Under the pieces are notes generated by a model that did no database searches, was not told the DNA's origin, and saw only the letters and a list, made by a program, of their open reading frames with translations. DNA of 64,000 bases from assembly GCA_024680055.1 (NCBI GenBank), contig JAILCP010000058.1, positions 83,740 through 147,739 on the forward strand. The letters are read 5' to 3'. Position numbers and translations under genes: made by a program. This DNA is from Lachnospiraceae bacterium. GTDB taxonomy: Bacteria > Bacillota > Clostridia > Lachnospirales > Lachnospiraceae. Below, piece after piece: positions 1 to 64,000 of the stretch; positions within the stretch are counted from its first letter, which is position 1, and the number at the start of each line of letters is the position of its first letter.

Positions 1-1518
1 TTTATTAACGGACGCCAGGTCGTTGGTAAATGTCCGATTGAAGGATGCTGTTCTGAAAAAGGTTATGCAGATGAGTGTGATTTAGGTCATCAGTATTCTC
101 CGTCAGAATTGATCGATCCAATCAGTACCTTGTCCGGAGAGAAGCCGGAGCTTCGTGAGGTAACCAACTGGTATTTTGATCTGGATGAATGTATGGACAT
201 GTTAAGTGAACGTATGCAGTTTTTACAGAGAAACACCAATACAAGAAAATTTGAAATTAAAGCTATGGAGGAGTTTTTAAAGGATCCGTGTATTTATGTG
301 CAGAAAAAGCAGATGGAAGATATGGAAGATTTGGAAGCCAAATTCCCGGAGCATGAAACCATCAACGAGGAAAAGAAGCCTTCTGTTACTTTTATATTCA
401 AAAATCTTGATGGAAGAGATAAAGCAAGAGAAGTTCTTGATGAAGAAGGAATTCACTATAGAACAGGAAAAACACTGGTACCGTTCCGTCTTTCCGGAAA
501 CATTGACTGGGGTGTAAAAGTACCGGATCAGGATGATGTAAAAGGACTTACCTTCTGGGTATGGCCGGAATCCCTGTGGGCTCCGATTTCTTTTACCAGA
601 ACCTATTTAAAGGAAAAAGGGTTGCCGGATGATGAATGGAAGAAATGGTGGGAAGATGAAGATGCTTGCGTTTACCAGTTCATCGGTCAGGACAACATTT
701 ATTTCTACGGATTGGCAGAAATGGGTATGTTTGTTGGATTGAACCATGAAAAAGGGGAAAAGGTGGATATGGAGAAGGTGGTACTTCCTCATATTGTAGC
801 CAACAATCATATTTTATTCGGAGATAAAAAGGCTTCCAGCAGCGGTTCCATTAAGCCGCCAATGGCAGATGAATTATTGGAGCATTATTCTGCAGAGCAG
901 CTTCGTATGCACTTTTTAAGCCTTGGACTCCACAGCAAGTCTGTAGGATTTAAGCCACAGGTCTACATTCCTACTGAAGGTGTGGATCCGGTATTAAAGG
1001 AAGGAAACCTTTTAACCAACGTATTTAACCGTTTGATTCGTTCCTGCTTTTACTCTACACAGCAGTACTATGACGGTATTATGCCGGTGGGAGAAGTGGA
1101 TGAAAAGATTCAGACCATTTGCCGTGATTCCATCCTGGAATATGAGAGATATATGTACAATCATGAATTTCATCGTGTAACTTATGTGTTAGACAGTTTA
1201 ATTCGTGATATTAACAAACATTGGGTGAACAACATTAAAGTTGCTGAAAAGAATCAGGACGAGGAGTTACGTAAACAAATCCTTGTGGATTGCTTCTACG
1301 GAGTGAAGGTGATTACCACTTTGCTTCATCCGATTGCACCATCCGGATGTGAAATGGTAAAAGATTACTTAATGGTAGATGATCGTATTTTTGATTGGAA
1401 TTATATTTTTGAACCAATCACTGTTTTAACACAGCCACAGCATAAGTTGAAATTCTTGGAGCCAAGAGTGGACTTCTTTGAAAAACCTGCGTGCCAGTTT
1501 GAACAGAACGACAAATAA
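1..1518 (+). CDS. metG: Methionyl-tRNA synthetase, 5'-truncated by window edge
   Basis: Charges tRNA-Met with methionine in the cytoplasm. The reading frame is open from base 1, so the ORF-track start (TTG at 109) is an artefact and the N-terminal Rossmann half with the HIGH motif lies outside the window. The visible part starts in the zinc knuckle (KCPIEGCCSEKG...DECDLGH), then the connective region (WGVKVP), the catalytic-core segment FIGQDNIYFYG, and the alpha-helical anticodon-binding domain. There is no C-terminal EMAP/tRNA-binding domain. Oddity: where family members carry KMSKS this protein reads KKASSSGS. A bidirectional terminator follows the stop codon. The family call is firm; full activity of the altered loop is inferred. 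Confidence 0.88.
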   Translation, partial: FINGRQVVGKCPIEGCCSEKGYADECDLGHQYSPSELIDPISTLSGEKPELREVTNWYFDLDECMDMLSERMQFLQRNTNTRKFEIKAMEEFLKDPCIYVQKKQMEDMEDLEAKFPEHETINEEKKPSVTFIFKNLDGRDKAREVLDEEGIHYRTGKTLVPFRLSGNIDWGVKVPDQDDVKGLTFWVWPESLWAPISFTRTYLKEKGLPDDEWKKWWEDEDACVYQFIGQDNIYFYGLAEMGMFVGLNHEKGEKVDMEKVVLPHIVANNHILFGDKKASSSGSIKPPMADELLEHYSAEQLRMHFLSLGLHSKSVGFKPQVYIPTEGVDPVLKEGNLLTNVFNRLIRSCFYSTQQYYDGIMPVGEVDEKIQTICRDSILEYERYMYNHEFHRVTYVLDSLIRDINKHWVNNIKVAEKNQDEELRKQILVDCFYGVKVITTLLHPIAPSGCEMVKDYLMVDDRIFDWNYIFEPITVLTQPQHKLKFLEPRVDFFEKPACQFEQNDK

Positions 1519-1532
1519 GACGCATAATTTTA

Positions 1533-1563
1533 GGGGTATGACGTTTCTGTCATACCCCATTTT
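1533..1563. terminator. Bidirectional intrinsic terminator between convergent genes
   Basis: A perfect 10-bp stem GGGGTATGAC / GTCATACCCC with a 6-nt loop is followed by ATTTTTAT on the plus strand and by a T-rich run on the minus strand. It sits between metG (rightward) and the AP2/HNH-like gene (leftward). The TGA stop of the leftward gene lies inside the stem. Confidence 0.85.
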
Positions 1564-2353
1564 TATATGGTAAAAGTGCATGTAAGTACTTGGTTGGCAA
1601 GGTAATGGAAGAGTAGATGATGGCATATTCCCGGTTGGTACATTCATCAATGAAATTGATGGGGAAATTTTTGTCAAAACCGGCATCCTTTGCAGCATCC
1701 ACCGCCTTGTTGTAGGCAATGGCCGCTTTTATCTCATCCTGGTAGTATCCAATGATGTAATCGCCGTTTAAATGAATTTTTACCTGATAGGCATTCTTTT
1801 TACGGTGAATGCATTTGGCCACTCCAAAAAAACGATTGATCACCTCCACATTTTCGTAACGATAGTCCGTATCGTCTCCGTTGACAAAAATGTAATCTCG
1901 TCCTTTTACACCGTGAGGTTTAATTCCATAACGAGAGGTTATGGTAACCTGCATTCCATAGTCTGCCACAAAATAGTGTCCGCCCCGGGCAGAAATGGTT
2001 CTGGAACTGTAGTAGAAAAGGTCGTCCAAATCAAATTTTAAATCCAGAGTGGGAGATAAGAAGTACTGAAAATAGTTTTGCCTTACATAAATAGGTGTTT
2101 TAATGTAAATCTTGTTATCCCGAAAATTCAGTAGGGTCACAATTTTAGAAAACAAAAGAGTGGACTTTGAAAAGTCGCTGTCTATGGTAATGTCCTTGTT
2201 TTTTAAAAGTTCCATAGCATCCAAATAAGCCTTAAAAGCTACTTCTTCATCAGAGTAACTTCCAAGGCTAATGTGCTTGTTGTTGTATGTAATACCGGCG
2301 CGATAGTAGGTTTCGCCGCTTTTTTTGGTGGCCTTAGCAACTCCCGGTAACAT
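1550..2353 (-). CDS. Protein with two AP2-like domains flanking a degenerate HNH core
   Basis: 267 aa. Residues about 3-52 and 177-227 each read like an AP2 DNA-binding domain: both open with GVAK, then a Tyr-rich beta sheet, then ISLGSYSDEEVAFKAY or IIGYYQDEIKAAIAY. Between them, GRDYIFVNGDDTDYRYEN (151-168) lines up with the HNH_3 core (vdHingn..dNr..N), but the catalytic His positions are Tyr153 and a non-His residue. Residues 55-120 are unrecognised. Known biology: HNH-AP2 proteins are phage-type homing endonucleases. Inference: this is a catalytically dead, domesticated derivative, perhaps a DNA-binding regulator. The start is supported by an AAAGGAGAG site. It lies directly behind the terminator of the cheX-like gene. 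Confidence 0.72.
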   Translation of the reverse strand: MLPGVAKATKKSGETYYRAGITYNNKHISLGSYSDEEVAFKAYLDAMELLKNKDITIDSDFSKSTLLFSKIVTLLNFRDNKIYIKTPIYVRQNYFQYFLSPTLDLKFDLDDLFYYSSRTISARGGHYFVADYGMQVTITSRYGIKPHGVKGRDYIFVNGDDTDYRYENVEVINRFFGVAKCIHRKKNAYQVKIHLNGDYIIGYYQDEIKAAIAYNKAVDAAKDAGFDKNFPINFIDECTNREYAIIYSSITLPTKYLHALLPYKNGV

Positions 2354-2366
2354 AAATCTCTCCTTT

Positions 2367-2392
2367 AAAATGGAGCTGCCAAAGCAGCTCCA
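2367..2392 (-). terminator. Intrinsic terminator/attenuator between cheX-like and AP2-like genes
   Basis: On the minus strand, TGGAGCTGC-TTTG-GCAGCTCCA is followed by TTTTAA. Only 17 nt separate the stem from the ATG of the AP2-like gene, and that gene's GGAG site begins right after the T run. The downstream gene is therefore probably transcribed only by read-through, or from a promoter inside the cheX-like gene. Confidence 0.75.
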
Positions 2393-2401
2393 AAAATATC
2401 T

Positions 2402-3289
2402 TTATTTTGCAAATGTGATTAAAAAGTTTACCGTACCAAAGGTAAATGCCAATGGTAATAAATAGGTGTAACCATCCGGTGCATATAACATATTATCAAT
2501 TTCTTCCGGTGCATCAATTTCCAGTTCCACAGCATCGGAATTGGACATATTCACAACAAACAAACCATTGTGAAGATTGAGGAAATCCTGAAGAGATGCA
2601 GAAACAAATTCATCGTATTCCTCAAAATTCTCACCGGCATATCTTGATGCAAAAGCAATGGCGGCCTGTTCGTTGGTTTCAATGGCAGATTGTAACTGGA
2701 AGGAACCCTCAATGCTTTGCTTTGCACCGTAATGGGTGATGTATTCCTGGAAAGGAACCAAATCCATCGGTGTAAAATCATCGCCGATAAAACGAATCAG
2801 GTTGTTAAAGAGCAACTGTAAATAACAAACTCCAACTTCGCCGTTTCTCAAATCGCTGAAATTACAGAAGTGGGTTACCATCTTCTTAAAACGATCCTTG
2901 TGATCCTCCATCATTTCCAAATCATACAATTCGGTTTCCATTTGATAATCCGCAAGCAAACGTTCCACTTCGTCATGATTTAAAATACCCTTTTCTGTTA
3001 AGCACTGAGCCAACAAAATATAACTTGGTGGCTGCTGTTCCATAAGATTATCAAGCTGTTCCTGGGTCAGATAGCCTTCTTCAATGGCAATTTCGCCAAA
3101 GCGTTCATCACGATGAGTTTGAAGAATATATACTTTCTCTACTTCCGCAGAACTCATAAGACCTGCATGAATACAAAGAGTTCCAAGCTTGGCATGGGAC
3201 TTTCCGGCTTCTGTCATACATTCTAAAAGCTCTTCTGGAGTAATAATTGCTTTACGTAATAGATAGTTACCAAATAACTGAGTAAACAT
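2402..3289 (-). CDS. CheX-like protein with N-terminal GspE/MshEN-like repeats
   Basis: 295 aa, soluble. The N-terminal third has repeated units of the type LGTLCIHAGLMSSAEVE / FGEIAIEEGYLTQEQL, like the paired helical repeats of the GspE_N/MshEN family. The C-terminal part (about 150-295) resembles CheC/CheX/FliY phosphatases of CheY-P. In place of the usual D/S-x3-E-x2-N-x3-G helix it has QDFLNLHNG, that is Asp instead of Glu, with Asn and Gly kept. It starts 3 nt after the CheY-like gene stop (GGAGGG site), so the pair is one operon, which supports a role in dephosphorylating or sensing that receiver. No other che genes are nearby. The phosphatase call is inferred from fold and context. 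Confidence 0.65.
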   Translation of the reverse strand: MFTQLFGNYLLRKAIITPEELLECMTEAGKSHAKLGTLCIHAGLMSSAEVEKVYILQTHRDERFGEIAIEEGYLTQEQLDNLMEQQPPSYILLAQCLTEKGILNHDEVERLLADYQMETELYDLEMMEDHKDRFKKMVTHFCNFSDLRNGEVGVCYLQLLFNNLIRFIGDDFTPMDLVPFQEYITHYGAKQSIEGSFQLQSAIETNEQAAIAFASRYAGENFEEYDEFVSASLQDFLNLHNGLFVVNMSNSDAVELEIDAPEEIDNMLYAPDGYTYLLPLAFTFGTVNFLITFAK

Positions 3290-3292
3290 TAG

Positions 3293-3667
3293 TTAACCCT
3301 CCACTCTATTCTTAAGTATTGTTGAAATTTGCTTGGCAACGAACGGCTTTTGAATAAAGTCGTTGGCACCTTCTTCGATGGAAGCTTTAATCAGGTTTTG
3401 CGTACCTACAGAGGATACCATAATAATGCAGGCATCATTGTCGTAGGCCTTAATGGCTTTCACGGCTTCAATTCCGTCAACTTTAGGCATCACAATATCT
3501 AAGAATACAATATCGGGATTCTCTTTCTTATATAAATCGATGGCCATTTGTCCATTGGTGGCTTCGAAGAAAAGACCGCACCCTTCTTCAATCAATACAT
3601 CCTTTAGTTGTTTTCGGGCTAAAATTGAATCATCGCAGATTAAAACTTTACAGTCTTTCAATTCCAT
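3293..3667 (-). CDS. CheY-like single-domain response regulator
   Basis: 124 aa, a stand-alone receiver domain with no output domain. The acidic pair Asp12/Asp13, phosphoacceptor Asp57 (VFLDIVMP), switch Ser85 and Lys107 (QKPF) are all present, so it should be phosphorylatable. It is first in a leftward operon with the CheX-like gene. No cognate kinase is adjacent; the two-component kinase at 4567 faces the other way from a divergent promoter. Start chosen at ATG 3667 with a GAGGTG site. A chemotaxis role is possible but not shown by the local context. Confidence 0.88.
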   Translation of the reverse strand: MELKDCKVLICDDSILARKQLKDVLIEEGCGLFFEATNGQMAIDLYKKENPDIVFLDIVMPKVDGIEAVKAIKAYDNDACIIMVSSVGTQNLIKASIEEGANDFIQKPFVAKQISTILKNRVEG

Positions 3668-3703
3668 ATATGCACCTCACATAATCTACTATATAATACG
3701 TAA

Positions 3704-3732
3704 ATTTTACAACAAATGAAACGATGTTTCAA
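3704..3732 (-). promoter_or_regulatory. Sigma-A-type promoter for the cheY-like/cheX-like operon
   Basis: On the minus strand, TTGAAA, a 17-nt spacer and TAAAAT lie about 40 nt upstream of the cheY-like start. The -35 box overlaps the small palindrome GAAACgatGTTTC. Confidence 0.6.
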
Positions 3733-3779
3733 TATTATTCAACAAATAAAATGTTTCGAAATTGTGTTTTGACTTTAGG

Positions 3780-3808
3780 TTGAAAAGAAAAAGTGACAAA
3801 AGTATAAT
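3780..3808 (+). promoter_or_regulatory. Sigma-A-type promoter for the two-component operon
   Basis: TTGAAA, a 17-nt spacer and a perfect TATAAT lie 82 nt upstream of the response-regulator ATG. It is divergent from the promoter of the cheY-like operon. Confidence 0.7.
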
Positions 3809-3890
3809 GAAACTGTCAGTTAAACTTCACTTATCGTTCACGGGAGAAAGATACACTACTTTGGTAGAATGGAATATAGAGGAGGTATCT

Positions 3891-4577
3891 ATGTCAAATA
3901 GAATATTGGTTGTTGATGACGAAGAAAGAATCAGAGAGATTATAAAAAAATATGCAACCTTTGAGGGTTATGAAATTACGGAAGCGGAGAACGGAATGGA
4001 CGCAATTAAAATCTGTGAGGAACAGGATTTTGATTTGATCATCATGGATGTAATGATGCCGGAACTGGACGGTTTTTCCGCAGTTCGCGCCATTCGTGAA
4101 AAGAAAGATATTCCTGTTTTAATGCTGTCGGCGCGAGGTGAAGAATATGACAAGATTCACGGCTTTGAAATCGGAATTGACGATTATGTGGTGAAACCTT
4201 TTTCACCGAAGGAATTGATGATGCGTGCAAAGGTCATTATGCAGCGCAATGAAAAGAGTAATTATATTACAAATGAAGTGGAACATAAGGTATTTACCGT
4301 AGAAGGATTGGTGATTGATTTTACCGCAAGAACGGTTACCATCGACGGAGAGCGGGTGGAAATGTCACCGAAGGAATATGCACTGCTTTTTTATCTGGTG
4401 GAGAACCGCAACATCGCACTTTCCAGGGAGCGTTTGATTACGGAAGTGTGGGGGTATGATTATTACGGCGATGACAGAACCCTGGATACCCACATCAAAT
4501 TACTTCGAAATTCCCTTGGACCATATCGTAATTATTTAGTAACATTAAGAGGAGTGGGTTATAAATTTGAAGCGTAG
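3891..4577 (+). CDS. OmpR/PhoB-family response regulator
   Basis: 228 aa transcription factor. The receiver (1-115) carries Asp9/Asp10, phosphoacceptor Asp53 (IIMDVMMP), Ser80 and Lys102. The winged-helix output domain spans about 130-228 (MSPKEYALLFYLVEN ... LDTHIKLLRNSLG ... RGVGYKFE). The ORF track starts at 3762, but a GGAGG site places the real start at ATG 3891, which gives the usual N-terminus MSNRILVVDDE; the promoter also lies inside the longer frame. It overlaps the kinase gene by 11 nt, so the two are translationally coupled. It most resembles the ResD/SrrA/ArlR group; the signal is unknown. Confidence 0.93.
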   Translation: MSNRILVVDDEERIREIIKKYATFEGYEITEAENGMDAIKICEEQDFDLIIMDVMMPELDGFSAVRAIREKKDIPVLMLSARGEEYDKIHGFEIGIDDYVVKPFSPKELMMRAKVIMQRNEKSNYITNEVEHKVFTVEGLVIDFTARTVTIDGERVEMSPKEYALLFYLVENRNIALSRERLITEVWGYDYYGDDRTLDTHIKLLRNSLGPYRNYLVTLRGVGYKFEA

Positions 4578-6078
4578 TAAGATTAGTGTAAAATGGAAAA
4601 TCTATCTGTACATGATGTTGTTTTGCCTGATACTCATTGGCTTTTTATGGCTTTTTCAGATTGTTCTTCTGGAAAAATTTTACAAATCCATAAAGACAGC
4701 CGAATCCAAAGGTATATACAAACAGCTGACGGAAATGGTGAAAAATGAAGACGATAATCTGGAATCCAAAATTGATAGTATTGCAGGAAAGCACAATATA
4801 TCTGTTTTGTTGACCACAACGGATTTGAGTTATTATTATTGTGCCAACTACAATTCTACCTCATCCCTTTTAAACATGCCAACGGATATTTTTAATAAGC
4901 TGGTGGAGGAGGCCAGGGAGAACGATGGGACTTTTGATGTTACCTATATCGGAAACAATAACATCACCATGAAAGACGGAATACCGGATCTTTCCGGAGA
5001 AACGGTAACGCCACGTGATCCGGGTCATTCATTTCGCCAGAATCTTGGAATGAAAAGCGGCGAAAGTGTAATTCATGTTGCCATTATCGATGCAGACAAA
5101 ACGGAGCAGGTGCTTCTTGTCAATACGGTTTTATCACCGGTCAACTCCACCGTGGACACCTTGAAGGTACAGCTCATTGTGGTTTCTGTTATCCTGGCAA
5201 TTTTAGCACTGTTGTTTGCCTTTGCAGTCACCAATTTTGTTTCAAGGCCGATAATTATGACCAATACTTCTGCCAAAAAACTGGCGGAGGGAGATTTTTC
5301 CGTGGAATTTACCGGACAGGGATACAGGGAAATCGAAGAATTATCGGATACTTTGAATTATGCTGCAAAAGAACTTGGAAAAACCGAAGAATTTCAGCAT
5401 GAAATCATTGCAAATGTTTCCCATGATTTGAGAACGCCGTTGACCATGATTACCGGCTATGGTGAGGTAATGAGGGATTTGCCGGGAGAAAACACCCCGG
5501 AAAATGTGCAGGTCATCATTGATGAAGCCAACCGGTTAACCAACCTTGTAAACGATATGCTGGACATGTCCAAATTGCAGGCAGGTGTGCAGGTGTTGGA
5601 GCCTAGCACCTATAACTTAACTGCCAGTATTGAAGATGTACTGAAAAGGTACAATAAGTTACGAGAGCAGGAAGGCTACACCATTGATTTTCGTTGGGAC
5701 AAAGAAGCGTATGTGCAGGCAGATGAGTACAAAATCTACCAGGTAATTTACAATTTGATTAACAATGCGGTTAACTACACCGGCGAAGATAAAAGGGTGG
5801 TGGTATCGCAGATCATAAAAGAAGATGCGGTACGTATTGAAATAACCGATTCCGGCGAGGGCATTCCGAAAGAAGAATTAAAGAATGTCTGGGAGCGCTA
5901 TTACAAAATTGATAAGAACCACAAACGTTCCATTTCCGGAAGCGGACTGGGTCTATCCATTGTCAAAAATATCCTGAAACTTCACGACGCCAACTATGGT
6001 GTGGAAAGTGAAATCGGGCGGGGAAGTACCTTCTGGTTTGAACTGAAAACCACGGAAAAAGCCCAAAATAAACATTGA
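4567..6078 (+). CDS. Membrane sensor histidine kinase
   Basis: 503 aa, TTG start inside the end of the response-regulator gene. Two membrane segments (about 9-33 and 203-225) enclose an extracytoplasmic sensor region of about 170 aa. HAMP follows (226-278), then HisKA with His286 in ANVSHDLRTPL, then the ATPase domain with the N box (YNLINNAVNYTG) and G boxes (DSGEGIP, GSGLGLSIV). All residues needed for autophosphorylation are present. It forms a cognate pair with the upstream regulator. The extracellular region has no family I recognise, so the stimulus is unknown. No terminator follows directly; the next transcript begins at the 6S-like promoter. Confidence 0.93.
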   Translation: MKRSKISVKWKIYLYMMLFCLILIGFLWLFQIVLLEKFYKSIKTAESKGIYKQLTEMVKNEDDNLESKIDSIAGKHNISVLLTTTDLSYYYCANYNSTSSLLNMPTDIFNKLVEEARENDGTFDVTYIGNNNITMKDGIPDLSGETVTPRDPGHSFRQNLGMKSGESVIHVAIIDADKTEQVLLVNTVLSPVNSTVDTLKVQLIVVSVILAILALLFAFAVTNFVSRPIIMTNTSAKKLAEGDFSVEFTGQGYREIEELSDTLNYAAKELGKTEEFQHEIIANVSHDLRTPLTMITGYGEVMRDLPGENTPENVQVIIDEANRLTNLVNDMLDMSKLQAGVQVLEPSTYNLTASIEDVLKRYNKLREQEGYTIDFRWDKEAYVQADEYKIYQVIYNLINNAVNYTGEDKRVVVSQIIKEDAVRIEITDSGEGIPKEELKNVWERYYKIDKNHKRSISGSGLGLSIVKNILKLHDANYGVESEIGRGSTFWFELKTTEKAQNKH

Positions 6079-6116
6079 CCACTTTGTTAATAAAAAATGT
6101 AAATTTGGGGTAAAAC

Positions 6117-6145
6117 TTGAATAATGAGAGCTTATATTATATAAT
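6117..6145 (+). promoter_or_regulatory. Sigma-A-type promoter of the 6S-like RNA
   Basis: TTGAAT, a 17-nt spacer and TATAAT. The predicted start is near 6152, just upstream of the structured RNA and about 235 nt before the next start codon. Confidence 0.75.
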
Positions 6146-6151
6146 ACAATC

Positions 6152-6375
6152 AACACCTGAGATGTACGACACCCCTATAATTTTTGAACCTACATCTACT
6201 TAATGGGACTCTTACATTACTGATTGGATGTCAAGCCGTAGTAACTGGCGGAAGGCAGAAGATTATGTTGCGGACACCCACCTAGCTTTCGCTAGGCGTC
6301 AAAAATATAGGAACGGCACCTTGGGCTAACTATTAAAACATTAGAAGCTGCATAGATATCTATGCAGCTTCTTTA
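6152..6375 (+). ncRNA. ssrS: Candidate 6S RNA
   Basis: This 309-bp gene-free stretch has its own promoter and terminator and folds like 6S RNA, the RNA that binds the RNA polymerase-sigma-A holoenzyme. A long closing stem pairs CCTATAATTTTTGA (6174-6187) with TCAAAAATATAGG (6299-6311). A small hairpin CCTAGC-TTTC-GCTAGG (6281-6296) sits on the 3' side, where many 6S RNAs have a central-bubble hairpin. The distal arm includes TTACT/AGTAA pairing. The length, about 190-220 nt, fits. The identification rests on architecture, not on a covariance search. Alternative: an unrelated structured RNA or leader of the SpoIID gene. Confidence 0.68.
6343..6375 (+). terminator. Terminator of the 6S-like RNA
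   Basis: Near-perfect palindrome AGAAGCTGCATAGA / TCTATGCAGCTTCT followed by a short T run (TTTAA). It lies 13 nt before the start codon of the SpoIID-like gene, so that gene depends on read-through or a nearby promoter. Confidence 0.75.
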
Positions 6376-6387
6376 AGGTAATTTTAG

Positions 6388-7863
6388 ATGAAGAGAAGAG
6401 TTCGTGGGAAAGGTAAAATGAAAAACAGAAAATTAAAGAGACTTGGAATTATAGGAAGTGTATCACTTCTTTTTTTCGTGATGCTGGTTTCTTATCATGC
6501 ATACGAAAAAGAACAGCAAAAACAGGCTTTTTTACAGTCGGATGGAGCAACGGCCCAGGCAGCCAATCTGAAATATAATGATGACAGTCAAATCACCGTA
6601 TTATTGAAAAACGGTACGGATAATTTCAGAGCAGGATTTCGGGTGGTTATATCCGGAAAATACAAAAAGATTACATCTGAAAAGACCACAACCTTAAAAA
6701 GCGGTAAGGTGGTAAATTTTACCCTGGGGGCAGGAAGTAAAAAACCAAAGAAGTCAGATTGTGTCACTTTAAAACCTTTAAAAGAGGGGGGCAGAATCTA
6801 TTTTTGTGACTCAAGCGGGAAAAAAATGTCAAAAGGCTATCGGGGCAGCCTCATGGTATACCGTTTTCCAAAAGGGTACGTGGTATTAAATAAACTGCCT
6901 ATAAAACAATATTTGTACGGTGTGGTGCCAAGTGAGATGCCCTCGGGCTATCATGAGCAGGCCTTAAAAGCCCAGGCAATCTGTGCCAGAAGCTATGCTT
7001 ACAAACAGCTGATGGGAGAGCACGCTCTGAAGTATTATTATGCGGATCTGGACGATTCCACCGCATATCAGGTATACAATAAATCAAATGATGCAAAATC
7101 CACAAGAGAGGCGGTAAACACTACCAAAAATAAGGTGCTGTGGTATAAAAATGAAATTGTCACCACCTATTATTATTCCACCTCTGCAGGGGTAAGTCAG
7201 AAATATGATTTGTGGGGATTGCAGCCATCTTCCTTTGGATATTTGAAAAACAAGATTTTAAAAAAGGGATCTCTGAAAAAATCAGATCTTTCAAAGGAAG
7301 AGACGTTTCAAAAATTCATGAAGCAAAATAAGGCTTCCTTCTACGAAAAATCCTGTCGTTATTTTCGTTGGAAGGCGTCGTTGAACCTGAAAAAGTATGA
7401 CGATCAACTTTCATGGGCCATTGTGCAGCGTAAAAATCAGGCTCCAAAAACAGTTGCAATCTACAACAAGAAAGGAAAGAAGATTTCCGGCTTAAAACAT
7501 CTAGGTAAGCCAAAATCCTTAGAGGTTACAAAGCGAAGCGACGGCGGAGGCATTTTGGAACTGGTTATTCATTACAAAAAGGGAAAGGTCCGTCTGAAAA
7601 ATGAATATACCATAAGATACTGTCTGGCGGCCTGCGGAGCAAAGGTTACCTTACAGGATCACAGTATAAGCAGCGGATCCCTTCTTTTGCCAAGTGCCGT
7701 ATTTTATGTGAAAAGTGTTGAAAAAGGAAAAGTACAGTTACGAGGCGGCGGATTTGGCCATGGCCTTGGTATGAGTCAAAACTGTGCCAATGAAATGGCA
7801 AAAGAAGGAATGGGTTATAAAAAGATTTTGAAAACCTTTTATCCGGGAACAACCTTGAAATAG
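6388..7863 (+). CDS. SpoIID/LytB-domain protein
   Basis: 491 aa. A basic N-terminus and one hydrophobic segment (about 20-37) suggest an uncleaved membrane anchor or signal. The SpoIID core is clear: YGVVPSEMPSG, QALKAQAICARSYAY, YYSTSAGVS, and the C-terminal GGGFGHGLGMSQ...YPGT. Family members such as SpoIID are lytic transglycosylases acting on peptidoglycan; LytB-type relatives modify amidase activity. It is longer than SpoIID itself because of an N-terminal beta-rich region (60-150) and an insertion (about 290-370). Two starts are possible: ATG 6388 (AAGG) and ATG 6418 (GGGAAAGG). It lies 15 nt upstream of the YihY gene, so the two are likely co-transcribed. Confidence 0.85.
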   Translation: MKRRVRGKGKMKNRKLKRLGIIGSVSLLFFVMLVSYHAYEKEQQKQAFLQSDGATAQAANLKYNDDSQITVLLKNGTDNFRAGFRVVISGKYKKITSEKTTTLKSGKVVNFTLGAGSKKPKKSDCVTLKPLKEGGRIYFCDSSGKKMSKGYRGSLMVYRFPKGYVVLNKLPIKQYLYGVVPSEMPSGYHEQALKAQAICARSYAYKQLMGEHALKYYYADLDDSTAYQVYNKSNDAKSTREAVNTTKNKVLWYKNEIVTTYYYSTSAGVSQKYDLWGLQPSSFGYLKNKILKKGSLKKSDLSKEETFQKFMKQNKASFYEKSCRYFRWKASLNLKKYDDQLSWAIVQRKNQAPKTVAIYNKKGKKISGLKHLGKPKSLEVTKRSDGGGILELVIHYKKGKVRLKNEYTIRYCLAACGAKVTLQDHSISSGSLLLPSAVFYVKSVEKGKVQLRGGGFGHGLGMSQNCANEMAKEGMGYKKILKTFYPGTTLK

Positions 7864-7877
7864 TAAGGGGAGCAATT

Positions 7878-8735
7878 ATGTGGAAATTGTTTGCTGTAAC
7901 AAAGGAACTGGTGACAGAAATAAAAAAAGACAACGTGGGTGCATATGCGGCGCAGGCAGCATATTTTCTTATTGTGTCTGCCATTCCCTTTATGATTTTA
8001 CTGCTTACGGTAGTGCAGCATACCGCTATTTCCAGACAGCATTTAATGGAGTTGATGCGAACCTATCTTCCGGGAGAGGTGTCGCCCTTTTTAATCCGGA
8101 TTACCGGAGAGATGTATTATAAATCCGGAAGTATTGTGTGGATGGCCATTATCACCGCTTTGTGGTCCTCGGCAAAAGGTGCCCAGTATCTTTCCAGTGG
8201 TTTGAACGCCATCTATAACATCAAGGAAAACAGAAACTGGCTGATTCTCAGAATTCGAGCCATTGCCTATACCATTTTGTTTTTGGCGGGAATTATTTTC
8301 AGCATTTTATTTGTGATGCTTGGAAAATTTATACAGTCCAAAATATCCGGCTATATTCCTTGGCTTGATAGGGCGATTGAGACCATTATGAGTTGGCGCC
8401 ATTTTATTATATTTTTTGTGCTAACCCTTTTGTTCTTGTTTATTTTTAAATTTTTACCAAACAGGTATGCCACCTTTAAAAGCCAGTTGCCGGCGGCAAT
8501 CATCACTTCCTTTGCCTGGATGGCCATGTCCGGATGCATTGCCTTATATGTAAATAAATTCAACGGATTTTCCATTTACGGAAGTATGACCACCATTGTA
8601 TTGATATTGATGTATGTGTACTTTGGTATGTATTTGCTGCTTGTGTGTGCAGAAGTGGATTCAATGTACGAATACATCATCCGTGGAAAGCTTCGAAAAC
8701 TAAAAAAGGTCATGAGCGAGAAAAGAATTTCTTGA
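7878..8735 (+). CDS. YihY/BrkB-family inner membrane protein
   Basis: 285 aa, with about six hydrophobic helices. The N-terminal signature DNVGAYAAQAAYFLIVSAIPF and the later region IWMAIITALWSSAKGAQ with TSFAWMAMS are typical of the YihY/BrkB family (formerly labelled ribonuclease BN). The family's molecular function is not settled; it is an integral membrane protein. The start has a GGGG-AGC site, directly after the SpoIID-like gene. The next element is the pheS T-box with its own promoter overlapping the stop codon. Confidence 0.9.
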   Translation: MWKLFAVTKELVTEIKKDNVGAYAAQAAYFLIVSAIPFMILLLTVVQHTAISRQHLMELMRTYLPGEVSPFLIRITGEMYYKSGSIVWMAIITALWSSAKGAQYLSSGLNAIYNIKENRNWLILRIRAIAYTILFLAGIIFSILFVMLGKFIQSKISGYIPWLDRAIETIMSWRHFIIFFVLTLLFLFIFKFLPNRYATFKSQLPAAIITSFAWMAMSGCIALYVNKFNGFSIYGSMTTIVLILMYVYFGMYLLLVCAEVDSMYEYIIRGKLRKLKKVMSEKRIS

Positions 8736-8760
8736 GGTTTCAAGTGAAATGTGATATCAT
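8732..8760 (+). promoter_or_regulatory. Promoter of the pheST T-box transcript
   Basis: TTGAGG, a 17-nt spacer and TATCAT, starting at the stop codon of the YihY gene. It predicts transcription from about 8767, just before T-box stem I. Confidence 0.6.
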
Positions 8761-8766
8761 TTCGTC

Positions 8767-9014
8767 ATATGGAAAAAGCGTAGATGGTGCATAGTAGTAC
8801 TTTATTCATCATTCGAGAGAGACGAAATCGTTGGCTGGAAGTTTTGTCATGCTCTGTTAAAGATACGAAATTCACACCGGAGCTTCTGTGTTGAAATCAG
8901 TAGGCACAGACGGGTGATACACGTTAAGTATATTCATGAGAGCCTGCAATGCAGGAATCAGGGTGGTAACGCGGAGTACAGCTTCGTCCCTTATTAGGGA
9001 CGAAGCTTTTTTTA
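8767..9014 (+). promoter_or_regulatory. T-box riboswitch (tRNA-Phe) controlling pheST
   Basis: The T-box signature AGGGTGGTAACGCGG is at 8960-8974, with the TGGT that pairs with the tRNA acceptor end. It is followed by a strong terminator: 12-bp stem AGCTTCGTCCCT / AGGGACGAAGCT (8980-9007) and eight Ts. Part of the terminator's 5' arm can instead pair with the T-box to form the antiterminator. A candidate specifier codon TTC (Phe) followed by A lies at 8871-8873 in GAAATTCACACC, matching the downstream gene. Uncharged tRNA-Phe should promote read-through into pheST and perhaps queA. Confidence 0.93.
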
Positions 9015-9059
9015 GGTTATAAGCCACTTGGTTTTGTCCCGATATGGAAAGGAGAAACT

Positions 9060-10079
9060 ATGAAAGAAAGATTACAGCAGATCAGAGAAGAAGCCATGAA
9101 GCAGATTCAGGAATCTGACGGACTTAATAAGTTAAACGAGGTCAGAGTCAATGTGCTTGGTAAAAAGGGCGAATTAACAACCATTATGAAATCCATGAAG
9201 GATTTAAGCGCAGAAGAAAGACCGAAATTTGGTCAGATGGTCAATGAAACCAGACAGGCCATTGAAACCTTAATCGAAGAAACCAAGACCAAGTTGGAAG
9301 CTGCAGAATTAGAGCTTGCCTTGGAAAAAGAAGTGATTGACGTAACACTTCCTTCAAAGAAACAGAAGGTGGGCCACGTTCATCCAAATCAATTGGCTCA
9401 AAAGGAAGTGGAAGATATTTTCATCGGTATGGGTTATGAAGTGGAAGAAGGACCGGAAATTGAGTACGATTACTACAATTTCGAAGCTTTAAATATTCCA
9501 CCAAATCACCCGGCAAAGGACGAGCAGGATACCTTTTACATCACTCCGGATATTGTGCTTCGTACCCAGACCTCTTCGGTACAGATTCATGCAATGGAAA
9601 AAGGAAAACTTCCTCTTCGAATGATTGCACCGGGTAGAGTATTCCGTTCCGATGAAGTGGATGCAACCCATTCACCATCTTTCCACCAGATTGAAGGCCT
9701 TGTGGTGGACAAAGGAATTACCTTTGCAGATTTAAAGGGAACCCTGGAAGTATTTGCAAAGAAAATGTTTGGTGAAGATACCAAGGTAAAATTCAGACCG
9801 CATCATTTTCCGTTTACCGAGCCAAGTGCAGAAATGGATATGTCATGCTTTAAATGCGGCGGTAAGGGATGCCGATTCTGTAAAGGATCCGGCTGGATTG
9901 AGATTCTTGGATGCGGTATGGTGCACCCGGACGTGTTAAAGAGATGCAATATTGATACCAATGAGTATTCCGGATTTGCCTTCGGAGTTGGTCTTGAGCG
10001 TATTGCTTTATTGAAATATGAAATTGATGATATGCGTCTTTTATACGAAAATGACGATAGATTTTTAGATCAGTTCTAG
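9060..10079 (+). CDS. pheS: Phenylalanyl-tRNA synthetase alpha subunit
   Basis: 339 aa class II synthetase subunit. It forms the alpha2-beta2 enzyme with PheT and charges tRNA-Phe. An N-terminal coiled-coil (1-100) is followed by the catalytic core with motif 2 ([22 protein letters not shown]), the Firmicutes-type cysteine cluster [14 protein letters not shown], and motif 3 ([14 protein letters not shown]). Start at ATG 9060 with an AAAGGAG site, 46 nt after the T-box terminator. pheT follows after 15 nt. Confidence 0.97.
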
Positions 10080-10094
10080 GAGGGAAGGTAGAAT

Positions 10095-12515
10095 ATGAAT
10101 ACATCATTAGCTTGGATTAAAGAATATGTGCCGGACCTTGATGTTACTGCACAGGAATATACAGATGCCATGACACTTAGCGGAAATAAAGTAGAAGGTT
10201 ATGAGTGTATTGGCCAGGATTTGAAAAATATTAAAATCGGACAGATTAAAACCATAGAAAAACATCCGGACGCAGATAAATTAATTATCTGTCAGGTGGA
10301 TATGGGAGAAAAGGACCTTGTTCAAATTGTTACAGGTGCTCCAAATGTTAAAGAAGGAGATAAGGTTCCGGTTGTATTAGACGGCGGAAGTGTTGCCTGC
10401 GATCACAGCGGCCAGAGAGTACAGGGCGGCGTGAAAATCAAAAAGGGAAAACTTCGTGGCGTGGAAAGCAACGGTATGATGTGCTCCATTGAAGAACTTG
10501 GTTCTTCAAGAGATATGTATCCGGAGGCACCGGAATACGGAATTTATATTTTTGATGAGGATGCCAAGGTAGGAGATGATGTGGCTCATGCTCTTGCCCT
10601 TGACGATGTGAACTTTGAGTATGAAATCACCTCCAACCGTGTGGATTGTTTTGCGGTAATCGGAATTGCCCGTGAAGCGGCAGCCACTTTTGGAAAGGAA
10701 TTTCATTATCCGGAGATTAAAGAGACCGGAAACAGCGAAAATGCAGCGGATTATATCGATGTGGAAATCAAAGATACCGATCTTTGCTCCAGATATTGTG
10801 CAAGAGTGGTAAAGAACGTTAAAATCGGACCATCTCCAATCTGGATGCAGAGAAGATTGGCAAGTGTTGGTATTCGACCGATTAACAACATTGTAGATAT
10901 TACCAACTACATTATGGAAGAGTTTGGACAGCCAATGCACGCTTATGATCTTTCCACCATTGAAGACCATAAAATTGTGGTAAAAAGAGCCAATGACGGA
11001 GATAAATTCACTACTCTGGACGGGCAGGAACATGTGCTTGATCATGATAATTTAATGATCTGCGACGGAAAGAAAATGGTTGGTATTGCAGGAATCATGG
11101 GTGGAGAAAACTCCATGATTACAGATGAGGTAAAAGATGTATTGTTTGAGGCTGCATGTTTTGACGGAACCAACATTCGTCTTTCCGGAAAACGTCTTGG
11201 TATGAGAACGGATGCATCCGGAAAATTTGAAAAGGGACTGGATCCAAATCAGGCGCTTTTGGCCATTAACCGTGCATGTCAGTTTATGGAAGAGTTTTCT
11301 GCCGGAGAAGTGGTTGGAGGAATTGTGGATGTATATCCAACCGTCCGCACCGGAAATACGGTAAAATTTGAACCGGATAAAATCAATGAGCTTCTTGGAA
11401 TTGATATTTCTCCGGAACAGATGATTTCTTATCTTGAGAAAATTGACTTAAAATACAATAAAGAAACACAGGAAATTATGGTTCCGTCCTGGAGACAGGA
11501 TATTCATATTATGGCCGATGTGGCAGAGGAAGTTGCAAGATTCTACGGATACGATAAGATTCCGACCACATTGCCATACGGTGGGGCAACCAGCGGTGGA
11601 AGAAACAGAAAACAGACCCTTGAAATGAAGGCAAGAACGGTGGCTCATTACAACGGATTTTCACAGGCAATGACCTATTCCTTTGAAAGCCCAAAGGTAT
11701 TTGATGCATTGCTTTTACCACAGGATAGCGAGCTTCGTAAGGCGGTGACCATTACCAATCCTCTGGGTGAAGATTTTAGCGTTATGAGAACCACTTCCTT
11801 AAACGGAATGTTAACTTCACTTTCCACCAACTATAATCACAGAAATAAGAATGTAAAATTATTTGAAATGGGTAATGTTTATATTCCAAAGCAGTTACCA
11901 TTGACAGAATTGCCAAGTGAACGTATGATAATGACCTTGGGTATGTATGGTGATGGCGACTTCTATGATTTAAAAGGCGTTGTGGAAGAGATTATTTCCG
12001 AATGCGGCGTAAGAGATGCTTTGAAATTTGTACCAAACAGAGAAATTTCTTATATGCATCCGGGGCGTTGCGCAGACGTTTATGTAAATGATGAGAAGAT
12101 TGCAATGCTTGGAGAAGTACATCCTACCGTTTGCGGTAATTACAGTATTAAGGATAAGGTTTACGTTGCAGTCATTGAAATTCCGGTACTTGTGAAGTAC
12201 TCCAACTATGACTTTAAGTATGAAGGAATTGCAAAATTCCCTGCAGTGAACAGAGACTTATCCATGCTGGTTTCCAAGAACGTTTTGGCGGGAGAGATTG
12301 AACAGTGTATCCGTGAAAACGCAGGACAATACCTTGAAAAGGTGGAACTGTTTGATGTTTATGAAGGAAACCAGATTGCGGCAGGATTTAAATCACTGGC
12401 ATATTCTTTAAGCTTTAGAGCAAAGGATAAAACATTGGAAGAGGCTGAAATTACAGCGATTATGAACAAAGTAATCAAAGGCCTTTCAAAAATGAATGTA
12501 GAATTGAGGCAGTAA
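10095..12515 (+). CDS. pheT: Phenylalanyl-tRNA synthetase beta subunit
   Basis: 806 aa, normal bacterial length. Domains in order: the EMAP/OB-fold tRNA-binding domain (about 40-150, KTIEKHPDADKLIICQVD), the B3/B4 editing domain, B5, a class II-like core without the catalytic motifs, and the C-terminal FDX-ACB anticodon domain (KFPAVNRDLSMLV ... VELFDVYEG). It partners PheS and edits Tyr-tRNA-Phe. An AGGAGGG site precedes the ATG. It is co-transcribed with pheS under the T-box; queA begins 3 nt after its stop. Confidence 0.97.
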   Translation: MNTSLAWIKEYVPDLDVTAQEYTDAMTLSGNKVEGYECIGQDLKNIKIGQIKTIEKHPDADKLIICQVDMGEKDLVQIVTGAPNVKEGDKVPVVLDGGSVACDHSGQRVQGGVKIKKGKLRGVESNGMMCSIEELGSSRDMYPEAPEYGIYIFDEDAKVGDDVAHALALDDVNFEYEITSNRVDCFAVIGIAREAAATFGKEFHYPEIKETGNSENAADYIDVEIKDTDLCSRYCARVVKNVKIGPSPIWMQRRLASVGIRPINNIVDITNYIMEEFGQPMHAYDLSTIEDHKIVVKRANDGDKFTTLDGQEHVLDHDNLMICDGKKMVGIAGIMGGENSMITDEVKDVLFEAACFDGTNIRLSGKRLGMRTDASGKFEKGLDPNQALLAINRACQFMEEFSAGEVVGGIVDVYPTVRTGNTVKFEPDKINELLGIDISPEQMISYLEKIDLKYNKETQEIMVPSWRQDIHIMADVAEEVARFYGYDKIPTTLPYGGATSGGRNRKQTLEMKARTVAHYNGFSQAMTYSFESPKVFDALLLPQDSELRKAVTITNPLGEDFSVMRTTSLNGMLTSLSTNYNHRNKNVKLFEMGNVYIPKQLPLTELPSERMIMTLGMYGDGDFYDLKGVVEEIISECGVRDALKFVPNREISYMHPGRCADVYVNDEKIAMLGEVHPTVCGNYSIKDKVYVAVIEIPVLVKYSNYDFKYEGIAKFPAVNRDLSMLVSKNVLAGEIEQCIRENAGQYLEKVELFDVYEGNQIAAGFKSLAYSLSFRAKDKTLEEAEITAIMNKVIKGLSKMNVELRQ

Positions 12516-12518
12516 TTC

Positions 12519-13553
12519 ATGGAAACAATGAGTGTCAAAGATTACTGGTTTGATTTGCCGAAGGAGCAAATCGCCCAGGATCCTCTGGAAGATCGATCAT
12601 CCTCCAGATTAATGGTGTTGGATCGAAATTCCGACGTTGTAGAACATAAGATTTTTAAAGATGTAATTGATTATTTAGAGCCGGGTGATTGCCTGGTTCT
12701 AAATAATACAAAGGTAATACCGGCCCGCCTTTACGGGGTAAAAGTAGGAACGGATGCCAAGATTGAAATTTTACTTTTAAAACGAAAGGAAAATGATATC
12801 TGGGAGACCTTGGTGAAGCCGGGAAAGAAAGCAAAAGTAGGTGCCAAAATCAGTTTTGGCGACGGACTTTTGGTAGGTGAAGTGGTGGATATTGTGGAGG
12901 AAGGAAATCGTTTGATTCAATTTCACTACGAAGGCATTTTTGAGGAAATATTGGACCAATTGGGACAGATGCCTTTGCCGCCGTACATCACACATAAATT
13001 AAAGGATAAAAACCGCTATCAGACCGTATATGCAAAATACGACGGTTCTGCGGCTGCCCCTACGGCAGGGCTTCATATGACTCCGGAACTTCTTGAGAAA
13101 ATCAAGGCCAAAGGCGTAGATATTGCAGAGGTAACATTGCATGTGGGACTTGGAACTTTCCGTCCGGTAAAGGAAGAAAATGTGCTGGAACACCATATGC
13201 ATTCGGAGTATTATATGGTTACAAAGGAAGCGGCAGAGAAAATGAACAGGGCAAAAGCCAACCATAAAAGAGTTATCTGTGTGGGAACCACCAGCTGCAG
13301 AACGGTGGAATCTGCGGCAAAAGAAGATGGAACCATTGAAGAATGCAGCGGTTGGACCGATATTTTTATCTATCCGGGATACCGTTTTAAGATTCTGGAT
13401 GCCTTAATCACCAATTTCCATTTGCCGGAGTCCACATTGATTATGCTGGTATCTGCACTGGCGGGAAGAGAAAAAGTTTTGGCTGCTTATGATGAAGCGG
13501 TAAGAGAAGGATATCGATTCTTTTCCTTTGGAGATGCGATGTTAATTAAATAG
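12519..13553 (+). CDS. queA: tRNA preQ1(34) S-adenosylmethionine ribosyltransferase-isomerase
   Basis: 344 aa, typical QueA length. Transfers and isomerises the ribosyl group of SAM onto preQ1 in the tRNA wobble position to give epoxyqueuosine. Family signatures: [60 protein letters not shown] and [14 protein letters not shown]. No tgt or queG gene lies nearby, which is unusual because queA often neighbours tgt. It starts 3 nt after pheT with only a weak AGG site, so it is probably translationally coupled. An alternative start is ATG 12528. Confidence 0.96.
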
Positions 13554-13617
13554 TGAAACTTTATAGCATACTTAATTCATCTAAACATACAGAAAAATGT
13601 AGAAATGGGGATGAAGC

Positions 13618-15036
13618 ATGGAATCATTTAATTTGCAAAGAGGCATAGCCATCACTTTGGTAATGACACTTTTAGCAGGAGGAGTTCGAACCGGAGGGAC
13701 ATATTTGCCAAAAGCGGTGGTGAATCATACCACCACAGAAGTTACGGAGGATAATACCACCGAAGAAACTCCTGCAGATCAAAGTAATACCGGGGAAACC
13801 ACAGAGGAAACAACGGAGGATCCGGAAAACGACAACGGAGAAGAACAACCGGAGCAACCGGTGGAAAAGGTTTCCTTAGAGCAACCAAAGACTTTTACCG
13901 CAGTACGAGATAACAGATCCATCACGTTAAAGTGGAGCAAGGTCAACGGTGCTGTGGGCTATGAAATTTACTATCATATCATTGGAAAAGAAGGATATAC
14001 AAAGCTGAAAAAGCTTTCTGCAGATAAGAGAACCTATACCCATAAATATTTAACCAGGGGAAAGAAGTACCGTTATGCCATTGTGGCCCTTGATACGGAG
14101 GAGGAATATAACAGCAAACGTTTGAAAACAGAAGCGTCTATTGCAATCCCGATTCTTCATCCAACCAAGGTTACGTGCGAAAATGAAGGGTTTTATGTAA
14201 AAATTTCCTGGAAAGGACACGATGGTGACGTTCAATACGAGGTGTACCGTGCACTGAAAAAGCAGGGAACCTATAAACGTATGATAAAAACAACCAAGAG
14301 CCATTATTACGATAAGACGGTAAAACCGTCTACCACTTATTACTACAAGGTGAAGGCCCGTAACTCCAAAAAGACCATTACCTTCCGAAGTGATGACTCT
14401 GCCATTGTGAAACATAAATCCGGTTATTTGGATCCGAAAAAACCGTTGATTGCATTGACCTTTGATGACGGTCCAAGTGATTATACCAAAACAGTGTTAA
14501 GCTCTTTGAAAAAGCATAATGCAAAAGCCACCTTTTTTGTTGTGGGTAACAGAGTAAATGCCAATAAAGCTGTTTTGAAACAGGTATATTCTTACGGATG
14601 CGAAATAGGAAACCATTCTTACAGCCACGCAAATCTTGGAACTGCAGGAAAAAGTGAGATTCAATCACAGCTTGCAAAAACAGACCGGGCAGTGCAAAAT
14701 GTGATTGGAGTGAAGCCTACCCTGATTCGACCGCCATACGGAAGTACCAGTAGCTTGCTTCGCAGCACCGTGGACCGGCCATTGATTTTGTGGAGTATTG
14801 ATACGGAGGACTGGCGAAGCAGAAATGCGGATATGGTCTATGCAAAGGTGATTGGAAAGGTGAAGGACGGAGATATTGTGCTAATGCATGATATATATCC
14901 ATCCACGGCCAATGCGGCAACCAGAATTATTACCAAGTTGTCCAAACAGGGATATCAGATGGTAACCGTGTCGGAACTTGCACTGTGCAAGAAACAAAAA
15001 TTACAAAGCGGAAAGAGTTATTTCAACATAAAATAG
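13618..15036 (+). CDS. Secreted polysaccharide deacetylase with fibronectin type III domains
   Basis: 472 aa. An N-terminal hydrophobic segment (about 10-25) with few basic residues suggests export. A Thr/Glu/Pro-rich linker (about 38-85) follows, then two FnIII-like domains (about 92-175 and 178-262), then a NodB/CE4 deacetylase domain (about 272-455). The CE4 motifs are all present: TFDDGPSD (catalytic and metal Asp), HSYSH (metal His pair), RPPYGS, DTEDW and LMHD. It probably removes acetyl groups from peptidoglycan or another GlcNAc polymer at the cell surface. Single gene; the PilZ gene downstream has its own promoter. Confidence 0.93.
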   Translation: MESFNLQRGIAITLVMTLLAGGVRTGGTYLPKAVVNHTTTEVTEDNTTEETPADQSNTGETTEETTEDPENDNGEEQPEQPVEKVSLEQPKTFTAVRDNRSITLKWSKVNGAVGYEIYYHIIGKEGYTKLKKLSADKRTYTHKYLTRGKKYRYAIVALDTEEEYNSKRLKTEASIAIPILHPTKVTCENEGFYVKISWKGHDGDVQYEVYRALKKQGTYKRMIKTTKSHYYDKTVKPSTTYYYKVKARNSKKTITFRSDDSAIVKHKSGYLDPKKPLIALTFDDGPSDYTKTVLSSLKKHNAKATFFVVGNRVNANKAVLKQVYSYGCEIGNHSYSHANLGTAGKSEIQSQLAKTDRAVQNVIGVKPTLIRPPYGSTSSLLRSTVDRPLILWSIDTEDWRSRNADMVYAKVIGKVKDGDIVLMHDIYPSTANAATRIITKLSKQGYQMVTVSELALCKKQKLQSGKSYFNIK

Positions 15037-15039
15037 TGC

Positions 15040-15068
15040 TTGCAACACTTTTTTCCTTGTAATAGAAT
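15040..15068 (+). promoter_or_regulatory. Promoter of the PilZ gene
   Basis: TTGCAA, a 17-nt spacer and TAGAAT, 41 nt before the ATG. Confidence 0.6.
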
Positions 15069-15109
15069 AAATTTATGAATATTAAATTAGTGCAAAAGGA
15101 GACTGTACT

Positions 15110-15451
15110 ATGGAGGAAAGAAGAAAAAGCAAACGACTTGAGTTGGAAGTGACCATTCAAATCGAGCGTTTGGATAAGGAAGATACCACCACTTTGAAAT
15201 ATGTGAAAGTTGGGGTAACGGATATTTCCAAGACAGGAATTGGTTTTATTGCAAAAGAACCATTGGAAGTGGAAAGTTTTTACGATTGTAAACTTCAAAT
15301 CTGGACCAAAGAGGTGATTGATTCTGTAATCGAAATCGTTCGTGTAAACAGAAATGCAGACGGATCCTATAATTACGGAGCCAGATTTATCGGCATGACA
15401 GAAACAGATGCCTTGAAAATTGAAATATACCAATTATTCAATGAGTTATAA
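15110..15451 (+). CDS. PilZ-domain c-di-GMP-binding protein
   Basis: 113 aa, a stand-alone PilZ domain. Both halves of the c-di-GMP site are present: RxxxR as R5-KSK-R9 and DxSxxG as D38-I-S-KT-G43. The rest forms the expected beta barrel (RVNRNADGSYNYGARFIG). Stand-alone PilZ proteins relay c-di-GMP to motility, secretion or polysaccharide systems; the partner here is not evident. Together with the CheY/CheX-like pair it hints at a motile or c-di-GMP-using cell. An AAAGGAG site precedes ATG 15110, and a strong terminator follows directly. Confidence 0.9.
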   Translation: MEERRKSKRLELEVTIQIERLDKEDTTTLKYVKVGVTDISKTGIGFIAKEPLEVESFYDCKLQIWTKEVIDSVIEIVRVNRNADGSYNYGARFIGMTETDALKIEIYQLFNEL

Positions 15452-15456
15452 TAGGA

Positions 15457-15486
15457 AATACCACCTGGTGTCAGGTGGTATTTTTT
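15457..15486 (+). terminator. Intrinsic terminator after the PilZ gene
   Basis: Stem AATACCACCTG / CAGGTGGTATT with a GTGT loop and a T6 run. Confidence 0.92.
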
Positions 15487-15637
15487 ACGCATGTGACGAG
15501 CCGGAAGATGTAGCGTGGAATTTGAATAAAAAATCAGAAATGTTCACAAAAAAGAAACAAAATAACCGACACTACATAAAATGTTAACAAATAAACAGTT
15601 TTAAACTGTCGAAATTATACAAAATACCAACAGTATA

Positions 15638-15666
15638 TTGTAAAGTGGTGGAATATTAAGTAAAAT
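15638..15666 (+). promoter_or_regulatory. Promoter of the EF-G-like gene
   Basis: TTGTAA, a 17-nt spacer and TAAAAT, 40 nt before the ATG. The A-rich 150 bp upstream (15487-15637) contains no gene that I can see. Confidence 0.6.
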
Positions 15667-15706
15667 AAAAGCATATTAACAAAAACCAGACAAGGGGGAC
15701 TAGAAT

Positions 15707-17791
15707 ATGAATGTTTTTACCACTGATAAGATTAGAAATGTTGTGATTCTTGGCCACGGGGGTTGTGGCAAGACTTCCTTAGTGGAAGCAATGGCTTACC
15801 TTGCAGGGGATATTTCCCGTATGGGTAAAGTTCAGGACGGAAATACCATTAGTGATTACGATAAAGAGGAAAATAAGAGATTGTTCTCCATTCAAACATC
15901 GGTTGTACCGATTGTGTGGAACGACACCAAGATTAACTTTTTAGATACACCGGGCTATTTCGATTTTGTTGGAGAAGTTGAAGAGGCTGTTTCGGTTGCG
16001 GATGCAGCCATTATTGTTGTCTCAGGAAAGAACGGAATTGAAGTCGGTACTAAGAAGGCCTGGGATTTATGCGAGAAATATCACCTTCCAAGAATGGTTT
16101 TTGTTACACAGATGGATGATGATAATGCATCCTTCAGAGAAGTGGTAACTTCTCTTCAGGAGTTGTACGGAAAGAGAATCGCGCCTTTCCATATGCCAAT
16201 CAGAGAGAATGAGCAGTTTGTTGGCTATGTAAATATTATTCAGCAAAAAGCGAAACGTTGGAACGAAAAAGGAACTGTTGATAAATTCGATGTTCCGGAG
16301 TATTCGGTAGAGAATTTAAATCTGTTTCGGGAAGCATTACTTGAAGCTGTGGCAGAGACCAGTGAAGAGTTTATGGATAGATATTTTAACGGAGATGAGT
16401 TTTCGGAAGACGAAATCCGACAGGCGCTTCGTGTCAATGTGCTGGACGGATCCACGGTGCCGGTACTTATGGGATCCAATCTTTTGGCAAGAGGTATGTA
16501 TACCTTAATGGTGGATGTGGTGAAATATCTCCCGTCACCGGCAGAAAGAGAATGTGTAGGTGTGAACGTTAAGACCAATGAGCGCTTTGAAGGCAACTAC
16601 GATTTTTCAAAGTCAAAGAGTGCCTATGTATTTAAGACCATTGTGGATCCTTTTATCGGAAAGTATTCCCTTATTAAGGTTTGCTCCGGTACAATCAAGA
16701 CCGATGATTTGTTGTATAACAAAGACCAGGACGAGGAAATGAAAATCGGTAAATTATACGTGTTAAAGGGCAACAAACCTACGGAAGTACCGGAATTACA
16801 TGCCGGTGACATTGGCGCTTTGGCGAAATTAAACAAAGTATATACCACGGATACCCTTTCCACAAAGAACGTTCCGGTTGTTTACGGAAAGACAGAAATT
16901 TCCACACCTTATACCGTAATGTCCTACAAGGCTATGAACAAGGGAGATGACGATAAGATTGCCCAGGCTCTGGCCAAATTGCTGGCAGAGGATTTAACCT
17001 TAAAGACTGTAAACGATGCAAAGAATCACCAAACCCTTCTGAAAGGTGTAGGTGAGCAACAGTTGGAAGTGGTTGCAAGTAAGCTGAAAGAACGCTACAA
17101 GGTGGAAATCAGCCTTGGCAAGCCAAAGGTATCCTTTAAAGAAACCATTAAGAAGAAAGCGGATGTGGAATATAAATATAAAAAGCAGTCCGGAGGTCAT
17201 GGTCAGTACGGACATGTAAAGATGACCTTCGAACCACTTGGAAATACGGAAGAAGCCTATGAATTTGACCAGATTGTAGTCGGTGGTGCGGTTCCAAAGA
17301 ACTACTTCCCGGCAGTGGAAAAGGGTATTGCGGAAAGCACTTTGGCAGGACCTTTGGCAGGTTATCCGGTGGTTGGTGTGAAGGCGGTATTGTATGACGG
17401 CTCTTATCACCCGGTAGATTCTTCTGAAATGGCATTTAAGACTGCTGCCACTCAGGCATTTAAGAAAGGTTTTATGGATGCCACACCAATCTTATTGGAG
17501 CCGATTATGTCGTTGAATGTTTTGGTGGATGATAAATACACCGGCGATATTATGGGCGACTTAAATAAGAAACGCGGACGAGTTCTTGGAATGAATCCGG
17601 TGAACGGAGGCAAGCAGGAAATTTTGGCAGAGATTCCTGAGGCAGAACTTTACGGATATTCCACAACCCTTCGTTCCATGACCGGCGGAAGCGGTGAGTT
17701 CTCATACGAATTTGTAAGATATGAGCAGGCTCCTTCGGACGTACAGGAAAAGGAAGTGGAGTTGAGAACCAAAGAAGCATCGGCAGAATAA
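15707..17791 (+). CDS. EF-G-like translational GTPase (EF-G2-type paralogue)
   Basis: 694 aa, full EF-G length with G domain, domain II, domains III-V (FEPLG..., GVKAVLYDGSYHPVDSSEMAF, GRVLGMNPV, TTLRSMTGGSGEFSYEF). The G domain is not that of canonical FusA: G1 is GHGGCGKT, not AHIDAGKT; G3 is DTPGYFDF, with Tyr where EF-G has the catalytic His of PGHVDF; G4 is TQMD, not NKMD. This pattern fits the EF-G-like/EF-G2 group seen in many Firmicutes and Actinobacteria, whose role is unclear. Single gene with its own promoter and terminator, not in a str operon. It is not a TetM-type protein by these motifs. Confidence 0.88.
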   Translation: MNVFTTDKIRNVVILGHGGCGKTSLVEAMAYLAGDISRMGKVQDGNTISDYDKEENKRLFSIQTSVVPIVWNDTKINFLDTPGYFDFVGEVEEAVSVADAAIIVVSGKNGIEVGTKKAWDLCEKYHLPRMVFVTQMDDDNASFREVVTSLQELYGKRIAPFHMPIRENEQFVGYVNIIQQKAKRWNEKGTVDKFDVPEYSVENLNLFREALLEAVAETSEEFMDRYFNGDEFSEDEIRQALRVNVLDGSTVPVLMGSNLLARGMYTLMVDVVKYLPSPAERECVGVNVKTNERFEGNYDFSKSKSAYVFKTIVDPFIGKYSLIKVCSGTIKTDDLLYNKDQDEEMKIGKLYVLKGNKPTEVPELHAGDIGALAKLNKVYTTDTLSTKNVPVVYGKTEISTPYTVMSYKAMNKGDDDKIAQALAKLLAEDLTLKTVNDAKNHQTLLKGVGEQQLEVVASKLKERYKVEISLGKPKVSFKETIKKKADVEYKYKKQSGGHGQYGHVKMTFEPLGNTEEAYEFDQIVVGGAVPKNYFPAVEKGIAESTLAGPLAGYPVVGVKAVLYDGSYHPVDSSEMAFKTAATQAFKKGFMDATPILLEPIMSLNVLVDDKYTGDIMGDLNKKRGRVLGMNPVNGGKQEILAEIPEAELYGYSTTLRSMTGGSGEFSYEFVRYEQAPSDVQEKEVELRTKEASAE

Positions 17792-17812
17792 TCTAATTAT
17801 GTAAAAAGGAAT

Positions 17813-17845
17813 GGGGGAATTGGCATATGCTGATTCCCTCTTTTA
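17813..17845 (+). terminator. Intrinsic terminator after the EF-G-like gene
   Basis: Stem GGGAAT / ATTCCC with an inner GCATATGC palindrome, followed by CTCTTTTAT. Confidence 0.65.
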
Positions 17846-17896
17846 TGTTATAATAACATCAAAGCTGTAAATATTATATTAATCGGAGGAACCTTT

Positions 17897-18937
17897 ATGG
17901 CAGATATTCTGATTCTGGATTATGAACTGGATGTTTATAAAAGAAATTTAACTTCATTGGAAGGCAAGTACAACTTCCTATATACAAATAAAGCGGAACA
18001 GGCTATGGAATGGCTTGAAGAAAAGGAAATTGCCGTTATTATTGCGGAAAAGGATATGGAAATTATCACAATTAACGAAATATCTGACATGGTTTCTTTT
18101 TCTCATCCGGAGACGGTGCTTCTTTTGGCAACGGATGTATATGTAGTGGAAGATGTGCTTGATATCTTAAATGAATGCAGTATATTTGAAATCGTTTTAA
18201 AACCGTTCCGTTTTGCGGAAGATATTATGGATCCTATTATCCGCGCGGTTCATGAGCATGAACTTCGGGTAAAACGCTATGCGGTGAAACGTCAAAGTAA
18301 GAAAGATGCCAAGGGCATCATTGAAGAATCGGATAAATTAAAAAAAGAGCTTTACAAAAGAGCCAATGATTATTCCAACCTGTTTATTTCATTTCGCGGG
18401 ATTGTCGAAGGAAATGCATTATCCTGGGGAAAAGAAGATGAGGTGGAGTTGGATGACTGCAATAAATACAGAGATTTTGTGGATGAACTTTGCAAAGAAT
18501 ATGTAAACAGCTATATTTTTAGCCAGAATACCTTAAAGGATTGGGAAGAAAAGTTAAAGAAACAGTTTACAAATGAGAATAATCAGTGCGGTATTGAAAT
18601 TAATTTTTCTGCCATTCAAGGAATTTCCAGGAAAAAGGCAAAGGATGTGTACTTTTTTATTTACATGATGGCACATCTATGTAAGGCGACCTTAACCAAG
18701 TATGACATTAAGGTTACGGTTGAGGAAGATCAGCAGGTACTTTTGGTGAAGGTTTATAACGATCCGAAATTATCCATGCTTGGAGGCAGCATGCTTTATG
18801 CAACAGAGGACGAGAGAGTTCGAAAGGCAATGCACAGAGTCATTTTTGATTGCATGAAGCGAATTTATGTAAAGTCAATGAAAGGGTATGAGAATAATCC
18901 ATACATTGCTTCGGCAACCATTGTTATGGATAACTAG
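17897..18937 (+). CDS. Pseudo-receiver domain protein of unknown function
   Basis: 346 aa, soluble. Residues 1-120 read as a CheY-like receiver: acidic Asp8/Glu10 after beta1, switch Thr79 (LLLATD), Lys102 (LKPF). The phosphoacceptor position, however, is Glu51 (VIIAEKDME), so it cannot be phosphorylated normally and may mimic the active state. Residues 120-346 show a helical, charged region and then a mixed alpha/beta region that I do not recognise; no His-box or ATP-binding motif is obvious. A GGAGG site precedes the ATG. It lies 9 nt upstream of the ABC-F gene and is probably co-transcribed with it. Function unknown. Confidence 0.7.
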   Translation: MADILILDYELDVYKRNLTSLEGKYNFLYTNKAEQAMEWLEEKEIAVIIAEKDMEIITINEISDMVSFSHPETVLLLATDVYVVEDVLDILNECSIFEIVLKPFRFAEDIMDPIIRAVHEHELRVKRYAVKRQSKKDAKGIIEESDKLKKELYKRANDYSNLFISFRGIVEGNALSWGKEDEVELDDCNKYRDFVDELCKEYVNSYIFSQNTLKDWEEKLKKQFTNENNQCGIEINFSAIQGISRKKAKDVYFFIYMMAHLCKATLTKYDIKVTVEEDQQVLLVKVYNDPKLSMLGGSMLYATEDERVRKAMHRVIFDCMKRIYVKSMKGYENNPYIASATIVMDN

Positions 18938-18946
18938 GAAGAAAGA

Positions 18947-20866
18947 ATGATTTTATCTTGTAATCATATAGCGAAAAGTTATGGTGTGGAAACCATATTG
19001 GAAGATGTTTCTTTTTTTGTAAATGAAGGGGAAAAGGTAGCTGTTGTAGGCATGAACGGTGCCGGAAAATCAACAGTTTTAAAGATTATTAACGGAGAAC
19101 TTACACCGGATGGCGGAGAAGTCTATGTGTCTAAAGACACCACCATGGGCTACCTTGCTCAGTACGATGCGGTATCCTGTGGCAGTACCATCTACAAAGA
19201 GGTGGAATCAGCCAAACAGGACTTAATCGATATGGAAAATAACCTGCGGGCCATGGAAGGGAAAATGTCTTCCTTAAAACCGGAAGAGATGGACCGTTTT
19301 ATGCAGCAATATCACCAGTTAAACGATGATTTTGACGCTGCGGGAGGATATACCTTCCGAGGTGAAATTGTGGGAGTAATCCGTGGACTGGGTTTTACCG
19401 ATGAGGAATTTGACAAGCCCATTGAAGAACTTTCCGGTGGACAAAAAACAAGGGTAGGACTTGCAAAGCTTCTTGTAAGTAACCCTGATATATTAATGCT
19501 GGATGAGCCCACCAACCATTTGGATATTCGATCCATTGAATGGTTGGAAGGTTTTTTGCGCTCTTATAAAAAGACGGTTATGATCGTTTCTCATGACCGT
19601 TATTTCCTCGATAAAATTGTTTCCAAAGTGGTGGAAATTGAATATAAGAAAGCGGTTACCTATAAGGGAACTTACTCTGATTTCTCCAGGAAAAAGGAAG
19701 AGCAGCGTAAGATATACATGAAGCATTACTTGGAACAGCAGGCGGAAATCAAGCATGAAAAACAGGTGATTGATACCTACCGCTCTTTTAAAACAGAAGC
19801 AGCCTTAATCAAGGCAAAAAGTCGTGAAAAACGACTGGATATGATAGAAGTTTTAGATAAACCTATAGAAATTCGTGATGATATGCACCTGAAACTGGAA
19901 GCCAGCGTGGAAAGCGGAAAGGATGTTTTGTATGCAGAACATCTTTCCAAGGCATACGATGATAAGGTGCTGTTTTCCGATATTGGTCTGGATATTAAAA
20001 AGGGTGAGCGTGTTGCCATTATCGGTGATAACGGAACAGGCAAAACCACTCTTTTAAAGATTATAAACGGCCTGATTCAAGCAGATCAGGGCGAATTTAA
20101 GCTGGGATCAAAGGTTTCCATTGGATATTATGATCAGGAACAGCAGTTTTTATCTGAGGATAAAACATTGTTTGATGAAATCGGTGACAATCACTATGAA
20201 ATGACCAATACAAGGATTCGAACAGTGCTTGGAGCATTTCTTTTTACCGATGATGATGTGTTCAAAAAAATCGGCGATTTAAGCGGAGGAGAGCGAGGCA
20301 GAGTCTCCCTTGCCAAGCTTATGCTATCTAAGGCCAATCTTTTGATTTTGGATGAGCCCACCAACCATCTTGATATTACATCCAAGGAGATTCTGGAAAG
20401 CGCACTTTGCAGTTATACCGGAACGGTGCTTTTTGTCTCCCATGACCGTTATTTTATCAATCGTGTGGCAAGCCGTATTCTGGAATTAAAAGATCATAAG
20501 CTTCATAATTACCTTGGCAATTATGATTATTACCTTGAGAAAGTTGCTGAAAAACAAGAGGAAGTGCAACAGGAACAGATTCGCAGTGAAGGGGACGCTA
20601 AGGCACAGTCCACAGGACAGCTGGATTGGCAGGAGCAAAAGGCCAAGGCGGCAGCCAAACGAAAACTGGAAAATGCCATTGCAAAGGTGGAAGAGGAAAT
20701 CGGTGATCTGGAAGACAAATTGTCTGCGGTGGATGAGAAGTTAATGGACCCGGCCAACGCCACCAATTCTGCAAAATTAAATAAATTAACGGCAAAACGC
20801 AATGAAATCGAAGAAAAACTGGAACCGCTTTATGAAAAATGGGAGGAATTGACAAGCGAGGAATAA
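18947..20866 (+). CDS. ABC-F family ATPase
   Basis: 639 aa with two ABC domains and no membrane segments. Domain 1: Walker A GMNGAGKST, signature LSGGQKTR, Walker B LMLDEPTNHLD. Domain 2: Walker A GDNGTGKTT, signature LSGGERGR, Walker B LILDEPTNHLD. An interdomain linker (about 240-315) and a C-terminal charged coiled-coil (about 530-639) match the YdiF/Uup-like layout. ABC-F proteins act on the ribosome (translation rescue or antibiotic protection); the long C-terminal coil favours a housekeeping YdiF-type role over resistance, but that is inference. The rex promoter sits inside its last codons. Confidence 0.93.
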   Translation: MILSCNHIAKSYGVETILEDVSFFVNEGEKVAVVGMNGAGKSTVLKIINGELTPDGGEVYVSKDTTMGYLAQYDAVSCGSTIYKEVESAKQDLIDMENNLRAMEGKMSSLKPEEMDRFMQQYHQLNDDFDAAGGYTFRGEIVGVIRGLGFTDEEFDKPIEELSGGQKTRVGLAKLLVSNPDILMLDEPTNHLDIRSIEWLEGFLRSYKKTVMIVSHDRYFLDKIVSKVVEIEYKKAVTYKGTYSDFSRKKEEQRKIYMKHYLEQQAEIKHEKQVIDTYRSFKTEAALIKAKSREKRLDMIEVLDKPIEIRDDMHLKLEASVESGKDVLYAEHLSKAYDDKVLFSDIGLDIKKGERVAIIGDNGTGKTTLLKIINGLIQADQGEFKLGSKVSIGYYDQEQQFLSEDKTLFDEIGDNHYEMTNTRIRTVLGAFLFTDDDVFKKIGDLSGGERGRVSLAKLMLSKANLLILDEPTNHLDITSKEILESALCSYTGTVLFVSHDRYFINRVASRILELKDHKLHNYLGNYDYYLEKVAEKQEEVQQEQIRSEGDAKAQSTGQLDWQEQKAKAAAKRKLENAIAKVEEEIGDLEDKLSAVDEKLMDPANATNSAKLNKLTAKRNEIEEKLEPLYEKWEELTSEE

Positions 20867-20878
20867 TTGTTTTATAAT
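20849..20878 (+). promoter_or_regulatory. Near-consensus promoter of rex
   Basis: Perfect TTGACA, an 18-nt spacer and perfect TATAAT. The -35 box lies within the 3' end of the ABC-F gene, 53 nt upstream of the rex ATG. Confidence 0.8.
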
Positions 20879-20906
20879 TAACGACGAGTAAGGAGGTTCC
20901 GAGTAT

Positions 20907-21554
20907 ATGAAGAAAGAAATCTCTCAGGTAGTTATAAAACGTATGCCCAGATATTACCGTTATCTTGGCGAGTTGATCGACCAGGGAACTGAGCGAATTT
21001 CTTCCGGAGAATTAAGTAAGATCATGAAGGTAACTGCTTCACAGATCAGACAGGACTTAAACAATTTCGGAGGTTTTGGTCAACAGGGTTATGGGTATAA
21101 CGTACAATACTTGTATGATGAAATCGGAAAGATTTTAGGACTTGATAAGACACACAATATGATTATTGTAGGTGGAGGAAACTTAGGACTGGCACTGGCA
21201 ACAAATTCCAGATTTGACAGACAGGGATTTGTGGTTACCGGTATCTTTGATATTAATCCTAACCTGAAAGGAAAACAGGTTAACAATAATAGCATTATGA
21301 TGATGTCAGAACTTGATGAATTTATTCAGCACAATCATGTTGACATTGCTGCACTTACCGTACCTAAGGACAATGTCCAGGAAATCGTAGATCATCTGCA
21401 GGAATTGGGAATTAAAGCGTTTTGGAATTTTGCGCACTTGGATTTGGAAGTGGCAGAGGATGTGGTGGTACAGAATGTGCACCTGTCCGATAGTTTGATG
21501 AGATTATCACTAAATATGATTCAGAGAAAAGAAAGATATCAAGACGATGAGTAA
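20907..21554 (+). CDS. rex: Redox-sensing transcriptional repressor Rex
   Basis: 215 aa. An N-terminal winged helix (MPRYYRYLGELIDQGTERIS ... SQIRQDLNNFGGFGQQGYGY) is followed by a Rossmann domain with VGGGNLGLAL and the C-terminal domain-swapped helix. Rex senses the NADH/NAD+ ratio and represses fermentation and respiration genes when NADH is low. The sequence matches the family across its length. An AAGGAGG site precedes the ATG. It overlaps the downstream coiled-coil gene by 8 nt. Confidence 0.97.
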   Translation: MKKEISQVVIKRMPRYYRYLGELIDQGTERISSGELSKIMKVTASQIRQDLNNFGGFGQQGYGYNVQYLYDEIGKILGLDKTHNMIIVGGGNLGLALATNSRFDRQGFVVTGIFDINPNLKGKQVNNNSIMMMSELDEFIQHNHVDIAALTVPKDNVQEIVDHLQELGIKAFWNFAHLDLEVAEDVVVQNVHLSDSLMRLSLNMIQRKERYQDDE

Positions 21555-22206
21555 TGATATATCTGTTAACACAAAATTAGAAAACGGAGAGTTTGTAGAG
21601 GCACTTAAAGATGTTAAAGTGCCTTTACTTGTTTTGGATGAAAAGTGGCATCACCTTTTTAAGGGCATGAAGAAAACGGCCCAGGTTAAAGAATACGAGG
21701 AAAAGGTCAATGAGCTTTTAAAACTTCAGGGAAAACTCAACAGTGATTTAAAGGACCTGAAGAAAACAAAACAGAATTTACTTGGCGGAATCGTTAACAA
21801 TATGGATGATTCCGATGCGGATAAAGAAGAACTTCGATTGAAAAAACTGGACGAACAAAAGCGTCTTGTGGATGAAATCAATGAGCGTATGGAAGAGGTG
21901 GAAGACAGGTTACTGGATTTACCAAGAGAACTGGATGAAGCCAATAAAATGCTCATGGTTTACAGCATGGACGTTTGCTATCGCAAGCTACGCTCCAATG
22001 CAGAAGAAATCGAAGAAATCGGAACCTGGATTAAACGTATTCGAATTGAATTGAAGAAGAATATTGTTATTAAACAGGTGGATGAACAAAAGAATGAAGA
22101 AATCTATTCTTATATGCACGATGTGTTAGGACCAAGAGCCATTGATGTATTTGACTTAAAGTATGAGGAAGATGGCGAAGTGATTGATAAAGACGGCAAG
22201 AAATAG
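21547..22206 (+). CDS. Coiled-coil protein of unknown function, coupled to rex
   Basis: 219 aa, soluble, highly charged. Residues about 40-135 are a long heptad-rich coiled coil (KEYEEKVNELLKLQGKLNSD ... DEINERMEEVEDRLLDLP). The N- and C-terminal thirds are globular but unrecognised. No signal peptide or membrane segment. Its ATG overlaps the end of rex by 8 nt, so it is translationally coupled. The context suggests a conserved partner of Rex or simply operon linkage; there is no motif to decide. Confidence 0.75.
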   Translation: MSNDISVNTKLENGEFVEALKDVKVPLLVLDEKWHHLFKGMKKTAQVKEYEEKVNELLKLQGKLNSDLKDLKKTKQNLLGGIVNNMDDSDADKEELRLKKLDEQKRLVDEINERMEEVEDRLLDLPRELDEANKMLMVYSMDVCYRKLRSNAEEIEEIGTWIKRIRIELKKNIVIKQVDEQKNEEIYSYMHDVLGPRAIDVFDLKYEEDGEVIDKDGKK

Positions 22207-22222
22207 GGCTGTATCACACGCG

Positions 22223-22251
22223 TTGCAAGAAATTTTTAAATATGATATATT
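22223..22251 (+). promoter_or_regulatory. Promoter of the CBS/CorC gene
   Basis: TTGCAA, a 17-nt spacer and TATATT, 48 nt before the ATG at 22299. Confidence 0.55.
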
Positions 22252-22298
22252 TCATAGAGCATGACTTTGAATAGAAGAAAAGGAGTAAACTAACAGAA

Positions 22299-23651
22299 AT
22301 GGATAATGATGGGAGTTCCATTATAATAATTGTTTCTATTGTATATTTTATTATACTTATCATAAACGGGTTGCTGAATGCTTATTGTTCTGCACTTGAC
22401 AATTTAAATGAGTCTTTGATGGAGGAAAAGGCCAAAGACGGAGACGGTAAAGCAATGATAGTCAATGAACATTTGGATAGTTCATCCATGCTCATTGATT
22501 CCCTGCATTTAATTGATGGATTGTGCTTTTTTATCACCGGTACCTTTTGTATTCCATCCACGGTGCTATATATTCTCAATAAGAATGAGAACATTTTTGG
22601 AGATTATAGCTTTGTGGCAGTGACCTTCATTGTTTCTGTCATTGCCTTTATTTTGATGTTAAGCGCAGGATATGCCTCTTTAAAAATCGGAGGGGTGAAG
22701 AAAGAACGTGCAGCTATGGCACTTTGCAAAATATGCAACGGTTTATTTGTCTTTTTTACTCCGTTACGAGTTATAATCAAAAAGTTCTCCGGCATTTTTG
22801 TTCGCGTGTTTGGGGTGGATCCCAACTTGAATCTGGATGAGGTTTCCGAAGATGAAATCATATCCATGGTGGATGAAGGTCATGAACAAGGGGTCATTGA
22901 AAGCAGTGAAGCGGAGATGATTCACAACATTTTTGAGTTCACCAATAAGGATGCGGGAGATATTATGACCCACCGAAAGAATATGATTCTTTTATCCGGG
23001 GAAATCACATTTTCAGAGGCGTTGAACTTTCTTTTGGAAAACAGTTTGAGCCGTTATCCCGTATATCTTGAAGATGCAGACAATATTATCGGTGTGGTAC
23101 ACATCCGAGATTTTATGGAGAGACAAAGAGATAACTCTTTGTACAATAAAAAGCTGATGGAAGTCAAAGGGCTGATTCGTGAAATCAGTTTCATTCCACA
23201 GACCAGAAATATCAGCGATCTTTTCCACAGTATGCAGGAGGAAAAGAGCCACATGGTCATTGTGGTGGATGAATATGGTCAGACCTGTGGTCTTGTTACC
23301 ATGGAAGATATTTTGGAAGAAATCGTGGGAAATATTTTTGACGAATATGATGAAGAAATTGCATTGATTACTCCTCATGCAGACGGAAGTTATGATATTC
23401 TTGGCATGACACCCCTTGATGAGGTGGAGGAGCTGCTTGATGCAAACCTTCCGGTGGAAGATTACGATACCCTGAACGGATATTTGATTTCCCTTTTGGA
23501 TCGAATTCCAAGTCCGGAAGAAAAGAAAATCCAGATTACAACAGAAGGATTCCTTTTTGAGGTGTTATCTGTTGAAAATAAAACTATAAAAAATGTTCAT
23601 GTCACTAGGATTATGGAGCCTACAGAGACAGAGAATAATATGAATGAATAG
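22299..23651 (+). CDS. Hemolysin/CorC-family membrane protein (CNNM-CBS)
   Basis: 450 aa. The N-terminal DUF21/CNNM domain has about four hydrophobic segments (8-28, 68-90, 104-125, 145-165). A CBS pair follows (about 215-340, with VDEGHEQGVIESSEAEMI and VDEYGQTCGLVTMEDILEEIVG), then a C-terminal CorC_HlyC domain (about 355-435). Relatives are linked to Mg2+/Co2+ transport or efflux and only rarely to haemolysis. A GGAG site lies upstream. The YebC-family gene starts 15 nt after the stop and is likely co-transcribed. Confidence 0.92.
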   Translation: MDNDGSSIIIIVSIVYFIILIINGLLNAYCSALDNLNESLMEEKAKDGDGKAMIVNEHLDSSSMLIDSLHLIDGLCFFITGTFCIPSTVLYILNKNENIFGDYSFVAVTFIVSVIAFILMLSAGYASLKIGGVKKERAAMALCKICNGLFVFFTPLRVIIKKFSGIFVRVFGVDPNLNLDEVSEDEIISMVDEGHEQGVIESSEAEMIHNIFEFTNKDAGDIMTHRKNMILLSGEITFSEALNFLLENSLSRYPVYLEDADNIIGVVHIRDFMERQRDNSLYNKKLMEVKGLIREISFIPQTRNISDLFHSMQEEKSHMVIVVDEYGQTCGLVTMEDILEEIVGNIFDEYDEEIALITPHADGSYDILGMTPLDEVEELLDANLPVEDYDTLNGYLISLLDRIPSPEEKKIQITTEGFLFEVLSVENKTIKNVHVTRIMEPTETENNMNE

Positions 23652-23666
23652 GAAAGAGGTATAAAT

Positions 23667-24395
23667 ATGTCAGGACATTCCAAATTTGCCAACATCAAAC
23701 ACAAAAAAGAAAAAAATGATGCTGCAAAGGGAAAAATCTTTACTGTAATCGGAAGAGAAATTGCAGTTGCTGTAAAAGAGGGTGGAGCTGACCCTGCAAA
23801 TAACAGCAGATTAAGAGATGTTATAGCAAAAGCAAAAGCAAATAACATGCCAAACGATACCATCGATCGTGGTATTAAAAAGGCTGCAGGTGATGCAGGA
23901 AGCGTTACTTATGAATCTGTAACATATGAAGGATATGGACCTGGAGGAACAGCAATTATTGTTGATGCCTTAACCGATAACAAAAACCGTACTGCAGCCA
24001 ATGTTCGTAGTGCCTTTACCAAAGGTCACGGAAGCATTGGAACACAGGGTTGTGTATCTTACATGTTTGATAAGAGAGGACAGATTATTGTTGCCAAGGA
24101 AGAGTGCGACATGGAAGCTGACGATCTTATGATGATGGCACTTGATGCAGGAGCAGAAGATTTTAGCGAAGAAGAGGACAGCTTTGAAATTCTTACTGCA
24201 CCGGAAGATTTCAGCACCGTGAGAGAAGCACTGGAAAAAGAAAATATTGTGATGGCAGACGCAGAGGTAACAATGATTCCACAAACTTATGTTACAGTTA
24301 CCGATGAAGAAGATGTAAAATGTATCCAGAGAATCCTTGATTTACTGGATGAAGATGATGATGTACAGATGGTGTACCATAATTGGGATGAATAA
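23667..24395 (+). CDS. YebC/PmpR-family protein
   Basis: 242 aa, matching the family over its length, starting [24 protein letters not shown] and containing [20 protein letters not shown] and [22 protein letters not shown]. Members were described as transcriptional regulators; recent work on the family also links them to translation of proline-rich stretches. Cytoplasmic. An AAAGAGG site precedes the ATG. glgA follows after 5 nt. Confidence 0.96.
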
Positions 24396-24400
24396 TTAGT

Positions 24401-25849
24401 ATGAAAAAAATTTTGTTTGCGGCTTCGGAGTGTGTTCCTTTTGTTAAAACAGGAGGACTTGCCGATGTAGTAGGGGCGTTGCCGAAAGAATTTGATAAAA
24501 AGGATTGGGATGTAAGGGTGATATTGCCCTTATACAGTAAAATACCGGAGAAATACCGCAATGATTTTCAGTATATAGACAATTTCGAAATTGGCTGTGG
24601 ACCTTTAAATCAAAATAAGTATGTTGGATTATTTCAATATGAGTATGAGGGTATTACCTATTATTTTATTGATAACCAGGAGTATTTTTATCAGGACTAT
24701 ATCTACAGTGACTTTCACTTTGACATTAAACGTTTTGCGTTTTTTGATAAAGCCGTATTATCTGTTTTACAATTGATTGATTTTAGACCTGATTTGATTC
24801 ATTGTCACGACTGGCAGACAGGGTTGATTCCGGTTTATCTGAAAACGGAGTTTGCCGCATCCCCTTTTTACCGGGGTATCAAGTCTATTATGACCATTCA
24901 TAACCTGAAGTTCCAGGGCGTGTGGTCAAAGGATTACCTGATGGATGTCAGTGGATTGACCGGGGATTTATTTTCCGACGATAAACTTGGATTTTATAAA
25001 GATGGAAATATGCTAAAAGGCGGATTGACCTATGCAGATCATATTACAACCGTCAGCAAAAATTATTCCTATGAAATTCAAAGTAAGTATTACGGAGAGA
25101 ACCTGGAAGGTTTGCTTTTTGCAAGAAATCATGAAATGACAGGTATTGTGAACGGAATTGACTACGATTCCTTTGATCCGAAAACCGATGAAAACTTATA
25201 CAAGAATTATAGTGTAGAAGATTTTCGTAAAAAGAAATATGTTAACAAACAGAAACTGCAAAAGGAACTGGGACTGGAAGAAGATAAGCATAAGTTTATG
25301 ATTGCCATTGTTTCAAGACTTACAGACCAGAAGGGATTGAATCTGATTGAATACGATTTTGAGCGTTTAATTGATGACAATACCCAGCTTGTGGTTCTTG
25401 GAACCGGAGACTATAAATATGAGTCTATGTTCCGGTATTTTGCGGATAAGTATCCGGATAAGGTTTCTGCAAATATTTTATACAGTGAAGGGTTAAGCCG
25501 AAAGATTTATGCTGCGGCAGATGCTTTCTTAATGCCGTCTGCCTTTGAACCTTGCGGATTGTCCCAGTTAATTGCTCTTCGTTACGGCGCGGTTCCAATT
25601 GTAAGAGAAACCGGTGGATTAAAAGAAACGGTGGAGCCTTTTAACGAATACGAGCATTGCGGTGTTGGTTTTTCTTTTACCAATTACAACGCAGATGACA
25701 TGCTATACACTGTAAATTATGCCAAGAAGATCTTCTTTGAGAAGAAGGCGGCCTGGAATAAAATTGTGGAAAGGGGCATGATTAGCGATCACTCCTGGAA
25801 ACAATCAAGATTGGCATATGAGGAATTATATAATTATTTGATTGGATAA
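24401..25849 (+). CDS. glgA: Glycogen (starch) synthase
   Basis: 482 aa GT5 enzyme that adds glucose from ADP-glucose to a growing alpha-1,4-glucan. The N-terminal KTGGLADVVGALPKEF motif binds ADP-glucose. IHCHDWQTGLIPVYL, GIVNGIDYDSFDP, VSRLTDQKG and the C-terminal FEPCGLSQLIALRYGAVPIVRETGGL block are all present. No glgB, glgC, glgD or glgP lies in the window, so it is separated from the rest of the pathway. It is followed by a strong terminator. Confidence 0.97.
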   Translation: MKKILFAASECVPFVKTGGLADVVGALPKEFDKKDWDVRVILPLYSKIPEKYRNDFQYIDNFEIGCGPLNQNKYVGLFQYEYEGITYYFIDNQEYFYQDYIYSDFHFDIKRFAFFDKAVLSVLQLIDFRPDLIHCHDWQTGLIPVYLKTEFAASPFYRGIKSIMTIHNLKFQGVWSKDYLMDVSGLTGDLFSDDKLGFYKDGNMLKGGLTYADHITTVSKNYSYEIQSKYYGENLEGLLFARNHEMTGIVNGIDYDSFDPKTDENLYKNYSVEDFRKKKYVNKQKLQKELGLEEDKHKFMIAIVSRLTDQKGLNLIEYDFERLIDDNTQLVVLGTGDYKYESMFRYFADKYPDKVSANILYSEGLSRKIYAAADAFLMPSAFEPCGLSQLIALRYGAVPIVRETGGLKETVEPFNEYEHCGVGFSFTNYNADDMLYTVNYAKKIFFEKKAAWNKIVERGMISDHSWKQSRLAYEELYNYLIG

Positions 25850-25859
25850 AAGATACGAG

Positions 25860-25890
25860 ATCTTGCATACTGCGGTATGCAAGATTTTTT
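25860..25890 (+). terminator. Intrinsic terminator after glgA
   Basis: 11-bp stem ATCTTGCATAC / GTATGCAAGAT, TGCG loop and a T6 run. Confidence 0.93.
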
Positions 25891-25971
25891 ATCTCGGGAA
25901 ACAATTTAAGTGAAATGACATTAATACTAAAATATGTTAAACTATAAAAAGTAAATTTTGCAGGAGGAACT

Positions 25972-28410
25972 ATGGCAAAGCAAAAGGGACATAGGGGAAA
26001 ACGAAAGACAAAGAAAGCCGCTGCCAGAAAGAATTCTTTGACAACGGAGATTGTGGTAATTCTTGCGTTTGCGTTTTCTGTATTTTTGGAAATCAGTAAT
26101 TTTGGTTTTGGCGGAACAATGGGCCGTGCTTTAAGCAGCGTAATGTTCGGTGTTTTTGGCTGGCTTGAATATATATTTCCGGTTTTAATAATTTTGGCGT
26201 GTATTTTCATTGTAGCCAATAAGGATGATTTTTATGCCTTATTAAAGGTTTTGTATGGATTTATAGGCTTTATTTTGTTGTGTGGTTTTGTGGCTCTTGT
26301 TTATAACCATGATGGTATGGGAAGTTTAAAGAGCGGATATTCCACAGGCTATCTGATGCACTGCGGAGGCGGATTTATGGGAAATGCCGTCACCGGCCTT
26401 TTAGTGCCAAATGTGGGCCTGGTGGGAGCGTATTTGGTTGATGTTGTGGGTATTATTATTTGCGCCATTTTAATGACAGAACGTTCGCTTTATGGATTTT
26501 TAAAAACCAGAAGTAAAATGGGAATGGAGCAGAGTAAAAATCTCAGAGAAAAACGAAAAAAAGAGCGCGCCCTGGTGCGGGAAGAAAAACGGGCTAAAAG
26601 AGCACAGCGTGAATATGAAGAAGAAGTGGATACAAGGGGGCGCAGAGTTGCCCATGGCGTATCTTTTGATACAAAAATTGTAGAAGAAAACGGCCATTCC
26701 GACGAAATGGCAGAGGTACATGCAAAAGAACCATATGAGGAACCGGTGATTCACGGACTTACAAAGGCTGAGGAATTGCGAAGTGAGCCGGTTGCAGTGG
26801 AAGAACCCAAAATGGAAACACCAAAAGTGGAAAAACCAAAAGTGGAAGCACCGGCGGTAAAGAAAGAACCTTTGGTGGAAGAAAAGGTGGAGATGCCTAT
26901 TTCTTCCGGTGAAACAGGGTCCGATGCGGATTATAAATTCCCGCCAATCGAACTTTTGAAAAAAGGTGATAAAAATGCCACCGGAGAATCGGAAACTTCA
27001 TTAAAAGCAACGGCCATGCAATTGGAACAGACCCTGCGTGATTTTGGTGTTAATGTGAAAATGACGGATGTCAGCTGTGGACCAAGTGTTACCAGATTTG
27101 AAATGCAGCCGGAGCACGGTGTAAAGGTCAGCAAAATTGTCGGACTGGCAGACGATATTAAATTGAACCTGGCTGCTGCGGATATTCGTATTGAAGCACC
27201 GATTCCGGGAAAAGCGGCGGTTGGTATTGAGGTTCCAAACAAGGAAAATGTAACGGTAATGCTTCGTGAATTGCTGGAAGCAAAAGAATATAAAACCATT
27301 AAAACAAAGATTCCGTTCCCTGCAGGAAAGGATATTGGAGGAAAGGTGATTGTTTCCGACATTGGAAAGATGCCTCACGTATTGATTGCCGGATCCACCG
27401 GTTCCGGTAAGTCCGTATGTATCAATACCATTGTTATGAGTATTTTGTATAAAGCAAAACCATCAGAGGTAAAGTTGATTATGATTGATCCTAAGGTGGT
27501 GGAATTAAGTATTTACAACGGCATCCCACATTTGCTTATGCCGGTGGTAACCGATCCCAAAAAGGCGGCAGGCGCACTAAACTGGGCAGTTGCTGAAATG
27601 ACCGATCGTTACAACAAGTTTGCAGAGGCCAATGTGCGTGATTTAAAGGGATACAATAAACACGTGGAAATCTTTAATAAAGAGCATCCGGATACCAAGC
27701 TGGAAAAAATGTATCAGCTGGTGATTATTGTGGACGAGATGGCAGACTTAATGATGGTGGCACCGGGTGAAGTGGAAGATGCCATCTGTCGTCTTGCACA
27801 GCTTGCAAGAGCTGCAGGTATTCATTTGATTTTGGCAACCCAAAGACCGTCGGTAAATGTTATTACCGGTTTGATTAAAGCCAATATGCCATCCAGAGTT
27901 GCCTTTGCAGTTTCCAGTGGTGTGGACTCCAGAACCATTTTGGATATGTACGGAGCAGAAAAGCTTTTGGGAAAGGGAGATATGCTGTTTTATCCTCAGG
28001 GATATCAGAAACCTCTTCGTGTACAGGGTGCCTTTGTTTCTGACCAGGAAGTGTCGGATGTGGTGGAATTCTTAAAAGCCAACAAGCCTGAGGTGGTGGA
28101 AGATACCAGCGAAATCGAAGAGAAAGTAAACCAGTTATCTCTTTCCAATAAAACCATGGCACCGGGAACAGGAGCCGCCACAGAGGATGGACGGGATGTG
28201 TATTTTGCCGATGCAGGTCGTTTATTAATTGATAAAGAACGTGGTTCTATCGGAATGCTTCAGAGAATGTTTAAAATCGGCTTTAACAGAGCTGCAAGAA
28301 TTATGGATCAATTGGAAGAAGCTGGGGTTGTGGGACCGGAAGAAGGTACCAAGCCAAGAAAGGTGCTTTTAACGAAAGAGGAATTTGAAAATATGATAAA
28401 TGACCAATAA
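25972..28410 (+). CDS. FtsK/SpoIIIE DNA translocase
   Basis: 812 aa. A basic N-terminus is followed by four or five membrane helices (about 25-165), then a low-complexity Glu/Lys/Pro linker with repeated KVEKPKVEAP units (about 185-310). The motor follows: alpha/beta domains with Walker A AGSTGSGKSV and Walker B VIIVDEMADLM, then RAAGIHLILATQRPSV. The C-terminal gamma winged helix (about 745-812, GSIGMLQRMFKIGFNRAARIMDQLEEAG) reads KOPS/SRS-type sequences. It pumps chromosomal DNA at the septum; in sporulators it also moves DNA into the forespore. A GGAGG site precedes the ATG. Confidence 0.96.
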   Translation: MAKQKGHRGKRKTKKAAARKNSLTTEIVVILAFAFSVFLEISNFGFGGTMGRALSSVMFGVFGWLEYIFPVLIILACIFIVANKDDFYALLKVLYGFIGFILLCGFVALVYNHDGMGSLKSGYSTGYLMHCGGGFMGNAVTGLLVPNVGLVGAYLVDVVGIIICAILMTERSLYGFLKTRSKMGMEQSKNLREKRKKERALVREEKRAKRAQREYEEEVDTRGRRVAHGVSFDTKIVEENGHSDEMAEVHAKEPYEEPVIHGLTKAEELRSEPVAVEEPKMETPKVEKPKVEAPAVKKEPLVEEKVEMPISSGETGSDADYKFPPIELLKKGDKNATGESETSLKATAMQLEQTLRDFGVNVKMTDVSCGPSVTRFEMQPEHGVKVSKIVGLADDIKLNLAAADIRIEAPIPGKAAVGIEVPNKENVTVMLRELLEAKEYKTIKTKIPFPAGKDIGGKVIVSDIGKMPHVLIAGSTGSGKSVCINTIVMSILYKAKPSEVKLIMIDPKVVELSIYNGIPHLLMPVVTDPKKAAGALNWAVAEMTDRYNKFAEANVRDLKGYNKHVEIFNKEHPDTKLEKMYQLVIIVDEMADLMMVAPGEVEDAICRLAQLARAAGIHLILATQRPSVNVITGLIKANMPSRVAFAVSSGVDSRTILDMYGAEKLLGKGDMLFYPQGYQKPLRVQGAFVSDQEVSDVVEFLKANKPEVVEDTSEIEEKVNQLSLSNKTMAPGTGAATEDGRDVYFADAGRLLIDKERGSIGMLQRMFKIGFNRAARIMDQLEEAGVVGPEEGTKPRKVLLTKEEFENMINDQ

Positions 28411-28490
28411 TGGGTATTTTTCATACACAAAAAGGAAAATGTGTAGTAAAATAGAGATGTTGAAATAAAAACGGGAGAGTAAGAAGTAGC

Positions 28491-29663
28491 ATGAAGTGTA
28501 AGAAATGTGGAAACGAAATAGCTAAGGGAAAAGTATATTGCGATTCTTGCGGAGCAGAGGTTCAGATTGTTCCGGATTACAATGCCTTTGATGAAGCTAT
28601 ATCAAATGGCGTGAAACCGGAGGAATTAAAGGAATCAGAGGAGCTTTCAGAAGAAGTAAACAACAACCCTGAAGTAGAGGATGAGGTAGAGAAAACACCT
28701 GTGGATAAGAAGAAAAAAGCACTGTTTATCGTGGGTGGAATCATTCTGGTTGTTGCATTGATATTTATTGTTTCCCTTTTTGTAACAAGTTATCAAAATA
28801 ACCGTTCCTTCTCATATCAGTATGACAGAGCACAACAGTATTTGAAAAATCATCGTACGGATAAGGCCCTTGAGTCTGTGAATAAGGCGTTGAAGATTGA
28901 TAAAGATAACGAAGAAGCACTTTTATTGCTTGCTGACATTCAGAAGGAAATGGGCGAAGATGAAGATGCCATTGATACACTTCTTTCTGTGGTGGATTTA
29001 TATCCTGATCATAAAGATGCATACAGCAAATTGATTACCATTTATTCCGGTAAAGGAGATTTTGACGCAATTGCAAAATTGTCCAAGGGAGTAAAGGATG
29101 AACAGGTGAAATCACTGTTTATCGGTTATGTGCCAACAACACCAACCTTCAGTGAGAAAGCCGGAAAGTATGACGATGAAATTTCTCTGGAAATCACAGG
29201 AGATTCCAGTAGTTTGATTTATTATACTGTGGATGGCAGTGACCCTCGGGAAAAAGGAATTGCATATACAGAGGAACTTTGTGTTGAAGAAGGTACCACC
29301 CTTGTAAAAGCAGTAAGTACCAACGAATTTGGCCTCTACAGTGATGTGGTGGAAGCAAAGTACGAAGTGGAACTGGCTGTTCCTGATAAACCGGAGGTAT
29401 CTCTGCAAAGCGGTACCTATGATATTGCAAAGACCGTATCCGTGAAAGTTCCAAAAGGATGCAGTGCCTATTATACCTGGGATGGTTCCAATCCTACCAA
29501 GGCGTCAAAGAAATACAACGGTCCTTTTGTAATTCCGGAAGGTAATAATGTATTCAGTGTAATTGTGGTGAATGGCAATGGCCGCTCCAGTGATGTGGCA
29601 AGATTTAATTACATTTATTACAGTGACGAGGAAAGTAGCCAGGAGAGCGAAGGTGCTCAATAA
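28491..29663 (+). CDS. Zinc-ribbon membrane protein with TPR and two chitobiase-like C-terminal domains
   Basis: 390 aa. An N-terminal zinc ribbon MKCKKCGNEIAKGKVYCDSCG is followed by an acidic linker and one membrane helix (about 85-105). TPR-like repeats (about 115-195, ALESVNKALKIDKDNEEALLLLADIQKEMGE cut short here) come next. Two tandem beta domains (about 210-295 and 302-380) each carry the CHB_HEX_C-type signature YYTVDGSDP / YYTWDGSNP. Topology: zinc ribbon inside, TPR and beta domains outside. Likely a surface scaffold; no catalytic residues seen. A candidate promoter TACACA-17-TAAAAT overlaps 28411-28460. Confidence 0.8.
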   Translation: MKCKKCGNEIAKGKVYCDSCGAEVQIVPDYNAFDEAISNGVKPEELKESEELSEEVNNNPEVEDEVEKTPVDKKKKALFIVGGIILVVALIFIVSLFVTSYQNNRSFSYQYDRAQQYLKNHRTDKALESVNKALKIDKDNEEALLLLADIQKEMGEDEDAIDTLLSVVDLYPDHKDAYSKLITIYSGKGDFDAIAKLSKGVKDEQVKSLFIGYVPTTPTFSEKAGKYDDEISLEITGDSSSLIYYTVDGSDPREKGIAYTEELCVEEGTTLVKAVSTNEFGLYSDVVEAKYEVELAVPDKPEVSLQSGTYDIAKTVSVKVPKGCSAYYTWDGSNPTKASKKYNGPFVIPEGNNVFSVIVVNGNGRSSDVARFNYIYYSDEESSQESEGAQ

Positions 29664-29676
29664 AAGCTGAGTTATC

Positions 29677-29707
29677 AACCAGCAGGTAAACATCCTGCTG
29701 GTTCTTT
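29677..29707 (+). terminator. Hairpin terminator before rlmH
   Basis: 10-bp stem AACCAGCAGG / CCTGCTGGTT with a 7-nt loop and a short CTTT tail. The weak T run leaves read-through into rlmH possible. Confidence 0.65.
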
Positions 29708-29733
29708 CTGTTATTTATGGAGTGAAGAAATTT

Positions 29734-30213
29734 ATGAAAATTTCCATTGTTTGTGTAGGGAAAATCAAAGAAAAATTCTTTTCCCTGGGCATAGAGGAGT
29801 ATAGTAAACGATTACAGCGTTATTGCAACTTAAGCATCATTGAAGTTGCAGATGAAAAAACAAAAGAAAAAGCATCAGATAAAGAGATAGAGCTGGTAAA
29901 AGAAAAGGAAGGGGCAAGAATTTTAGACAAGATCAAAGAAGATGCCTACGTGATTGCCCTGGCCATAGAGGGAAAACAGTACGATTCGTTGCAACTGGCT
30001 CAGAAAATGGCGGAATTAATGACCTATGGGAACAGCAACATTGTTTTTGTAATCGGAGGCTCTTTAGGTCTTTCTGAGGATGTTTTAAACCGGGCCAACG
30101 AAAAACTGAGCTTTTCCAAATTAACCTTTCCACATCAATTGATGAGAGTGGTTTTACTGGAACAGATTTATCGATGCTTTCGTATCAATGAGGGAGAACC
30201 GTATCATAAATAA
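29734..30213 (+). CDS. rlmH: 23S rRNA (pseudouridine1915-N3)-methyltransferase
   Basis: 159 aa SPOUT-class methyltransferase acting on helix 69 of 23S rRNA in the 70S ribosome. Family features: [15 protein letters not shown] at the N-terminus, [13 protein letters not shown], the SAM-knot region [14 protein letters not shown], and the C-terminal [23 protein letters not shown] block (last residues YHK). The ORF track begins at GTG 29722; the start is set at ATG 29734, with GGAGTG spaced correctly and matching the family N-terminus. Confidence 0.95.
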
Positions 30214-30284
30214 TTGCAATTGAAAAATATTGTATTATAGCTGATAATAAAAGGGATTATAAATTTGGGATGGAAAGGAAATAC

Positions 30285-31283
30285 ATGAGTTTAACAGAGC
30301 TGGAATGGAATGTTGATAATGAACATTTATCCAACGTATTTGGAATGTTGGATGAATATCTGAAGAAGATTGAACGTACGTTACACGTGACCATCATTGT
30401 AAGGGATGGTTTTGTTAAAATTATCGGAACCGCCAAAGACTGTGAATTGGCAAGAAAAACCATTGATCAGTTGGTGAAGCTTTCCTGTAAGCACAAGGAA
30501 ATCACAGAACATGATGTGGATTATTGTTTGTCCCTGGTTTTCGAAGACAAACAGGACGAAATGGTGTTGATGGATAAGGAATTGATCTGCCATACCATCA
30601 ACGGAAAACCTGTAAAACCAAAGACCCTTGGACAAAAGGATTATGTAAATGCTATTCGTAAAAATATGATTGTATTTGGAATGGGTCCGGCAGGAACAGG
30701 TAAGACCTATCTGGCCATGGCTATGGCAATTACAGCATTCAAAAACGAAGAAGTAAATAAGATTATTTTAACCAGACCTGCCATTGAAGCAGGGGAAAAG
30801 CTTGGCTTTTTACCGGGAGATTTGCAAAGTAAGGTAGATCCCTATTTAAGGCCTCTTTATGATGCACTGTATCAGATTATGGGTGCAGAAAGCTTTTTGA
30901 AAAATATGGAAAAAGGGTTGATTGAGGTGGCGCCCCTTGCTTATATGCGAGGAAGAACTTTGGATAATGCGTTTATTATTCTGGATGAGGCGCAAAACAC
31001 CACACCGGCCCAGATGAAAATGTTTTTAACCCGTATCGGTTTTGGGTCAAAGGCTGTGATTACAGGTGATGCCACTCAAAAGGATTTGTCGCCGGGAACC
31101 GTATCCGGACTTGACGTTGCTTTAAAAGTTTTAAAAAGTGTGGAAGGAATCGGAATTTGTACCTTAACAAGTGATGATGTGGTACGTCACCCGCTGGTAC
31201 AAAAGATTGTAAATGCTTACGAAAAATACGAGGCGAAGCAACAAAAGAAAGTCAATAAAAACGGACAGTACAATAAAAGATAG
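30285..31283 (+). CDS. PhoH-family ATPase
   Basis: 332 aa. An N-terminal KH-like domain (about 10-75) precedes the PhoH ATPase domain with Walker A GPAGTGKT, TRPAIEAGEKLGFLPGD and Walker B FIILDEAQN. PhoH/YlaK proteins are RNA-associated ATPases of uncertain role, conserved next to ybeY. The start is set at ATG 30285 (GGAAAGGA site), not at 30270. It opens the 15-kb rightward gene run; an AT-rich 56-bp gap before it likely holds the promoter, with no convincing -35 box. Confidence 0.93.
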   Translation: MSLTELEWNVDNEHLSNVFGMLDEYLKKIERTLHVTIIVRDGFVKIIGTAKDCELARKTIDQLVKLSCKHKEITEHDVDYCLSLVFEDKQDEMVLMDKELICHTINGKPVKPKTLGQKDYVNAIRKNMIVFGMGPAGTGKTYLAMAMAITAFKNEEVNKIILTRPAIEAGEKLGFLPGDLQSKVDPYLRPLYDALYQIMGAESFLKNMEKGLIEVAPLAYMRGRTLDNAFIILDEAQNTTPAQMKMFLTRIGFGSKAVITGDATQKDLSPGTVSGLDVALKVLKSVEGIGICTLTSDDVVRHPLVQKIVNAYEKYEAKQQKKVNKNGQYNKR

Positions 31284-31297
31284 ACGGAGACAAAGGA

Positions 31298-32485
31298 ATG
31301 AGGTTACACGAGGTTCTTTCCGGAACTGATAAGTTTAAGCTTTTTTTTGTGGAGCTTTTTACCATTATTAGTGCGGGGGTTTTATATATTAAGTATGAAA
31401 ACGGAATTGATCGCTTGATTCTTGGATTCTTCTTAACAATTCTGTTTTTTCTGGTATTATTATTTCGAATTAATTATGAGTATACAATTGAAGAATCACA
31501 ACATCATATTCACGAAGACGTGGATAAAATGTTAAAGACCTATGGACTGGCCATTGTAATTACCACAGCCGGTTATTTTCTGCCGGTGCCGGTACATTTT
31601 CTGCTGTCCATGACGGCGTTGGTTTGTGCCTTTTTGCCGTTGCAATACGGACTTTCTTTAACATTGATGATGGCAATCTCCATTGGCATCAATGTACAGT
31701 CCACCAACTTTGAATTGGTATTTTTGGTATTTTCCTGTTTGGTAGGAGCTATGTTTTCCAAAATGGCCATTCAGCGCAGATATTTCTTTTATGTGGCAAT
31801 GATGCTTATGGCAGTTTCCAGCTGTTCTGCAATGATTTTATCCTATGCAGTAAACGGACAGTTGGAGACGAGGGGACTTGCTTATGGATTTGTGGAAGGA
31901 ATTGCCAATGCAGTGATGATTTTGGCGGTTATTCCGTTTTGCGTTGAAAAGGAGCAGGAACAAACCATTATTTTTTCCAGTTATGCAGAAGCAATGGAAG
32001 AGGATTTTCCACTGTCACTGTTTATGCAGTCCATCTCAGAGGAGCGTTATGAACGCAACCTGATTGTGGCAAAAAGTTGCAGAAAGTGCGCCCAGATACT
32101 TCAATTGAACAGTGATTTATGCTGCTGTGCAGGCTTTTATTACGATTTATGCAATAACGATGAAGAAGATCCTGTGGAATACGCATCCATTTTGGCAAGA
32201 CAAAATTTCCTGCCTATGGATGTGGTCCATATTTTATCTCAATATAATGGTTTGAATCGAGACATTGACACCAAAGAAGGGGCGTTGGTGGATTTGATTC
32301 ATGAATCCATGTATGAATTATGGAACAAACATGCAGATGAGAAGAACTCATTTGAAAAAGAAGTGGTGATTCATACCATGTTCAATGATCTTTCCAGATC
32401 CGGTAGATACGATCACAGTGGGTTGAGTATGAATGAGTTTTTGATCTTAAGAGAAAATTTAATTCGTGAGGTTACAAGTGAATGA
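31298..32485 (+). CDS. Degenerate 7TM-HD (PgpH/YqfF-like) membrane protein
   Basis: 395 aa, placed exactly where pgpH/yqfF (7TM-HD c-di-AMP phosphodiesterase) sits in Firmicutes, between phoH and ybeY. About seven hydrophobic segments lie at 12-60 and 82-216. The large extracellular 7TMR-HDED domain is missing, so the protein is little over half the usual length. The C-terminal part (about 222-395) aligns with the HD domain but has lost the metal ligands: YHHS reads YERN (251-254), YHDIGK reads YYDLCN (281-286), and QHHG reads QYNG. Inference: no phosphodiesterase activity; perhaps a remnant, sensor or scaffold. It overlaps ybeY by 4 nt. Confidence 0.72.
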   Translation: MRLHEVLSGTDKFKLFFVELFTIISAGVLYIKYENGIDRLILGFFLTILFFLVLLFRINYEYTIEESQHHIHEDVDKMLKTYGLAIVITTAGYFLPVPVHFLLSMTALVCAFLPLQYGLSLTLMMAISIGINVQSTNFELVFLVFSCLVGAMFSKMAIQRRYFFYVAMMLMAVSSCSAMILSYAVNGQLETRGLAYGFVEGIANAVMILAVIPFCVEKEQEQTIIFSSYAEAMEEDFPLSLFMQSISEERYERNLIVAKSCRKCAQILQLNSDLCCCAGFYYDLCNNDEEDPVEYASILARQNFLPMDVVHILSQYNGLNRDIDTKEGALVDLIHESMYELWNKHADEKNSFEKEVVIHTMFNDLSRSGRYDHSGLSMNEFLILRENLIREVTSE

Positions 32486-32997
32486 CACTGGAATTAGTGA
32501 ATGAAACAGAAAAACAATTTGATTTTGATTTCCAAGAAATTGCAAGTAAAGTTATAAACGAAACACTTGAGGAAGAAAAATTTCCTTGGGAGGCCATGGT
32601 TGAAGTAACTCTTGTTTCGGCTCAATACATACATCAATTAAATCTTGAGCAGCGGGGAGTGGACCGTGCCACGGATGTGTTGTCTTTCCCTATGCTGGAT
32701 TATGAAGCGCCGGGGGATTTTTCTTTGGTGGAAGAAGACAGTACCAATTTTGATCCGGAAACAGGGGAAGTTTTGCTCGGGGATATTGTAATCTGTCTTG
32801 ATAAAGTGGAAGAGCAGGCAAAAGAATACGGGCATTCACTTTTACGGGAATATGCCTTTTTAATCTGCCACAGTATGCTTCATCTTTTGGGCTATGATCA
32901 CATGGTGCCGGAGGAAGAAAAGGTGATGTTTGAAAAGCAGGAAGAAATTTTAAATCATTTGGGTATCAAAAGGGAAACTGAAGGGAGAACACAGTGA
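32482..32997 (+). CDS. ybeY: Endoribonuclease YbeY (rRNA maturation)
   Basis: 171 aa metalloprotein needed for 16S rRNA 3'-end processing and ribosome quality control. The zinc motif H-x3-H-x5-H is present in CHSMLHLLGYDHM, and the family block RGVDRATDVLSFP precedes it. Its ATGA start overlaps the stop of the PgpH-like gene, and its own stop overlaps the GTG start of the DUF3048 gene. The phoH-pgpH-ybeY order is the conserved Firmicutes arrangement. Confidence 0.97.
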   Translation: MTLELVNETEKQFDFDFQEIASKVINETLEEEKFPWEAMVEVTLVSAQYIHQLNLEQRGVDRATDVLSFPMLDYEAPGDFSLVEEDSTNFDPETGEVLLGDIVICLDKVEEQAKEYGHSLLREYAFLICHSMLHLLGYDHMVPEEEKVMFEKQEEILNHLGIKRETEGRTQ

Positions 32998-34052
32998 ATC
33001 TTAAAAGAACGTTAGTGACCATTACCTTGTTTTATTTTTGTGTAATGGCTATGGGATGTGGAAAGAAACAGGAAAAAGTAACAAAGAAAGAAAGCCCGGC
33101 TCCAAAGGTGGTGACCACAGATGAACATGTGGGAGAAGAAAAAAGCATGTTAACCGGACTTTGGATTGATGAAGAGGTGGCAAAGCAAAGACCTCTTGCC
33201 ATTATGATGGGTAACACCAGTGATGCTGCGCCACAAAGCGGCATTGAAAAAGCCGGCGTCGTCTATGAAATTCCGGTGGAAGGTGGAATTACCCGATTGA
33301 TGTCGGTGATTGAAGACTACAGTGACCTTAAACGTATTGGAAGTGTGCGCAGTTGCCGTTATTATTTTGTGCATTATGCCATGGAATACAATGGGTTTTA
33401 CGCCCATTTCGGACAGTCAAAATATGCCCTTCCAACCTTAAACAATCCTATGGTGCCAAATGTAAACGGTTTGGAGGGAGAGGCAGGAAAGTGCTATTAT
33501 CGTGTGACTGACAGAAGGGCACCTCATAATGCTTTTGCTGATGGCAGCAAAATCAAGGATTACCTTGTGAAAAAAGGAAACGATTTAAATTATGACGATT
33601 CCTATCAGGGACATTTTACCTTTGCAGAGGAGGACGAGGAGAATCAGCTTGTAGATGGCAGCGACGCCACCTATGTAAGTCCGGGCTACAGCGTGGACCA
33701 GCCTTGGTTTGAATACAATCAGGGAGATAAGCTTTATTACAGATTTCAATACAATAAAGAACATGTAGACAATGAAAGCGGTCGACAGCTTTCCTGTAAA
33801 AATATTGTAATTCAATATGTTAATATCGGTCTTTTTGACGATGGAAAGAGTCTAACCATTGGCACCGTAGGTAGCGGAAAGGGTGAATTTATTACCAACG
33901 GTAAATCGGTACCTATGGTCTGGAAAAAGCAATCCGAATTTGCAAAAACCACCTATTGCTATGAAGATGGTACAGAAATTGAATTTAATCCTGGAAAAAC
34001 ATGGATTTTACTGGTAGATGCTCAAAAAACATCAAAGGTAACCGTGAAATGA
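32994..34052 (+). CDS. DUF3048 (YerB-like) lipoprotein
   Basis: 352 aa, GTG start. The signal peptide ends in the lipobox AMGC (Cys about 22), so it is a membrane-anchored lipoprotein. The DUF3048 N-terminal domain is recognisable from RPLAIMMGNTSDAAPQSGIEKA, EGGITRLMSV, IGSVRSCRYYF and RAPHNAF; the C-terminal domain includes YVNIGLFDDGKSLTIGTVGSGKG and the end PGKTWILLVD. The function of this family is unknown. It is coupled to ybeY by a 4-nt overlap. Confidence 0.9.
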   Translation: MNLKRTLVTITLFYFCVMAMGCGKKQEKVTKKESPAPKVVTTDEHVGEEKSMLTGLWIDEEVAKQRPLAIMMGNTSDAAPQSGIEKAGVVYEIPVEGGITRLMSVIEDYSDLKRIGSVRSCRYYFVHYAMEYNGFYAHFGQSKYALPTLNNPMVPNVNGLEGEAGKCYYRVTDRRAPHNAFADGSKIKDYLVKKGNDLNYDDSYQGHFTFAEEDEENQLVDGSDATYVSPGYSVDQPWFEYNQGDKLYYRFQYNKEHVDNESGRQLSCKNIVIQYVNIGLFDDGKSLTIGTVGSGKGEFITNGKSVPMVWKKQSEFAKTTYCYEDGTEIEFNPGKTWILLVDAQKTSKVTVK

Positions 34053-34077
34053 TATAGAACAGACGAGGACAATTCCT

Positions 34078-35733
34078 ATGAGTAAAGAAAAAAAGGGCTC
34101 GAACTTTTTGGTACAGGGATCTATTTTGGCGATTGCTTCCATTGTATCAAGAATTATAGGCCTGATTTATCGTGTCCCAATGCAGCATATCATTGGTGAC
34201 ATTGGAAATGATTATTACAGTACAGCTTTTGAAGTATATAACATAATGCTTTTAATTTCATCCTACAGCCTGCCTACCGCTGTTTCAAAATACGTGTCGG
34301 AATGCAGGGCAAGGGGAGATTACAAGTTAATTCATAAGGTTTTTCGCACCGCCATGGTGTTATCTCTTGGTAGCGGAACTCTGGCAGCTTGCATCATTTT
34401 CTTTGGTGCACCTTACATAACCACAGCGTTAAAAACCCCATTGGCAATTTATGCCCTGTTGGTTTTGGCGCCGGCGTTGATTATTTTATCAGCCATGGGT
34501 GTGTTGCGAGGACTTTTCCAGGGTATTGGAACCATGATGCCAACGGCGTTTTCACAGATATTAGAGCAGGTGGTCAATGCAGTTGTCAGTGTAGGCGCTG
34601 CATATTTTCTGTTTCAACGTGGGGTGAAAGTAGGCGGAGTACTTGGAAATGTGGAAGAATACAGTTCAGCATTCGGTGCCGCCGGAGGAACCATGGGAAC
34701 CACCTCAGGAGCCTTTGTGGGCTTTGTTTTTATGCTGTTTATTTTCCTGATTTATCGACCGAAATTAAACAAATTAAAACGAAAACAACGATATTCTCAG
34801 GATGAATCCTACTTATCCATGGCAAAAATCCTGATTATGACCATAGTTCCGGTACTTCTTAGTACCACCATTTACAATATCAGTGGTATTTTGGACCAGT
34901 TTTTATTTAAAAATGTGGCAACCATGCAGCACTATGACTCTTCACAAATCGGCGTATGGTGGGGCGTGTTTACCGGTAAATATAAAATTTTAATCAATGT
35001 GCCTTTGGCCATTGCATCTGCCATGGCTGCATCCACCGTTCCAACTTTAACGGGAGCTTTTGCAGCAAAGGACTATAAGCTGGCCAGAAAAAAAACCTAC
35101 CAGGTTACCAAGTTTGTAATGGTAATTTCCATTCCTTGTGTGGTGGGTATCGGAGTTTTGGCATCACCGATTATGCAGCTGTTATTTGGAGACGGAAGTA
35201 AGCTTACAGAACACATGTTGATTGCAGGCTGTATTTCTGTGGCGTTTTATTCCTTATCCACATTATCCAACGGAATTTTACAGGGAATTAATCGGCTGGG
35301 TGAACCGGTAAAAAATGCAGTAATTGCCTTGGTATTGCATGTGATTTTCCTTTTGGCATTGATGTTTGGATTAAAACTTCATATTTACGCCGTGGTATAC
35401 GCAAATGCCTTTTATGCCTTTGTGATGTGTGTTTTAAATGCCAGATCCATTCGACGTTATTTAAAATATCGACAGGAAGTATTACGAACCTTTATCATAC
35501 CATCCATTGCCTCTGTGATTATGGGTGGTGCAGTATTCCTTGTTTATTACGGAATGATGAAGGTACTGCCGATCAATGCGGTATGGACCCTTGTTTCCAT
35601 TGTGGTAGGTGTATTGGTATACGGTATTTCATTGTTACTGCTGAAAGGCTTGACAAAGGAAGAAATACTGGCATTTCCAAAAGGCGCGTTATTACTTAGA
35701 ATTGCTGTAAAAATGCATTTAATTAGGGATTAA
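34078..35733 (+). CDS. SpoVB/MurJ-like MOP-superfamily flippase
   Basis: 551 aa with about 14 membrane helices, of the polysaccharide-biosynthesis group of the MOP exporters (SpoVB, YtgP, MurJ relatives). It begins FLVQGSILAIASIVSRIIGLIYRVPM, the usual start of this family, and has RGLFQGIGTMMPTAFSQILEQ and the C-terminal NGILQGINRLGEPVKN block. Probable role: flipping a lipid-linked wall or polysaccharide precursor. There is only a weak GAGG site, 25 nt after the DUF3048 gene. Which substrate it carries cannot be told from sequence. Confidence 0.92.
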   Translation: MSKEKKGSNFLVQGSILAIASIVSRIIGLIYRVPMQHIIGDIGNDYYSTAFEVYNIMLLISSYSLPTAVSKYVSECRARGDYKLIHKVFRTAMVLSLGSGTLAACIIFFGAPYITTALKTPLAIYALLVLAPALIILSAMGVLRGLFQGIGTMMPTAFSQILEQVVNAVVSVGAAYFLFQRGVKVGGVLGNVEEYSSAFGAAGGTMGTTSGAFVGFVFMLFIFLIYRPKLNKLKRKQRYSQDESYLSMAKILIMTIVPVLLSTTIYNISGILDQFLFKNVATMQHYDSSQIGVWWGVFTGKYKILINVPLAIASAMAASTVPTLTGAFAAKDYKLARKKTYQVTKFVMVISIPCVVGIGVLASPIMQLLFGDGSKLTEHMLIAGCISVAFYSLSTLSNGILQGINRLGEPVKNAVIALVLHVIFLLALMFGLKLHIYAVVYANAFYAFVMCVLNARSIRRYLKYRQEVLRTFIIPSIASVIMGGAVFLVYYGMMKVLPINAVWTLVSIVVGVLVYGISLLLLKGLTKEEILAFPKGALLLRIAVKMHLIRD

Positions 35734-35737
35734 AATC

Positions 35738-36970
35738 ATGAAAGACTATGACGTTATTATTATAGGCGCAGGAGCGGCAGGCCTTATGGCTGCAGTTTCT
35801 GCGGCAAAAGAAAATGCATCCGTTTTGGTGATTGAACATCTAAACAAACTTGGAAAAAAGATTTTAAGCACAGGAAACGGAAAATGTAATTATACCAACA
35901 GAAATCAGGGGGTTGAATTCTACCGGGGATCAGACCCTGATTTTGTGCTGTCATCCTTTGAACAAATGAGTCAGTGGGATACCATTTCCTTTTTTAAGGA
36001 ACTGGGAATTTATCCAAAGGAGAAAAACGGATACTTTTACCCTTATAATGAACAGGCAACCTCTGTGGTGGAAGTATTTGAAATGGCAGTGAAAAATTAC
36101 GGGGTCAACGTACTTTTAGAGTGCGATTTAATCTCGGTAAAAAAGGAAAAAACCTTTAAAATTACCACAACCAAGGGCAATTTTACCGGTAAGAATCTGA
36201 TTTTTGCCTGCGGTTTAAGGGCAGGAAGGAAGACCGGAAATGACGGAAGTGCCTTTCAATATATAGAAAACTTCGGTCATCACTTCATAGATATTGTGCC
36301 GGCACTGGTGCAAATGAAGTCTAACGAGTCTTTTCTAAAAAACCTTGCAGGAATTCGTGCAGAAACTGAACTGAAAATCCTGATAAATGACAGGGAAGTA
36401 TTCAAAGACCATGGAGAGCTTTTACACATTGATGGAGGCATCTCCGGAATCGTGGCTTTTCAGGGAAGCAGATACGCGGCTTACGGAGTTTTATATAACA
36501 AAAAGGTGAAGGCGGTAATCGATTATTTTCCAAAGGAGTCTTTCCGGACGTTATACGAAGAATTGGAGCTTCGTTTTCATACTCTTGGGAAAAACAAAAC
36601 GGCCTTAGAGGCAATGATTGGATTTTTCCCTCACAAATTGGTGCTTTCCTGGTATCAACGTTTGAATATTGACTTTAAAAAGCCCGCAAGTTCCTTATCC
36701 GGGAAGCAGTTAAAAGAGCTGGCCAATATAATCAAAGCCACTGAGTTGAAGATTACCGGTACCAAAGAGTTTGAAAGCGCTCAGGTTTGCGCCGGAGGAG
36801 TATCCACCAAGGAAGTGAATGAAACCACCATGGAATCAAAAATCGTGCCGGGTCTTTATTTTGCAGGCGAGGTGCTGGACATTGACGGCATGTGTGGCGG
36901 ATTTAATCTGCAGTGGGCCTGGTCCAGCGGATATGTTGCAGGTCACAGTGCAGCAACAAAGGAGAAATAA
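35738..36970 (+). CDS. BaiN/HI0933-family flavoprotein
   Basis: 410 aa. N-terminal FAD-binding motif IIGAGAAGLMAAVSAA, then the family block LNKLGKKILSTGNGKCNYTN, and the C-terminal GLYFAGEVLDIDGMCGGFNLQWAWSSG. This family (HI0933, YhiN, BaiN) comprises NAD(P)/FAD-dependent oxidoreductases; BaiN acts on bile-acid intermediates in some gut clostridia, but most members have no known substrate, so no specific reaction is claimed. It is followed after 2 nt by a second flavoprotein. Confidence 0.92.
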   Translation: MKDYDVIIIGAGAAGLMAAVSAAKENASVLVIEHLNKLGKKILSTGNGKCNYTNRNQGVEFYRGSDPDFVLSSFEQMSQWDTISFFKELGIYPKEKNGYFYPYNEQATSVVEVFEMAVKNYGVNVLLECDLISVKKEKTFKITTTKGNFTGKNLIFACGLRAGRKTGNDGSAFQYIENFGHHFIDIVPALVQMKSNESFLKNLAGIRAETELKILINDREVFKDHGELLHIDGGISGIVAFQGSRYAAYGVLYNKKVKAVIDYFPKESFRTLYEELELRFHTLGKNKTALEAMIGFFPHKLVLSWYQRLNIDFKKPASSLSGKQLKELANIIKATELKITGTKEFESAQVCAGGVSTKEVNETTMESKIVPGLYFAGEVLDIDGMCGGFNLQWAWSSGYVAGHSAATKEK

Positions 36971-36972
36971 GT

Positions 36973-38571
36973 TTGATTAAAATTCATCAGTTAAAGGTTC
37001 CGGTGTTATCCGAGGAACCGGTGATTATAAAAAAAGCAGCAAAAATACTTGGAATCAAAGAACAGGAGATTCTTCATACAGAGATTTTAAGGCATTCCAT
37101 TGATGCAAGAAAGGAAGCTGTTTACGACATCTACCAGTTGGCCTGTGAGGTAAAACGACAGGACCTGGTGTTAAAGCGTAAAAGCAAGGATTACAGCCTT
37201 TATCAGCCGGTGGAATATGATTTTTTTGCAAGAAGAAATAAGATTTCACGGGAGAGGAAGAAGCTGAAAACTTCCCCTGTGATCATCGGTGCAGGTCCTG
37301 CAGGGTATTTTTGCGCATGGATGCTGGCAAAACACGGTTATTCTCCGGTTTTATTAGAGCGGGGAAAGGCTGTGGAAGAAAGAGAAAAGGATGTAACAGA
37401 GTTCTTTGAAGGGGGAAGACTTTTTAAAAACTCCAATGTACAGTTTGGAGAAGGTGGTGCAGGTGCATTTTCCGACGGGAAGTTAAATACTCTTGTGAAG
37501 GATAAGGAAGGTCGCAGCAAAGAAGTGTTGAAAACCTTTGTAAAATGCGGGGCGCCGGAGGATATACTCTATGAAAGCAAGCCTCACATCGGTACGGATG
37601 TGCTGCATCAGGTATTGATAAAAATGCGCCAACAACTGCTGGAATTTGGCTGTGAAATTCATTTTAACAGTACGGTTACACAGTTTCGAATAGAAAATGA
37701 GAAAATTACCGGAGTCATTACAGAAGATGGCACCGTGTATGATACAGATGTGGTGGTTCTTGCCATTGGACACAGTGCAAGAGATACCTTCCAAACCCTT
37801 TTTGACCAAAAGGTGGACATGGAAGCCAAATCCTTTGCGGTGGGTTTTCGAGTGGAACATCCGCAGAAACAGATCAATGAGGTGCAATACGGCAAAGAAC
37901 TTGGAGAGCGTATGGCGGCAGCGCCATATAAGGTGACAGCCAAGGCAGGCAACGGACGAGGAGTTTATTCCTTTTGCATGTGCCCGGGAGGTTTTGTGGT
38001 AAATGCCAGCAGTGAACAGATGCGTACTGCTGTAAACGGTATGAGCTATCGGGCAAGAGACTCCAAAAACGCCAACTCTGCCGTGATTGTGTCAGTGGGA
38101 CCGAAGGATTATCCTTCCGCCAGCCCCCTTTCCGGCGTGGAGTTTCAGGAAAACCTTGAGAAAAAGGCTTATGAACTTGGAAAAGGAAGGATTCCGCAAC
38201 AGTTATTTATTGATTTTGAAAACAATGTGGCCTCCACTGACTATGGTGATTTTACCAGTGAGACAAAAGGTGACAGAGTGCTGACCAATTTACGCGGTGT
38301 TTTCCCTTTGGAAGTGGAGGATGCCTTTGTGGAAGGAATGCATAGCATTGGTAAAAAGTTTACCGGCTTTGACCGTAAGGATGCCATTTTATCCGCAGTG
38401 GAATCAAGAACATCCTCACCGGTAAGAATTCCTCGAAATGAAGTGATGGAAAGTAATATCAAAGGGTTATATCCGTGCGGCGAAGGGGCAGGATATGCCG
38501 GTGGAATTATGTCTGCGGCTATGGACGGCCTGAAGGTGGCCGAAATGATTGCAGCAGAATATGACAGGTAA
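36973..38571 (+). CDS. FAD-dependent dehydrogenase (COG2509-type)
   Basis: 532 aa. An N-terminal domain of about 90 aa precedes the FAD-binding motif PVIIGAGPAGYFCAWMLAKHGY. Family marks are GGAGAFSDGKLNT, FAVGFRVEHPQ and the C-terminal PCGEGAGYAGGIMSAAMDG. The ORF track starts at 36913 inside the preceding gene; the better start is TTG 36973, two nt after that gene's TAA, with a GGAG site. The substrate is unknown. The pairing of two unrelated flavoproteins between a flippase and mutS gives no obvious pathway. Confidence 0.9.
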   Translation: MIKIHQLKVPVLSEEPVIIKKAAKILGIKEQEILHTEILRHSIDARKEAVYDIYQLACEVKRQDLVLKRKSKDYSLYQPVEYDFFARRNKISRERKKLKTSPVIIGAGPAGYFCAWMLAKHGYSPVLLERGKAVEEREKDVTEFFEGGRLFKNSNVQFGEGGAGAFSDGKLNTLVKDKEGRSKEVLKTFVKCGAPEDILYESKPHIGTDVLHQVLIKMRQQLLEFGCEIHFNSTVTQFRIENEKITGVITEDGTVYDTDVVVLAIGHSARDTFQTLFDQKVDMEAKSFAVGFRVEHPQKQINEVQYGKELGERMAAAPYKVTAKAGNGRGVYSFCMCPGGFVVNASSEQMRTAVNGMSYRARDSKNANSAVIVSVGPKDYPSASPLSGVEFQENLEKKAYELGKGRIPQQLFIDFENNVASTDYGDFTSETKGDRVLTNLRGVFPLEVEDAFVEGMHSIGKKFTGFDRKDAILSAVESRTSSPVRIPRNEVMESNIKGLYPCGEGAGYAGGIMSAAMDGLKVAEMIAAEYDR

Positions 38572-38591
38572 GAGAGTAGAAAAGGATAGGT

Positions 38592-41240
38592 ATGCAACAT
38601 ATGGAACAAGTAACACCAATGATGCAAAAATATTTAGAAACCAAAGAAGAATACAAAGATTGTATTTTGTTTTATCGCCTGGGTGATTTTTATGAAATGT
38701 TTTTTGACGATGCCATTACCGCATCAAAGGAACTGGAAATTACACTGACAGGTAAAGCCTGCGGCTTAAAGGAACGGGCACCCATGTGTGGAATCCCCTT
38801 TCATTCCGCAGAAGGATATTTAAATAAACTGGTATCAAAGGGCTACAAAGTAGCTATTTGCGAACAGGTGGAAGATCCAAAGCAGGCAAAAGGACTGGTG
38901 AAAAGGGAAGTCATCCGCGTGGTGACACCGGGAACCAACACCTGCTTACAGGCATTGGATGAGGGGAAAAACAACTATCTTATGAGTATTGTGTATCTCT
39001 CTGACAGTTTTGGAATCGCAGCCTGTGATGTTACCACAGGAGATTTTTTTGTAACCGAGCTGGAACGGGATAAAAATTTAATGGACGAAATCGTCAAGTT
39101 TGAGCCGGCAGAAATTGTATGTAACGAGGCCTTTCACGTAAGTGGGGTGGAATTAAAAGAATATGTAACCAAAAACAGAGTATCCTTATCCGATTTGGAT
39201 TCCTGGTATTTTGATGACGATACGGTGGAACATGTTTTGACGGAACATTTTCATGTAAAAAAACTGGAGGCCCTTGGGCTTACCGATTATCCGGTGGGAT
39301 GTGTGGCTGCAGGAGCGTTGCTTTCCTATCTTAGAGAGACTCAGAAAAATTCCCTGAGTCATATTACCGCCATTCATCCATATGCCAACAACAAGTTTTT
39401 GATTGTGGACGGTTCCTCAAGAAGAAATTTAGAGCTGGTGGAAACCATGAGAGATAAAAGCAAGATGGGCTCTCTTTTATGGGTACTTGATAAGACCAAA
39501 ACCGCCATGGGTGCAAGAATGCTTCGAACCTTTGTGGAGCAGCCTTTGGTGGAAAAAGATAAAATCAATGAAAGATTAAATTGTATTGCAGAATTGAATC
39601 AGCATCTGATTTTAAGAGATGAACTTCGGGAGTACTTAAATCCCATTTACGATTTGGAACGATTGATCTGTAAGGTGACTTACCAGTCCGCCAATCCAAG
39701 GGATTTAATTGCATTTAAAAATTCCATAGGAATGATCCCGCCCATTAAAATTCTGCTTCAGGAATTAAAGTCTGTGTTGATTCAGGAGATGGATGGGGAA
39801 ATGGACGATTTAGGTGATTTGTATCAGTTGATTGATGAGGCCATTTTAGACGAACCACCCATTGCAACCAGAGACGGAGGAATTATTAAATCCGGTTATC
39901 TCCCGGAAATCGACCGACTTCGTGAGGCAAAAACCAAAGGAAAAGACTGGCTTGCAAAACTGGAAGCACAGGAAAGAGAAAAAACCGGTATTAAGAACTT
40001 AAAAGTAAAGTTTAACAAGGTGTTTGGTTATTACCTGGAGGTTACCAACTCCTACCTTGACATGGTGCCGGATTACTATACAAGAAAACAGACCTTAACC
40101 AATGCGGAGCGATTTATCACTCCGGAGTTAAAGGAATTGGAAGATACCATTCTTGGTTCGGAAGAACGTTTGATTAACATTGAATACAATTTGTTCTCTG
40201 AAATCAGGGAAAAAATTGCCCTGGAGGTAAAACGAATCCATTCCACAGCCAAGGCGATTGCTAGTCTGGATGCATTTTGTTCCCTGGCCTTTGTGGCAGA
40301 GCAAAATGACTATGTGAGACCAAAAATCAATACCCACGGTGTGATTGACATAAAAGAAGGTCGTCACCCGGTGGTGGAAAAAATGATGTCCAATCATCTG
40401 TTTGTGGCCAACGATACCTATTTGGATAATAAGAAAAAACGAATTTCCATTATTACAGGCCCTAACATGGCGGGAAAATCCACCTATATGAGACAGACAG
40501 CGTTGATTGTATTAATGGCTCAAATGGGAAGTTTTGTACCGGCGGGGTCTGCAGATATCGGAATTGTGGATCGTATTTTTACCCGTGTAGGTGCCTCGGA
40601 TGATTTGGCATCAGGGCAAAGTACGTTTATGCTGGAAATGACGGAAGTGGCCAACATTTTAAGAAATGCCACAGCAGACAGTCTTTTGATTTTGGACGAA
40701 ATCGGACGAGGAACCAGTACCTTTGACGGCTTAAGCATTGCCTGGGCCGTGGTGGAACATATTTCCGACCCAAAGATTCTTGGTGCCAAGGCTTTATTTG
40801 CAACCCATTATCATGAGTTGACCGAGCTGGAAGGTCGTCTTGAAAACGTCAATAACTATTGTATTGCGGTAAAAGAAAACGGAGACGATATTGTGTTTCT
40901 TCGTAAAATTGTTCCGGGAGGAGCAGATAAAAGTTACGGTATTCAGGTGGCAAAATTAGCCGGAGTACCTCAAAGCGTCATTGACCGTGCAAAAGAAATC
41001 GTGGAACAGCTGGTGGACAACGATGTGGCGGTTCATTCCGCCAATATTTCCAAAAAGGAAACATCAAAAAACGTAAAGAAAAAAGATGATTTGGAATTAT
41101 TGCAAATCAGCCTTTTTGACACGGTAAAGGATGATGACATTGTGGAAAGCATTGCACAGTTGGATATTTCCAACATGACCCCAATGGATGCATTAAACAA
41201 ATTAAACGAGTTACAGAGTAAGATTAAAAATCGGTGGTAA
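38592..41240 (+). CDS. mutS: DNA mismatch repair protein MutS
   Basis: 882 aa, full-length MutS1. The mismatch-reading motif GDFYEMFFDDA (Phe-x-Glu wedge) is near residue 36. Connector, lever and clamp domains follow; the ATPase has Walker A TGPNMAGKST, Walker B LLILDEIGRGTSTFDG and the C-terminal HTH. It recognises mismatches and recruits MutL. AAAAGGATAGGT precedes ATG 38592. mutL starts 2 nt after its stop, and miaA follows, the standard Firmicutes order. Confidence 0.98.
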   Translation: MQHMEQVTPMMQKYLETKEEYKDCILFYRLGDFYEMFFDDAITASKELEITLTGKACGLKERAPMCGIPFHSAEGYLNKLVSKGYKVAICEQVEDPKQAKGLVKREVIRVVTPGTNTCLQALDEGKNNYLMSIVYLSDSFGIAACDVTTGDFFVTELERDKNLMDEIVKFEPAEIVCNEAFHVSGVELKEYVTKNRVSLSDLDSWYFDDDTVEHVLTEHFHVKKLEALGLTDYPVGCVAAGALLSYLRETQKNSLSHITAIHPYANNKFLIVDGSSRRNLELVETMRDKSKMGSLLWVLDKTKTAMGARMLRTFVEQPLVEKDKINERLNCIAELNQHLILRDELREYLNPIYDLERLICKVTYQSANPRDLIAFKNSIGMIPPIKILLQELKSVLIQEMDGEMDDLGDLYQLIDEAILDEPPIATRDGGIIKSGYLPEIDRLREAKTKGKDWLAKLEAQEREKTGIKNLKVKFNKVFGYYLEVTNSYLDMVPDYYTRKQTLTNAERFITPELKELEDTILGSEERLINIEYNLFSEIREKIALEVKRIHSTAKAIASLDAFCSLAFVAEQNDYVRPKINTHGVIDIKEGRHPVVEKMMSNHLFVANDTYLDNKKKRISIITGPNMAGKSTYMRQTALIVLMAQMGSFVPAGSADIGIVDRIFTRVGASDDLASGQSTFMLEMTEVANILRNATADSLLILDEIGRGTSTFDGLSIAWAVVEHISDPKILGAKALFATHYHELTELEGRLENVNNYCIAVKENGDDIVFLRKIVPGGADKSYGIQVAKLAGVPQSVIDRAKEIVEQLVDNDVAVHSANISKKETSKNVKKKDDLELLQISLFDTVKDDDIVESIAQLDISNMTPMDALNKLNELQSKIKNRW

Positions 41241-41242
41241 TT

Positions 41243-43114
41243 ATGGGTAAAATACAGGTTCTTGATAAACTTACAATAGATAAAATCGCTGCCGGAGAAG
41301 TGGTGGAACGTCCCTTAAGTGTGGTAAAAGAGTTGGTGGAAAATGCCATTGATGCCGGGGCCAAAACCATTACGGTGGAAATTAAAGAAGGCGGAATCAG
41401 TATGATTCGAATCAGTGATAACGGAAGCGGTATTGCGGGTGACGACCTAAAAAACGCCTTTTTACGTCATTCCACCAGCAAAATTAAAGAGGCAGATGAT
41501 TTAAATTACATTGCTTCCCTTGGCTTTCGCGGGGAGGCCCTTTCCAGTATCAGTGCAGTTTCCATGATGGAAGTGATTACAAAGACACAGGATGAAATGA
41601 TGGGAAAAAAGATTCTTGTGGAAGGCGGAGTAATTGGTGAAATCACCGAAGTGGGGGCGCCGGACGGAACCACCATGATTGTGAGAAATTTGTTTTACAA
41701 TACCCCTGCAAGAAAGAAGTTTTTAAAAACACCTCAGACTGAGGCAGGATATATTTCTTCCATGATGGAGCATTTAAGTCTGTCACGACCGGACATTGCC
41801 ATGCGTTTTATTGTAAATGGACAAACCAGATTACAGACAGCGGGAAACGGCAACTTAAAAGACAATATTTATCGTATTTTCGGCCGTGATGTAATGAATG
41901 ATTTAATGCCTTTTACCCTGGAAGAAGATGGCATTGCCATAGAGGGATTTATGGCCAAACCGGCCCTTTCAAGGGGAAACAGAAGCTATGAAAACTTTTT
42001 TGTGAACGGAAGATACATTAAAAGTACCATGTTGAGCAAGGCCTGTGAAGAGGGCTATAAAAGCTTTATTATGCAGCATAAATTTCCTTTTGTGATTTTG
42101 AACATAAAGGTGGATGCAGCCAAGGTGGATGTGAATGTGCATCCTACCAAAATGGAGGTTCGTTTTAGCGAAGAACCAAAATTATATGACATGCTGGTGA
42201 AACATATTCGTTATATGCTTTCCCATCAGGATTTGATTGCAGGCGCACCGATGGTGGAAGAAAAGGAAGCAAAACAGGAGCATAAAAAAGTGCTTGACCA
42301 AATGGTAAAGCCGGAACCTTTTGAAGGTAATAAATTAGAGCAGCTAAGAAGATATGTAAAAGAAACCTCTCCTTATGAGCCAAAGTTTAAAAGGGAGGTG
42401 CAGCCAATCTACCAAAAACCGGTAATACCAAAGATGCCGGAGGTTACAAAGGAAGTGGAGATACCGCCGGAGCCGGTTGTTGAAAAACCGGTGCAGCAGT
42501 CTCTTTTTCAGGAGGACCTTCATTTTCTGGATAAAAAAACAAGGGAAAAGCATCGAATTATCGGACAGGTATTCGAAACCTATTGGCTGGTGGAGTTTAA
42601 CGACAGTTTGTATATCATCGATCAACACGCTGCCCATGAGCGTATTTTGTACGAAAAAACCATGAAGCAGCTGGAAACCAAAGAAATGTCTTCGCAGCAA
42701 CTGTGCCCGCCAATGGTGATCAGTTTAAGCGATCGGGAATTGCTTCTTTTAAACCGTTATAAGGAACAGTTTGAAGCCATTGGTTTTGGCCTTGAAGAAT
42801 TTGGCGGAAATGATATGATTATTAATCAGGTACCGTATAACATGTTTGGTCTTGATAATAAAGAGCTGTTTTTGTCTATGGTGGATGAATTGGAAGATTT
42901 TTCCGGAAAGGAAACACCAAGCATCGTACTTGCCAAGGTGGCAATGATGTCCTGCAAGGCGGCGGTAAAAGGAAATCAGCATATTTCCAGAAAAGAGGCT
43001 GAAAGCATTATTGATGAGCTTTTGGAAATGGAGAATCCGTACCATTGTCCTCATGGAAGACCAACCATTATTGAAATGAAAAAAACAGAGATGGAACGCA
43101 GGTTCCATAGATAG
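41243..43114 (+). CDS. mutL: DNA mismatch repair protein MutL
   Basis: 623 aa. N-terminal GHKL ATPase: IAAGEVVERPLSVVKELVENAIDAG, DNGSGI, GFRGEALSSI and NTPARKKFLK. A Pro/Glu-rich linker (about 335-425) is followed by the C-terminal dimerisation domain. The endonuclease motif is DQHAAHERILYEK (DQHAxxERxxYE type) together with SCKAAVKGNQ and CPHGRPT, so the protein should nick DNA in the manner of MutL in bacteria lacking MutH. The start is set at ATG 41243; the upstream GTG in the ORF track lies within the mutS stop region. Confidence 0.97.
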   Translation: MGKIQVLDKLTIDKIAAGEVVERPLSVVKELVENAIDAGAKTITVEIKEGGISMIRISDNGSGIAGDDLKNAFLRHSTSKIKEADDLNYIASLGFRGEALSSISAVSMMEVITKTQDEMMGKKILVEGGVIGEITEVGAPDGTTMIVRNLFYNTPARKKFLKTPQTEAGYISSMMEHLSLSRPDIAMRFIVNGQTRLQTAGNGNLKDNIYRIFGRDVMNDLMPFTLEEDGIAIEGFMAKPALSRGNRSYENFFVNGRYIKSTMLSKACEEGYKSFIMQHKFPFVILNIKVDAAKVDVNVHPTKMEVRFSEEPKLYDMLVKHIRYMLSHQDLIAGAPMVEEKEAKQEHKKVLDQMVKPEPFEGNKLEQLRRYVKETSPYEPKFKREVQPIYQKPVIPKMPEVTKEVEIPPEPVVEKPVQQSLFQEDLHFLDKKTREKHRIIGQVFETYWLVEFNDSLYIIDQHAAHERILYEKTMKQLETKEMSSQQLCPPMVISLSDRELLLLNRYKEQFEAIGFGLEEFGGNDMIINQVPYNMFGLDNKELFLSMVDELEDFSGKETPSIVLAKVAMMSCKAAVKGNQHISRKEAESIIDELLEMENPYHCPHGRPTIIEMKKTEMERRFHR

Positions 43115-43121
43115 GAATTTT

Positions 43122-44072
43122 ATGGATAAAAAGAAACCTTTAGTGATTATTGCCGGTCCTACCGCCTCAGGTAAGTCGGCAATTTCCATTGCGTTGGCAA
43201 AGAAAATCAACGGAGCGATTATTTCTGCAGACAGTATGCAGGTATATAAGTATATGGATATCGGTTCGGCAAAGATTATGCCGGAGGAGATGGAGGGAGT
43301 TCCTCATTACCTGGTGGATGAACTGATGCCGGAGGAGGAATTTCATGTGGCAAGATTTCAGGAAATGGCAAAAAAGGCTCTGGATGAAATCTATGAAAAG
43401 GGAATGATTCCCATTGTTGTGGGAGGAACCGGTTTTTATATTCAGGCTCTTTTATACGACATAGATTTTTCAGAGGAACCGGAGAACACAGCCTACCGAA
43501 AAGAACTTGAAAAAATCGGAGAAGAGAAGGGTGCCCAGGCTCTTTTTGACATGCTGGAAAAGGTGGATCCAAAATCCTGCGAGACCATTCATAAAAACAA
43601 CATGAAACGTGTGATTCGGGCGCTGGAGTTTTATCACAACACAGGGATGCCTATTTCTTTGCACAATGAGGAGCAAAGGGAAAAAGAATCGCCGTATCAT
43701 TTTGATTTTTTTGTGCTTACAGATGAAAGAGAAAAATTGTATGGGCGAATTGATGAAAGAGTAGACAAAATGATGGACATGGGACTATTGGATGAAGTGA
43801 AACAGCTCAAAGATATGGGCTATCACAAAGACATGGTTTCCATGCAGGGACTTGGTTATAAAGAAATTTTATCGTATCTCATGGGAGAATGTTCCCTTGA
43901 GGATGCGATTTACACTATAAAAAGAGACACACGTCATTTCGCAAAACGACAAATTACCTGGTTCAAAAGGGAAAAACAGGTGATCTGGTTAAACCGCAGC
44001 GATTATGATCAAAGTAGTGAAAAAATTCTGCAGGAAATGATGATGCATATAAGAAAGGATATATTATGTTAG
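43122..44072 (+). CDS. miaA: tRNA dimethylallyltransferase
   Basis: 316 aa, transfers dimethylallyl to A37 of tRNAs reading U-starting codons. P-loop GPTASGKSAI, SADSMQVYKYMDIGSAK, VVGGTGFYIQALLYD and the C-terminal DTRHFAKRQITWFKRE are all present. TAGGAA precedes the ATG. It overlaps the next gene by 7 nt. In bacilli hfq commonly follows miaA; it is absent here. Confidence 0.97.
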   Translation: MDKKKPLVIIAGPTASGKSAISIALAKKINGAIISADSMQVYKYMDIGSAKIMPEEMEGVPHYLVDELMPEEEFHVARFQEMAKKALDEIYEKGMIPIVVGGTGFYIQALLYDIDFSEEPENTAYRKELEKIGEEKGAQALFDMLEKVDPKSCETIHKNNMKRVIRALEFYHNTGMPISLHNEEQREKESPYHFDFFVLTDEREKLYGRIDERVDKMMDMGLLDEVKQLKDMGYHKDMVSMQGLGYKEILSYLMGECSLEDAIYTIKRDTRHFAKRQITWFKREKQVIWLNRSDYDQSSEKILQEMMMHIRKDILC

Positions 44073-45355
44073 AGGATATTGTAAAAAAACAATACAAAGA
44101 ATTTGGAATTGATGAGGATGTCTATGAATTTGGGAAAAAAGTTCTTGAGGATTTGAAACCAAGATTTGATGATATTGATAAAGTGGCTGAAATCAACCAT
44201 TTACGGGTGATGAAGGCCTTTGCTAAAAATCGTGTAAGAACAGAATGTTTTAACACGGCAACCGGATATGGATACGACGATGTGGGAAGGGACACCTTGG
44301 AAGATGTTTATGCTGACCTTTTTCATGGGGAAGCGGCTTTGGTGCGTCCTCAGATCACCTGCGGAACCCATGCCCTTGCCCTTGCCTTAATGTCCAATTT
44401 GAGACCGGGCGATGAGCTTTTATCCCCTGTGGGAAAACCTTACGATACTTTAGAGGAAGTAATCGGAATCAGAGAATCCAAGGGATCTCTTGCTGAATAC
44501 GGTATTTCCTATCGACAGGTAGATTTACTTGAGGACGGATCCTTTGATTATGAAACTATCAAAAAGGCCATCAACGAGAAAACCAGGTTGGTGACCATTC
44601 AAAGATCCAAAGGTTATGCCACAAGACCAACTTTAAGTGTGGAAAGTATCGGGGAATTAATTTCCTTTGTGAAAAACATAAAACCGGATGTAATTGTAAT
44701 GGTGGACAACTGCTATGGTGAATTTGTGGAAACCATTGAACCTTTGGATGTGGGAGCTGACATGATGGTGGGCTCACTGATTAAAAACCTGGGAGGCGGA
44801 CTTGCACCAATCGGCGGTTACATTGTGGGTAAAAAGGAATGCATTGATAATGCAGCTTACCGCTTGACTTCTCCGGGACTTGGAAAAGAAGTGGGTGCAT
44901 CCCTTGGGGTTATTAACACCTTTTACCAGGGACTGTTCTTTGCACCGACCGTGGTTGCCAGCGCGTTAAAAGGAGCTATTTTTGCCGCCAATATTTATGA
45001 AAGACTGGGATTTGACGTACATCCAAATGCCACAGAACCCCGTTACGATATTATTCAGGCCATTTCCTTCCACAAACCGGAAGGGTTGATTGGATTCTGC
45101 GAAGGAATTCAGGCCGCAGCTCCGGTTGACAGCTATGTAACACCGGAACCTTGGGATATGCCGGGGTATGACGATCAGGTTATTATGGCCGCAGGTGCTT
45201 TTATTCAGGGTTCCTCCATTGAACTTTCCGCGGATGGACCGTTAAGAGCGCCTTATACAGCATTTTTCCAGGGTGGACTTACCTGGAATCATGCAAAGCA
45301 GGGAATCCTTACATCCCTTCAAAAATTAAAAGAAAAAGGAATGGTGACCCTTTAA
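44066..45355 (+). CDS. YnbB-type PLP-dependent enzyme (methionine gamma-lyase family)
   Basis: 429 aa, COG4100 group, once labelled aluminium-resistance protein. Family marks include NTATGYGYDDVGRDTLE, ITCGTHALALAL, the putative PLP-lysine region MVGSLIKNLGGGLAPIGGYI (Lys in SLIKN) and DNCYGEF. Related to Cys/Met metabolism fold-type I enzymes; the substrate is not established. It overlaps miaA and is last in the 15-kb rightward run. No terminator is evident after it. Confidence 0.9.
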   Translation: MLEDIVKKQYKEFGIDEDVYEFGKKVLEDLKPRFDDIDKVAEINHLRVMKAFAKNRVRTECFNTATGYGYDDVGRDTLEDVYADLFHGEAALVRPQITCGTHALALALMSNLRPGDELLSPVGKPYDTLEEVIGIRESKGSLAEYGISYRQVDLLEDGSFDYETIKKAINEKTRLVTIQRSKGYATRPTLSVESIGELISFVKNIKPDVIVMVDNCYGEFVETIEPLDVGADMMVGSLIKNLGGGLAPIGGYIVGKKECIDNAAYRLTSPGLGKEVGASLGVINTFYQGLFFAPTVVASALKGAIFAANIYERLGFDVHPNATEPRYDIIQAISFHKPEGLIGFCEGIQAAAPVDSYVTPEPWDMPGYDDQVIMAAGAFIQGSSIELSADGPLRAPYTAFFQGGLTWNHAKQGILTSLQKLKEKGMVTL

Positions 45356-45363
45356 TTTGCTTC

Positions 45364-45392
45364 TATACATAAAAACTGAATTATGCTAAAAT
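45364..45392 (+). promoter_or_regulatory. Possible promoter of the radC-mre block
   Basis: TATACA, a 17-nt spacer and TAAAAT, 61 nt upstream of the radC start. The -35 box is weak. Confidence 0.4.
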
Positions 45393-45452
45393 AAGTAGAT
45401 GCCAAGTTTAAATGTGGGTGAATGAGACCTTTTGGTTAAGAAAGGATTACCC

Positions 45453-46136
45453 ATGAAAAAAGAACATATGAAAGACCTGCCAATTGCTCAGCAACCTTAT
45501 GAAGTTTGTTGGAATTACGGAGCTTCTGCACTGACAGATGCACAGCTATTGTCCATAATTATGAAAAACGGCACAAAGGATGTAAATGTCCTTGAACTTT
45601 CCGGCAGTTTATTGGGAGAAGAGGGGAATTTACTTTCCCTGATCAATACTTCCCGAAACGGGTTATTAAAGCTGAAGGGAATCGGCAGGGTTAAAGCTAT
45701 GCAAATAGAGTGCATAGTGGAACTGGCAAAGCGAATTTCCGTATTGAACATTACAAAGGGAGTGCAAATCAAAGATGCATCCATGCTGATGGAGTATTTT
45801 GGCGCCAAGCTGAAATTCCTAAAGAAGGAGCATTTGTTTGCAGTTTTCCTGGATACTAAATGTCATTTCAAAAAGGAAGTTTTGCTTTCGGTGGGAACGG
45901 TGAATGCATCCATTATTTCCCCACGTGAAATCTTTATTGAAGCTTTGAAGGAAGAGGCAGTGTATGTGATTTTAGTACACAATCATCCAAGCGGTGATGT
46001 AACGCCCAGCAAGGCGGATATGGAGGTGACCGGCGTGGTGAAAGAAATCGGGGATTTGCTGGAAATACCACTGCTGGATCATATTATTATAGGCGATAAT
46101 TCATATTTTAGTATGAAAGAATATAAACTGCTTTAG
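45453..46136 (+). CDS. radC: RadC/YsxA-family JAMM-domain protein
   Basis: 227 aa. An N-terminal helix-hairpin-helix (LLKLKGIGRVKAMQIECIVELAKR) is followed by an MPN+/JAMM domain with the metal motif HNHPSGDVTPSKAD. Long called a DNA repair protein, but the family's function is doubtful; it resembles a metallopeptidase or deubiquitinase fold. The start is set at ATG 45453 (AAAGGA site), not at TTG 45432. It lies next to mreB as in many Firmicutes. Confidence 0.93.
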   Translation: MKKEHMKDLPIAQQPYEVCWNYGASALTDAQLLSIIMKNGTKDVNVLELSGSLLGEEGNLLSLINTSRNGLLKLKGIGRVKAMQIECIVELAKRISVLNITKGVQIKDASMLMEYFGAKLKFLKKEHLFAVFLDTKCHFKKEVLLSVGTVNASIISPREIFIEALKEEAVYVILVHNHPSGDVTPSKADMEVTGVVKEIGDLLEIPLLDHIIIGDNSYFSMKEYKLL

Positions 46137-46151
46137 GAGGAGATAGGAAAG

Positions 46152-47168
46152 ATGTCTAATAATTTATTTGGAGTCGATCTTGGAACACAAAATATCAAAA
46201 TGTTTTCCAAAGGCGATAACATGGTTTTAACTGAAAAAAATACAATTGCAATTCGAAATAAAACAGAACTTTTTGCATGTGGTGATGAGGCCTATGCAAT
46301 GTATGAAAAGGCACCGGGAATGATTAAGGTTTCATTCCCTGTTGTGAACGGCGTCATTGCTGATTTTAACAATATGCAGAGATTGGCAGAGAAATTCATT
46401 GAAAAACATGCCAAGAATTTTGTAAAGAATTGTGAGTTTATTGTGGCAGTGCCAACAGACATTACAGAAGTGGAAAAGCGTTCTTTTTATGAATTGTTCT
46501 TTAAGAGCAAAATGAAACCAAAGAGCGTGCTTCTTTGTGAAAAACCAATTGCAGCTGCAGTGGGTCTTGGCCTTAATATCAATGAGCCAACCGGATTTAT
46601 GATTGTGGACATGGGTGCGGACACCACAGAGATTTCTCTGATTTCTTTAGGTGGTCTTGTGCTGAGCGATTTGATTCGTATTGGCGGAAATCATTTTGAC
46701 GAAGCCATCATTACCCACATTAAACGTAAATACAGCCTTGTAATCGGACAGAAAACAGCACAGCAGTTAAAAATGGATCTTGGAAGTGCCACCGGAGGAG
46801 ATTACGGAACACAAAAGATTGTAGGTCGTGACGTGGTTAGCGGATTACCTGTGGAAACAGAAATTACTTCCGCAGATGTTAACGAGTCCATAAAAGATCT
46901 TTTAAATTCTATCTGTACCGCAATTAAGATGATTTTGGAAAAGACTCCGCCGGAGCTTGCAAAGGACGTGATTCGTGCCGGAATCTATCTTGCAGGAGGA
47001 AGCTCCAATTTACATGACATCGACAAGTTTATTTCTGAATCAACCAACATTCAGGTGAACTTAAATGAAACAGCAGATCAGTGTGTGGTTCTTGGCTTAA
47101 ACACCATTGTTACAGAGAAGGAGTACCAGAAGCTGGCTTATAACTTAACAAAAAAAATCTATAATTAA
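46152..47168 (+). CDS. MreB-family rod-shape actin homologue
   Basis: 338 aa. Actin-fold signatures are present but somewhat divergent: phosphate 1 VDLGTQNIKMF, phosphate 2 IVDMGADTTEIS, adenosine motif LAGGSSNLHDI. It polymerises under the membrane to organise elongation-mode wall synthesis with MreC, MreD, RodA and PBP2, all encoded next. A GGAGGAG site precedes the ATG. The canonical TANT motif reads TQNI and other conserved stretches differ, so it could be an Mbl/MreBH-like paralogue. Confidence 0.9.
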   Translation: MSNNLFGVDLGTQNIKMFSKGDNMVLTEKNTIAIRNKTELFACGDEAYAMYEKAPGMIKVSFPVVNGVIADFNNMQRLAEKFIEKHAKNFVKNCEFIVAVPTDITEVEKRSFYELFFKSKMKPKSVLLCEKPIAAAVGLGLNINEPTGFMIVDMGADTTEISLISLGGLVLSDLIRIGGNHFDEAIITHIKRKYSLVIGQKTAQQLKMDLGSATGGDYGTQKIVGRDVVSGLPVETEITSADVNESIKDLLNSICTAIKMILEKTPPELAKDVIRAGIYLAGGSSNLHDIDKFISESTNIQVNLNETADQCVVLGLNTIVTEKEYQKLAYNLTKKIYN

Positions 47169-47186
47169 ATGATAGAGGTTGGATAA

Positions 47187-48053
47187 TTGAAAAGAAAAAA
47201 ACGTACAAAGAAAAACGTCGTTCGTTTGTCTTCCAAAAAGACGTTTCTCATACTTTTTGGAATCTGCGTGATATCCATATTTTTGAGCCTGACCTTAAAC
47301 CTAAACGGAGGACCTTTTAAAGTTGCTGCTGATGTGGTATTTGGCCCAATGCAAAGAGGCTTAAATCAAATCGGATTGGTCATGACTTCCAGAAAGAATG
47401 ATTTTCAAAATCTTCAGGAGTTAACAAAGGAAAACGACAAGCTTCAGGCACAGGTGGAAGAATTAACAACAGAGAACTCCACATTGAAGCTGAAGCAGTA
47501 TGAATTAGAGGAATTACAACAGCTTTATGAATTGGATCAAAAGTATCCAAGTTATAAAAAGACAGGAGCAAGGGTTATTGCCAGAGATGCAAGTAACTGG
47601 TTTAACACCTTTGTAATTGATAAGGGAAGTAAAGATGGAATTAAAGTGGATATGAATGTTATTGCAGGAGGCGGTCTGGTTGGTCGTGTTACTTCTGTAA
47701 GCAAAAGTTCTGCCACAGTAACCTCCATTATTAACGATACCTGTGCGTTCAGTGGAATGATGATTTCCACTTCTGATTACTGTATTGTTCGTGGTAGTCT
47801 TGCATCTATGACAGAAGACCAGACCATCCTTTTTGATACTTTAAAGGATACCGACAATAAAGTGACCGAAGGTGAGCAGGTTGTTACATCCAATATTTCT
47901 CAAAAATATTTGGAAGGAATTTTGGTTGGTTATGTAACTACCATTAAAACAGACTCCAATAATCTGACAAAATCCGGAACCATTACACCGATTGTGGATT
48001 TTGAGCATTTGGAAGAAGTGTTGGTAATTTTGGAAAAGAAAGAGACTGAATAA
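47187..48053 (+). CDS. mreC: Rod shape-determining protein MreC
   Basis: 288 aa, TTG start with a GAGG site. Short basic N-terminus, one membrane helix (about 20-38), a coiled coil (about 65-105, LTKENDKLQAQVEELTTENS) and the extracellular beta-barrel MreC domain with ARVIARDASNWFNTFVIDKG. It links MreB to the extracellular synthases. mreD starts 5 nt after the stop. Confidence 0.95.
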   Translation: MKRKKRTKKNVVRLSSKKTFLILFGICVISIFLSLTLNLNGGPFKVAADVVFGPMQRGLNQIGLVMTSRKNDFQNLQELTKENDKLQAQVEELTTENSTLKLKQYELEELQQLYELDQKYPSYKKTGARVIARDASNWFNTFVIDKGSKDGIKVDMNVIAGGGLVGRVTSVSKSSATVTSIINDTCAFSGMMISTSDYCIVRGSLASMTEDQTILFDTLKDTDNKVTEGEQVVTSNISQKYLEGILVGYVTTIKTDSNNLTKSGTITPIVDFEHLEEVLVILEKKETE

Positions 48054-48058
48054 GATTC

Positions 48059-48577
48059 ATGGTAAGAAAATTAGTAGAAATAGCACTTTGCATTGTATGT
48101 TTTATTTTGCAGATTACTTTATTTAAAGCCTTGGAAATTGCTTCCGTATCACCGAATCTGTTAATCGTTCTTGTGGCTGCCATCGGTTTTATGAAGGGGC
48201 CAAAAGAAGGAATGCTAATCGGTTTTATCAGTGGCTTTTTTGTAGATATTTATTTTTCACCCGTACTTGGATTTTACGCCTTGGTTTATATGTTGATGGG
48301 GCTTTTTAACGGCCTGTTCAAAAAGGAGTTTTTCCCGGATGATATTAAACTTCCCATGTTGATGATTGCATTAAGTGATTTTTTATACAACATCACCATT
48401 TATGTGGTTATGTTTTTGTTTCGAGGGGATACCAACCTTGGATACTACTTAATCAATGTGATTCTTCCGGAAGTGGTTTATACAATGATTGTTGCCATTG
48501 TGTTATACCTTATTATTTTGAAAATCAATCAGAGGCTGGAGATCAATGAGAAGAGGAGTGCAAGTAAATTTGGTTAA
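48059..48577 (+). CDS. mreD: Rod shape-determining protein MreD
   Basis: 172 aa, almost wholly hydrophobic, five or six membrane helices, with the family segment PNLLIVLVAAIGFMKGPKEGMLIGFISGFFVDIYF. Placed between mreC and the PBP2 gene, whose start overlaps its last 32 nt. Confidence 0.92.
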   Translation: MVRKLVEIALCIVCFILQITLFKALEIASVSPNLLIVLVAAIGFMKGPKEGMLIGFISGFFVDIYFSPVLGFYALVYMLMGLFNGLFKKEFFPDDIKLPMLMIALSDFLYNITIYVVMFLFRGDTNLGYYLINVILPEVVYTMIVAIVLYLIILKINQRLEINEKRSASKFG

Positions 48578-51419
48578 TTCAATAAAGAAATTTTTTGCAA
48601 AACTGGCAAAATCACGGCTGTTGACAATAAGTTTTGTTCTGGTGATGCTGGCTGTGATTATGTTGCAGAAAATTTTCTCACTGCAGATTATACAGGGAAA
48701 AAGCTATTTAAATGATTATACATTAAAAATTGAAAAGAGTAAGGATATTGTGGCAACCAGAGGCAGTATTCTTGATCGAAACGGAAAGGTGCTGGCTTAT
48801 AATGAGCTGGCTTATTCTGTTGTTATTGAAGATAACGGAAATTATAGCAATTCAGACGAACGTAATAAAGAAATCAACAAAACCATTGCAAAAACCATTA
48901 AAATCATGGAAGATTGCGGAGATAAACCGGACAATGATTTTAACATTGTATATAACAATAATGATTTTGAGTATACGGTGGATGGCACACAGAGACTTCG
49001 TTTTATAGCAGATATTTTTGGTTATCTTACCGTAGATGAGCTTGGAGTTAATAAGAAACTTGGCTTCAATGAAGCTACGGCAACTGCAAGACAGTTGATG
49101 GAATATATTATGTACAACAAGTACGAAATTGATAAGAAGTACAATGAAAAGTTGGCTTACGAGATTGCCATTGTTCGTTACGGTATGTCTTCCAACTATT
49201 ATCAGAAATATATTTCAACCACCATTGCTACCGATGTCAGTGATGAGACCGTGGCGGCCATCAATGAAAACAATACCGGATTGCAGGGGGTTTCCATTGA
49301 AGAGAATACACTTCGTAAATACGTGGATAGCCAGTGCTTTTGTCATATCACAGGTTATACCGGTAAAATTTCCGATTCGGAATATCAGGAACTTCATAAG
49401 AAGGATAAAAGTTATACATTAAATGACTATGTTGGTAAATCCGGAATCGAAGAAGTGATGGAATCCTACTTAAAAGGTAAAAAGGGAAGTGAAACCTTTT
49501 ATGTAGACAGTGTGGGAAAAGTGCTTGAAACCATTTCCCATAAAGATTCGAAAGCCGGAAACAATGTGTATTTATCCATTGATAAAGATTTACAGGAAGC
49601 TGTATATAAAATTCTGGAACAGAAAATTGCCGGTGTTTTATATGGAAGTATTCGAAATATTAAAGAGTATAGAGCGGGAAGTAACAGTACATCTTCGGAT
49701 GTAGTTGTTCCGATTTATGATGTTTACTATGCTCTTTTGGATAACAACGTTATTGATATTGACGAATTTACCAGTGAAGATGCCATGAGCAACGAAAAGG
49801 CGGTATATCAGGCGTTTAAGAGTAATTACAAAACCACTACAAAGAGCATTCAATCAGAGCTTAAGGGTAGTGGAACCAAATACAAAGATTTAGATAATCG
49901 AATGACAGATTATGTGGACTATATCTATGATATGTTAAAGAATAATAACATTATCATGACAGATGCCATTGACAAAGAGGATGCCACTTATCAGAAATGG
50001 ACCTCAGGAAAAATCAGCTTTAAGAAATATTTAAACTATTGTATTTCCAAGGCATGGATCGATCGAACCACATTGTCAGACGAAAAGGGTAAAATTAATA
50101 ATTACTCGGATTCCGATGAAATATATGCTGCCCTGGTGGATAAAATCATTGCCATGTTGCCGGCAGAAAAAGAGTTTCATAAATTGGTATACAAATATAT
50201 GATTTTGGACGATAAAATCTCCGGACATCAGATTTGTATGATTCTTTACGAACAGGATATTTTGGCAAAAAATGATAAGGATTACAGCAGTTTAAAGAAT
50301 AATTCCATGACTGCTTTTGAATTCTTAAGAAAGAAGATTAAGAACCTGGAAATTACACCGGCTCAGCTGGCCTTAGATCCATGTTCCGGTTCCACTGTGG
50401 TAATGAACCCAAAAACCGGAGAAATTCTGGCCTGCGTTTCCTATCCGGGATACGATAACAATAAGTTGGCCAATGTGGTGGATTCCGGTTATTACAATGA
50501 ACTTCTTGCAGACAATGCTACGCCGTTATATGATTTTGCGACTCAGCAGGAGACAGCACCGGGTTCTACCTTTAAACCATTGTCCTCCATTGCAGGTTTG
50601 ATGGAAGGTGTTATCAGTACCGGTGAAACCATTACGGATAAAGGTGTATTTGAAAAGGTAAGTAATAAGCCGCGATGCTGGATTTACAGTTCCAGTCATG
50701 CAACCCATGGAAGCATTAATGTTTCCGGTGCATTAAGAGATTCCTGTAACTACTTCTTCTATGAAGTGGGATATCGTCTTGCCACTATGAGCGGATCTTA
50801 CAACGATGAAAAGGGTATTACAGAACTTGAAAAATATGCGGATTTATTTGGTTTGACAGAAAAGACAGGAGTGGAGATCTCAGAAAGTAAACCGAGCTTT
50901 GCCACAGAGTTCCCTGTTATGGCTGCAATCGGACAGAGTAATAACAACTTTACCACCATCGGTCTTGGCAGATACGTATCCGCCATTGCCAATTCCGGAA
51001 GAGTATACGATTTGACGCTTCTTGATAAGGTGGAAACCACAGGTGGTAAGACCATAAAGAAGTATTCTCCGGATGTGAAAAATGACATTACCGAAGTGCC
51101 GAGTGCCTATTGGTCAGCAGTACATTCCGGTATGCGTATGGTTGTGGAAAATCTTGGAGCTTTCAATGATGTGAAAACTCCTGTTGCAGGTAAAACAGGT
51201 ACCGCTCAGCAGATTAAAACAAGACCGAGTCATGCCTTGTTTATTGGCTATGCGCCTTATAAAAAACCGAAGATTTCCATTGCAACCAGAATTCCGTTTG
51301 GATATTCATCCTCCAATGCAGCGGAGGTTGCAGCAGATGTAATTAAGTATTATTTTGAAGAAGAAGATGTTTTGAAAGGTAAGGCTTCCTCCTCTTCAAG
51401 TAGAAGAACATTAGATTAA
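48546..51419 (+). CDS. Penicillin-binding protein 2 (class B) with a large insertion
   Basis: 957 aa, far longer than the 600-720 aa usual for PBP2. One membrane helix (about 25-45), then the dimerisation/pedestal region (VATRGSILDRNGKVLAYN), then the transpeptidase with S674-TFK (PGSTFKP), SCN (DSCNYFF) and K883-TGT. The extra length is about 240 aa (365-610), a Lys/Asp/Tyr-rich stretch between LSIDKDLQEAVYKILEQ and CSGSTVVMNPKTGEIL, which are normally close together. It cross-links peptidoglycan with RodA in elongation. The start ATG 48546 (GGAG site) overlaps mreD; an alternative is TTG 48570. Confidence 0.92.
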   Translation: MRRGVQVNLVNSIKKFFAKLAKSRLLTISFVLVMLAVIMLQKIFSLQIIQGKSYLNDYTLKIEKSKDIVATRGSILDRNGKVLAYNELAYSVVIEDNGNYSNSDERNKEINKTIAKTIKIMEDCGDKPDNDFNIVYNNNDFEYTVDGTQRLRFIADIFGYLTVDELGVNKKLGFNEATATARQLMEYIMYNKYEIDKKYNEKLAYEIAIVRYGMSSNYYQKYISTTIATDVSDETVAAINENNTGLQGVSIEENTLRKYVDSQCFCHITGYTGKISDSEYQELHKKDKSYTLNDYVGKSGIEEVMESYLKGKKGSETFYVDSVGKVLETISHKDSKAGNNVYLSIDKDLQEAVYKILEQKIAGVLYGSIRNIKEYRAGSNSTSSDVVVPIYDVYYALLDNNVIDIDEFTSEDAMSNEKAVYQAFKSNYKTTTKSIQSELKGSGTKYKDLDNRMTDYVDYIYDMLKNNNIIMTDAIDKEDATYQKWTSGKISFKKYLNYCISKAWIDRTTLSDEKGKINNYSDSDEIYAALVDKIIAMLPAEKEFHKLVYKYMILDDKISGHQICMILYEQDILAKNDKDYSSLKNNSMTAFEFLRKKIKNLEITPAQLALDPCSGSTVVMNPKTGEILACVSYPGYDNNKLANVVDSGYYNELLADNATPLYDFATQQETAPGSTFKPLSSIAGLMEGVISTGETITDKGVFEKVSNKPRCWIYSSSHATHGSINVSGALRDSCNYFFYEVGYRLATMSGSYNDEKGITELEKYADLFGLTEKTGVEISESKPSFATEFPVMAAIGQSNNNFTTIGLGRYVSAIANSGRVYDLTLLDKVETTGGKTIKKYSPDVKNDITEVPSAYWSAVHSGMRMVVENLGAFNDVKTPVAGKTGTAQQIKTRPSHALFIGYAPYKKPKISIATRIPFGYSSSNAAEVAADVIKYYFEEEDVLKGKASSSSSRRTLD

Positions 51420-51436
51420 GTTTAAAGGTATAAGAC

Positions 51437-52570
51437 ATGTTTTTAAAGTACAAGCTAAAAAATTACAAATTCAGACTAATACTTGAAGTAATGATACTGA
51501 ATATTTTCGGTATTATTGTAATCGGAAGTGCCGCAGGCACCGGTTACCAGATCAAACAGATTGTGGGAATGGTGCTTGGCCTTGTGGTTATGGGAATTAC
51601 ATCCCTGATAGATTACGAGTATTTTATGAAACTGGCCTGGCCGATTTACGGTTTTAACGTATTTATGCTGGCCTTAATCATGCTTCCTGTATTTGGTGAC
51701 GATGCAAAGGGTGCCCAAAGATGGATTGCCATTGGAGGCATTCGTTTCCAGCCATCTGAGTTGGCAAAGATTTTAATTATTTTATTCTTTGCGTTCTTCT
51801 TCTCCAAATACAGAGAACGAATCAATACATTAAAAATGATTTGTATCAGTTGTCTTTTGGCAGGAGTTCCGTTGGTTTTGATTTTAAAACAGCCGGACTT
51901 GTCCACAACCATTGTAACGGCAGTTATGTTCTCTGTTATGATGTTTGCCTGTGGCTTAAGCTGGAAGGTGGTCGGTGGAGTCATTGCCGTATTGGTTCCA
52001 TCGGTTATCATACTTTTGAATATTATTGTAACAAAGGGAAATACATTTTTAGCAAATCACCAGTATTTAAGAATTATGGCCTGGTTACGTCCTGAGGAAT
52101 TTCCGCAGCAGGCATTGCAACAGCAAAATGCCATCATTGCCATTGGATCCGGCCAGCTTTTCGGTAAGGGGTTGTTTAACTCCGATGTGGCATCATTAAA
52201 AAACGGTAACTTTATTTACGAGCCACATACGGATTGTATTTTTTCTGTTATTGGTGAGGAACTTGGATTTGTCGGTTGCGCCTTTGTGATTGGAATGCTT
52301 TTGATCATTACCCTGGAATGTGTCTGGATTGCCAAAAAGGCAAAGGATATGCAGGGAAGATTGATTGCAGTAGGTGTGGCAGGATTGATTGGTATGCAGG
52401 AATTCGTTCATATTTGTGTAAATACAGGTATGATGCCAAATACCGGTTTGACATTGCCATTTGTAAGTTATGGATTAACATCACTGGTTTCTTTATATAT
52501 TGGAATTGGTTTGGTATTAAACGTTGGTTTACAGCCACGTAAATATAATCGAGCGGAGGTAAAACTATGA
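51437..52570 (+). CDS. rodA: RodA/FtsW-family (SEDS) glycosyltransferase
   Basis: 377 aa, about ten membrane helices. SEDS marks: AKGAQRWIAIGGIRFQPSELAK, LKQPDLSTTIV, FGKGLF, PHTDCIFSVIGEELGFVG and NTGMMPNTGLTLPFVSYGLTSL. It polymerises lipid II in complex with the PBP2 encoded just upstream, hence RodA rather than FtsW. Its stop overlaps the mgsA start by 4 nt. Confidence 0.94.
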   Translation: MFLKYKLKNYKFRLILEVMILNIFGIIVIGSAAGTGYQIKQIVGMVLGLVVMGITSLIDYEYFMKLAWPIYGFNVFMLALIMLPVFGDDAKGAQRWIAIGGIRFQPSELAKILIILFFAFFFSKYRERINTLKMICISCLLAGVPLVLILKQPDLSTTIVTAVMFSVMMFACGLSWKVVGGVIAVLVPSVIILLNIIVTKGNTFLANHQYLRIMAWLRPEEFPQQALQQQNAIIAIGSGQLFGKGLFNSDVASLKNGNFIYEPHTDCIFSVIGEELGFVGCAFVIGMLLIITLECVWIAKKAKDMQGRLIAVGVAGLIGMQEFVHICVNTGMMPNTGLTLPFVSYGLTSLVSLYIGIGLVLNVGLQPRKYNRAEVKL

Positions 52571-52962
52571 ATATAGGTTTGATCGCACATGATTCTAAAA
52601 AGAAGCTGATGCAGAATTTTTGCATTGCTTACAGAAACATTTTAAGCAAAAATAGTCTTTTTGCCACCGGAACCACAGGCAGACTGGTGGAAGAAGTGAC
52701 CAATCTAAATGTACACAAGTATCTGGCCGGCCATCTTGGCGGTGATCAGCAGCTTGGTGCGCAAATTGAGCATAATCAAATGGATTTGGTGATTTTTTTA
52801 CGAGATCCTTTAACTCAAAAAACCCATGAACCGGATGTTAACAGCATTGTAAGATTATGCGATATGCATAATATTCCATTGGCTACCAATCTGGCTTCTG
52901 CAGAGTTATTGATTAAATCCTTAGACAGAGGAGACATGGAGTGGCGTGAAATGTATAAATAA
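52567..52962 (+). CDS. mgsA: Methylglyoxal synthase
   Basis: 131 aa, converts dihydroxyacetone phosphate to methylglyoxal, bypassing lower glycolysis when phosphate is short. Family motifs IGLIAHDSKK, ATGTTGRLV, HLGGDQQLGAQI, VIFLRDPL and HEPDVNSIVRLCDMHNIPLATNLASAE are present. A GGAGG site overlaps the end of rodA. Linkage to rodA recurs in clostridia. It overlaps the next gene by 17 nt. Confidence 0.97.
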   Translation: MNIGLIAHDSKKKLMQNFCIAYRNILSKNSLFATGTTGRLVEEVTNLNVHKYLAGHLGGDQQLGAQIEHNQMDLVIFLRDPLTQKTHEPDVNSIVRLCDMHNIPLATNLASAELLIKSLDRGDMEWREMYK

Positions 52963-53932
52963 AAAGGGAATCTGCCTTTTCATGGCAGGTTCTTTATTAT
53001 GCAGTTCTTTCATGGGCTGCGGTAAAAAACAGGAATTAAAGAATAAATTTGATCCATACAGCGAAAGTGCAGTCGAGGATAGTGAAGAGAAAAAATCGGA
53101 TATTACCATGGATTACATCGGTGAGAACGTTGCTATTTTACCTACCGGGGATGTTTTATCGGAAAATGTCACCAACGAAAATGTAAAAAGTGCAGCGGCC
53201 TTTGATGTGAAGGATGGAAAGACACTGTACGCATACAATGCAACAATGAAGGCATATCCGGCCAGTATGACAAAGATTCTCACAGCCTATATTGTGCTTA
53301 AGAATTGTAAGTTGACAGATAAGGTTCAGGTCAGTGAAAATGCAGTGGTTTTACCACCGGGAGCGGTTTCTATGGGCCTTAAGAAGGGGGATATCATTTC
53401 CGTAAAAGGGTTACTTTACGGTTTAATGTTTGAAAGCGCCAATGATGCAGCATTGGCACTGGCAGAACACGTCAGTGGATCAGTGGAAGATTTTGCCAAG
53501 CTAATGAATAAGGAAGCTTATGCCATAGGCGCTACCGATTCTAATTTTGTAACTCCAAACGGTATTCATGATGAAAATCATTACACCACAGCCTACGATA
53601 TGTATTTGATTCTCAACAAGGCCATTGGTCAGGAGAAATTTTTAAAACTTATCGGAAAGAAACAGGCCAGTGTAAAAATTACAAACGAGCAGGGAGTGGA
53701 AAGTGTGGTAACCATAAAGAATTCCAATCCTTACTTTAATAAAAAGGTGGAAACACCTACGGGATATACGGTACTTGGAGGTAAAAGCGGAATCACCAAC
53801 GCAGCCGGAAATTGTTATATTTTACTTGCGAAAAATCCAAAGGGACACACTGTAATCTATGTTGCCATGGGAGCTGCATCCGGTGAGACTTTGTATTCTT
53901 TTCTGGATCAGTTGATGACGGCAACTCAATAA
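52946..53932 (+). CDS. D-alanyl-D-alanine carboxypeptidase lipoprotein
   Basis: 328 aa, GTG start with GGAG inside mgsA. An N-terminal signal with lipobox FMGC anchors it as a lipoprotein, unlike classical PBP5 enzymes that use a C-terminal helix. Peptidase S11 motifs: SMTK (YPASMTKILTAY), SAND (FESANDAALALAEH) and KSG (LGGKSGITNAAG). It trims the terminal D-Ala of peptidoglycan stem peptides. It closes the cell-shape gene block. Confidence 0.94.
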   Translation: MKCINKKGICLFMAGSLLCSSFMGCGKKQELKNKFDPYSESAVEDSEEKKSDITMDYIGENVAILPTGDVLSENVTNENVKSAAAFDVKDGKTLYAYNATMKAYPASMTKILTAYIVLKNCKLTDKVQVSENAVVLPPGAVSMGLKKGDIISVKGLLYGLMFESANDAALALAEHVSGSVEDFAKLMNKEAYAIGATDSNFVTPNGIHDENHYTTAYDMYLILNKAIGQEKFLKLIGKKQASVKITNEQGVESVVTIKNSNPYFNKKVETPTGYTVLGGKSGITNAAGNCYILLAKNPKGHTVIYVAMGAASGETLYSFLDQLMTATQ

Positions 53933-53962
53933 AATTATTGGTTGATTTTTCTGTTTTTATGG

Positions 53963-53991
53963 TTGTATTATTTGGGATAATACAATATAAT
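53963..53991 (+). promoter_or_regulatory. Promoter of the small P-loop gene
   Basis: TTGTAT, a 17-nt spacer and perfect TATAAT in an AT-rich gap, 91 nt before the ATG at 54083. Confidence 0.6.
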
Positions 53992-54082
53992 AAAAATATA
54001 AATAATAGTTGTTTATCAAAAAGAACTGATAATGAAATGTTTCAGACAATTTTGATCCGCAACAGAGCAGGAGGAGAAAGCC

Positions 54083-54505
54083 ATGATTCAAATTATTTCC
54101 GGGGAAAAAGGCAAAGGTAAGACCAAATATCTTTTAGACAGAGTCAACGAGGCAGTAAAGAACGTTGACGGAAACATTGTATTTCTTGATAAGAATACAA
54201 AGCATATGTACGATTTAAGCAATAAGGTTCGTTTGATTAACGTTCCTGAGTTACCTGTAGACGATGCCAGTGAATTTACCGGTTTTTTATGCGGTATCCT
54301 TTCACAGGACAATGATTTGCAAGAGGTTTATTTGGATAGTTTCTTAACCATTGCACATATTGAAAACGATGAGCAGTTTAGTAGGGTGATTAAGAAATTG
54401 AATGTGCTGGGAGATAAGTTTAATATTAAGTTTACATTAAGTGTCTCCAGAAATGAAAAAGATCTTCCTGAATGTGCGAAACAATACGTGGACATTTCGC
54501 TATAA
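54083..54505 (+). CDS. Small P-loop NTPase of unknown function
   Basis: 140 aa, soluble. Walker A is at the very N-terminus (SGEKGKGKTK) and a Walker B-like strand reads EVYLDSFLTI. The rest is alpha/beta and unrecognised; too short for a complete AAA or PilT motor. A good AGGAGG site precedes ATG 54083. It is monocistronic, between the wall gene block and a structured non-coding stretch. Comparable small orphan ATPases occur in Lachnospiraceae, but I cannot give a role. Confidence 0.78.
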   Translation: MIQIISGEKGKGKTKYLLDRVNEAVKNVDGNIVFLDKNTKHMYDLSNKVRLINVPELPVDDASEFTGFLCGILSQDNDLQEVYLDSFLTIAHIENDEQFSRVIKKLNVLGDKFNIKFTLSVSRNEKDLPECAKQYVDISL

Positions 54506-54661
54506 TTTTTAAAATGATTTATATAGGGCCGACCGTTGCGATATGTACCTAGAATCTTGGACACATATTTATGAACTGGGCTGAACACATGGATGCTATC
54601 CTGTATTGTGATATGCCCCCGTCAAGTAGACAGGTTAAATATCTAAATGGAATGTTTAGTT
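54506..54661 (+). ncRNA. Structured non-coding stretch, candidate small RNA
   Basis: No gene is seen here. Two imperfect hairpins follow each other: GATATGTACC...TTGGACACATAT (about 54538-54569) and GGGC...CACA.GGAT-GCT-ATCC...TGTG..GCCC (about 54578-54619). A strong terminator stands downstream at 54662. This could be an independent small RNA or a structured 3' UTR of the P-loop gene. It matches no RNA family that I can name; it lacks the GGAAG of SRP RNA. Confidence 0.4.
54616..54632 (-). repeat. IS-end-like motif TGTCTACTTGACGGGGG
   Basis: Read on the minus strand it resembles the terminal inverted repeat of some clostridial insertion sequences. A related TGTCTACTTAAGGAGG occurs on the plus strand at 54840-54855. 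The two point away from each other and no transposase lies beside either, so at most these are scars. Confidence 0.3.
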
Positions 54662-54696
54662 AATGACCATACTTTATATGAAGTATGGTCATTTTT
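54662..54696 (+). terminator. Strong intrinsic terminator
   Basis: 13-bp perfect stem AATGACCATACTT / AAGTATGGTCATT, 6-nt loop TATATG and a T5 run. It ends the rightward transcript from the P-loop gene or the candidate RNA. Confidence 0.9.
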
Positions 54697-54804
54697 CTAT
54701 GCACACCATTTTTCTTTATATTTTTTTATTCGTTTGTTTTCAGGAATCGGATATTCCATTGGTACTATGGCAGATAAAGCTTCCATTCTTACCTCTTTGA
54801 ACAT
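54697..54804 (-). CDS. Possible 35-aa ORF
   Basis: Reads MFKEVRMEALSAIVP...KWCA. It has a perfect AAGGAGG site six nt before the ATG, but that site is the 3' arm of the terminator hairpin of the gene upstream. No homology recognised; the composition is rich in Lys and Glu, as for a real small protein or gene remnant. It is likely spurious unless transcripts pass the terminator. Confidence 0.25.
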   Translation of the reverse strand: MFKEVRMEALSAIVPMEYPIPENKRIKKYKEKWCA

Positions 54805-54855
54805 AAAAAACCTCCTTAAGTAGATTTGGTTATTTACCTTGTCTACTTAAGGAGG
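54805..54855 (-). terminator. Intrinsic terminator of the 4-TM gene
   Basis: On the minus strand: 14-bp perfect stem CCTCCTTAAGTAGA / TCTACTTAAGGAGG, 17-nt loop, then T6. It lies 31 nt after the stop of the 4-TM gene. The 3' arm also forms the Shine-Dalgarno of a 35-aa ORF. Confidence 0.78.
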
Positions 54856-54885
54856 ATCATATCAGATAGGTGGCAACCTTTTATG

Positions 54886-55344
54886 CTAGGAGTATTTTTC
54901 CTGCGTATTGTTTCTTAAAATAGAAAATAGAGTTCCCAGAGTCAGTGAAATAATAACAATGAAAAAGGCAATAAACATCCAGAATGGTGGACTGATATCT
55001 TCTAATATACTGACCACATTCAGGGATATTGTTGTTAGGATGGCTTGGGTGTAGAACCATAATTTCAAATGATGGAAAACGGTTTCAGAAGATTGTGCTT
55101 TCAAACTGGAAAGGCCATATCGAATTAATGAAACTGCTATCATGAGAGACGGTATTCCGTTGAAAACACAAAGGGTTAAAGTGAGGGTCTGATATTTCAA
55201 ATTTGGCTCTGCCTGATAGATGTCACGAAGTGTGATATAAGTGATTGCAATGACACCTACGATGGCAAGCATGGAGAGGAAACTAAGTAGAACCAGAATC
55301 TTGGGTGAGGAAAAGAAGTTCTGTTTGTTTGGTTTCGTATTCAT
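54886..55344 (-). CDS. Four-helix membrane protein of unknown function
   Basis: 152 aa. Hydrophobic segments at about 13-36, 50-72, 88-110 and 118-142 predict four membrane helices with both ends in the cytoplasm. The N-terminus is polar (NTKPNKQNFFSS). No motif or catalytic residue recognised. An AAAGGAGG site supports ATG 55344. It has its own promoter (TTGTTA-16-TATAAT) and terminator and is the only minus-strand gene between 3.7 and 61.5 kb, which suggests a later insertion. Confidence 0.72.
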   Translation of the reverse strand: MNTKPNKQNFFSSPKILVLLSFLSMLAIVGVIAITYITLRDIYQAEPNLKYQTLTLTLCVFNGIPSLMIAVSLIRYGLSSLKAQSSETVFHHLKLWFYTQAILTTISLNVVSILEDISPPFWMFIAFFIVIISLTLGTLFSILRNNTQEKYS

Positions 55345-55402
55345 AGGATACCTCCTTTAAATAATTTAAATGATAAAAGAATGATAATTTTTTGATATGT
55401 TT

Positions 55403-55430
55403 ATTATACACCTTTTGGTTGATTTAACAA
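55403..55430 (-). promoter_or_regulatory. Promoter of the 4-TM gene
   Basis: Minus-strand TTGTTA, a 16-nt spacer and perfect TATAAT, 59 nt before the ATG. Confidence 0.68.
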
Positions 55431-55551
55431 GGAGTAGAAAGAATATTTATGAAAAATTAATGAATTTAGTATTAAATTAATGTGGAGGAGAGGATTAATA
55501 TGTTTGTTTCAAATGATTTGTAAAAAAGAGGCATGGCAAATGTACCGAGCT

Positions 55552-55612
55552 CCAACCGTTAGATTTTTTGGTCTAACTTTTGGGGGTCACCTCATTGGTT
55601 GGTCCTTTTTTA
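55552..55612 (+). terminator. Nested palindrome with T run (terminator or attenuator)
   Basis: An outer stem CCAACC / GGTTGG encloses an inner stem GTTAGA-TTTTTTGG-TCTAAC and the G-rich segment TTTTGGGGGTCACC; TCC and T6 follow. It lies just before the -10 box TATAAT (55629-55634) of the HlyD-like operon. It could be the end of a short transcript starting upstream, or a dispersed repeat. The stretch 55431-55551 holds only very short ORFs (for example a 7-codon ORF behind GGAGGAG at 55483). Confidence 0.45.
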
Positions 55613-55656
55613 TTGCAGTCAGAAGTGGTATAATGGGAAAGATAAAGGAGACAGGT

Positions 55657-57006
55657 ATGAGTAATGTAGTAAAATTTAAAAAACCATTTCAGTCAAAGAT
55701 TGGGGGAATTATATTCGCCCTTATTTTTGTGTATTTGGTTGTTTTAATAATTGCATTTGTCAGTAAAAAGAAGGTTGCCACCTATGAAGTGGTAAAAGGT
55801 GACTTATCCTCTTACTATTCGGAACATGTGCTGGCACTTCGCAGTGAGGAAATGGTAAAAGCGTCAAGCAGTGGCTACATCACCTATTTTGCCAAAGAAA
55901 GTACTAAGACCAGTGCGAAAAGCCTTGTGTATGCCCTGGACCAGTCCGGTGACTTAAAAAGCGATATAAAAGAGGCCACTGAAGATGGAAAGAACGATGT
56001 TTTCAGCCAGGATCAAAAACAGGAACTTTTATCCACCATGGATGATTATTCATATAATTATTCCGATAACAGTTTCTATAACACCTATGATTTTCAGGAT
56101 AATGTCAATGTAAGACTGATCGAATATCTTTCCGGCGGAACCAATGGAAGTGCGTCCAAATTTGTAAAAGGAATGTCTGCTTATTTTTCCTATACGGCAG
56201 GTTATGTTTTGTATGAGAAGGACGGCATGGAAAATGTAACAATTGATAATTTTACCATGGATGATGTGATTGGAAGCAACTATAAGAAGACCAATTTAAA
56301 GCAGCAAACCAAGGTGACTACCGGGGACGAAGTTTATAAATTGGTGACTTCCGAAGACTGGTATCTTGTATGCGAAGCCAATGAAAAACTGTTGGAAGAC
56401 CTTGGAAAATCCACATATGTGGATGTTACCTTCCAAAGTGACAATAAGACGTTGGAAGTTCCGTTTGAGATTGTGAGACGTGGTAATAAGTCGTTTATGA
56501 TCATGAAAATCGGAAAAGGCGTGGTTCGCTACGCCAAGCAACGTTATCTGGATGTGGACATTACAGTCAATACCACAAAGGGATTTAAGATTCCAACGTC
56601 TTCTATCAGTAAAGAATCCTTTGTGAAGATTCCAAAGGAATATTTGACACAAAGCGGTAACAGTAAAGGATTTTTGAAGATAGGAAAAGATGGCAAGGTA
56701 GAATTTGAATCCGTTGCCAGATACAAAAGTGATAAAAAATATTATTATATACATGATAAAGATTTGCAGGTAGGTGATTCCATTCAAATGCCGGGACAGT
56801 CAACGTCCTATACACTGAAGGAAACTGCAAAACTTGATTGCGTATACTGCGTGAACAAAGGTTACGCAGTATTGAAGCTGATTAATATAATTAATAAAAA
56901 TGAGGACTATGCAATCGTGGAAACCGATACTTCTTACGGTGTGAATGATTACGATCATATTGTCCTTGACAGTACTCTTATAAAAGAAGGGGAAATGATA
57001 TATTAG
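55657..57006 (+). CDS. HlyD-like membrane-fusion protein in the sepF operon
   Basis: 449 aa. The ORF track starts at 55480, but AAAGGAG before ATG 55657 and the TATAAT at 55629 put the start at MSNVVKFKKPF. One membrane helix (about 15-40) is followed by a large extracytoplasmic part: a barrel-sandwich (lipoyl-like) segment split by a Ser/Asp/Tyr-rich helical insertion (YEVVKGDLSS...RSEEMVKASSSGYITYF), then beta-rich regions (about 210-300, 345-449). It resembles HlyD/RND adaptors but has no transporter beside it. It lies 16 nt upstream of yggS, followed by sepF and ylmH, so a division or envelope role is inferred. Confidence 0.75.
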   Translation: MSNVVKFKKPFQSKIGGIIFALIFVYLVVLIIAFVSKKKVATYEVVKGDLSSYYSEHVLALRSEEMVKASSSGYITYFAKESTKTSAKSLVYALDQSGDLKSDIKEATEDGKNDVFSQDQKQELLSTMDDYSYNYSDNSFYNTYDFQDNVNVRLIEYLSGGTNGSASKFVKGMSAYFSYTAGYVLYEKDGMENVTIDNFTMDDVIGSNYKKTNLKQQTKVTTGDEVYKLVTSEDWYLVCEANEKLLEDLGKSTYVDVTFQSDNKTLEVPFEIVRRGNKSFMIMKIGKGVVRYAKQRYLDVDITVNTTKGFKIPTSSISKESFVKIPKEYLTQSGNSKGFLKIGKDGKVEFESVARYKSDKKYYYIHDKDLQVGDSIQMPGQSTSYTLKETAKLDCVYCVNKGYAVLKLINIINKNEDYAIVETDTSYGVNDYDHIVLDSTLIKEGEMIY

Positions 57007-57022
57007 TATGGAGGCAAACGAA

Positions 57023-57727
57023 ATGTCAGAAGTTATTGAAGGATTGAATAAAGTAAAGGACTCCATTAAGGAAGCTGCAAAAGAAGCAGGCCGTGACGAA
57101 AAGGAGATTACCCTTGTAGCAGTTAGCAAGACGAAACCGGTGGAGATGATTGAAGAAGCGTACCGGGTAGGTATTCGGGATTTTGGAGAGAATAAGGTTC
57201 AGGAACTATGCGATAAAATGGAACAATTGCCAAAGGATATTCGCTGGCATATGATTGGCCATTTACAGCGTAATAAGGTAAAATACATTATCGGTAAGGT
57301 AACATTAATTCATTCTGTGGATTCTTATCGTCTTGCAGAAGAGATTAGTAAGCAGGCAGTTAAAAATCAATGCGAGCAGGACATTCTTGTGGAAATCAAC
57401 ATGGGTCGTGAAACCACCAAATTCGGCCTTATGGAAGAAGATGCAGTGGAGGAAATCAGAAAAATGGCAGCCCTTCCGGGACTGCATATCAAGGGATTAA
57501 TGACCAGTGCACCATATGTAGTTGAATCCGATGAAAATATGGAAATTTTCCACAAAATGAAGCGTTTAGCAGTTGACATACAGGATAAAAACATTGATAA
57601 TGTACGTATGGATATTTTGTCCATGGGTATGTCTCAAGATTATGAGGCAGCAATTAAACAAGGCTCAACCATGGTTCGGGTAGGAAGTAAGATTTTTGGT
57701 CAAAGATACTACAACGAGCAAGCCTAA
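57023..57727 (+). CDS. YggS-family PLP homeostasis protein
   Basis: 234 aa, single-domain PLP-binding TIM barrel (PLPBP/YggS/YlmE) that controls pyridoxal phosphate balance and has no known catalytic reaction. Motifs: LVAVSKTKPVEMIEEAY (PLP Lys), FGENKVQEL, WHMIGHLQRNKVK, HSVDS, MGMSQDYEAAIKQGSTMVRVG. The start is set at ATG 57023 with GGAGG eight nt upstream, not at ATG 57008. It is next to sepF, as ylmE is in Bacillus. Confidence 0.95.
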   Translation: MSEVIEGLNKVKDSIKEAAKEAGRDEKEITLVAVSKTKPVEMIEEAYRVGIRDFGENKVQELCDKMEQLPKDIRWHMIGHLQRNKVKYIIGKVTLIHSVDSYRLAEEISKQAVKNQCEQDILVEINMGRETTKFGLMEEDAVEEIRKMAALPGLHIKGLMTSAPYVVESDENMEIFHKMKRLAVDIQDKNIDNVRMDILSMGMSQDYEAAIKQGSTMVRVGSKIFGQRYYNEQA

Positions 57728-57756
57728 ATAGAATATTTGTTAGGAGAGATTAATAT

Positions 57757-58275
57757 ATGGGACTGATGGATAAGATTCTTGATGTAATGAAACTGGATCC
57801 GGATGATGATTTTGAATACGATGACGATTTTGAATTAGACGAAGAGCCGGCAGAGAAACCGGCATTTAAAACGAAAAAGGCAGAAGAGCGTGTGGTGGAA
57901 GATACAAGACGTTCTCGTGAGAGAGCACCTAAGGCAGGTAATAAGATTACACCAATTCGTTCCGGCCGTAACAACAGAGGCGGAACAGATATGGAAGTAT
58001 GTGTTATCAAGCCATCTGCAATTGAAGATGAGCGTGATATTGTAGATACCTTATTAGACGGAAGAACCGTTGTTTTAAATGTAGAAGGATTGGCAGTGGA
58101 TATTGCTCAGAGAATTATAGATTTCTCTTCCGGAAGCTGTTATGCTTTAGGAGGAAATCTTCAAAAGATTTCAAATTACATTTTCATTATCACACCTTCC
58201 AATGTGGACATCTCAGGTGATTTTTCCACAATCATGGATGGCTTTGATGTAAATACTTTTAAGAGTGAGTTTTAA
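57757..58275 (+). CDS. sepF: Cell division protein SepF
   Basis: 172 aa. An N-terminal amphipathic membrane-targeting helix (GLMDKILDVMKL), an acidic and then basic low-complexity linker (20-75), and the C-terminal SepF domain (about 82-172: VCVIKPSAIEDERDIVDTLL, RTVVLNVEGL, QRIIDFSSGSCYALGG). It bundles FtsZ at the membrane. A GGAGAG site precedes the ATG. Confidence 0.96.
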   Translation: MGLMDKILDVMKLDPDDDFEYDDDFELDEEPAEKPAFKTKKAEERVVEDTRRSRERAPKAGNKITPIRSGRNNRGGTDMEVCVIKPSAIEDERDIVDTLLDGRTVVLNVEGLAVDIAQRIIDFSSGSCYALGGNLQKISNYIFIITPSNVDISGDFSTIMDGFDVNTFKSEF

Positions 58276-58277
58276 CT

Positions 58278-59030
58278 ATGGTACCGGAAGAAAAGCAGAT
58301 TATTAGACGATTGATGGATTTGGATAATTTAGCTGATACAAAGTACATGGTGACTTATAGCGATTTTTTAAGTGTAACAGAATATAGTATATTTTTGCAG
58401 AATAAGAAGGAGTTTCGTTGTGAAACACTTACTTTTTCTGCAATCGATAATTTAGAGCGTCAGATGGTAGCATTTATCCCTGATGCTCTTACTTTTAATA
58501 ATAATTATCCAATTACCTTATTGAAAATAAAATATAAGAATACAAAATTTGCTCAAAAGTTGAGTCATAAAGATATCTTAGGAACAATTATGGGATTATC
58601 CATTGAACGAAGATTAGTGGGAGACATTTTTATGTCTGGAGATGAATTTTATGTTTTGGTTAAAAATTCAATTTCGGATTTAGTAATCGATGAAATTCAT
58701 CGGATTAAAAGAACAGAAGTGGTTTTAGAAAAATGTGAAATTCAGGATATTTCCATTGAACGTAAAGTTGAAACCCATTATGGGACCATTGCGTCCAATC
58801 GATTGGACTGTATTGTTGCAGAATGTGGACACCTGTCCAGAGGGCGTTCCTCTGATTTGATAAAAGAAGGATTAATTTTTATCAATGGAGCACAGGCTTT
58901 TCGCAACATGCAGGAAATAAAAGAGGGAGATTTGCTTTCAATTCGTAGAATTGGTAAATTCCGCGTTACAAGCATAGGAGAGGTTAGCAAGAAGGGTAAA
59001 ATCAAACTTACCTATGAAAAATTCTGTTAA
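58278..59030 (+). CDS. YlmH-type S4-domain RNA-binding protein
   Basis: 250 aa. The YlmH N-terminal and middle domains are followed by an S4 RNA-binding domain (about 180-245, RLDCIVAECGHLSRGRSSDLIKEGLIFING). Members bind ribosomal particles with peptidyl-tRNA and are found next to sepF. It begins 2 nt after the sepF stop. Its base composition is noticeably more AT-rich than the genes upstream. Confidence 0.9.
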   Translation: MVPEEKQIIRRLMDLDNLADTKYMVTYSDFLSVTEYSIFLQNKKEFRCETLTFSAIDNLERQMVAFIPDALTFNNNYPITLLKIKYKNTKFAQKLSHKDILGTIMGLSIERRLVGDIFMSGDEFYVLVKNSISDLVIDEIHRIKRTEVVLEKCEIQDISIERKVETHYGTIASNRLDCIVAECGHLSRGRSSDLIKEGLIFINGAQAFRNMQEIKEGDLLSIRRIGKFRVTSIGEVSKKGKIKLTYEKFC

Positions 59031-59273
59031 TTGTTTTTATGGGTTTGCTAAAGGTATGGGAGTGGAGCGGATATTTAGTTCATGTAAAGTGCCTATCAGA
59101 CCATAAAAAAGTAAGATGTATATACAATATCTCAAAAAAAGCAGGTTGGATTTCCTTGCTAATAAAGAGATTGAAGTTGATATTATATTTAAAAGAAAGG
59201 AAAGCACTATTTTGTAAAGCAAACATCTGAAAATTCAGAAAACAAGCTTTTTAAAATAAGCTATAGTTTAAAA
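59031..59273 (+). other. AT-rich gap between ylmH and lspA
   Basis: 243 bp without a convincing gene. The only ORF with protein-like composition is 33 aa (ATG 59116 to TAA 59217, ...RLDFLANKEIEVD...) and it has no good ribosome-binding site. divIVA often occupies this position in Firmicutes; no DivIVA-like sequence is seen. Short inverted repeats (CTGAAAATTCAG) occur, but no clear terminator. Confidence 0.5.
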
Positions 59274-59777
59274 ATGGTAAATAAAAAGAAACAGGTTTCG
59301 ATGACAATTGTTGGAATTGTCTTATTAATTGGAATAGATCAGATAACAAAGTTTTTTGCGACCGAATTTTTGAAAGGTTCAAATGGATTTAATATAATTC
59401 CAAATGTGTTAAAACTATTTTATCTCGAAAATTTTGGAGCTGCCTTCGGAATTCTTCAAAATGCCAAAATTTTCTTTGTGATTATTACGGTTTTGTTGCT
59501 TGGATTCTTCGTTTTTCTCTTTATAAAATTGCCGGATGATAAAAAATACAATCATTTAAGAGTCGTATTAACCTTCTTTATTTCCGGTGCAATTGGAAAC
59601 TTGATTGATAGACTGGTTCATACCTATGTAACAGATTTCATTTATTTAGAGTTGATTAATTTTCCGGTGTTCAATGTGGCTGACATTTATGTCACATGTT
59701 CCTGCGTTTATTTAGCTTATTTAATTCTGTTTTACTATAAAGATGAAGATTTTAACTTTTTAAAGAAAGGAAACTAA
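59274..59777 (+). CDS. lspA: Lipoprotein signal peptidase II
   Basis: 167 aa, four membrane helices. Cleaves signal peptides of prolipoproteins at the lipidated Cys. Family blocks: DQITKFFA, LENFGAAFGIL, GAIGNLIDRL, and the catalytic Asp pair in VTDFIYL and FNVADIYV. No clear Shine-Dalgarno precedes ATG 59274; ATG 59301 (MTIVGIVLLIG) is a possible shorter start. Substrates in this window include the DUF3048 protein and the carboxypeptidase lipoprotein. Confidence 0.94.
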   Translation: MVNKKKQVSMTIVGIVLLIGIDQITKFFATEFLKGSNGFNIIPNVLKLFYLENFGAAFGILQNAKIFFVIITVLLLGFFVFLFIKLPDDKKYNHLRVVLTFFISGAIGNLIDRLVHTYVTDFIYLELINFPVFNVADIYVTCSCVYLAYLILFYYKDEDFNFLKKGN

Positions 59778-59782
59778 ATTTG

Positions 59783-60706
59783 ATGGAAAAGTTAAATTTA
59801 AAAGTTGATGAGGAAAATAGCGGAGAAAGAATTGATAAGTACCTAACAAATTGTATTAAAGATAAATCTAGATCATTTATACAAAATCTTTTAAAAGAAG
59901 GAAACATCACGGTAAATGAAAAGGAAGTTAAATCAAATTATAAACTATCTCAAAATGATGAGATTACCGTGATTATTCCAGATCCGGTGGAAATTACCTT
60001 AGAAGCCCAGAAAATTCCAATTGATATTTTATATGAGGATGATGATATTCTCATCGTAAATAAGCCAAAAGGTATGGTGGTTCATCCAAGTAACGGCCAT
60101 TTGGAGGGAACTTTGGTGAACGCCATTATGTATCATTGCAAAGATGAGCTATCCGGTATTAATGGAGAAATCAGACCGGGGATTGTTCATCGTATTGATA
60201 TGGATACAACAGGGTCATTGATTGTTTGTAAAAATGATGTGGCCCATCAATTTATTGCCGATCAGATTGCAGTGCACAGTGTGAATCGTATTTACGAGGG
60301 AATTGTTTATGGAGTTATAAAGGAAGATGAGGGCACTATTCATACCTTAATAGGAAGAAGCAAAAATGATCGTAAAAAAATGGCTGTGGTTAAAGAGAAC
60401 GGCAAAGATGCCATTACACATTTTAAGGTTTTAGAACGTTTTAAAAATGCCACTTATGTTAGATTTAAACTGGAGACCGGTAGAACTCACCAAATTCGAG
60501 TGCATATGGCGTCTATACACCATCCACTTTTAGGGGATGAAGTATATGGTCCAAAGAAACAACTTTATAAAGGATTACAGGGACAGACCTTACATGCGAA
60601 AACCATTGGATTGATTCATCCAAGTACCAAGGAATATCTTGAGGTTCAGGCTCCCTTACCCGCTTATTTTGTGGAGCTATTAGATAAATTGCGTAAAACA
60701 ACTTGA
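59783..60706 (+). CDS. RluD-family 23S rRNA pseudouridine synthase
   Basis: 307 aa. N-terminal S4 domain (GERIDKYLTNCIKDKSRSFIQNLLKEG), then the catalytic domain with HRIDMDTTG containing the active-site Asp, VNKPKGMVVHPSNGHLEGTL and the C-terminal ETGRTHQIRVHMASI...GDEVYG. It makes pseudouridine in 23S rRNA helix 69 if RluD-like; other sites are possible for paralogues. The start is set at ATG 59783 (AAAGGA), with TTG 59780 as the alternative. It is co-transcribed with lspA. Confidence 0.93.
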   Translation: MEKLNLKVDEENSGERIDKYLTNCIKDKSRSFIQNLLKEGNITVNEKEVKSNYKLSQNDEITVIIPDPVEITLEAQKIPIDILYEDDDILIVNKPKGMVVHPSNGHLEGTLVNAIMYHCKDELSGINGEIRPGIVHRIDMDTTGSLIVCKNDVAHQFIADQIAVHSVNRIYEGIVYGVIKEDEGTIHTLIGRSKNDRKKMAVVKENGKDAITHFKVLERFKNATYVRFKLETGRTHQIRVHMASIHHPLLGDEVYGPKKQLYKGLQGQTLHAKTIGLIHPSTKEYLEVQAPLPAYFVELLDKLRKTT

Positions 60707-60731
60707 AAATTCTGACAAATTAAGATAGAAT
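60703..60731 (+). promoter_or_regulatory. Promoter of the cytidylate-kinase-like gene
   Basis: TTGAAA, a 17-nt spacer and TAGAAT; the -35 box overlaps the stop codon of the rluD-type gene. Confidence 0.65.
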
Positions 60732-60771
60732 AGTAGCAAGAGAGCAACCTAACAAAAAGGGGGATATTATC

Positions 60772-61407
60772 ATGAGTAACCTAATTATTACAATTGGGCG
60801 TGAATTTGGCAGCGCCGGTAAAGATGTGGGAATTAAATTGGGGGAACGTTTAAATATACCATGTTTTGATAAGGAATTATTGGAACGAGCTGCTCAAGAC
60901 AGCGAATTTTGTAAAGAGATTTTCGAGCAAAACGATGAAAAGCCGTCCAACAGTTTTTTATATTCCTTTGTTTCTGATTCACATGCCTTGAATGGATTTA
61001 CATCCCCGGGTGTGGTTGATATGCCTTTAAAGCAAAAAGTGTTCTTAGCGCAGTTTGAAGCAATTAAAAAGATCGCACAAATGGAATCCTGTGTTATGAT
61101 TGGCCGATGTGCAGACTACGCCTTGGCGGACCATGATAATTTAGTCCGTGTGTTTGTTCGTGCCAGTGAAGAATATAAAATGAATTACATTAGGGAGCGA
61201 TTTTTTACCAAAACAGATAAGGAAACCATTAGCTTAATGGAAAAAATCAATAAGAAGCGTTCTAATTATTATAATTATTACACCGGAAAACGTTGGGGAG
61301 ATTCAAGAAGCTATGATTTGTGTTTATCCTCATCGGATTTGGGGATTGATGGCTGTGTGGACCTGATTTTGGAATATATCAGATTAAAAGAGAAATTTAA
61401 AGGCTAA
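60772..61407 (+). CDS. Cytidylate-kinase-like protein
   Basis: 211 aa of the cytidylate-kinase-like (Cmk2) group. The P-loop is atypical: TIGREFGSAGKDVG, not GxxGxGKS. MIGRCADYAL and RVFVRASEEYKMNYIRERF are family blocks. The true CMP kinase of Firmicutes is usually near rpsA, so this is probably a paralogue with an unknown substrate. A GGGGG site precedes the ATG. Single gene, ended by the terminator at 61467. Confidence 0.85.
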   Translation: MSNLIITIGREFGSAGKDVGIKLGERLNIPCFDKELLERAAQDSEFCKEIFEQNDEKPSNSFLYSFVSDSHALNGFTSPGVVDMPLKQKVFLAQFEAIKKIAQMESCVMIGRCADYALADHDNLVRVFVRASEEYKMNYIRERFFTKTDKETISLMEKINKKRSNYYNYYTGKRWGDSRSYDLCLSSSDLGIDGCVDLILEYIRLKEKFKG

Positions 61408-61466
61408 CTTTTCGTTAAAGTTGACTTTTGCGAATAGTTGTATAGAGCGATTCATTGCAATAATAT

Positions 61467-61515
61467 AGCTGTATTTCCATTGCTTTTAGCATTTGGGAAT
61501 ACAGCTACTCTTTTA
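61467..61515. terminator. Terminator between convergent genes
   Basis: Stem AGCTGTATTTCC / GGGAATACAGCT with a 16-nt loop, followed by CTCTTTT on the plus strand. It lies just before the dtd stop codon and may serve both strands. Confidence 0.7.
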
Positions 61516-61519
61516 CTTA

Positions 61520-61966
61520 TTATAATTCTTTGGAATCCAGGATAATGGTAAAAGGTCCGTCATTTAATAATTCTATTTTCATGTCAGCTCCAAACGATCC
61601 GGTTTGTACGTTGGAAACAGATTCTTTGGATTTTTCAATAATGTATTGATACAAATGCTCAGCCAATTCCGGATTTCCTGCCTTAATAAAGGATGGACGG
61701 TTTCCTTTTTTACAATCGGCGTACAAGGTAAACTGAGAAATTAATAATAAAGATCCATTCACATCCTTTAAGGATAAGTTGGTTTTGTCGTTTTCATCGG
61801 CAAAAATCCGAAGGCCTATCATCTTTTTAACCAATTTGTCCGCAATTTCTTCGTTGTCGGATTCTTCCACGCCAATGAGAACCATAAAACCTTGGTTAAT
61901 CTCTCCAATAATTTCAGATTCCACGGTGCAGCTTGCATGGGTAACGCGCTGTATTACAAATTTCAT
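61520..61966 (-). CDS. dtd: D-aminoacyl-tRNA deacylase
   Basis: 148 aa, normal Dtd length. Hydrolyses D-amino acids (and Gly from tRNA-Ala) from mischarged tRNA. Begins KFVIQRVTHASCTVE; the active-site signature SQFTLYADCKKGNRPSF and the DGPFTIILDS Gly-Pro motif are present. The ORF track starts at 62005, but AAGGAG spaced before ATG 61966 and the family N-terminus place the start there. It is divergent from the ttcA-type gene, with a 92-bp gap. Confidence 0.96.
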   Translation of the reverse strand: MKFVIQRVTHASCTVESEIIGEINQGFMVLIGVEESDNEEIADKLVKKMIGLRIFADENDKTNLSLKDVNGSLLLISQFTLYADCKKGNRPSFIKAGNPELAEHLYQYIIEKSKESVSNVQTGSFGADMKIELLNDGPFTIILDSKEL

Positions 61967-62058
61967 GTGTTTCATCTCCTTAAATTCAACTATTCGTAAA
62001 AACACTATAGTTCTTACCTTGTAATTATTGTATAATACATTTATGGAGATGAAAAGAT

Positions 62059-62799
62059 ATGGAATTACAAAAGTTATACAGTTATTTGCGTCGTGGAATT
62101 GACGATTATCATATGATTACTTCCGGAGATAAAATTGCAGTCGGCATTTCCGGCGGAAAGGATTCCCTTGCATTATTATATGGACTGGCAGGGCTGAAGC
62201 GCTTCTACCCTCTCCCATTTGAATTGGTGGCGATTACCGTGGACGTAGGATTTGAAGGAATGAATTTTAAACCCATTGCAGAGCTTTGCAAGAAGTTGGA
62301 GGTTCCTTACGAAATTGTAACCACGGATATTAAGGAAATTGTATTTGATGTGCGAAAGGAATCCAATCCTTGCTCTCTATGTTCCAAAATGAGAAAAGGA
62401 GCTTTAAATAACAGAGCCAAGGAACTTGGCTGTAACAAAATTGCCTATGCACATCATAAGGATGATGCTGTGGAAACCTTGATGATGTCATTAATATATG
62501 AGGGAAGAATCCACTCTTTTTCCCCTGTAACCTATTTAGATAAAATGGATTTAACTTTAATCAGACCCATGATTTATGTGTGTGAATCAGAAGTTGTAGG
62601 GTTTAAGAATAAATATAATTTGCCTGTGGTAAAAAGTACCTGTGAGGCAGACGGAAACACCAAAAGAGAATATGTAAAGCATCTTTTGGCAGATATTAAT
62701 AAAGAAACCGGCGGGGTAAAAAATCGCATGTTTACGGCCCTGGTCACAGATCACATCTCCGGTTTTGGAGTTTTGAAGGAGGATTCTCATGAAAGATGA
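62059..62799 (+). CDS. TtcA-family tRNA 2-thiolation enzyme
   Basis: 246 aa. PP-loop ATPase motif VGISGGKDSLALLYGL, a CxxC pair (NPCSLCSKMRKG) for an iron-sulfur cluster, and AYAHHKDDAVETLMMSL. TtcA thiolates C32 of tRNAs; clostridial relatives may have other positions as target. TATAAT at about 62029-62034 suggests a promoter without a clear -35 box. GGAGATG precedes the ATG. It overlaps the recombinase gene by 11 nt. Confidence 0.9.
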   Translation: MELQKLYSYLRRGIDDYHMITSGDKIAVGISGGKDSLALLYGLAGLKRFYPLPFELVAITVDVGFEGMNFKPIAELCKKLEVPYEIVTTDIKEIVFDVRKESNPCSLCSKMRKGALNNRAKELGCNKIAYAHHKDDAVETLMMSLIYEGRIHSFSPVTYLDKMDLTLIRPMIYVCESEVVGFKNKYNLPVVKSTCEADGNTKREYVKHLLADINKETGGVKNRMFTALVTDHISGFGVLKEDSHER

Positions 62800-63838
62800 A
62801 GTCTATCATGATTTAGTTAATAAGCGTAATCAGTTGAAATTAAGACAATTGCAAAAGGAACTGCCGGAATTTTGCAAGGAATTTTTTCTGGGAATTGAAT
62901 CACAAACACAGTCCAGAACCAGAATTGCTTACGCATATGACCTGGGAATCTTCTTTAACTTTTTACATCAAAACAATCCGGCCCTGGCAAAAATGGAAAT
63001 CAAGGACTTTCCTCTCTCACTTTTGGATCAGATTACTCCAACAGATATTGAGGAATATGTCTCCTATCTTCATTACTATATCAAAGATGGCAAGGAATAC
63101 ACCAATGATGAGCGGGGACTTGTTCGTAAACTTGCAAGCTTGAAAAGCTTTTATAACTATTTTTTCCAAAAAGAGAAAATAGAAAAGAATCCTGCAGCAC
63201 TGGTGAAATTACCAAAACGACATGAAAAGAATATTGTGCGCTTAGAAGTGGATGAGGTTGTGAAGTTCTTAGACCAGGTGGAAGGTGGAGAAAAACTAAC
63301 CAAACATCAACAAAAGTATCATGAGCATACCAAGGTACGTGATTTGGCCATGATGACCCTTTTACTTGGTACCGGTATTCGTGTTTCTGAGTGCGTGGGA
63401 CTTGATATTGATGATGTGGACTTTGAAAATAACGGAATTCGTATCTACAGAAAAGGTGGCGCAGAGTCCGTTGTTTATTTTGGCGAGGAAGTCAGAGATG
63501 CGCTTCTTGCTTATATGGAGGAGCGAAATATGATGGAAGCTTTGCCGGGACATACCAATGCTCTCTTTTTATCCATGCAAAAGAAACGTATCGGTGTAAG
63601 ATCCGTTGAAAATCTTGTTAAGAAATACGCAAAAACAGTGACCAATCTGAAAAATATAACACCCCATAAACTTCGCAGTACCTATGGTACCTCTTTATAC
63701 CGCGAAACAGGGGATATTTATCTGGTAGCTGATGTTCTTGGCCATAAAGATGTTAATACAACGAAAAAGCATTATGCGGCGTTAGAGGATCAACGAAGAC
63801 GTAGTGCTGCTGATAAAGTACATTTAAGAAAAGATTAA
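62789..63838 (+). CDS. Tyrosine recombinase, XerC/XerD type
   Basis: 349 aa. N-terminal SAM-like core-binding domain (about 25-125) and C-terminal catalytic domain (about 150-345) with Arg in GTGIRVSECVGLD, HKLRSTYGT, LGHKDVNTTKKHYA (His and nucleophile Tyr). It is somewhat longer than XerC/D (about 300 aa) because of the N-terminus and insertions. It may resolve chromosome dimers at dif, or be a tyrosine integrase; no att site or phage gene lies nearby, which favours a Xer-like role. It is translationally coupled to the ttcA-type gene. Confidence 0.9.
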   Translation: MKDEVYHDLVNKRNQLKLRQLQKELPEFCKEFFLGIESQTQSRTRIAYAYDLGIFFNFLHQNNPALAKMEIKDFPLSLLDQITPTDIEEYVSYLHYYIKDGKEYTNDERGLVRKLASLKSFYNYFFQKEKIEKNPAALVKLPKRHEKNIVRLEVDEVVKFLDQVEGGEKLTKHQQKYHEHTKVRDLAMMTLLLGTGIRVSECVGLDIDDVDFENNGIRIYRKGGAESVVYFGEEVRDALLAYMEERNMMEALPGHTNALFLSMQKKRIGVRSVENLVKKYAKTVTNLKNITPHKLRSTYGTSLYRETGDIYLVADVLGHKDVNTTKKHYAALEDQRRRSAADKVHLRKD

Positions 63839-63841
63839 GAA

Positions 63842-63873
63842 AAGGGAGGTTTTACATAAATAAAATCTCCCTT
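63842..63873. terminator. Bidirectional terminator between convergent genes
   Basis: 13-bp stem AAGGGAGGTTTTA / TAAAATCTCCCTT (one G-T pair), 6-nt loop. On the minus strand it is followed by TTTTCTT. It overlaps the stop codon of the Asp23-like gene. Confidence 0.8.
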
Positions 63874-64000
63874 AAATTAGTTGAACATCGGAATTAATAT
63901 CAACTATTATTTCATCGATAGGCATACCGGTAACATCGGAAATCTTTTGTGCAATACGCTGCTGTACCAAAGCTGCAATATCTTGAGTTTTCATTCCCTG
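63872..64000 (-). CDS. Asp23/Gls24-like protein, C-terminal 42 residues only
   Basis: Frame open from the window edge to TAA at 63872-63874; too short for the ORF track. It reads ...KTQDIAALVQQRIAQKISDV TGMPIDEIIVDINSDV (split here), which fits the end of Asp23/Gls24 proteins (helix, TG, then an IIVDI strand). These are small membrane-associated envelope-stress proteins of Firmicutes. The rest lies outside the window, so the call is tentative. Confidence 0.55.
   Translation of the reverse strand, partial: QGMKTQDIAALVQQRIAQKISDVTGMPIDEIIVDINSDVQLI

Follow-up and report, generated by a model that had tools for sequence, protein, structure and literature searches.

The window, a 64,000-nucleotide stretch of DNA from a Lachnospiraceae bacterium, carries on its minus strand an open reading frame (1550..2353, stop codon included) for a protein of 267 amino acids. 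From its N-terminus the protein consists of a predicted AP2 domain (residues 1-56; 2186..2353, minus strand), a probable degenerate HNH_3-like core (residues 64-176; 1826..2164, minus strand), a second predicted AP2 domain (residues 177-223; 1685..1825, minus strand) and, in an AlphaFold2 model, two C-terminal helices (residues 240-264; 1562..1636, minus strand). We recognised no sensing or RNA-polymerase-contacting domain in it, and the protein family to which it belongs is without annotation in Pfam or NCBIfam. Upstream and in the same direction lie a terminator-like hairpin (2371..2392, minus strand), a gene with an MshE-type cyclic di-GMP motif (2402..3289, minus strand) and a gene for a CheY-like single receiver domain (3293..3667, minus strand).

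The AlphaFold2 model was built from an alignment of 30 relatives, with a mean column identity of about 57% among genera, and reached a mean pLDDT of 94.5. This model shows three strands and one helix in residues 5-51 and again in residues 178-223 (strands 5-9, 15-23, and 26-33 with helix 36-51 in the first domain, AP2-1; strands 178-183, 186-194, and 198-204 with helix 207-223 in the second, AP2-2), and in both copies the three-stranded sheet packs on the helix as in the AP2 fold. The top PDB structure matches of the model are plant AP2 domains, those of TEM1 and WRINKLED1 (E 0.016-0.1), and a profile match to WRI1 reached E 4.7e-5. When aligned with hhalign, the two domains matched each other with a probability of 97% (E 2e-11), and they matched the AP2 domains of phage HNH-AP2 enzymes with probabilities of 97% (AP2-1) and 96% (AP2-2). 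The AP2 regions at both ends of the window protein also matched PHROG families of HNH endonucleases (phrog_99, E 1.9e-10, in two stretches). A further set of PDB sequence matches, to designed TIM barrels, was discarded as artefacts of repeats, the E-value of each copy being near 50.

The first-pass annotation, made from the sequence alone, had described two AP2-like domains in this reading frame and had proposed a structure prediction and a search with the Pfam AP2 model (PF00847) as checks. The predicted structure indeed returned the order AP2, degenerate HNH-like core, AP2. The Pfam search gave a divided answer: 10 of the 30 relatives matched AP2 (best 5.5e-6), whereas the window protein alone had no match in Pfam or NCBIfam at E<=10, and the consensus of 169 sequences scored 6.7e-6 and 26.8 bits, short of the curated cut-off of 33.3 bits. 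Because an HNH-AP2 enzyme whose HNH site is intact likewise stays below this cut-off, at 27.1 bits, the Pfam AP2 threshold is stringent for the whole group. Together, the modelled fold, the profile matches, and the Pfam matches of the relatives place the two predicted AP2 domains well beyond chance. In the N-terminal domain K11, R18, K26, H27, I28, S29, G31, S32, and Y43 are invariant among the 30 relatives. This domain is under particularly strong constraint, and the invariance of K11, R18, K26, H27, and S29 suggests that its predicted DNA contacts are conserved. Members from taxonomic family f2 (L181, L182, L199, and L219) end in a third, C-terminal AP2 domain, giving the order AP2, dead HNH, AP2, AP2.

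The gene had also been described as lying next to a CheY/CheX-like pair. The CheY receiver was confirmed, and the supposed CheX identity of its partner was not: the gene at 2402-3289 encodes an MshE-type cyclic di-GMP motif (NF053729, E 1.3e-16, residues 63-113) and has no CheX match in Pfam at E<=10. From their sequences, the MshE-motif gene and the lone CheY receiver look like a cyclic di-GMP-linked signalling pair. We compared 116 loci of the family, a sample that leans towards near relatives of the window, with names of neighbouring genes assigned from sequence reading. The threonine synthase gene thrC lies near the AP2 gene in 94 of these loci, usually in divergent orientation and often with a gene for a SleB-like hydrolase in between, and divergent sleB and thrC form the commonest context. 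The sleB/thrC order is also kept in taxonomic families f4, f21, and f22; the divergent neighbour is parE in f24, transketolase in f2 (three loci read), and azlCD in Pseudobutyrivibrio. The CheY/'CheX' pair is clade-specific, occurring in 43 of the 116 loci, as a rule on the far side of thrC. The window's genus has lost thrC at this locus, and the pair therefore abuts the AP2 gene; metG is convergent downstream.

This variation across clades led us to reject a partnership with the CheY/'CheX' pair as the function of the family, and the pair is not the family trait for which its position in the window might be taken. Direct control of thrC as a conserved role was rejected in the same way: thrC is absent from the vicinity of the AP2 gene in f2, f24, Pseudobutyrivibrio, and the window's genus, so its control is not a family trait. 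No T-box for thrC control was found in the loci scanned. Elsewhere in the window, a T-box leader (8772-8994, plus strand; RF00230, 113 bits) is situated just upstream of two open reading frames (9060-10079 and 10095-12515), the lengths of which would fit pheS and pheT. A 6S RNA (Rfam RF00013) lies at window positions 6151-6331 on the plus strand (14591-14771 of L075), and in L040, L044, and L126 a 6S RNA is likewise encoded no more than about 10 kb from the AP2 gene.

The hairpin at 2371..2392 lies in the 48-bp gap between the upstream gene and the AP2 gene, ahead of the ribosome-binding site of the latter. It has a 9-bp stem (-17.5 kcal/mol, z -3.5) and a U-rich tail, and the stem persists in 7 genomes of the genus although its sequence changes. 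In this genus the hairpin leaves no clear room for a promoter of the AP2 gene's own; such a strong hairpin in so short a gap suggests that transcription of the AP2 gene depends on read-through or on a promoter located within the upstream gene. We searched 149 non-redundant upstream regions by expectation-maximisation (EM) motif discovery and did not find a genome-wide regulon or a shared operator among them; the output consisted of promoters, ribosome-binding sites, and one sub-clade block, AAAAATATTTCTRAAWTTG. This AT-rich block is nearly invariant upstream of the AP2 gene in one sub-clade and sometimes occurs twice at a spacing of 30 bp. Tandem copies with GAAA-WTA-TTTC arms, 30 bp apart, are present at positions 9890 and 9920 of L126 and at 9893 and 9923 of L156. 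Two of the genomes searched contain an exact copy of the block, and in each of them that copy is the only one. Since the block could just as well belong to the divergent sleB promoter as be an operator, we regard it only as a lead.

We consider it fairly likely that the protein is a domesticated HNH-AP2 homing endonuclease, kept by the host chromosome as a putative site-specific DNA-binding regulator. A less probable account, which we regard as unlikely, shares with this reading both the origin and the DNA binding, and hence the evidence for the AP2, dead HNH-like, AP2 architecture, and differs in the role: the protein would be architectural or site-occluding instead of a transcription factor, for example by masking the target of an invading homing endonuclease or by organising the nucleoid. 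The lack of a fixed neighbouring gene across the order suits this account, as it would be expected of any trans-acting protein, and the uniqueness of the sub-clade block in the two searched genomes would resemble a single protected site. However, the gene is retained order-wide without a known cognate invader, it is present as one copy per genome and not as many diversifying copies, and no PADLOC model of anti-phage defence matches the protein. The last result also led us to reject a role as a defence system.

The domestication reading holds that the middle segment descends from an HNH nuclease. As a reference we aligned six phage HNH-AP2 endonucleases together with two that are encoded in genomes of the order, and we compared the alignment of 30 relatives with this set of eight. 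The whole profiles aligned over 123 columns (hhalign probability 95%, E 3.3e-8), which supports the derivation from an HNH-AP2 homing endonuclease put forward in the first-pass annotation. The core aligned with the FD..D...LHR...VDHiNGD..DNR..NLR stretch of the phage enzymes: FD..D is in register, LHR corresponds to xSR, VDHiNGD to RDYxFxNGD, and DNR..NL to DxRY.NI, and an AP2 domain follows directly. The assignment rests on this colinearity and the core alone is weakly recognisable as HNH, so we call the middle segment a probable HNH remnant.

Alternatively, the middle could be an unrelated conserved domain of order-specific origin that lies between two AP2 domains. This is what the core in isolation would suggest, as hhalign gave it a probability of 18.5% (E 0.0013), Foldseek matched no HNH structure in the PDB to the isolated 113-residue core model, and the PHROG HNH families returned a single match at E 0.31. 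An unrelated domain would not, however, be expected to keep register over the D, N-G-D, D/R, and N positions and the upstream FD..D strand, nor to have the AP2 domain directly after it exactly as in the phage enzymes. Weak matches to HNH_3 in 7 of the 30 relatives (best 0.015) and in the consensus of 169 (residues 156-174) also count against it, as do the top viral structure matches of the whole model, which are mostly HNH endonucleases (best E 7e-11). We therefore consider this alternative improbable. The HNH_3 search proposed at first pass thus held, weakly, for some of the relatives and for the consensus and failed for the window protein, which has no Pfam match.

To return to the domestication reading, we scored the catalytic positions in 169 distinct relatives. 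The first HNH histidine (S140 in the window protein; 1934..1936, minus strand) is absent from all of them. One phage reference enzyme (L255) also has Ser at this position, which alone is thus not diagnostic of inactivity. Across the junction N168-G177 (1823..1852, minus strand), the distance from the Asn of the NLR motif to the Gly of the AP2 GV motif is 9 residues in 169/169 relatives versus 25 in the reference and phage enzymes. The 16 residues missing in every relative include a helix with a conserved Asn that, judged by its spacing, corresponds to the second metal ligand of I-HmuI, N96 in the numbering of that enzyme. In the D-H motif of metal ligand and general base (D153-Y154 in the window protein; 1892..1897, minus strand), the Asp is kept in all 169 relatives, as is N168 near the base, and position 154 carries Tyr in 147 relatives, Phe in 20, and His in the remaining 2. 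The two relatives with His at the general base (L188 and L189) have Asp in place of the Asn four residues on, and the helix is still deleted. The roles of the metal-ligand and general-base residues follow earlier work (PMC2816704).

The absence of the first His and the deletion of the helix in every relative, together with the replacement of the general-base His in 167 of 169, make nuclease activity of the family very unlikely as judged from sequence. Because the helix, a second loss that the first-pass annotation had overlooked, is deleted in all members, this conclusion does not depend on the His alone. The dead core without catalytic His described at first pass was therefore borne out, and its proposed extension to all relatives as well, as no member has a complete site. 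Two defining catalytic features that we looked for are absent, and the protein is thus not a member of the HNH_3 nucleases. It is highly improbable that the family is still an active nuclease with another general base, such as Tyr. GIY-YIG enzymes have been proposed to use Tyr as general base (PMC2816704), and neither D153 nor N168 varies among the relatives; but a Tyr base does not fit the 20 relatives with Phe, the second-metal-ligand helix is gone even from the two members with His at 154, and the gene shows no mobility and one copy per genome.

Of 397 genomes sampled from the family Lachnospiraceae, 163 (about 40%) have the gene, almost always as a single copy; in the order Lachnospirales it was found in 69 of 246 sampled genomes, spread over six families. 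Outside this order, the genomes sampled from the class and phylum gave no match at E<=1e-8. All seven genomes of the window's genus have it, and those carriers that have names belong to the Lachnospiraceae, for example Roseburia, Pseudobutyrivibrio, and Parablautia. The tree of the protein family groups by taxonomic family with 5 changes, which is the minimum, and dN/dS between near pairs is 0.045-0.17; in-frame stops are very rare in the more than 200 matches. The gene is thus a single-copy, largely vertically inherited gene under purifying selection. That it is a functionless, decaying remnant of a homing endonuclease is extremely improbable: its absence from many genomes of the same taxonomic family would fit decay, but the low dN/dS, the column identity among genera, the scarcity of in-frame stops, and the retention throughout the genus do not.

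We also asked whether the gene is mobile. None of the viral-contig, phage, or plasmid records holds a true mobile copy, and we found no full-length copy on a plasmid or viral contig. Two full-length matches at 53% labelled 'Bacteriophage sp.' (MT837267.1 and MT836856.1) are mislabelled Lachnospiraceae chromosomal contigs; like the viral contig L172, they consist of bacterial DNA with leuCD, and one of the three also has citrate synthase, cheY, and thrC genes. A mobile homing endonuclease, with variable insertion points and presence in phages or introns, was therefore rejected, since the gene is single-copy and order-restricted, has clade-consistent neighbours, and lacks phage or plasmid copies. 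The same observations bear out the earlier remark that there is no sign of an active mobile element.

Having lost the cutting site and kept two plant-like AP2 DNA-binding domains, the protein probably works as a gene regulator; its DNA binding, its targets, and the regulation itself are what we infer from this architecture. In the scheme that we propose, an endonuclease with AP2 domains flanking an HNH_3 core would have been captured in an ancestor of the order and would then have lost the general-base His along with the helix that bears the second metal ligand. Loss of the helix would have joined the remaining hairpin straight onto the second AP2 domain. The two AP2 beta-sheets could then contact two sub-sites, with the dead core setting the distance between them, and occupancy near promoters would change the transcription of target genes, possibly including the gene itself and its divergent neighbour.

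Several known systems resemble parts of this scheme. Phage HNH-AP2 enzymes, including the IPA-HNH homing endonuclease genes (PMC10448857) and phrog_99, share the HNH_3 core followed by an AP2 domain. Unlike them, the family protein has an extra N-terminal AP2 domain, a replaced general-base His and a deleted second-metal-ligand helix, and its gene is chromosomal, single-copy, vertically inherited, and not mobile. The closest precedent in kind is WhiA (DUF199), a degenerate LAGLIDADG homing endonuclease that serves as a bacterial transcription factor (PMC3781837), and thus also a dead homing endonuclease kept on a Gram-positive chromosome, with the difference that WhiA is a DNA-binding regulator and the AP2 protein a putative one. 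WhiA is LAGLIDADG-derived and binds DNA by an added HTH, whereas the AP2 protein is of the HNH-AP2 class and retains the enzyme's own AP2 domains; the LAGLIDADG fold and C-terminal HTH are absent from it, as it has no Pfam match and its fold is AP2/HNH-like. CapR of the phage satellite PLE is likewise a regulator from a homing endonuclease, having evolved from the DNA-binding part of a T5orf172 endonuclease (PMC10448857), and differs in this T5orf172 origin and in its residence on a mobile satellite. Plant AP2/ERF factors, for which an origin from HNH-AP2 homing endonucleases has been proposed (PMC3794426), share the AP2 fold and, in tandem AP2 proteins such as WRINKLED1 (PDB 7wq5), two AP2 domains per protein; unlike them, the family protein is bacterial, has a dead HNH-like core between its AP2 domains, and scores below the Pfam cut-off.

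The open-access papers searched contain no description of an AP2 regulator from bacteria that has a dead HNH core, which is not proof of novelty. We give even chances to the broader proposal that these proteins form an undescribed, order-wide family of bacterial AP2 transcription factors, derived from HNH-AP2 homing endonucleases independently of the plant and apicomplexan AP2 factors and controlling a core process in Lachnospirales gut bacteria. The protein is spread over a large group of gut bacteria and has a confident structural model. If the proposal is true, the route proposed for the plant AP2 regulators would have a living example in a bacterial domestication with the dead nuclease core still in place, and this would add a second route, besides that of the LAGLIDADG-derived WhiA, from a selfish endonuclease to a bacterial regulator.

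Follow-up and report, generated by a model that had tools for sequence, protein, structure and literature searches.

The interval 54506-54696 of the 64,000-nucleotide stretch of Lachnospiraceae DNA analysed here (the window) was initially annotated as a gene-free candidate small RNA or structured 3' UTR with a strong terminator. It indeed contains no gene of annotated size, although a minus-strand ORF of 35 aa, a transposase remnant, lies at its 3' edge. The features recognized at this locus, among them the arms of a putative original terminator of the upstream gene, are as follows:

54083-54505, plus strand: upstream host gene, 140 aa, with a P-loop-like N-terminus, conserved in the family
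54525-54535, plus strand: putative left arm of the terminator that the host gene originally had, AGGGCCGACCG, pairing with 55596-55606
54540-54608, minus strand: one end of IS-A, an element of the IS3 family, with its terminal repeat, the transposase region's 3' end and the first end-hairpin arm
54609-54864, minus strand: IS-B, an IS3-family element reduced by internal deletion from about 1.79 kb to 256 bp, with its two terminal repeats retained
54662-54693, plus strand: inward-facing IS-B end hairpin with T-run, located after OrfB; the terminator of the initial annotation
54697-54804, minus strand: remnant transposase ORF, 35 aa, joining the C-terminus of IS-B OrfB to the region of the OrfA start
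54805-54855, minus strand: second IS-B end hairpin, 13-14 bp followed by TTTTTT, inward-facing and terminator-like
54865-54880, minus strand: probable continuation of IS-A with the second hairpin arm, AGGTGGCAACC versus AGGTGGCATCC (compared with L003, L006 and L126)
54886-55344, minus strand: orphan membrane-protein gene, 152 aa, between the IS remnants and inside the apparently split native terminator
55541-55594, no strand assigned: third IS-type palindromic end, IS-C, TGTACCGACC...GGTCGGTACA
55596-55611, plus strand: putative right arm, with T-run, of the terminator that the host gene originally had, TGGTTGGTCCTTTTTT, just 5' of the next gene

The strong terminator of the initial annotation, there given as 13 bp, was recovered as the hairpin at 54662-54693, which has a 14-bp stem and a 4-nt loop followed by TTTTTC, i.e. 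a stable stem-loop with a U-run (TTTTT) immediately 3' to it, as in intrinsic (Rho-independent) terminators. Its minimum free energy is -17.3 kcal/mol (z -6.0), and none of the shuffled sequences equals it. The two consecutive hairpins that had also been described found no such support: with the terminator left out, the interval (54506-54655) gives a z of +0.78, and 158 of 200 dinucleotide shuffles fold as well. The folding z of -2.57 for 54506-54696 as a whole is thus attributable to the one hairpin. A strict Rfam search returned no family at gathering score in 54506-54696, the 6S, SRP, tmRNA and T-box families included, and a permissive search of the interval yielded eukaryotic hairpin families alone, far under threshold. 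Elsewhere in the window a 6S RNA (6151-6331, plus strand) and a T-box leader (8772-8994, plus strand) score above the Rfam gathering value. Promoter-like sites in the interval show no enrichment (9 observed, 12.2 expected by chance). In a search of 60 related genomes the interval matches as two parts, query positions 35-104 (54540-54609) and 100-195 (54605-54700), and the two were never matched together in any other of these genomes. Its treatment as a single conserved unit was rejected, because matches elsewhere break near 54604-54609 and the halves occur apart; its transposon-end pieces recur at unrelated loci in other genomes.

The left part belongs to an element that we term IS-A, pieces of which occur in 26 of 299 family genomes (own included). 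Its closest copies in other genomes are 90-96% identical and adjoin an intact IS3-family OrfB, a transposase ending in ...DYYNNKRIQAKTKWMPPVQYR, and in the full copy L126 OrfB (295 aa) and OrfA (219 aa) are both encoded and both match the IS3 family. The right part is the beginning of IS-B; of the same 299 genomes, 48 contain IS-B pieces (own included). Both ends of the window IS-B match the full 1.79-kb copy L108 encoding OrfA (224 aa) and OrfB (321 aa). The arms of its terminal inverted repeat lie at 54617-54648 and 54824-54855, and the ORF between the end hairpins comprises the last 32 residues of OrfB, 27 of which (84%) are identical to those of L108, with a start codon that comes from the OrfA end. 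No intact IS-B transposase and no IS-A transposase was found in the organism's own draft genome (101 contigs). The mini IS-B was also compared with MITEs, short non-autonomous elements that have terminal repeats, occur in several copies and are mobilized by a related transposase: it has kept its terminal repeats and lost its transposase, and we could find no second copy of it in the own draft genome. Membership in the IS3 family was tested on the intact copies L108 and L126, whose OrfB proteins score 256.8 and 296.8 bits against the IS3 model NF033516 (cut-off 160), with the DDE integrase core, and contain rve domains. Their OrfA proteins match the helix-turn-helix models HTH_Tnp_1 and HTH_28, and OrfA overlaps OrfB as in IS3 elements. 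Both IS-A and IS-B have inverted terminal repeats of the form TGATATG...CATATCA, which fits the 5'-TG...CA-3' of the family, and most full-length copies are flanked by 3-bp target duplications (8 of 10 IS-B and 5 of 7 IS-A copies).

The two elements are nested. Intact IS-A copies continue as GGATGCTATCCTGTATTGTACAGGTGGCATCC, a hairpin of -20.6 kcal/mol; in the window IS-B directly follows ...CCTGTATTG and is itself followed by ...AGGTGGCAACC, which places IS-B in the loop of IS-A's hairpin. As the window IS-B has no recognisable 3-bp duplication and its flanks pair modestly (equalled by 5% of window stretches), the nesting rests on homology to IS-A and not on the flanks alone. At L123 the right end of IS-B is joined to the same IS-A base in the opposite orientation relative to the window; by sequence comparison, it looks as if this position of IS-A had been hit separately.

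Each end of IS-B carries an inward-facing hairpin with a T-run. Across 14 copies the hairpin at 54662-54693 is 95.7% paired (slid controls, 33-51%), with double changes in 7 of its 14 pairs and 22 double-changed cells against 7.3 in shuffles. The covariation that the initial annotation proposed to look for is hence present in the terminator hairpin, but it stems from the hairpin being a conserved part of the IS-B transposon and not from a small RNA. The second hairpin (54805-54855) has a 14-bp stem with 100% complementarity (-22 kcal/mol, z -6.6), and 19 other copies form the same structure from altered stem sequences. In this hairpin, which precedes OrfA and leads into a T-run, the terminal repeat is paired with an inverted copy in which the OrfA ribosome-binding site lies. 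Given such a hairpin and T-run at each end, IS-B probably replaces the terminator that it breaks, and at this locus 54662-54693 probably terminates the upstream plus-strand gene (54083-54505).

The upstream gene has matches in 26 of 36 genomes (own included), its product having no Pfam or NCBIfam match, and its same-genus orthologues have an ordinary terminator directly 3' of the gene. In at least three of these (L025, L026 and L027) the start of the gene that comes next, after the terminator, resembles, as judged by eye, that of the HlyD-type gene of the window. In the window AGGGCCGACCG, located after the stop codon, pairs with TGGTTGGTCCT, which is followed by TTTTT (55596-55611) before the HlyD-type gene. 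When joined, these arms fold with -17.9 kcal/mol (z -3.2), an equal pairing being reached by only 0.16-0.23% of window stretches. The stretch directly left of IS-C was considered as partner of the right arm and discarded, its pairing being weaker (-11.1 versus -19.6). We infer that 1.06 kb, comprising the IS-A end, the mini IS-B, the orphan gene and IS-C, has been inserted in the native terminator's loop. The orphan 152-aa membrane protein has no homologue in 39 relatives. The IS-C sequence 55543-55588 was found in 27 of 200 family genomes (the organism's own among them), in some of these in multiple copies, and no full copy with two ends was found among the copies examined (including L193, L202 and L203). 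Short IS-C palindromes in L202 and L203 apparently also lie in terminator-like hairpins.

Location in hairpin loops extends to the copies in other genomes. All ten two-ended IS-B copies lie in the loops of hairpins, mostly terminator-like ones, and the majority are bordered by an A-run at one end and by a T-run at the opposite end. Their left and right flanks pair with a mean of -17.7 kcal/mol, as against -9.4 (sd 3.3) for 90 swapped pairs, with weak pairs at L112, L114 and L120 that are matched by 17-27 of the 90. Five of seven two-ended IS-A copies likewise lie in hairpin loops; all five have matching 3-bp duplications, and their flanks give -22.4 versus -9.5 when swapped. The flanks of the other two (L127 and L164) are unpaired and match those of L163, and this suggests that they reflect rearrangement between IS-A copies. 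The IS-A flanks of L127, L163 and L164 (G215:C1) are mutual reverse complements, an arrangement suggestive of inversion via recombination between IS-A copies. An empty site was sought for the IS-A insertions in L126 and L153, and no relative with the site was found. Two IS-B relatives on Streptococcus plasmids are also inside terminator-like hairpins. A pattern search for the terminal repeats additionally uncovered palindromes of 36-37 bp made of the terminal inverted repeats alone. In a set of ten IS-like ones, combining these finds with palindromes from the earlier genome matches, nine are in hairpins (mean -21.3 versus -8.4 swapped), with a mean of -6.3 for unrelated matches of the pattern. 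IS-B-like palindromes of this kind and size are found at L168 (G027:C51:11892-11928), L169, L170, L172, L173, L179, L182, L007 and L018. In many genomes such palindromes lengthen the stems of terminator-like hairpins, mostly without target duplications.

Based on these observations we consider it very probable that the interval consists of decayed IS3-family ISs nested in the loop of the intrinsic terminator that belongs to the upstream gene. According to this proposal, IS-A would have entered the host gene's terminator first, IS-B would next have inserted in the end hairpin of IS-A, within its loop, and both transposases would have been lost through later deletions that spared the ends. As both hairpins are intact between convergent genes, the remnant most likely serves both as a terminator, with the left hairpin (54662-54693) now acting on the upstream plus-strand gene and the right hairpin (54855-54805, minus strand) on the minus-strand gene that converges with it. 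The end hairpins of an intact IS-B would stop transcripts coming from outside on either side, and the right hairpin would mask the ribosome-binding site of OrfA in RNA produced by read-through; blocking of activation by outside promoters is a familiar IS strategy. As a side effect, the insertion would supply a replacement for the terminator it broke. The transposases themselves may recognize hairpins, the elements choosing terminator hairpin loops as targets and generating 3-bp duplications.

A small regulatory RNA, or a 3'-UTR-derived one, terminating at 54693 appears extremely improbable, notwithstanding the strong terminator and the precedent of regulatory sRNAs encoded by ISs (Asr9 and Ssr9 of ISPpu9, PMC8450116): the part upstream of the terminator is unstructured, Rfam offers no match, promoter-like sites fall below the number that chance would give, the site is not conserved in the same genus, and the interval is made of two unrelated transposon ends that are found separately elsewhere. 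We thus reject the sRNA half of the initial annotation, while its 3' UTR with terminator roughly stands. It could also be argued that insertion is random and that survivorship, with solely terminator insertions being tolerated, generated the observed distribution. Intergenic insertions are in general less harmful, but tolerance alone does not predict that insertions should lie near the symmetry centre of hairpins with both arms kept, and IS-B hit the identical base of the IS-A hairpin in both orientations (the window and L123); we regard this explanation as highly improbable. A further proposal, which would add to the nested-IS explanation, is that selection has kept the remnant as a bidirectional terminator of convergent genes, i.e. 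as a domesticated mini-IS. Both inward hairpins are intact despite the loss of the transposase, the genes on both sides converge on the remnant and the native terminator appears to be split; a recent deletion could, however, explain the intact hairpins, and the minus-strand gene is an orphan, so that we view this proposal as possible but rather doubtful.

The nested, terminator-targeting IS3-family elements that we favor can be compared with several known systems, though terminator targeting by IS3-family elements is described nowhere in the open-access literature that we searched. IS1272/TnSha1 belongs to the IS1182 family, and its transposase family differs from that of IS-A and IS-B. Like them it targets hairpins, several of them confirmed terminators, without primary sequence specificity (PMC4923244); it inserts bluntly, deletes part of the hairpin and creates no duplication, whereas IS-A and IS-B keep both arms and produce 3-bp duplications. 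The REP-targeting IS1397, ISKpn1 and ISPsy8 share with our elements a transposase of the IS3 family and, as reported for ISPsy8, 3-bp direct repeats and a point of insertion on the symmetry axis of a palindrome (PMC1525189), but they target one repeated palindrome (REP), as opposed to the many unrelated terminator-like hairpins of IS-A and IS-B. IS-A and IS-B insert in the manner of the REP-targeting IS3 elements and use the kind of target that IS1272 uses. The IS1447 group (PMC6211511) likewise consists of Firmicutes-enriched IS3-family elements, in whose description we saw no mention of terminator targeting. The 5'-UTR hairpin of ISPpu9 buries the ribosome-binding site of the transposase as in IS-B, but ISPpu9 inserts in REPs and uses two sRNAs (PMC8450116), none of which were seen for IS-B.

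More generally, we think there is a reasonable case that a widespread set of Firmicutes IS3-family elements has evolved to insert in terminator loops of any sequence and to bring its own inward terminators at both ends, with the 36-37-bp relics constituting a little-noticed class of terminator-embedded repeats. An intergenic covarying hairpin can be a transposon end, and therefore covariation across homologous regions does not in itself constitute evidence of a regulatory RNA. If the proposal is true, every insertion would replace the terminator it breaks and the palindromic relics would persist as extended terminator stems; ISs that seek out terminator loops and re-establish termination would burden the host little as they spread, and this would help explain the turnover of terminators between related genomes. 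It would also mean that their transposases read the shape of DNA, in the form of hairpins, rather than its sequence, a prediction that is directly testable.
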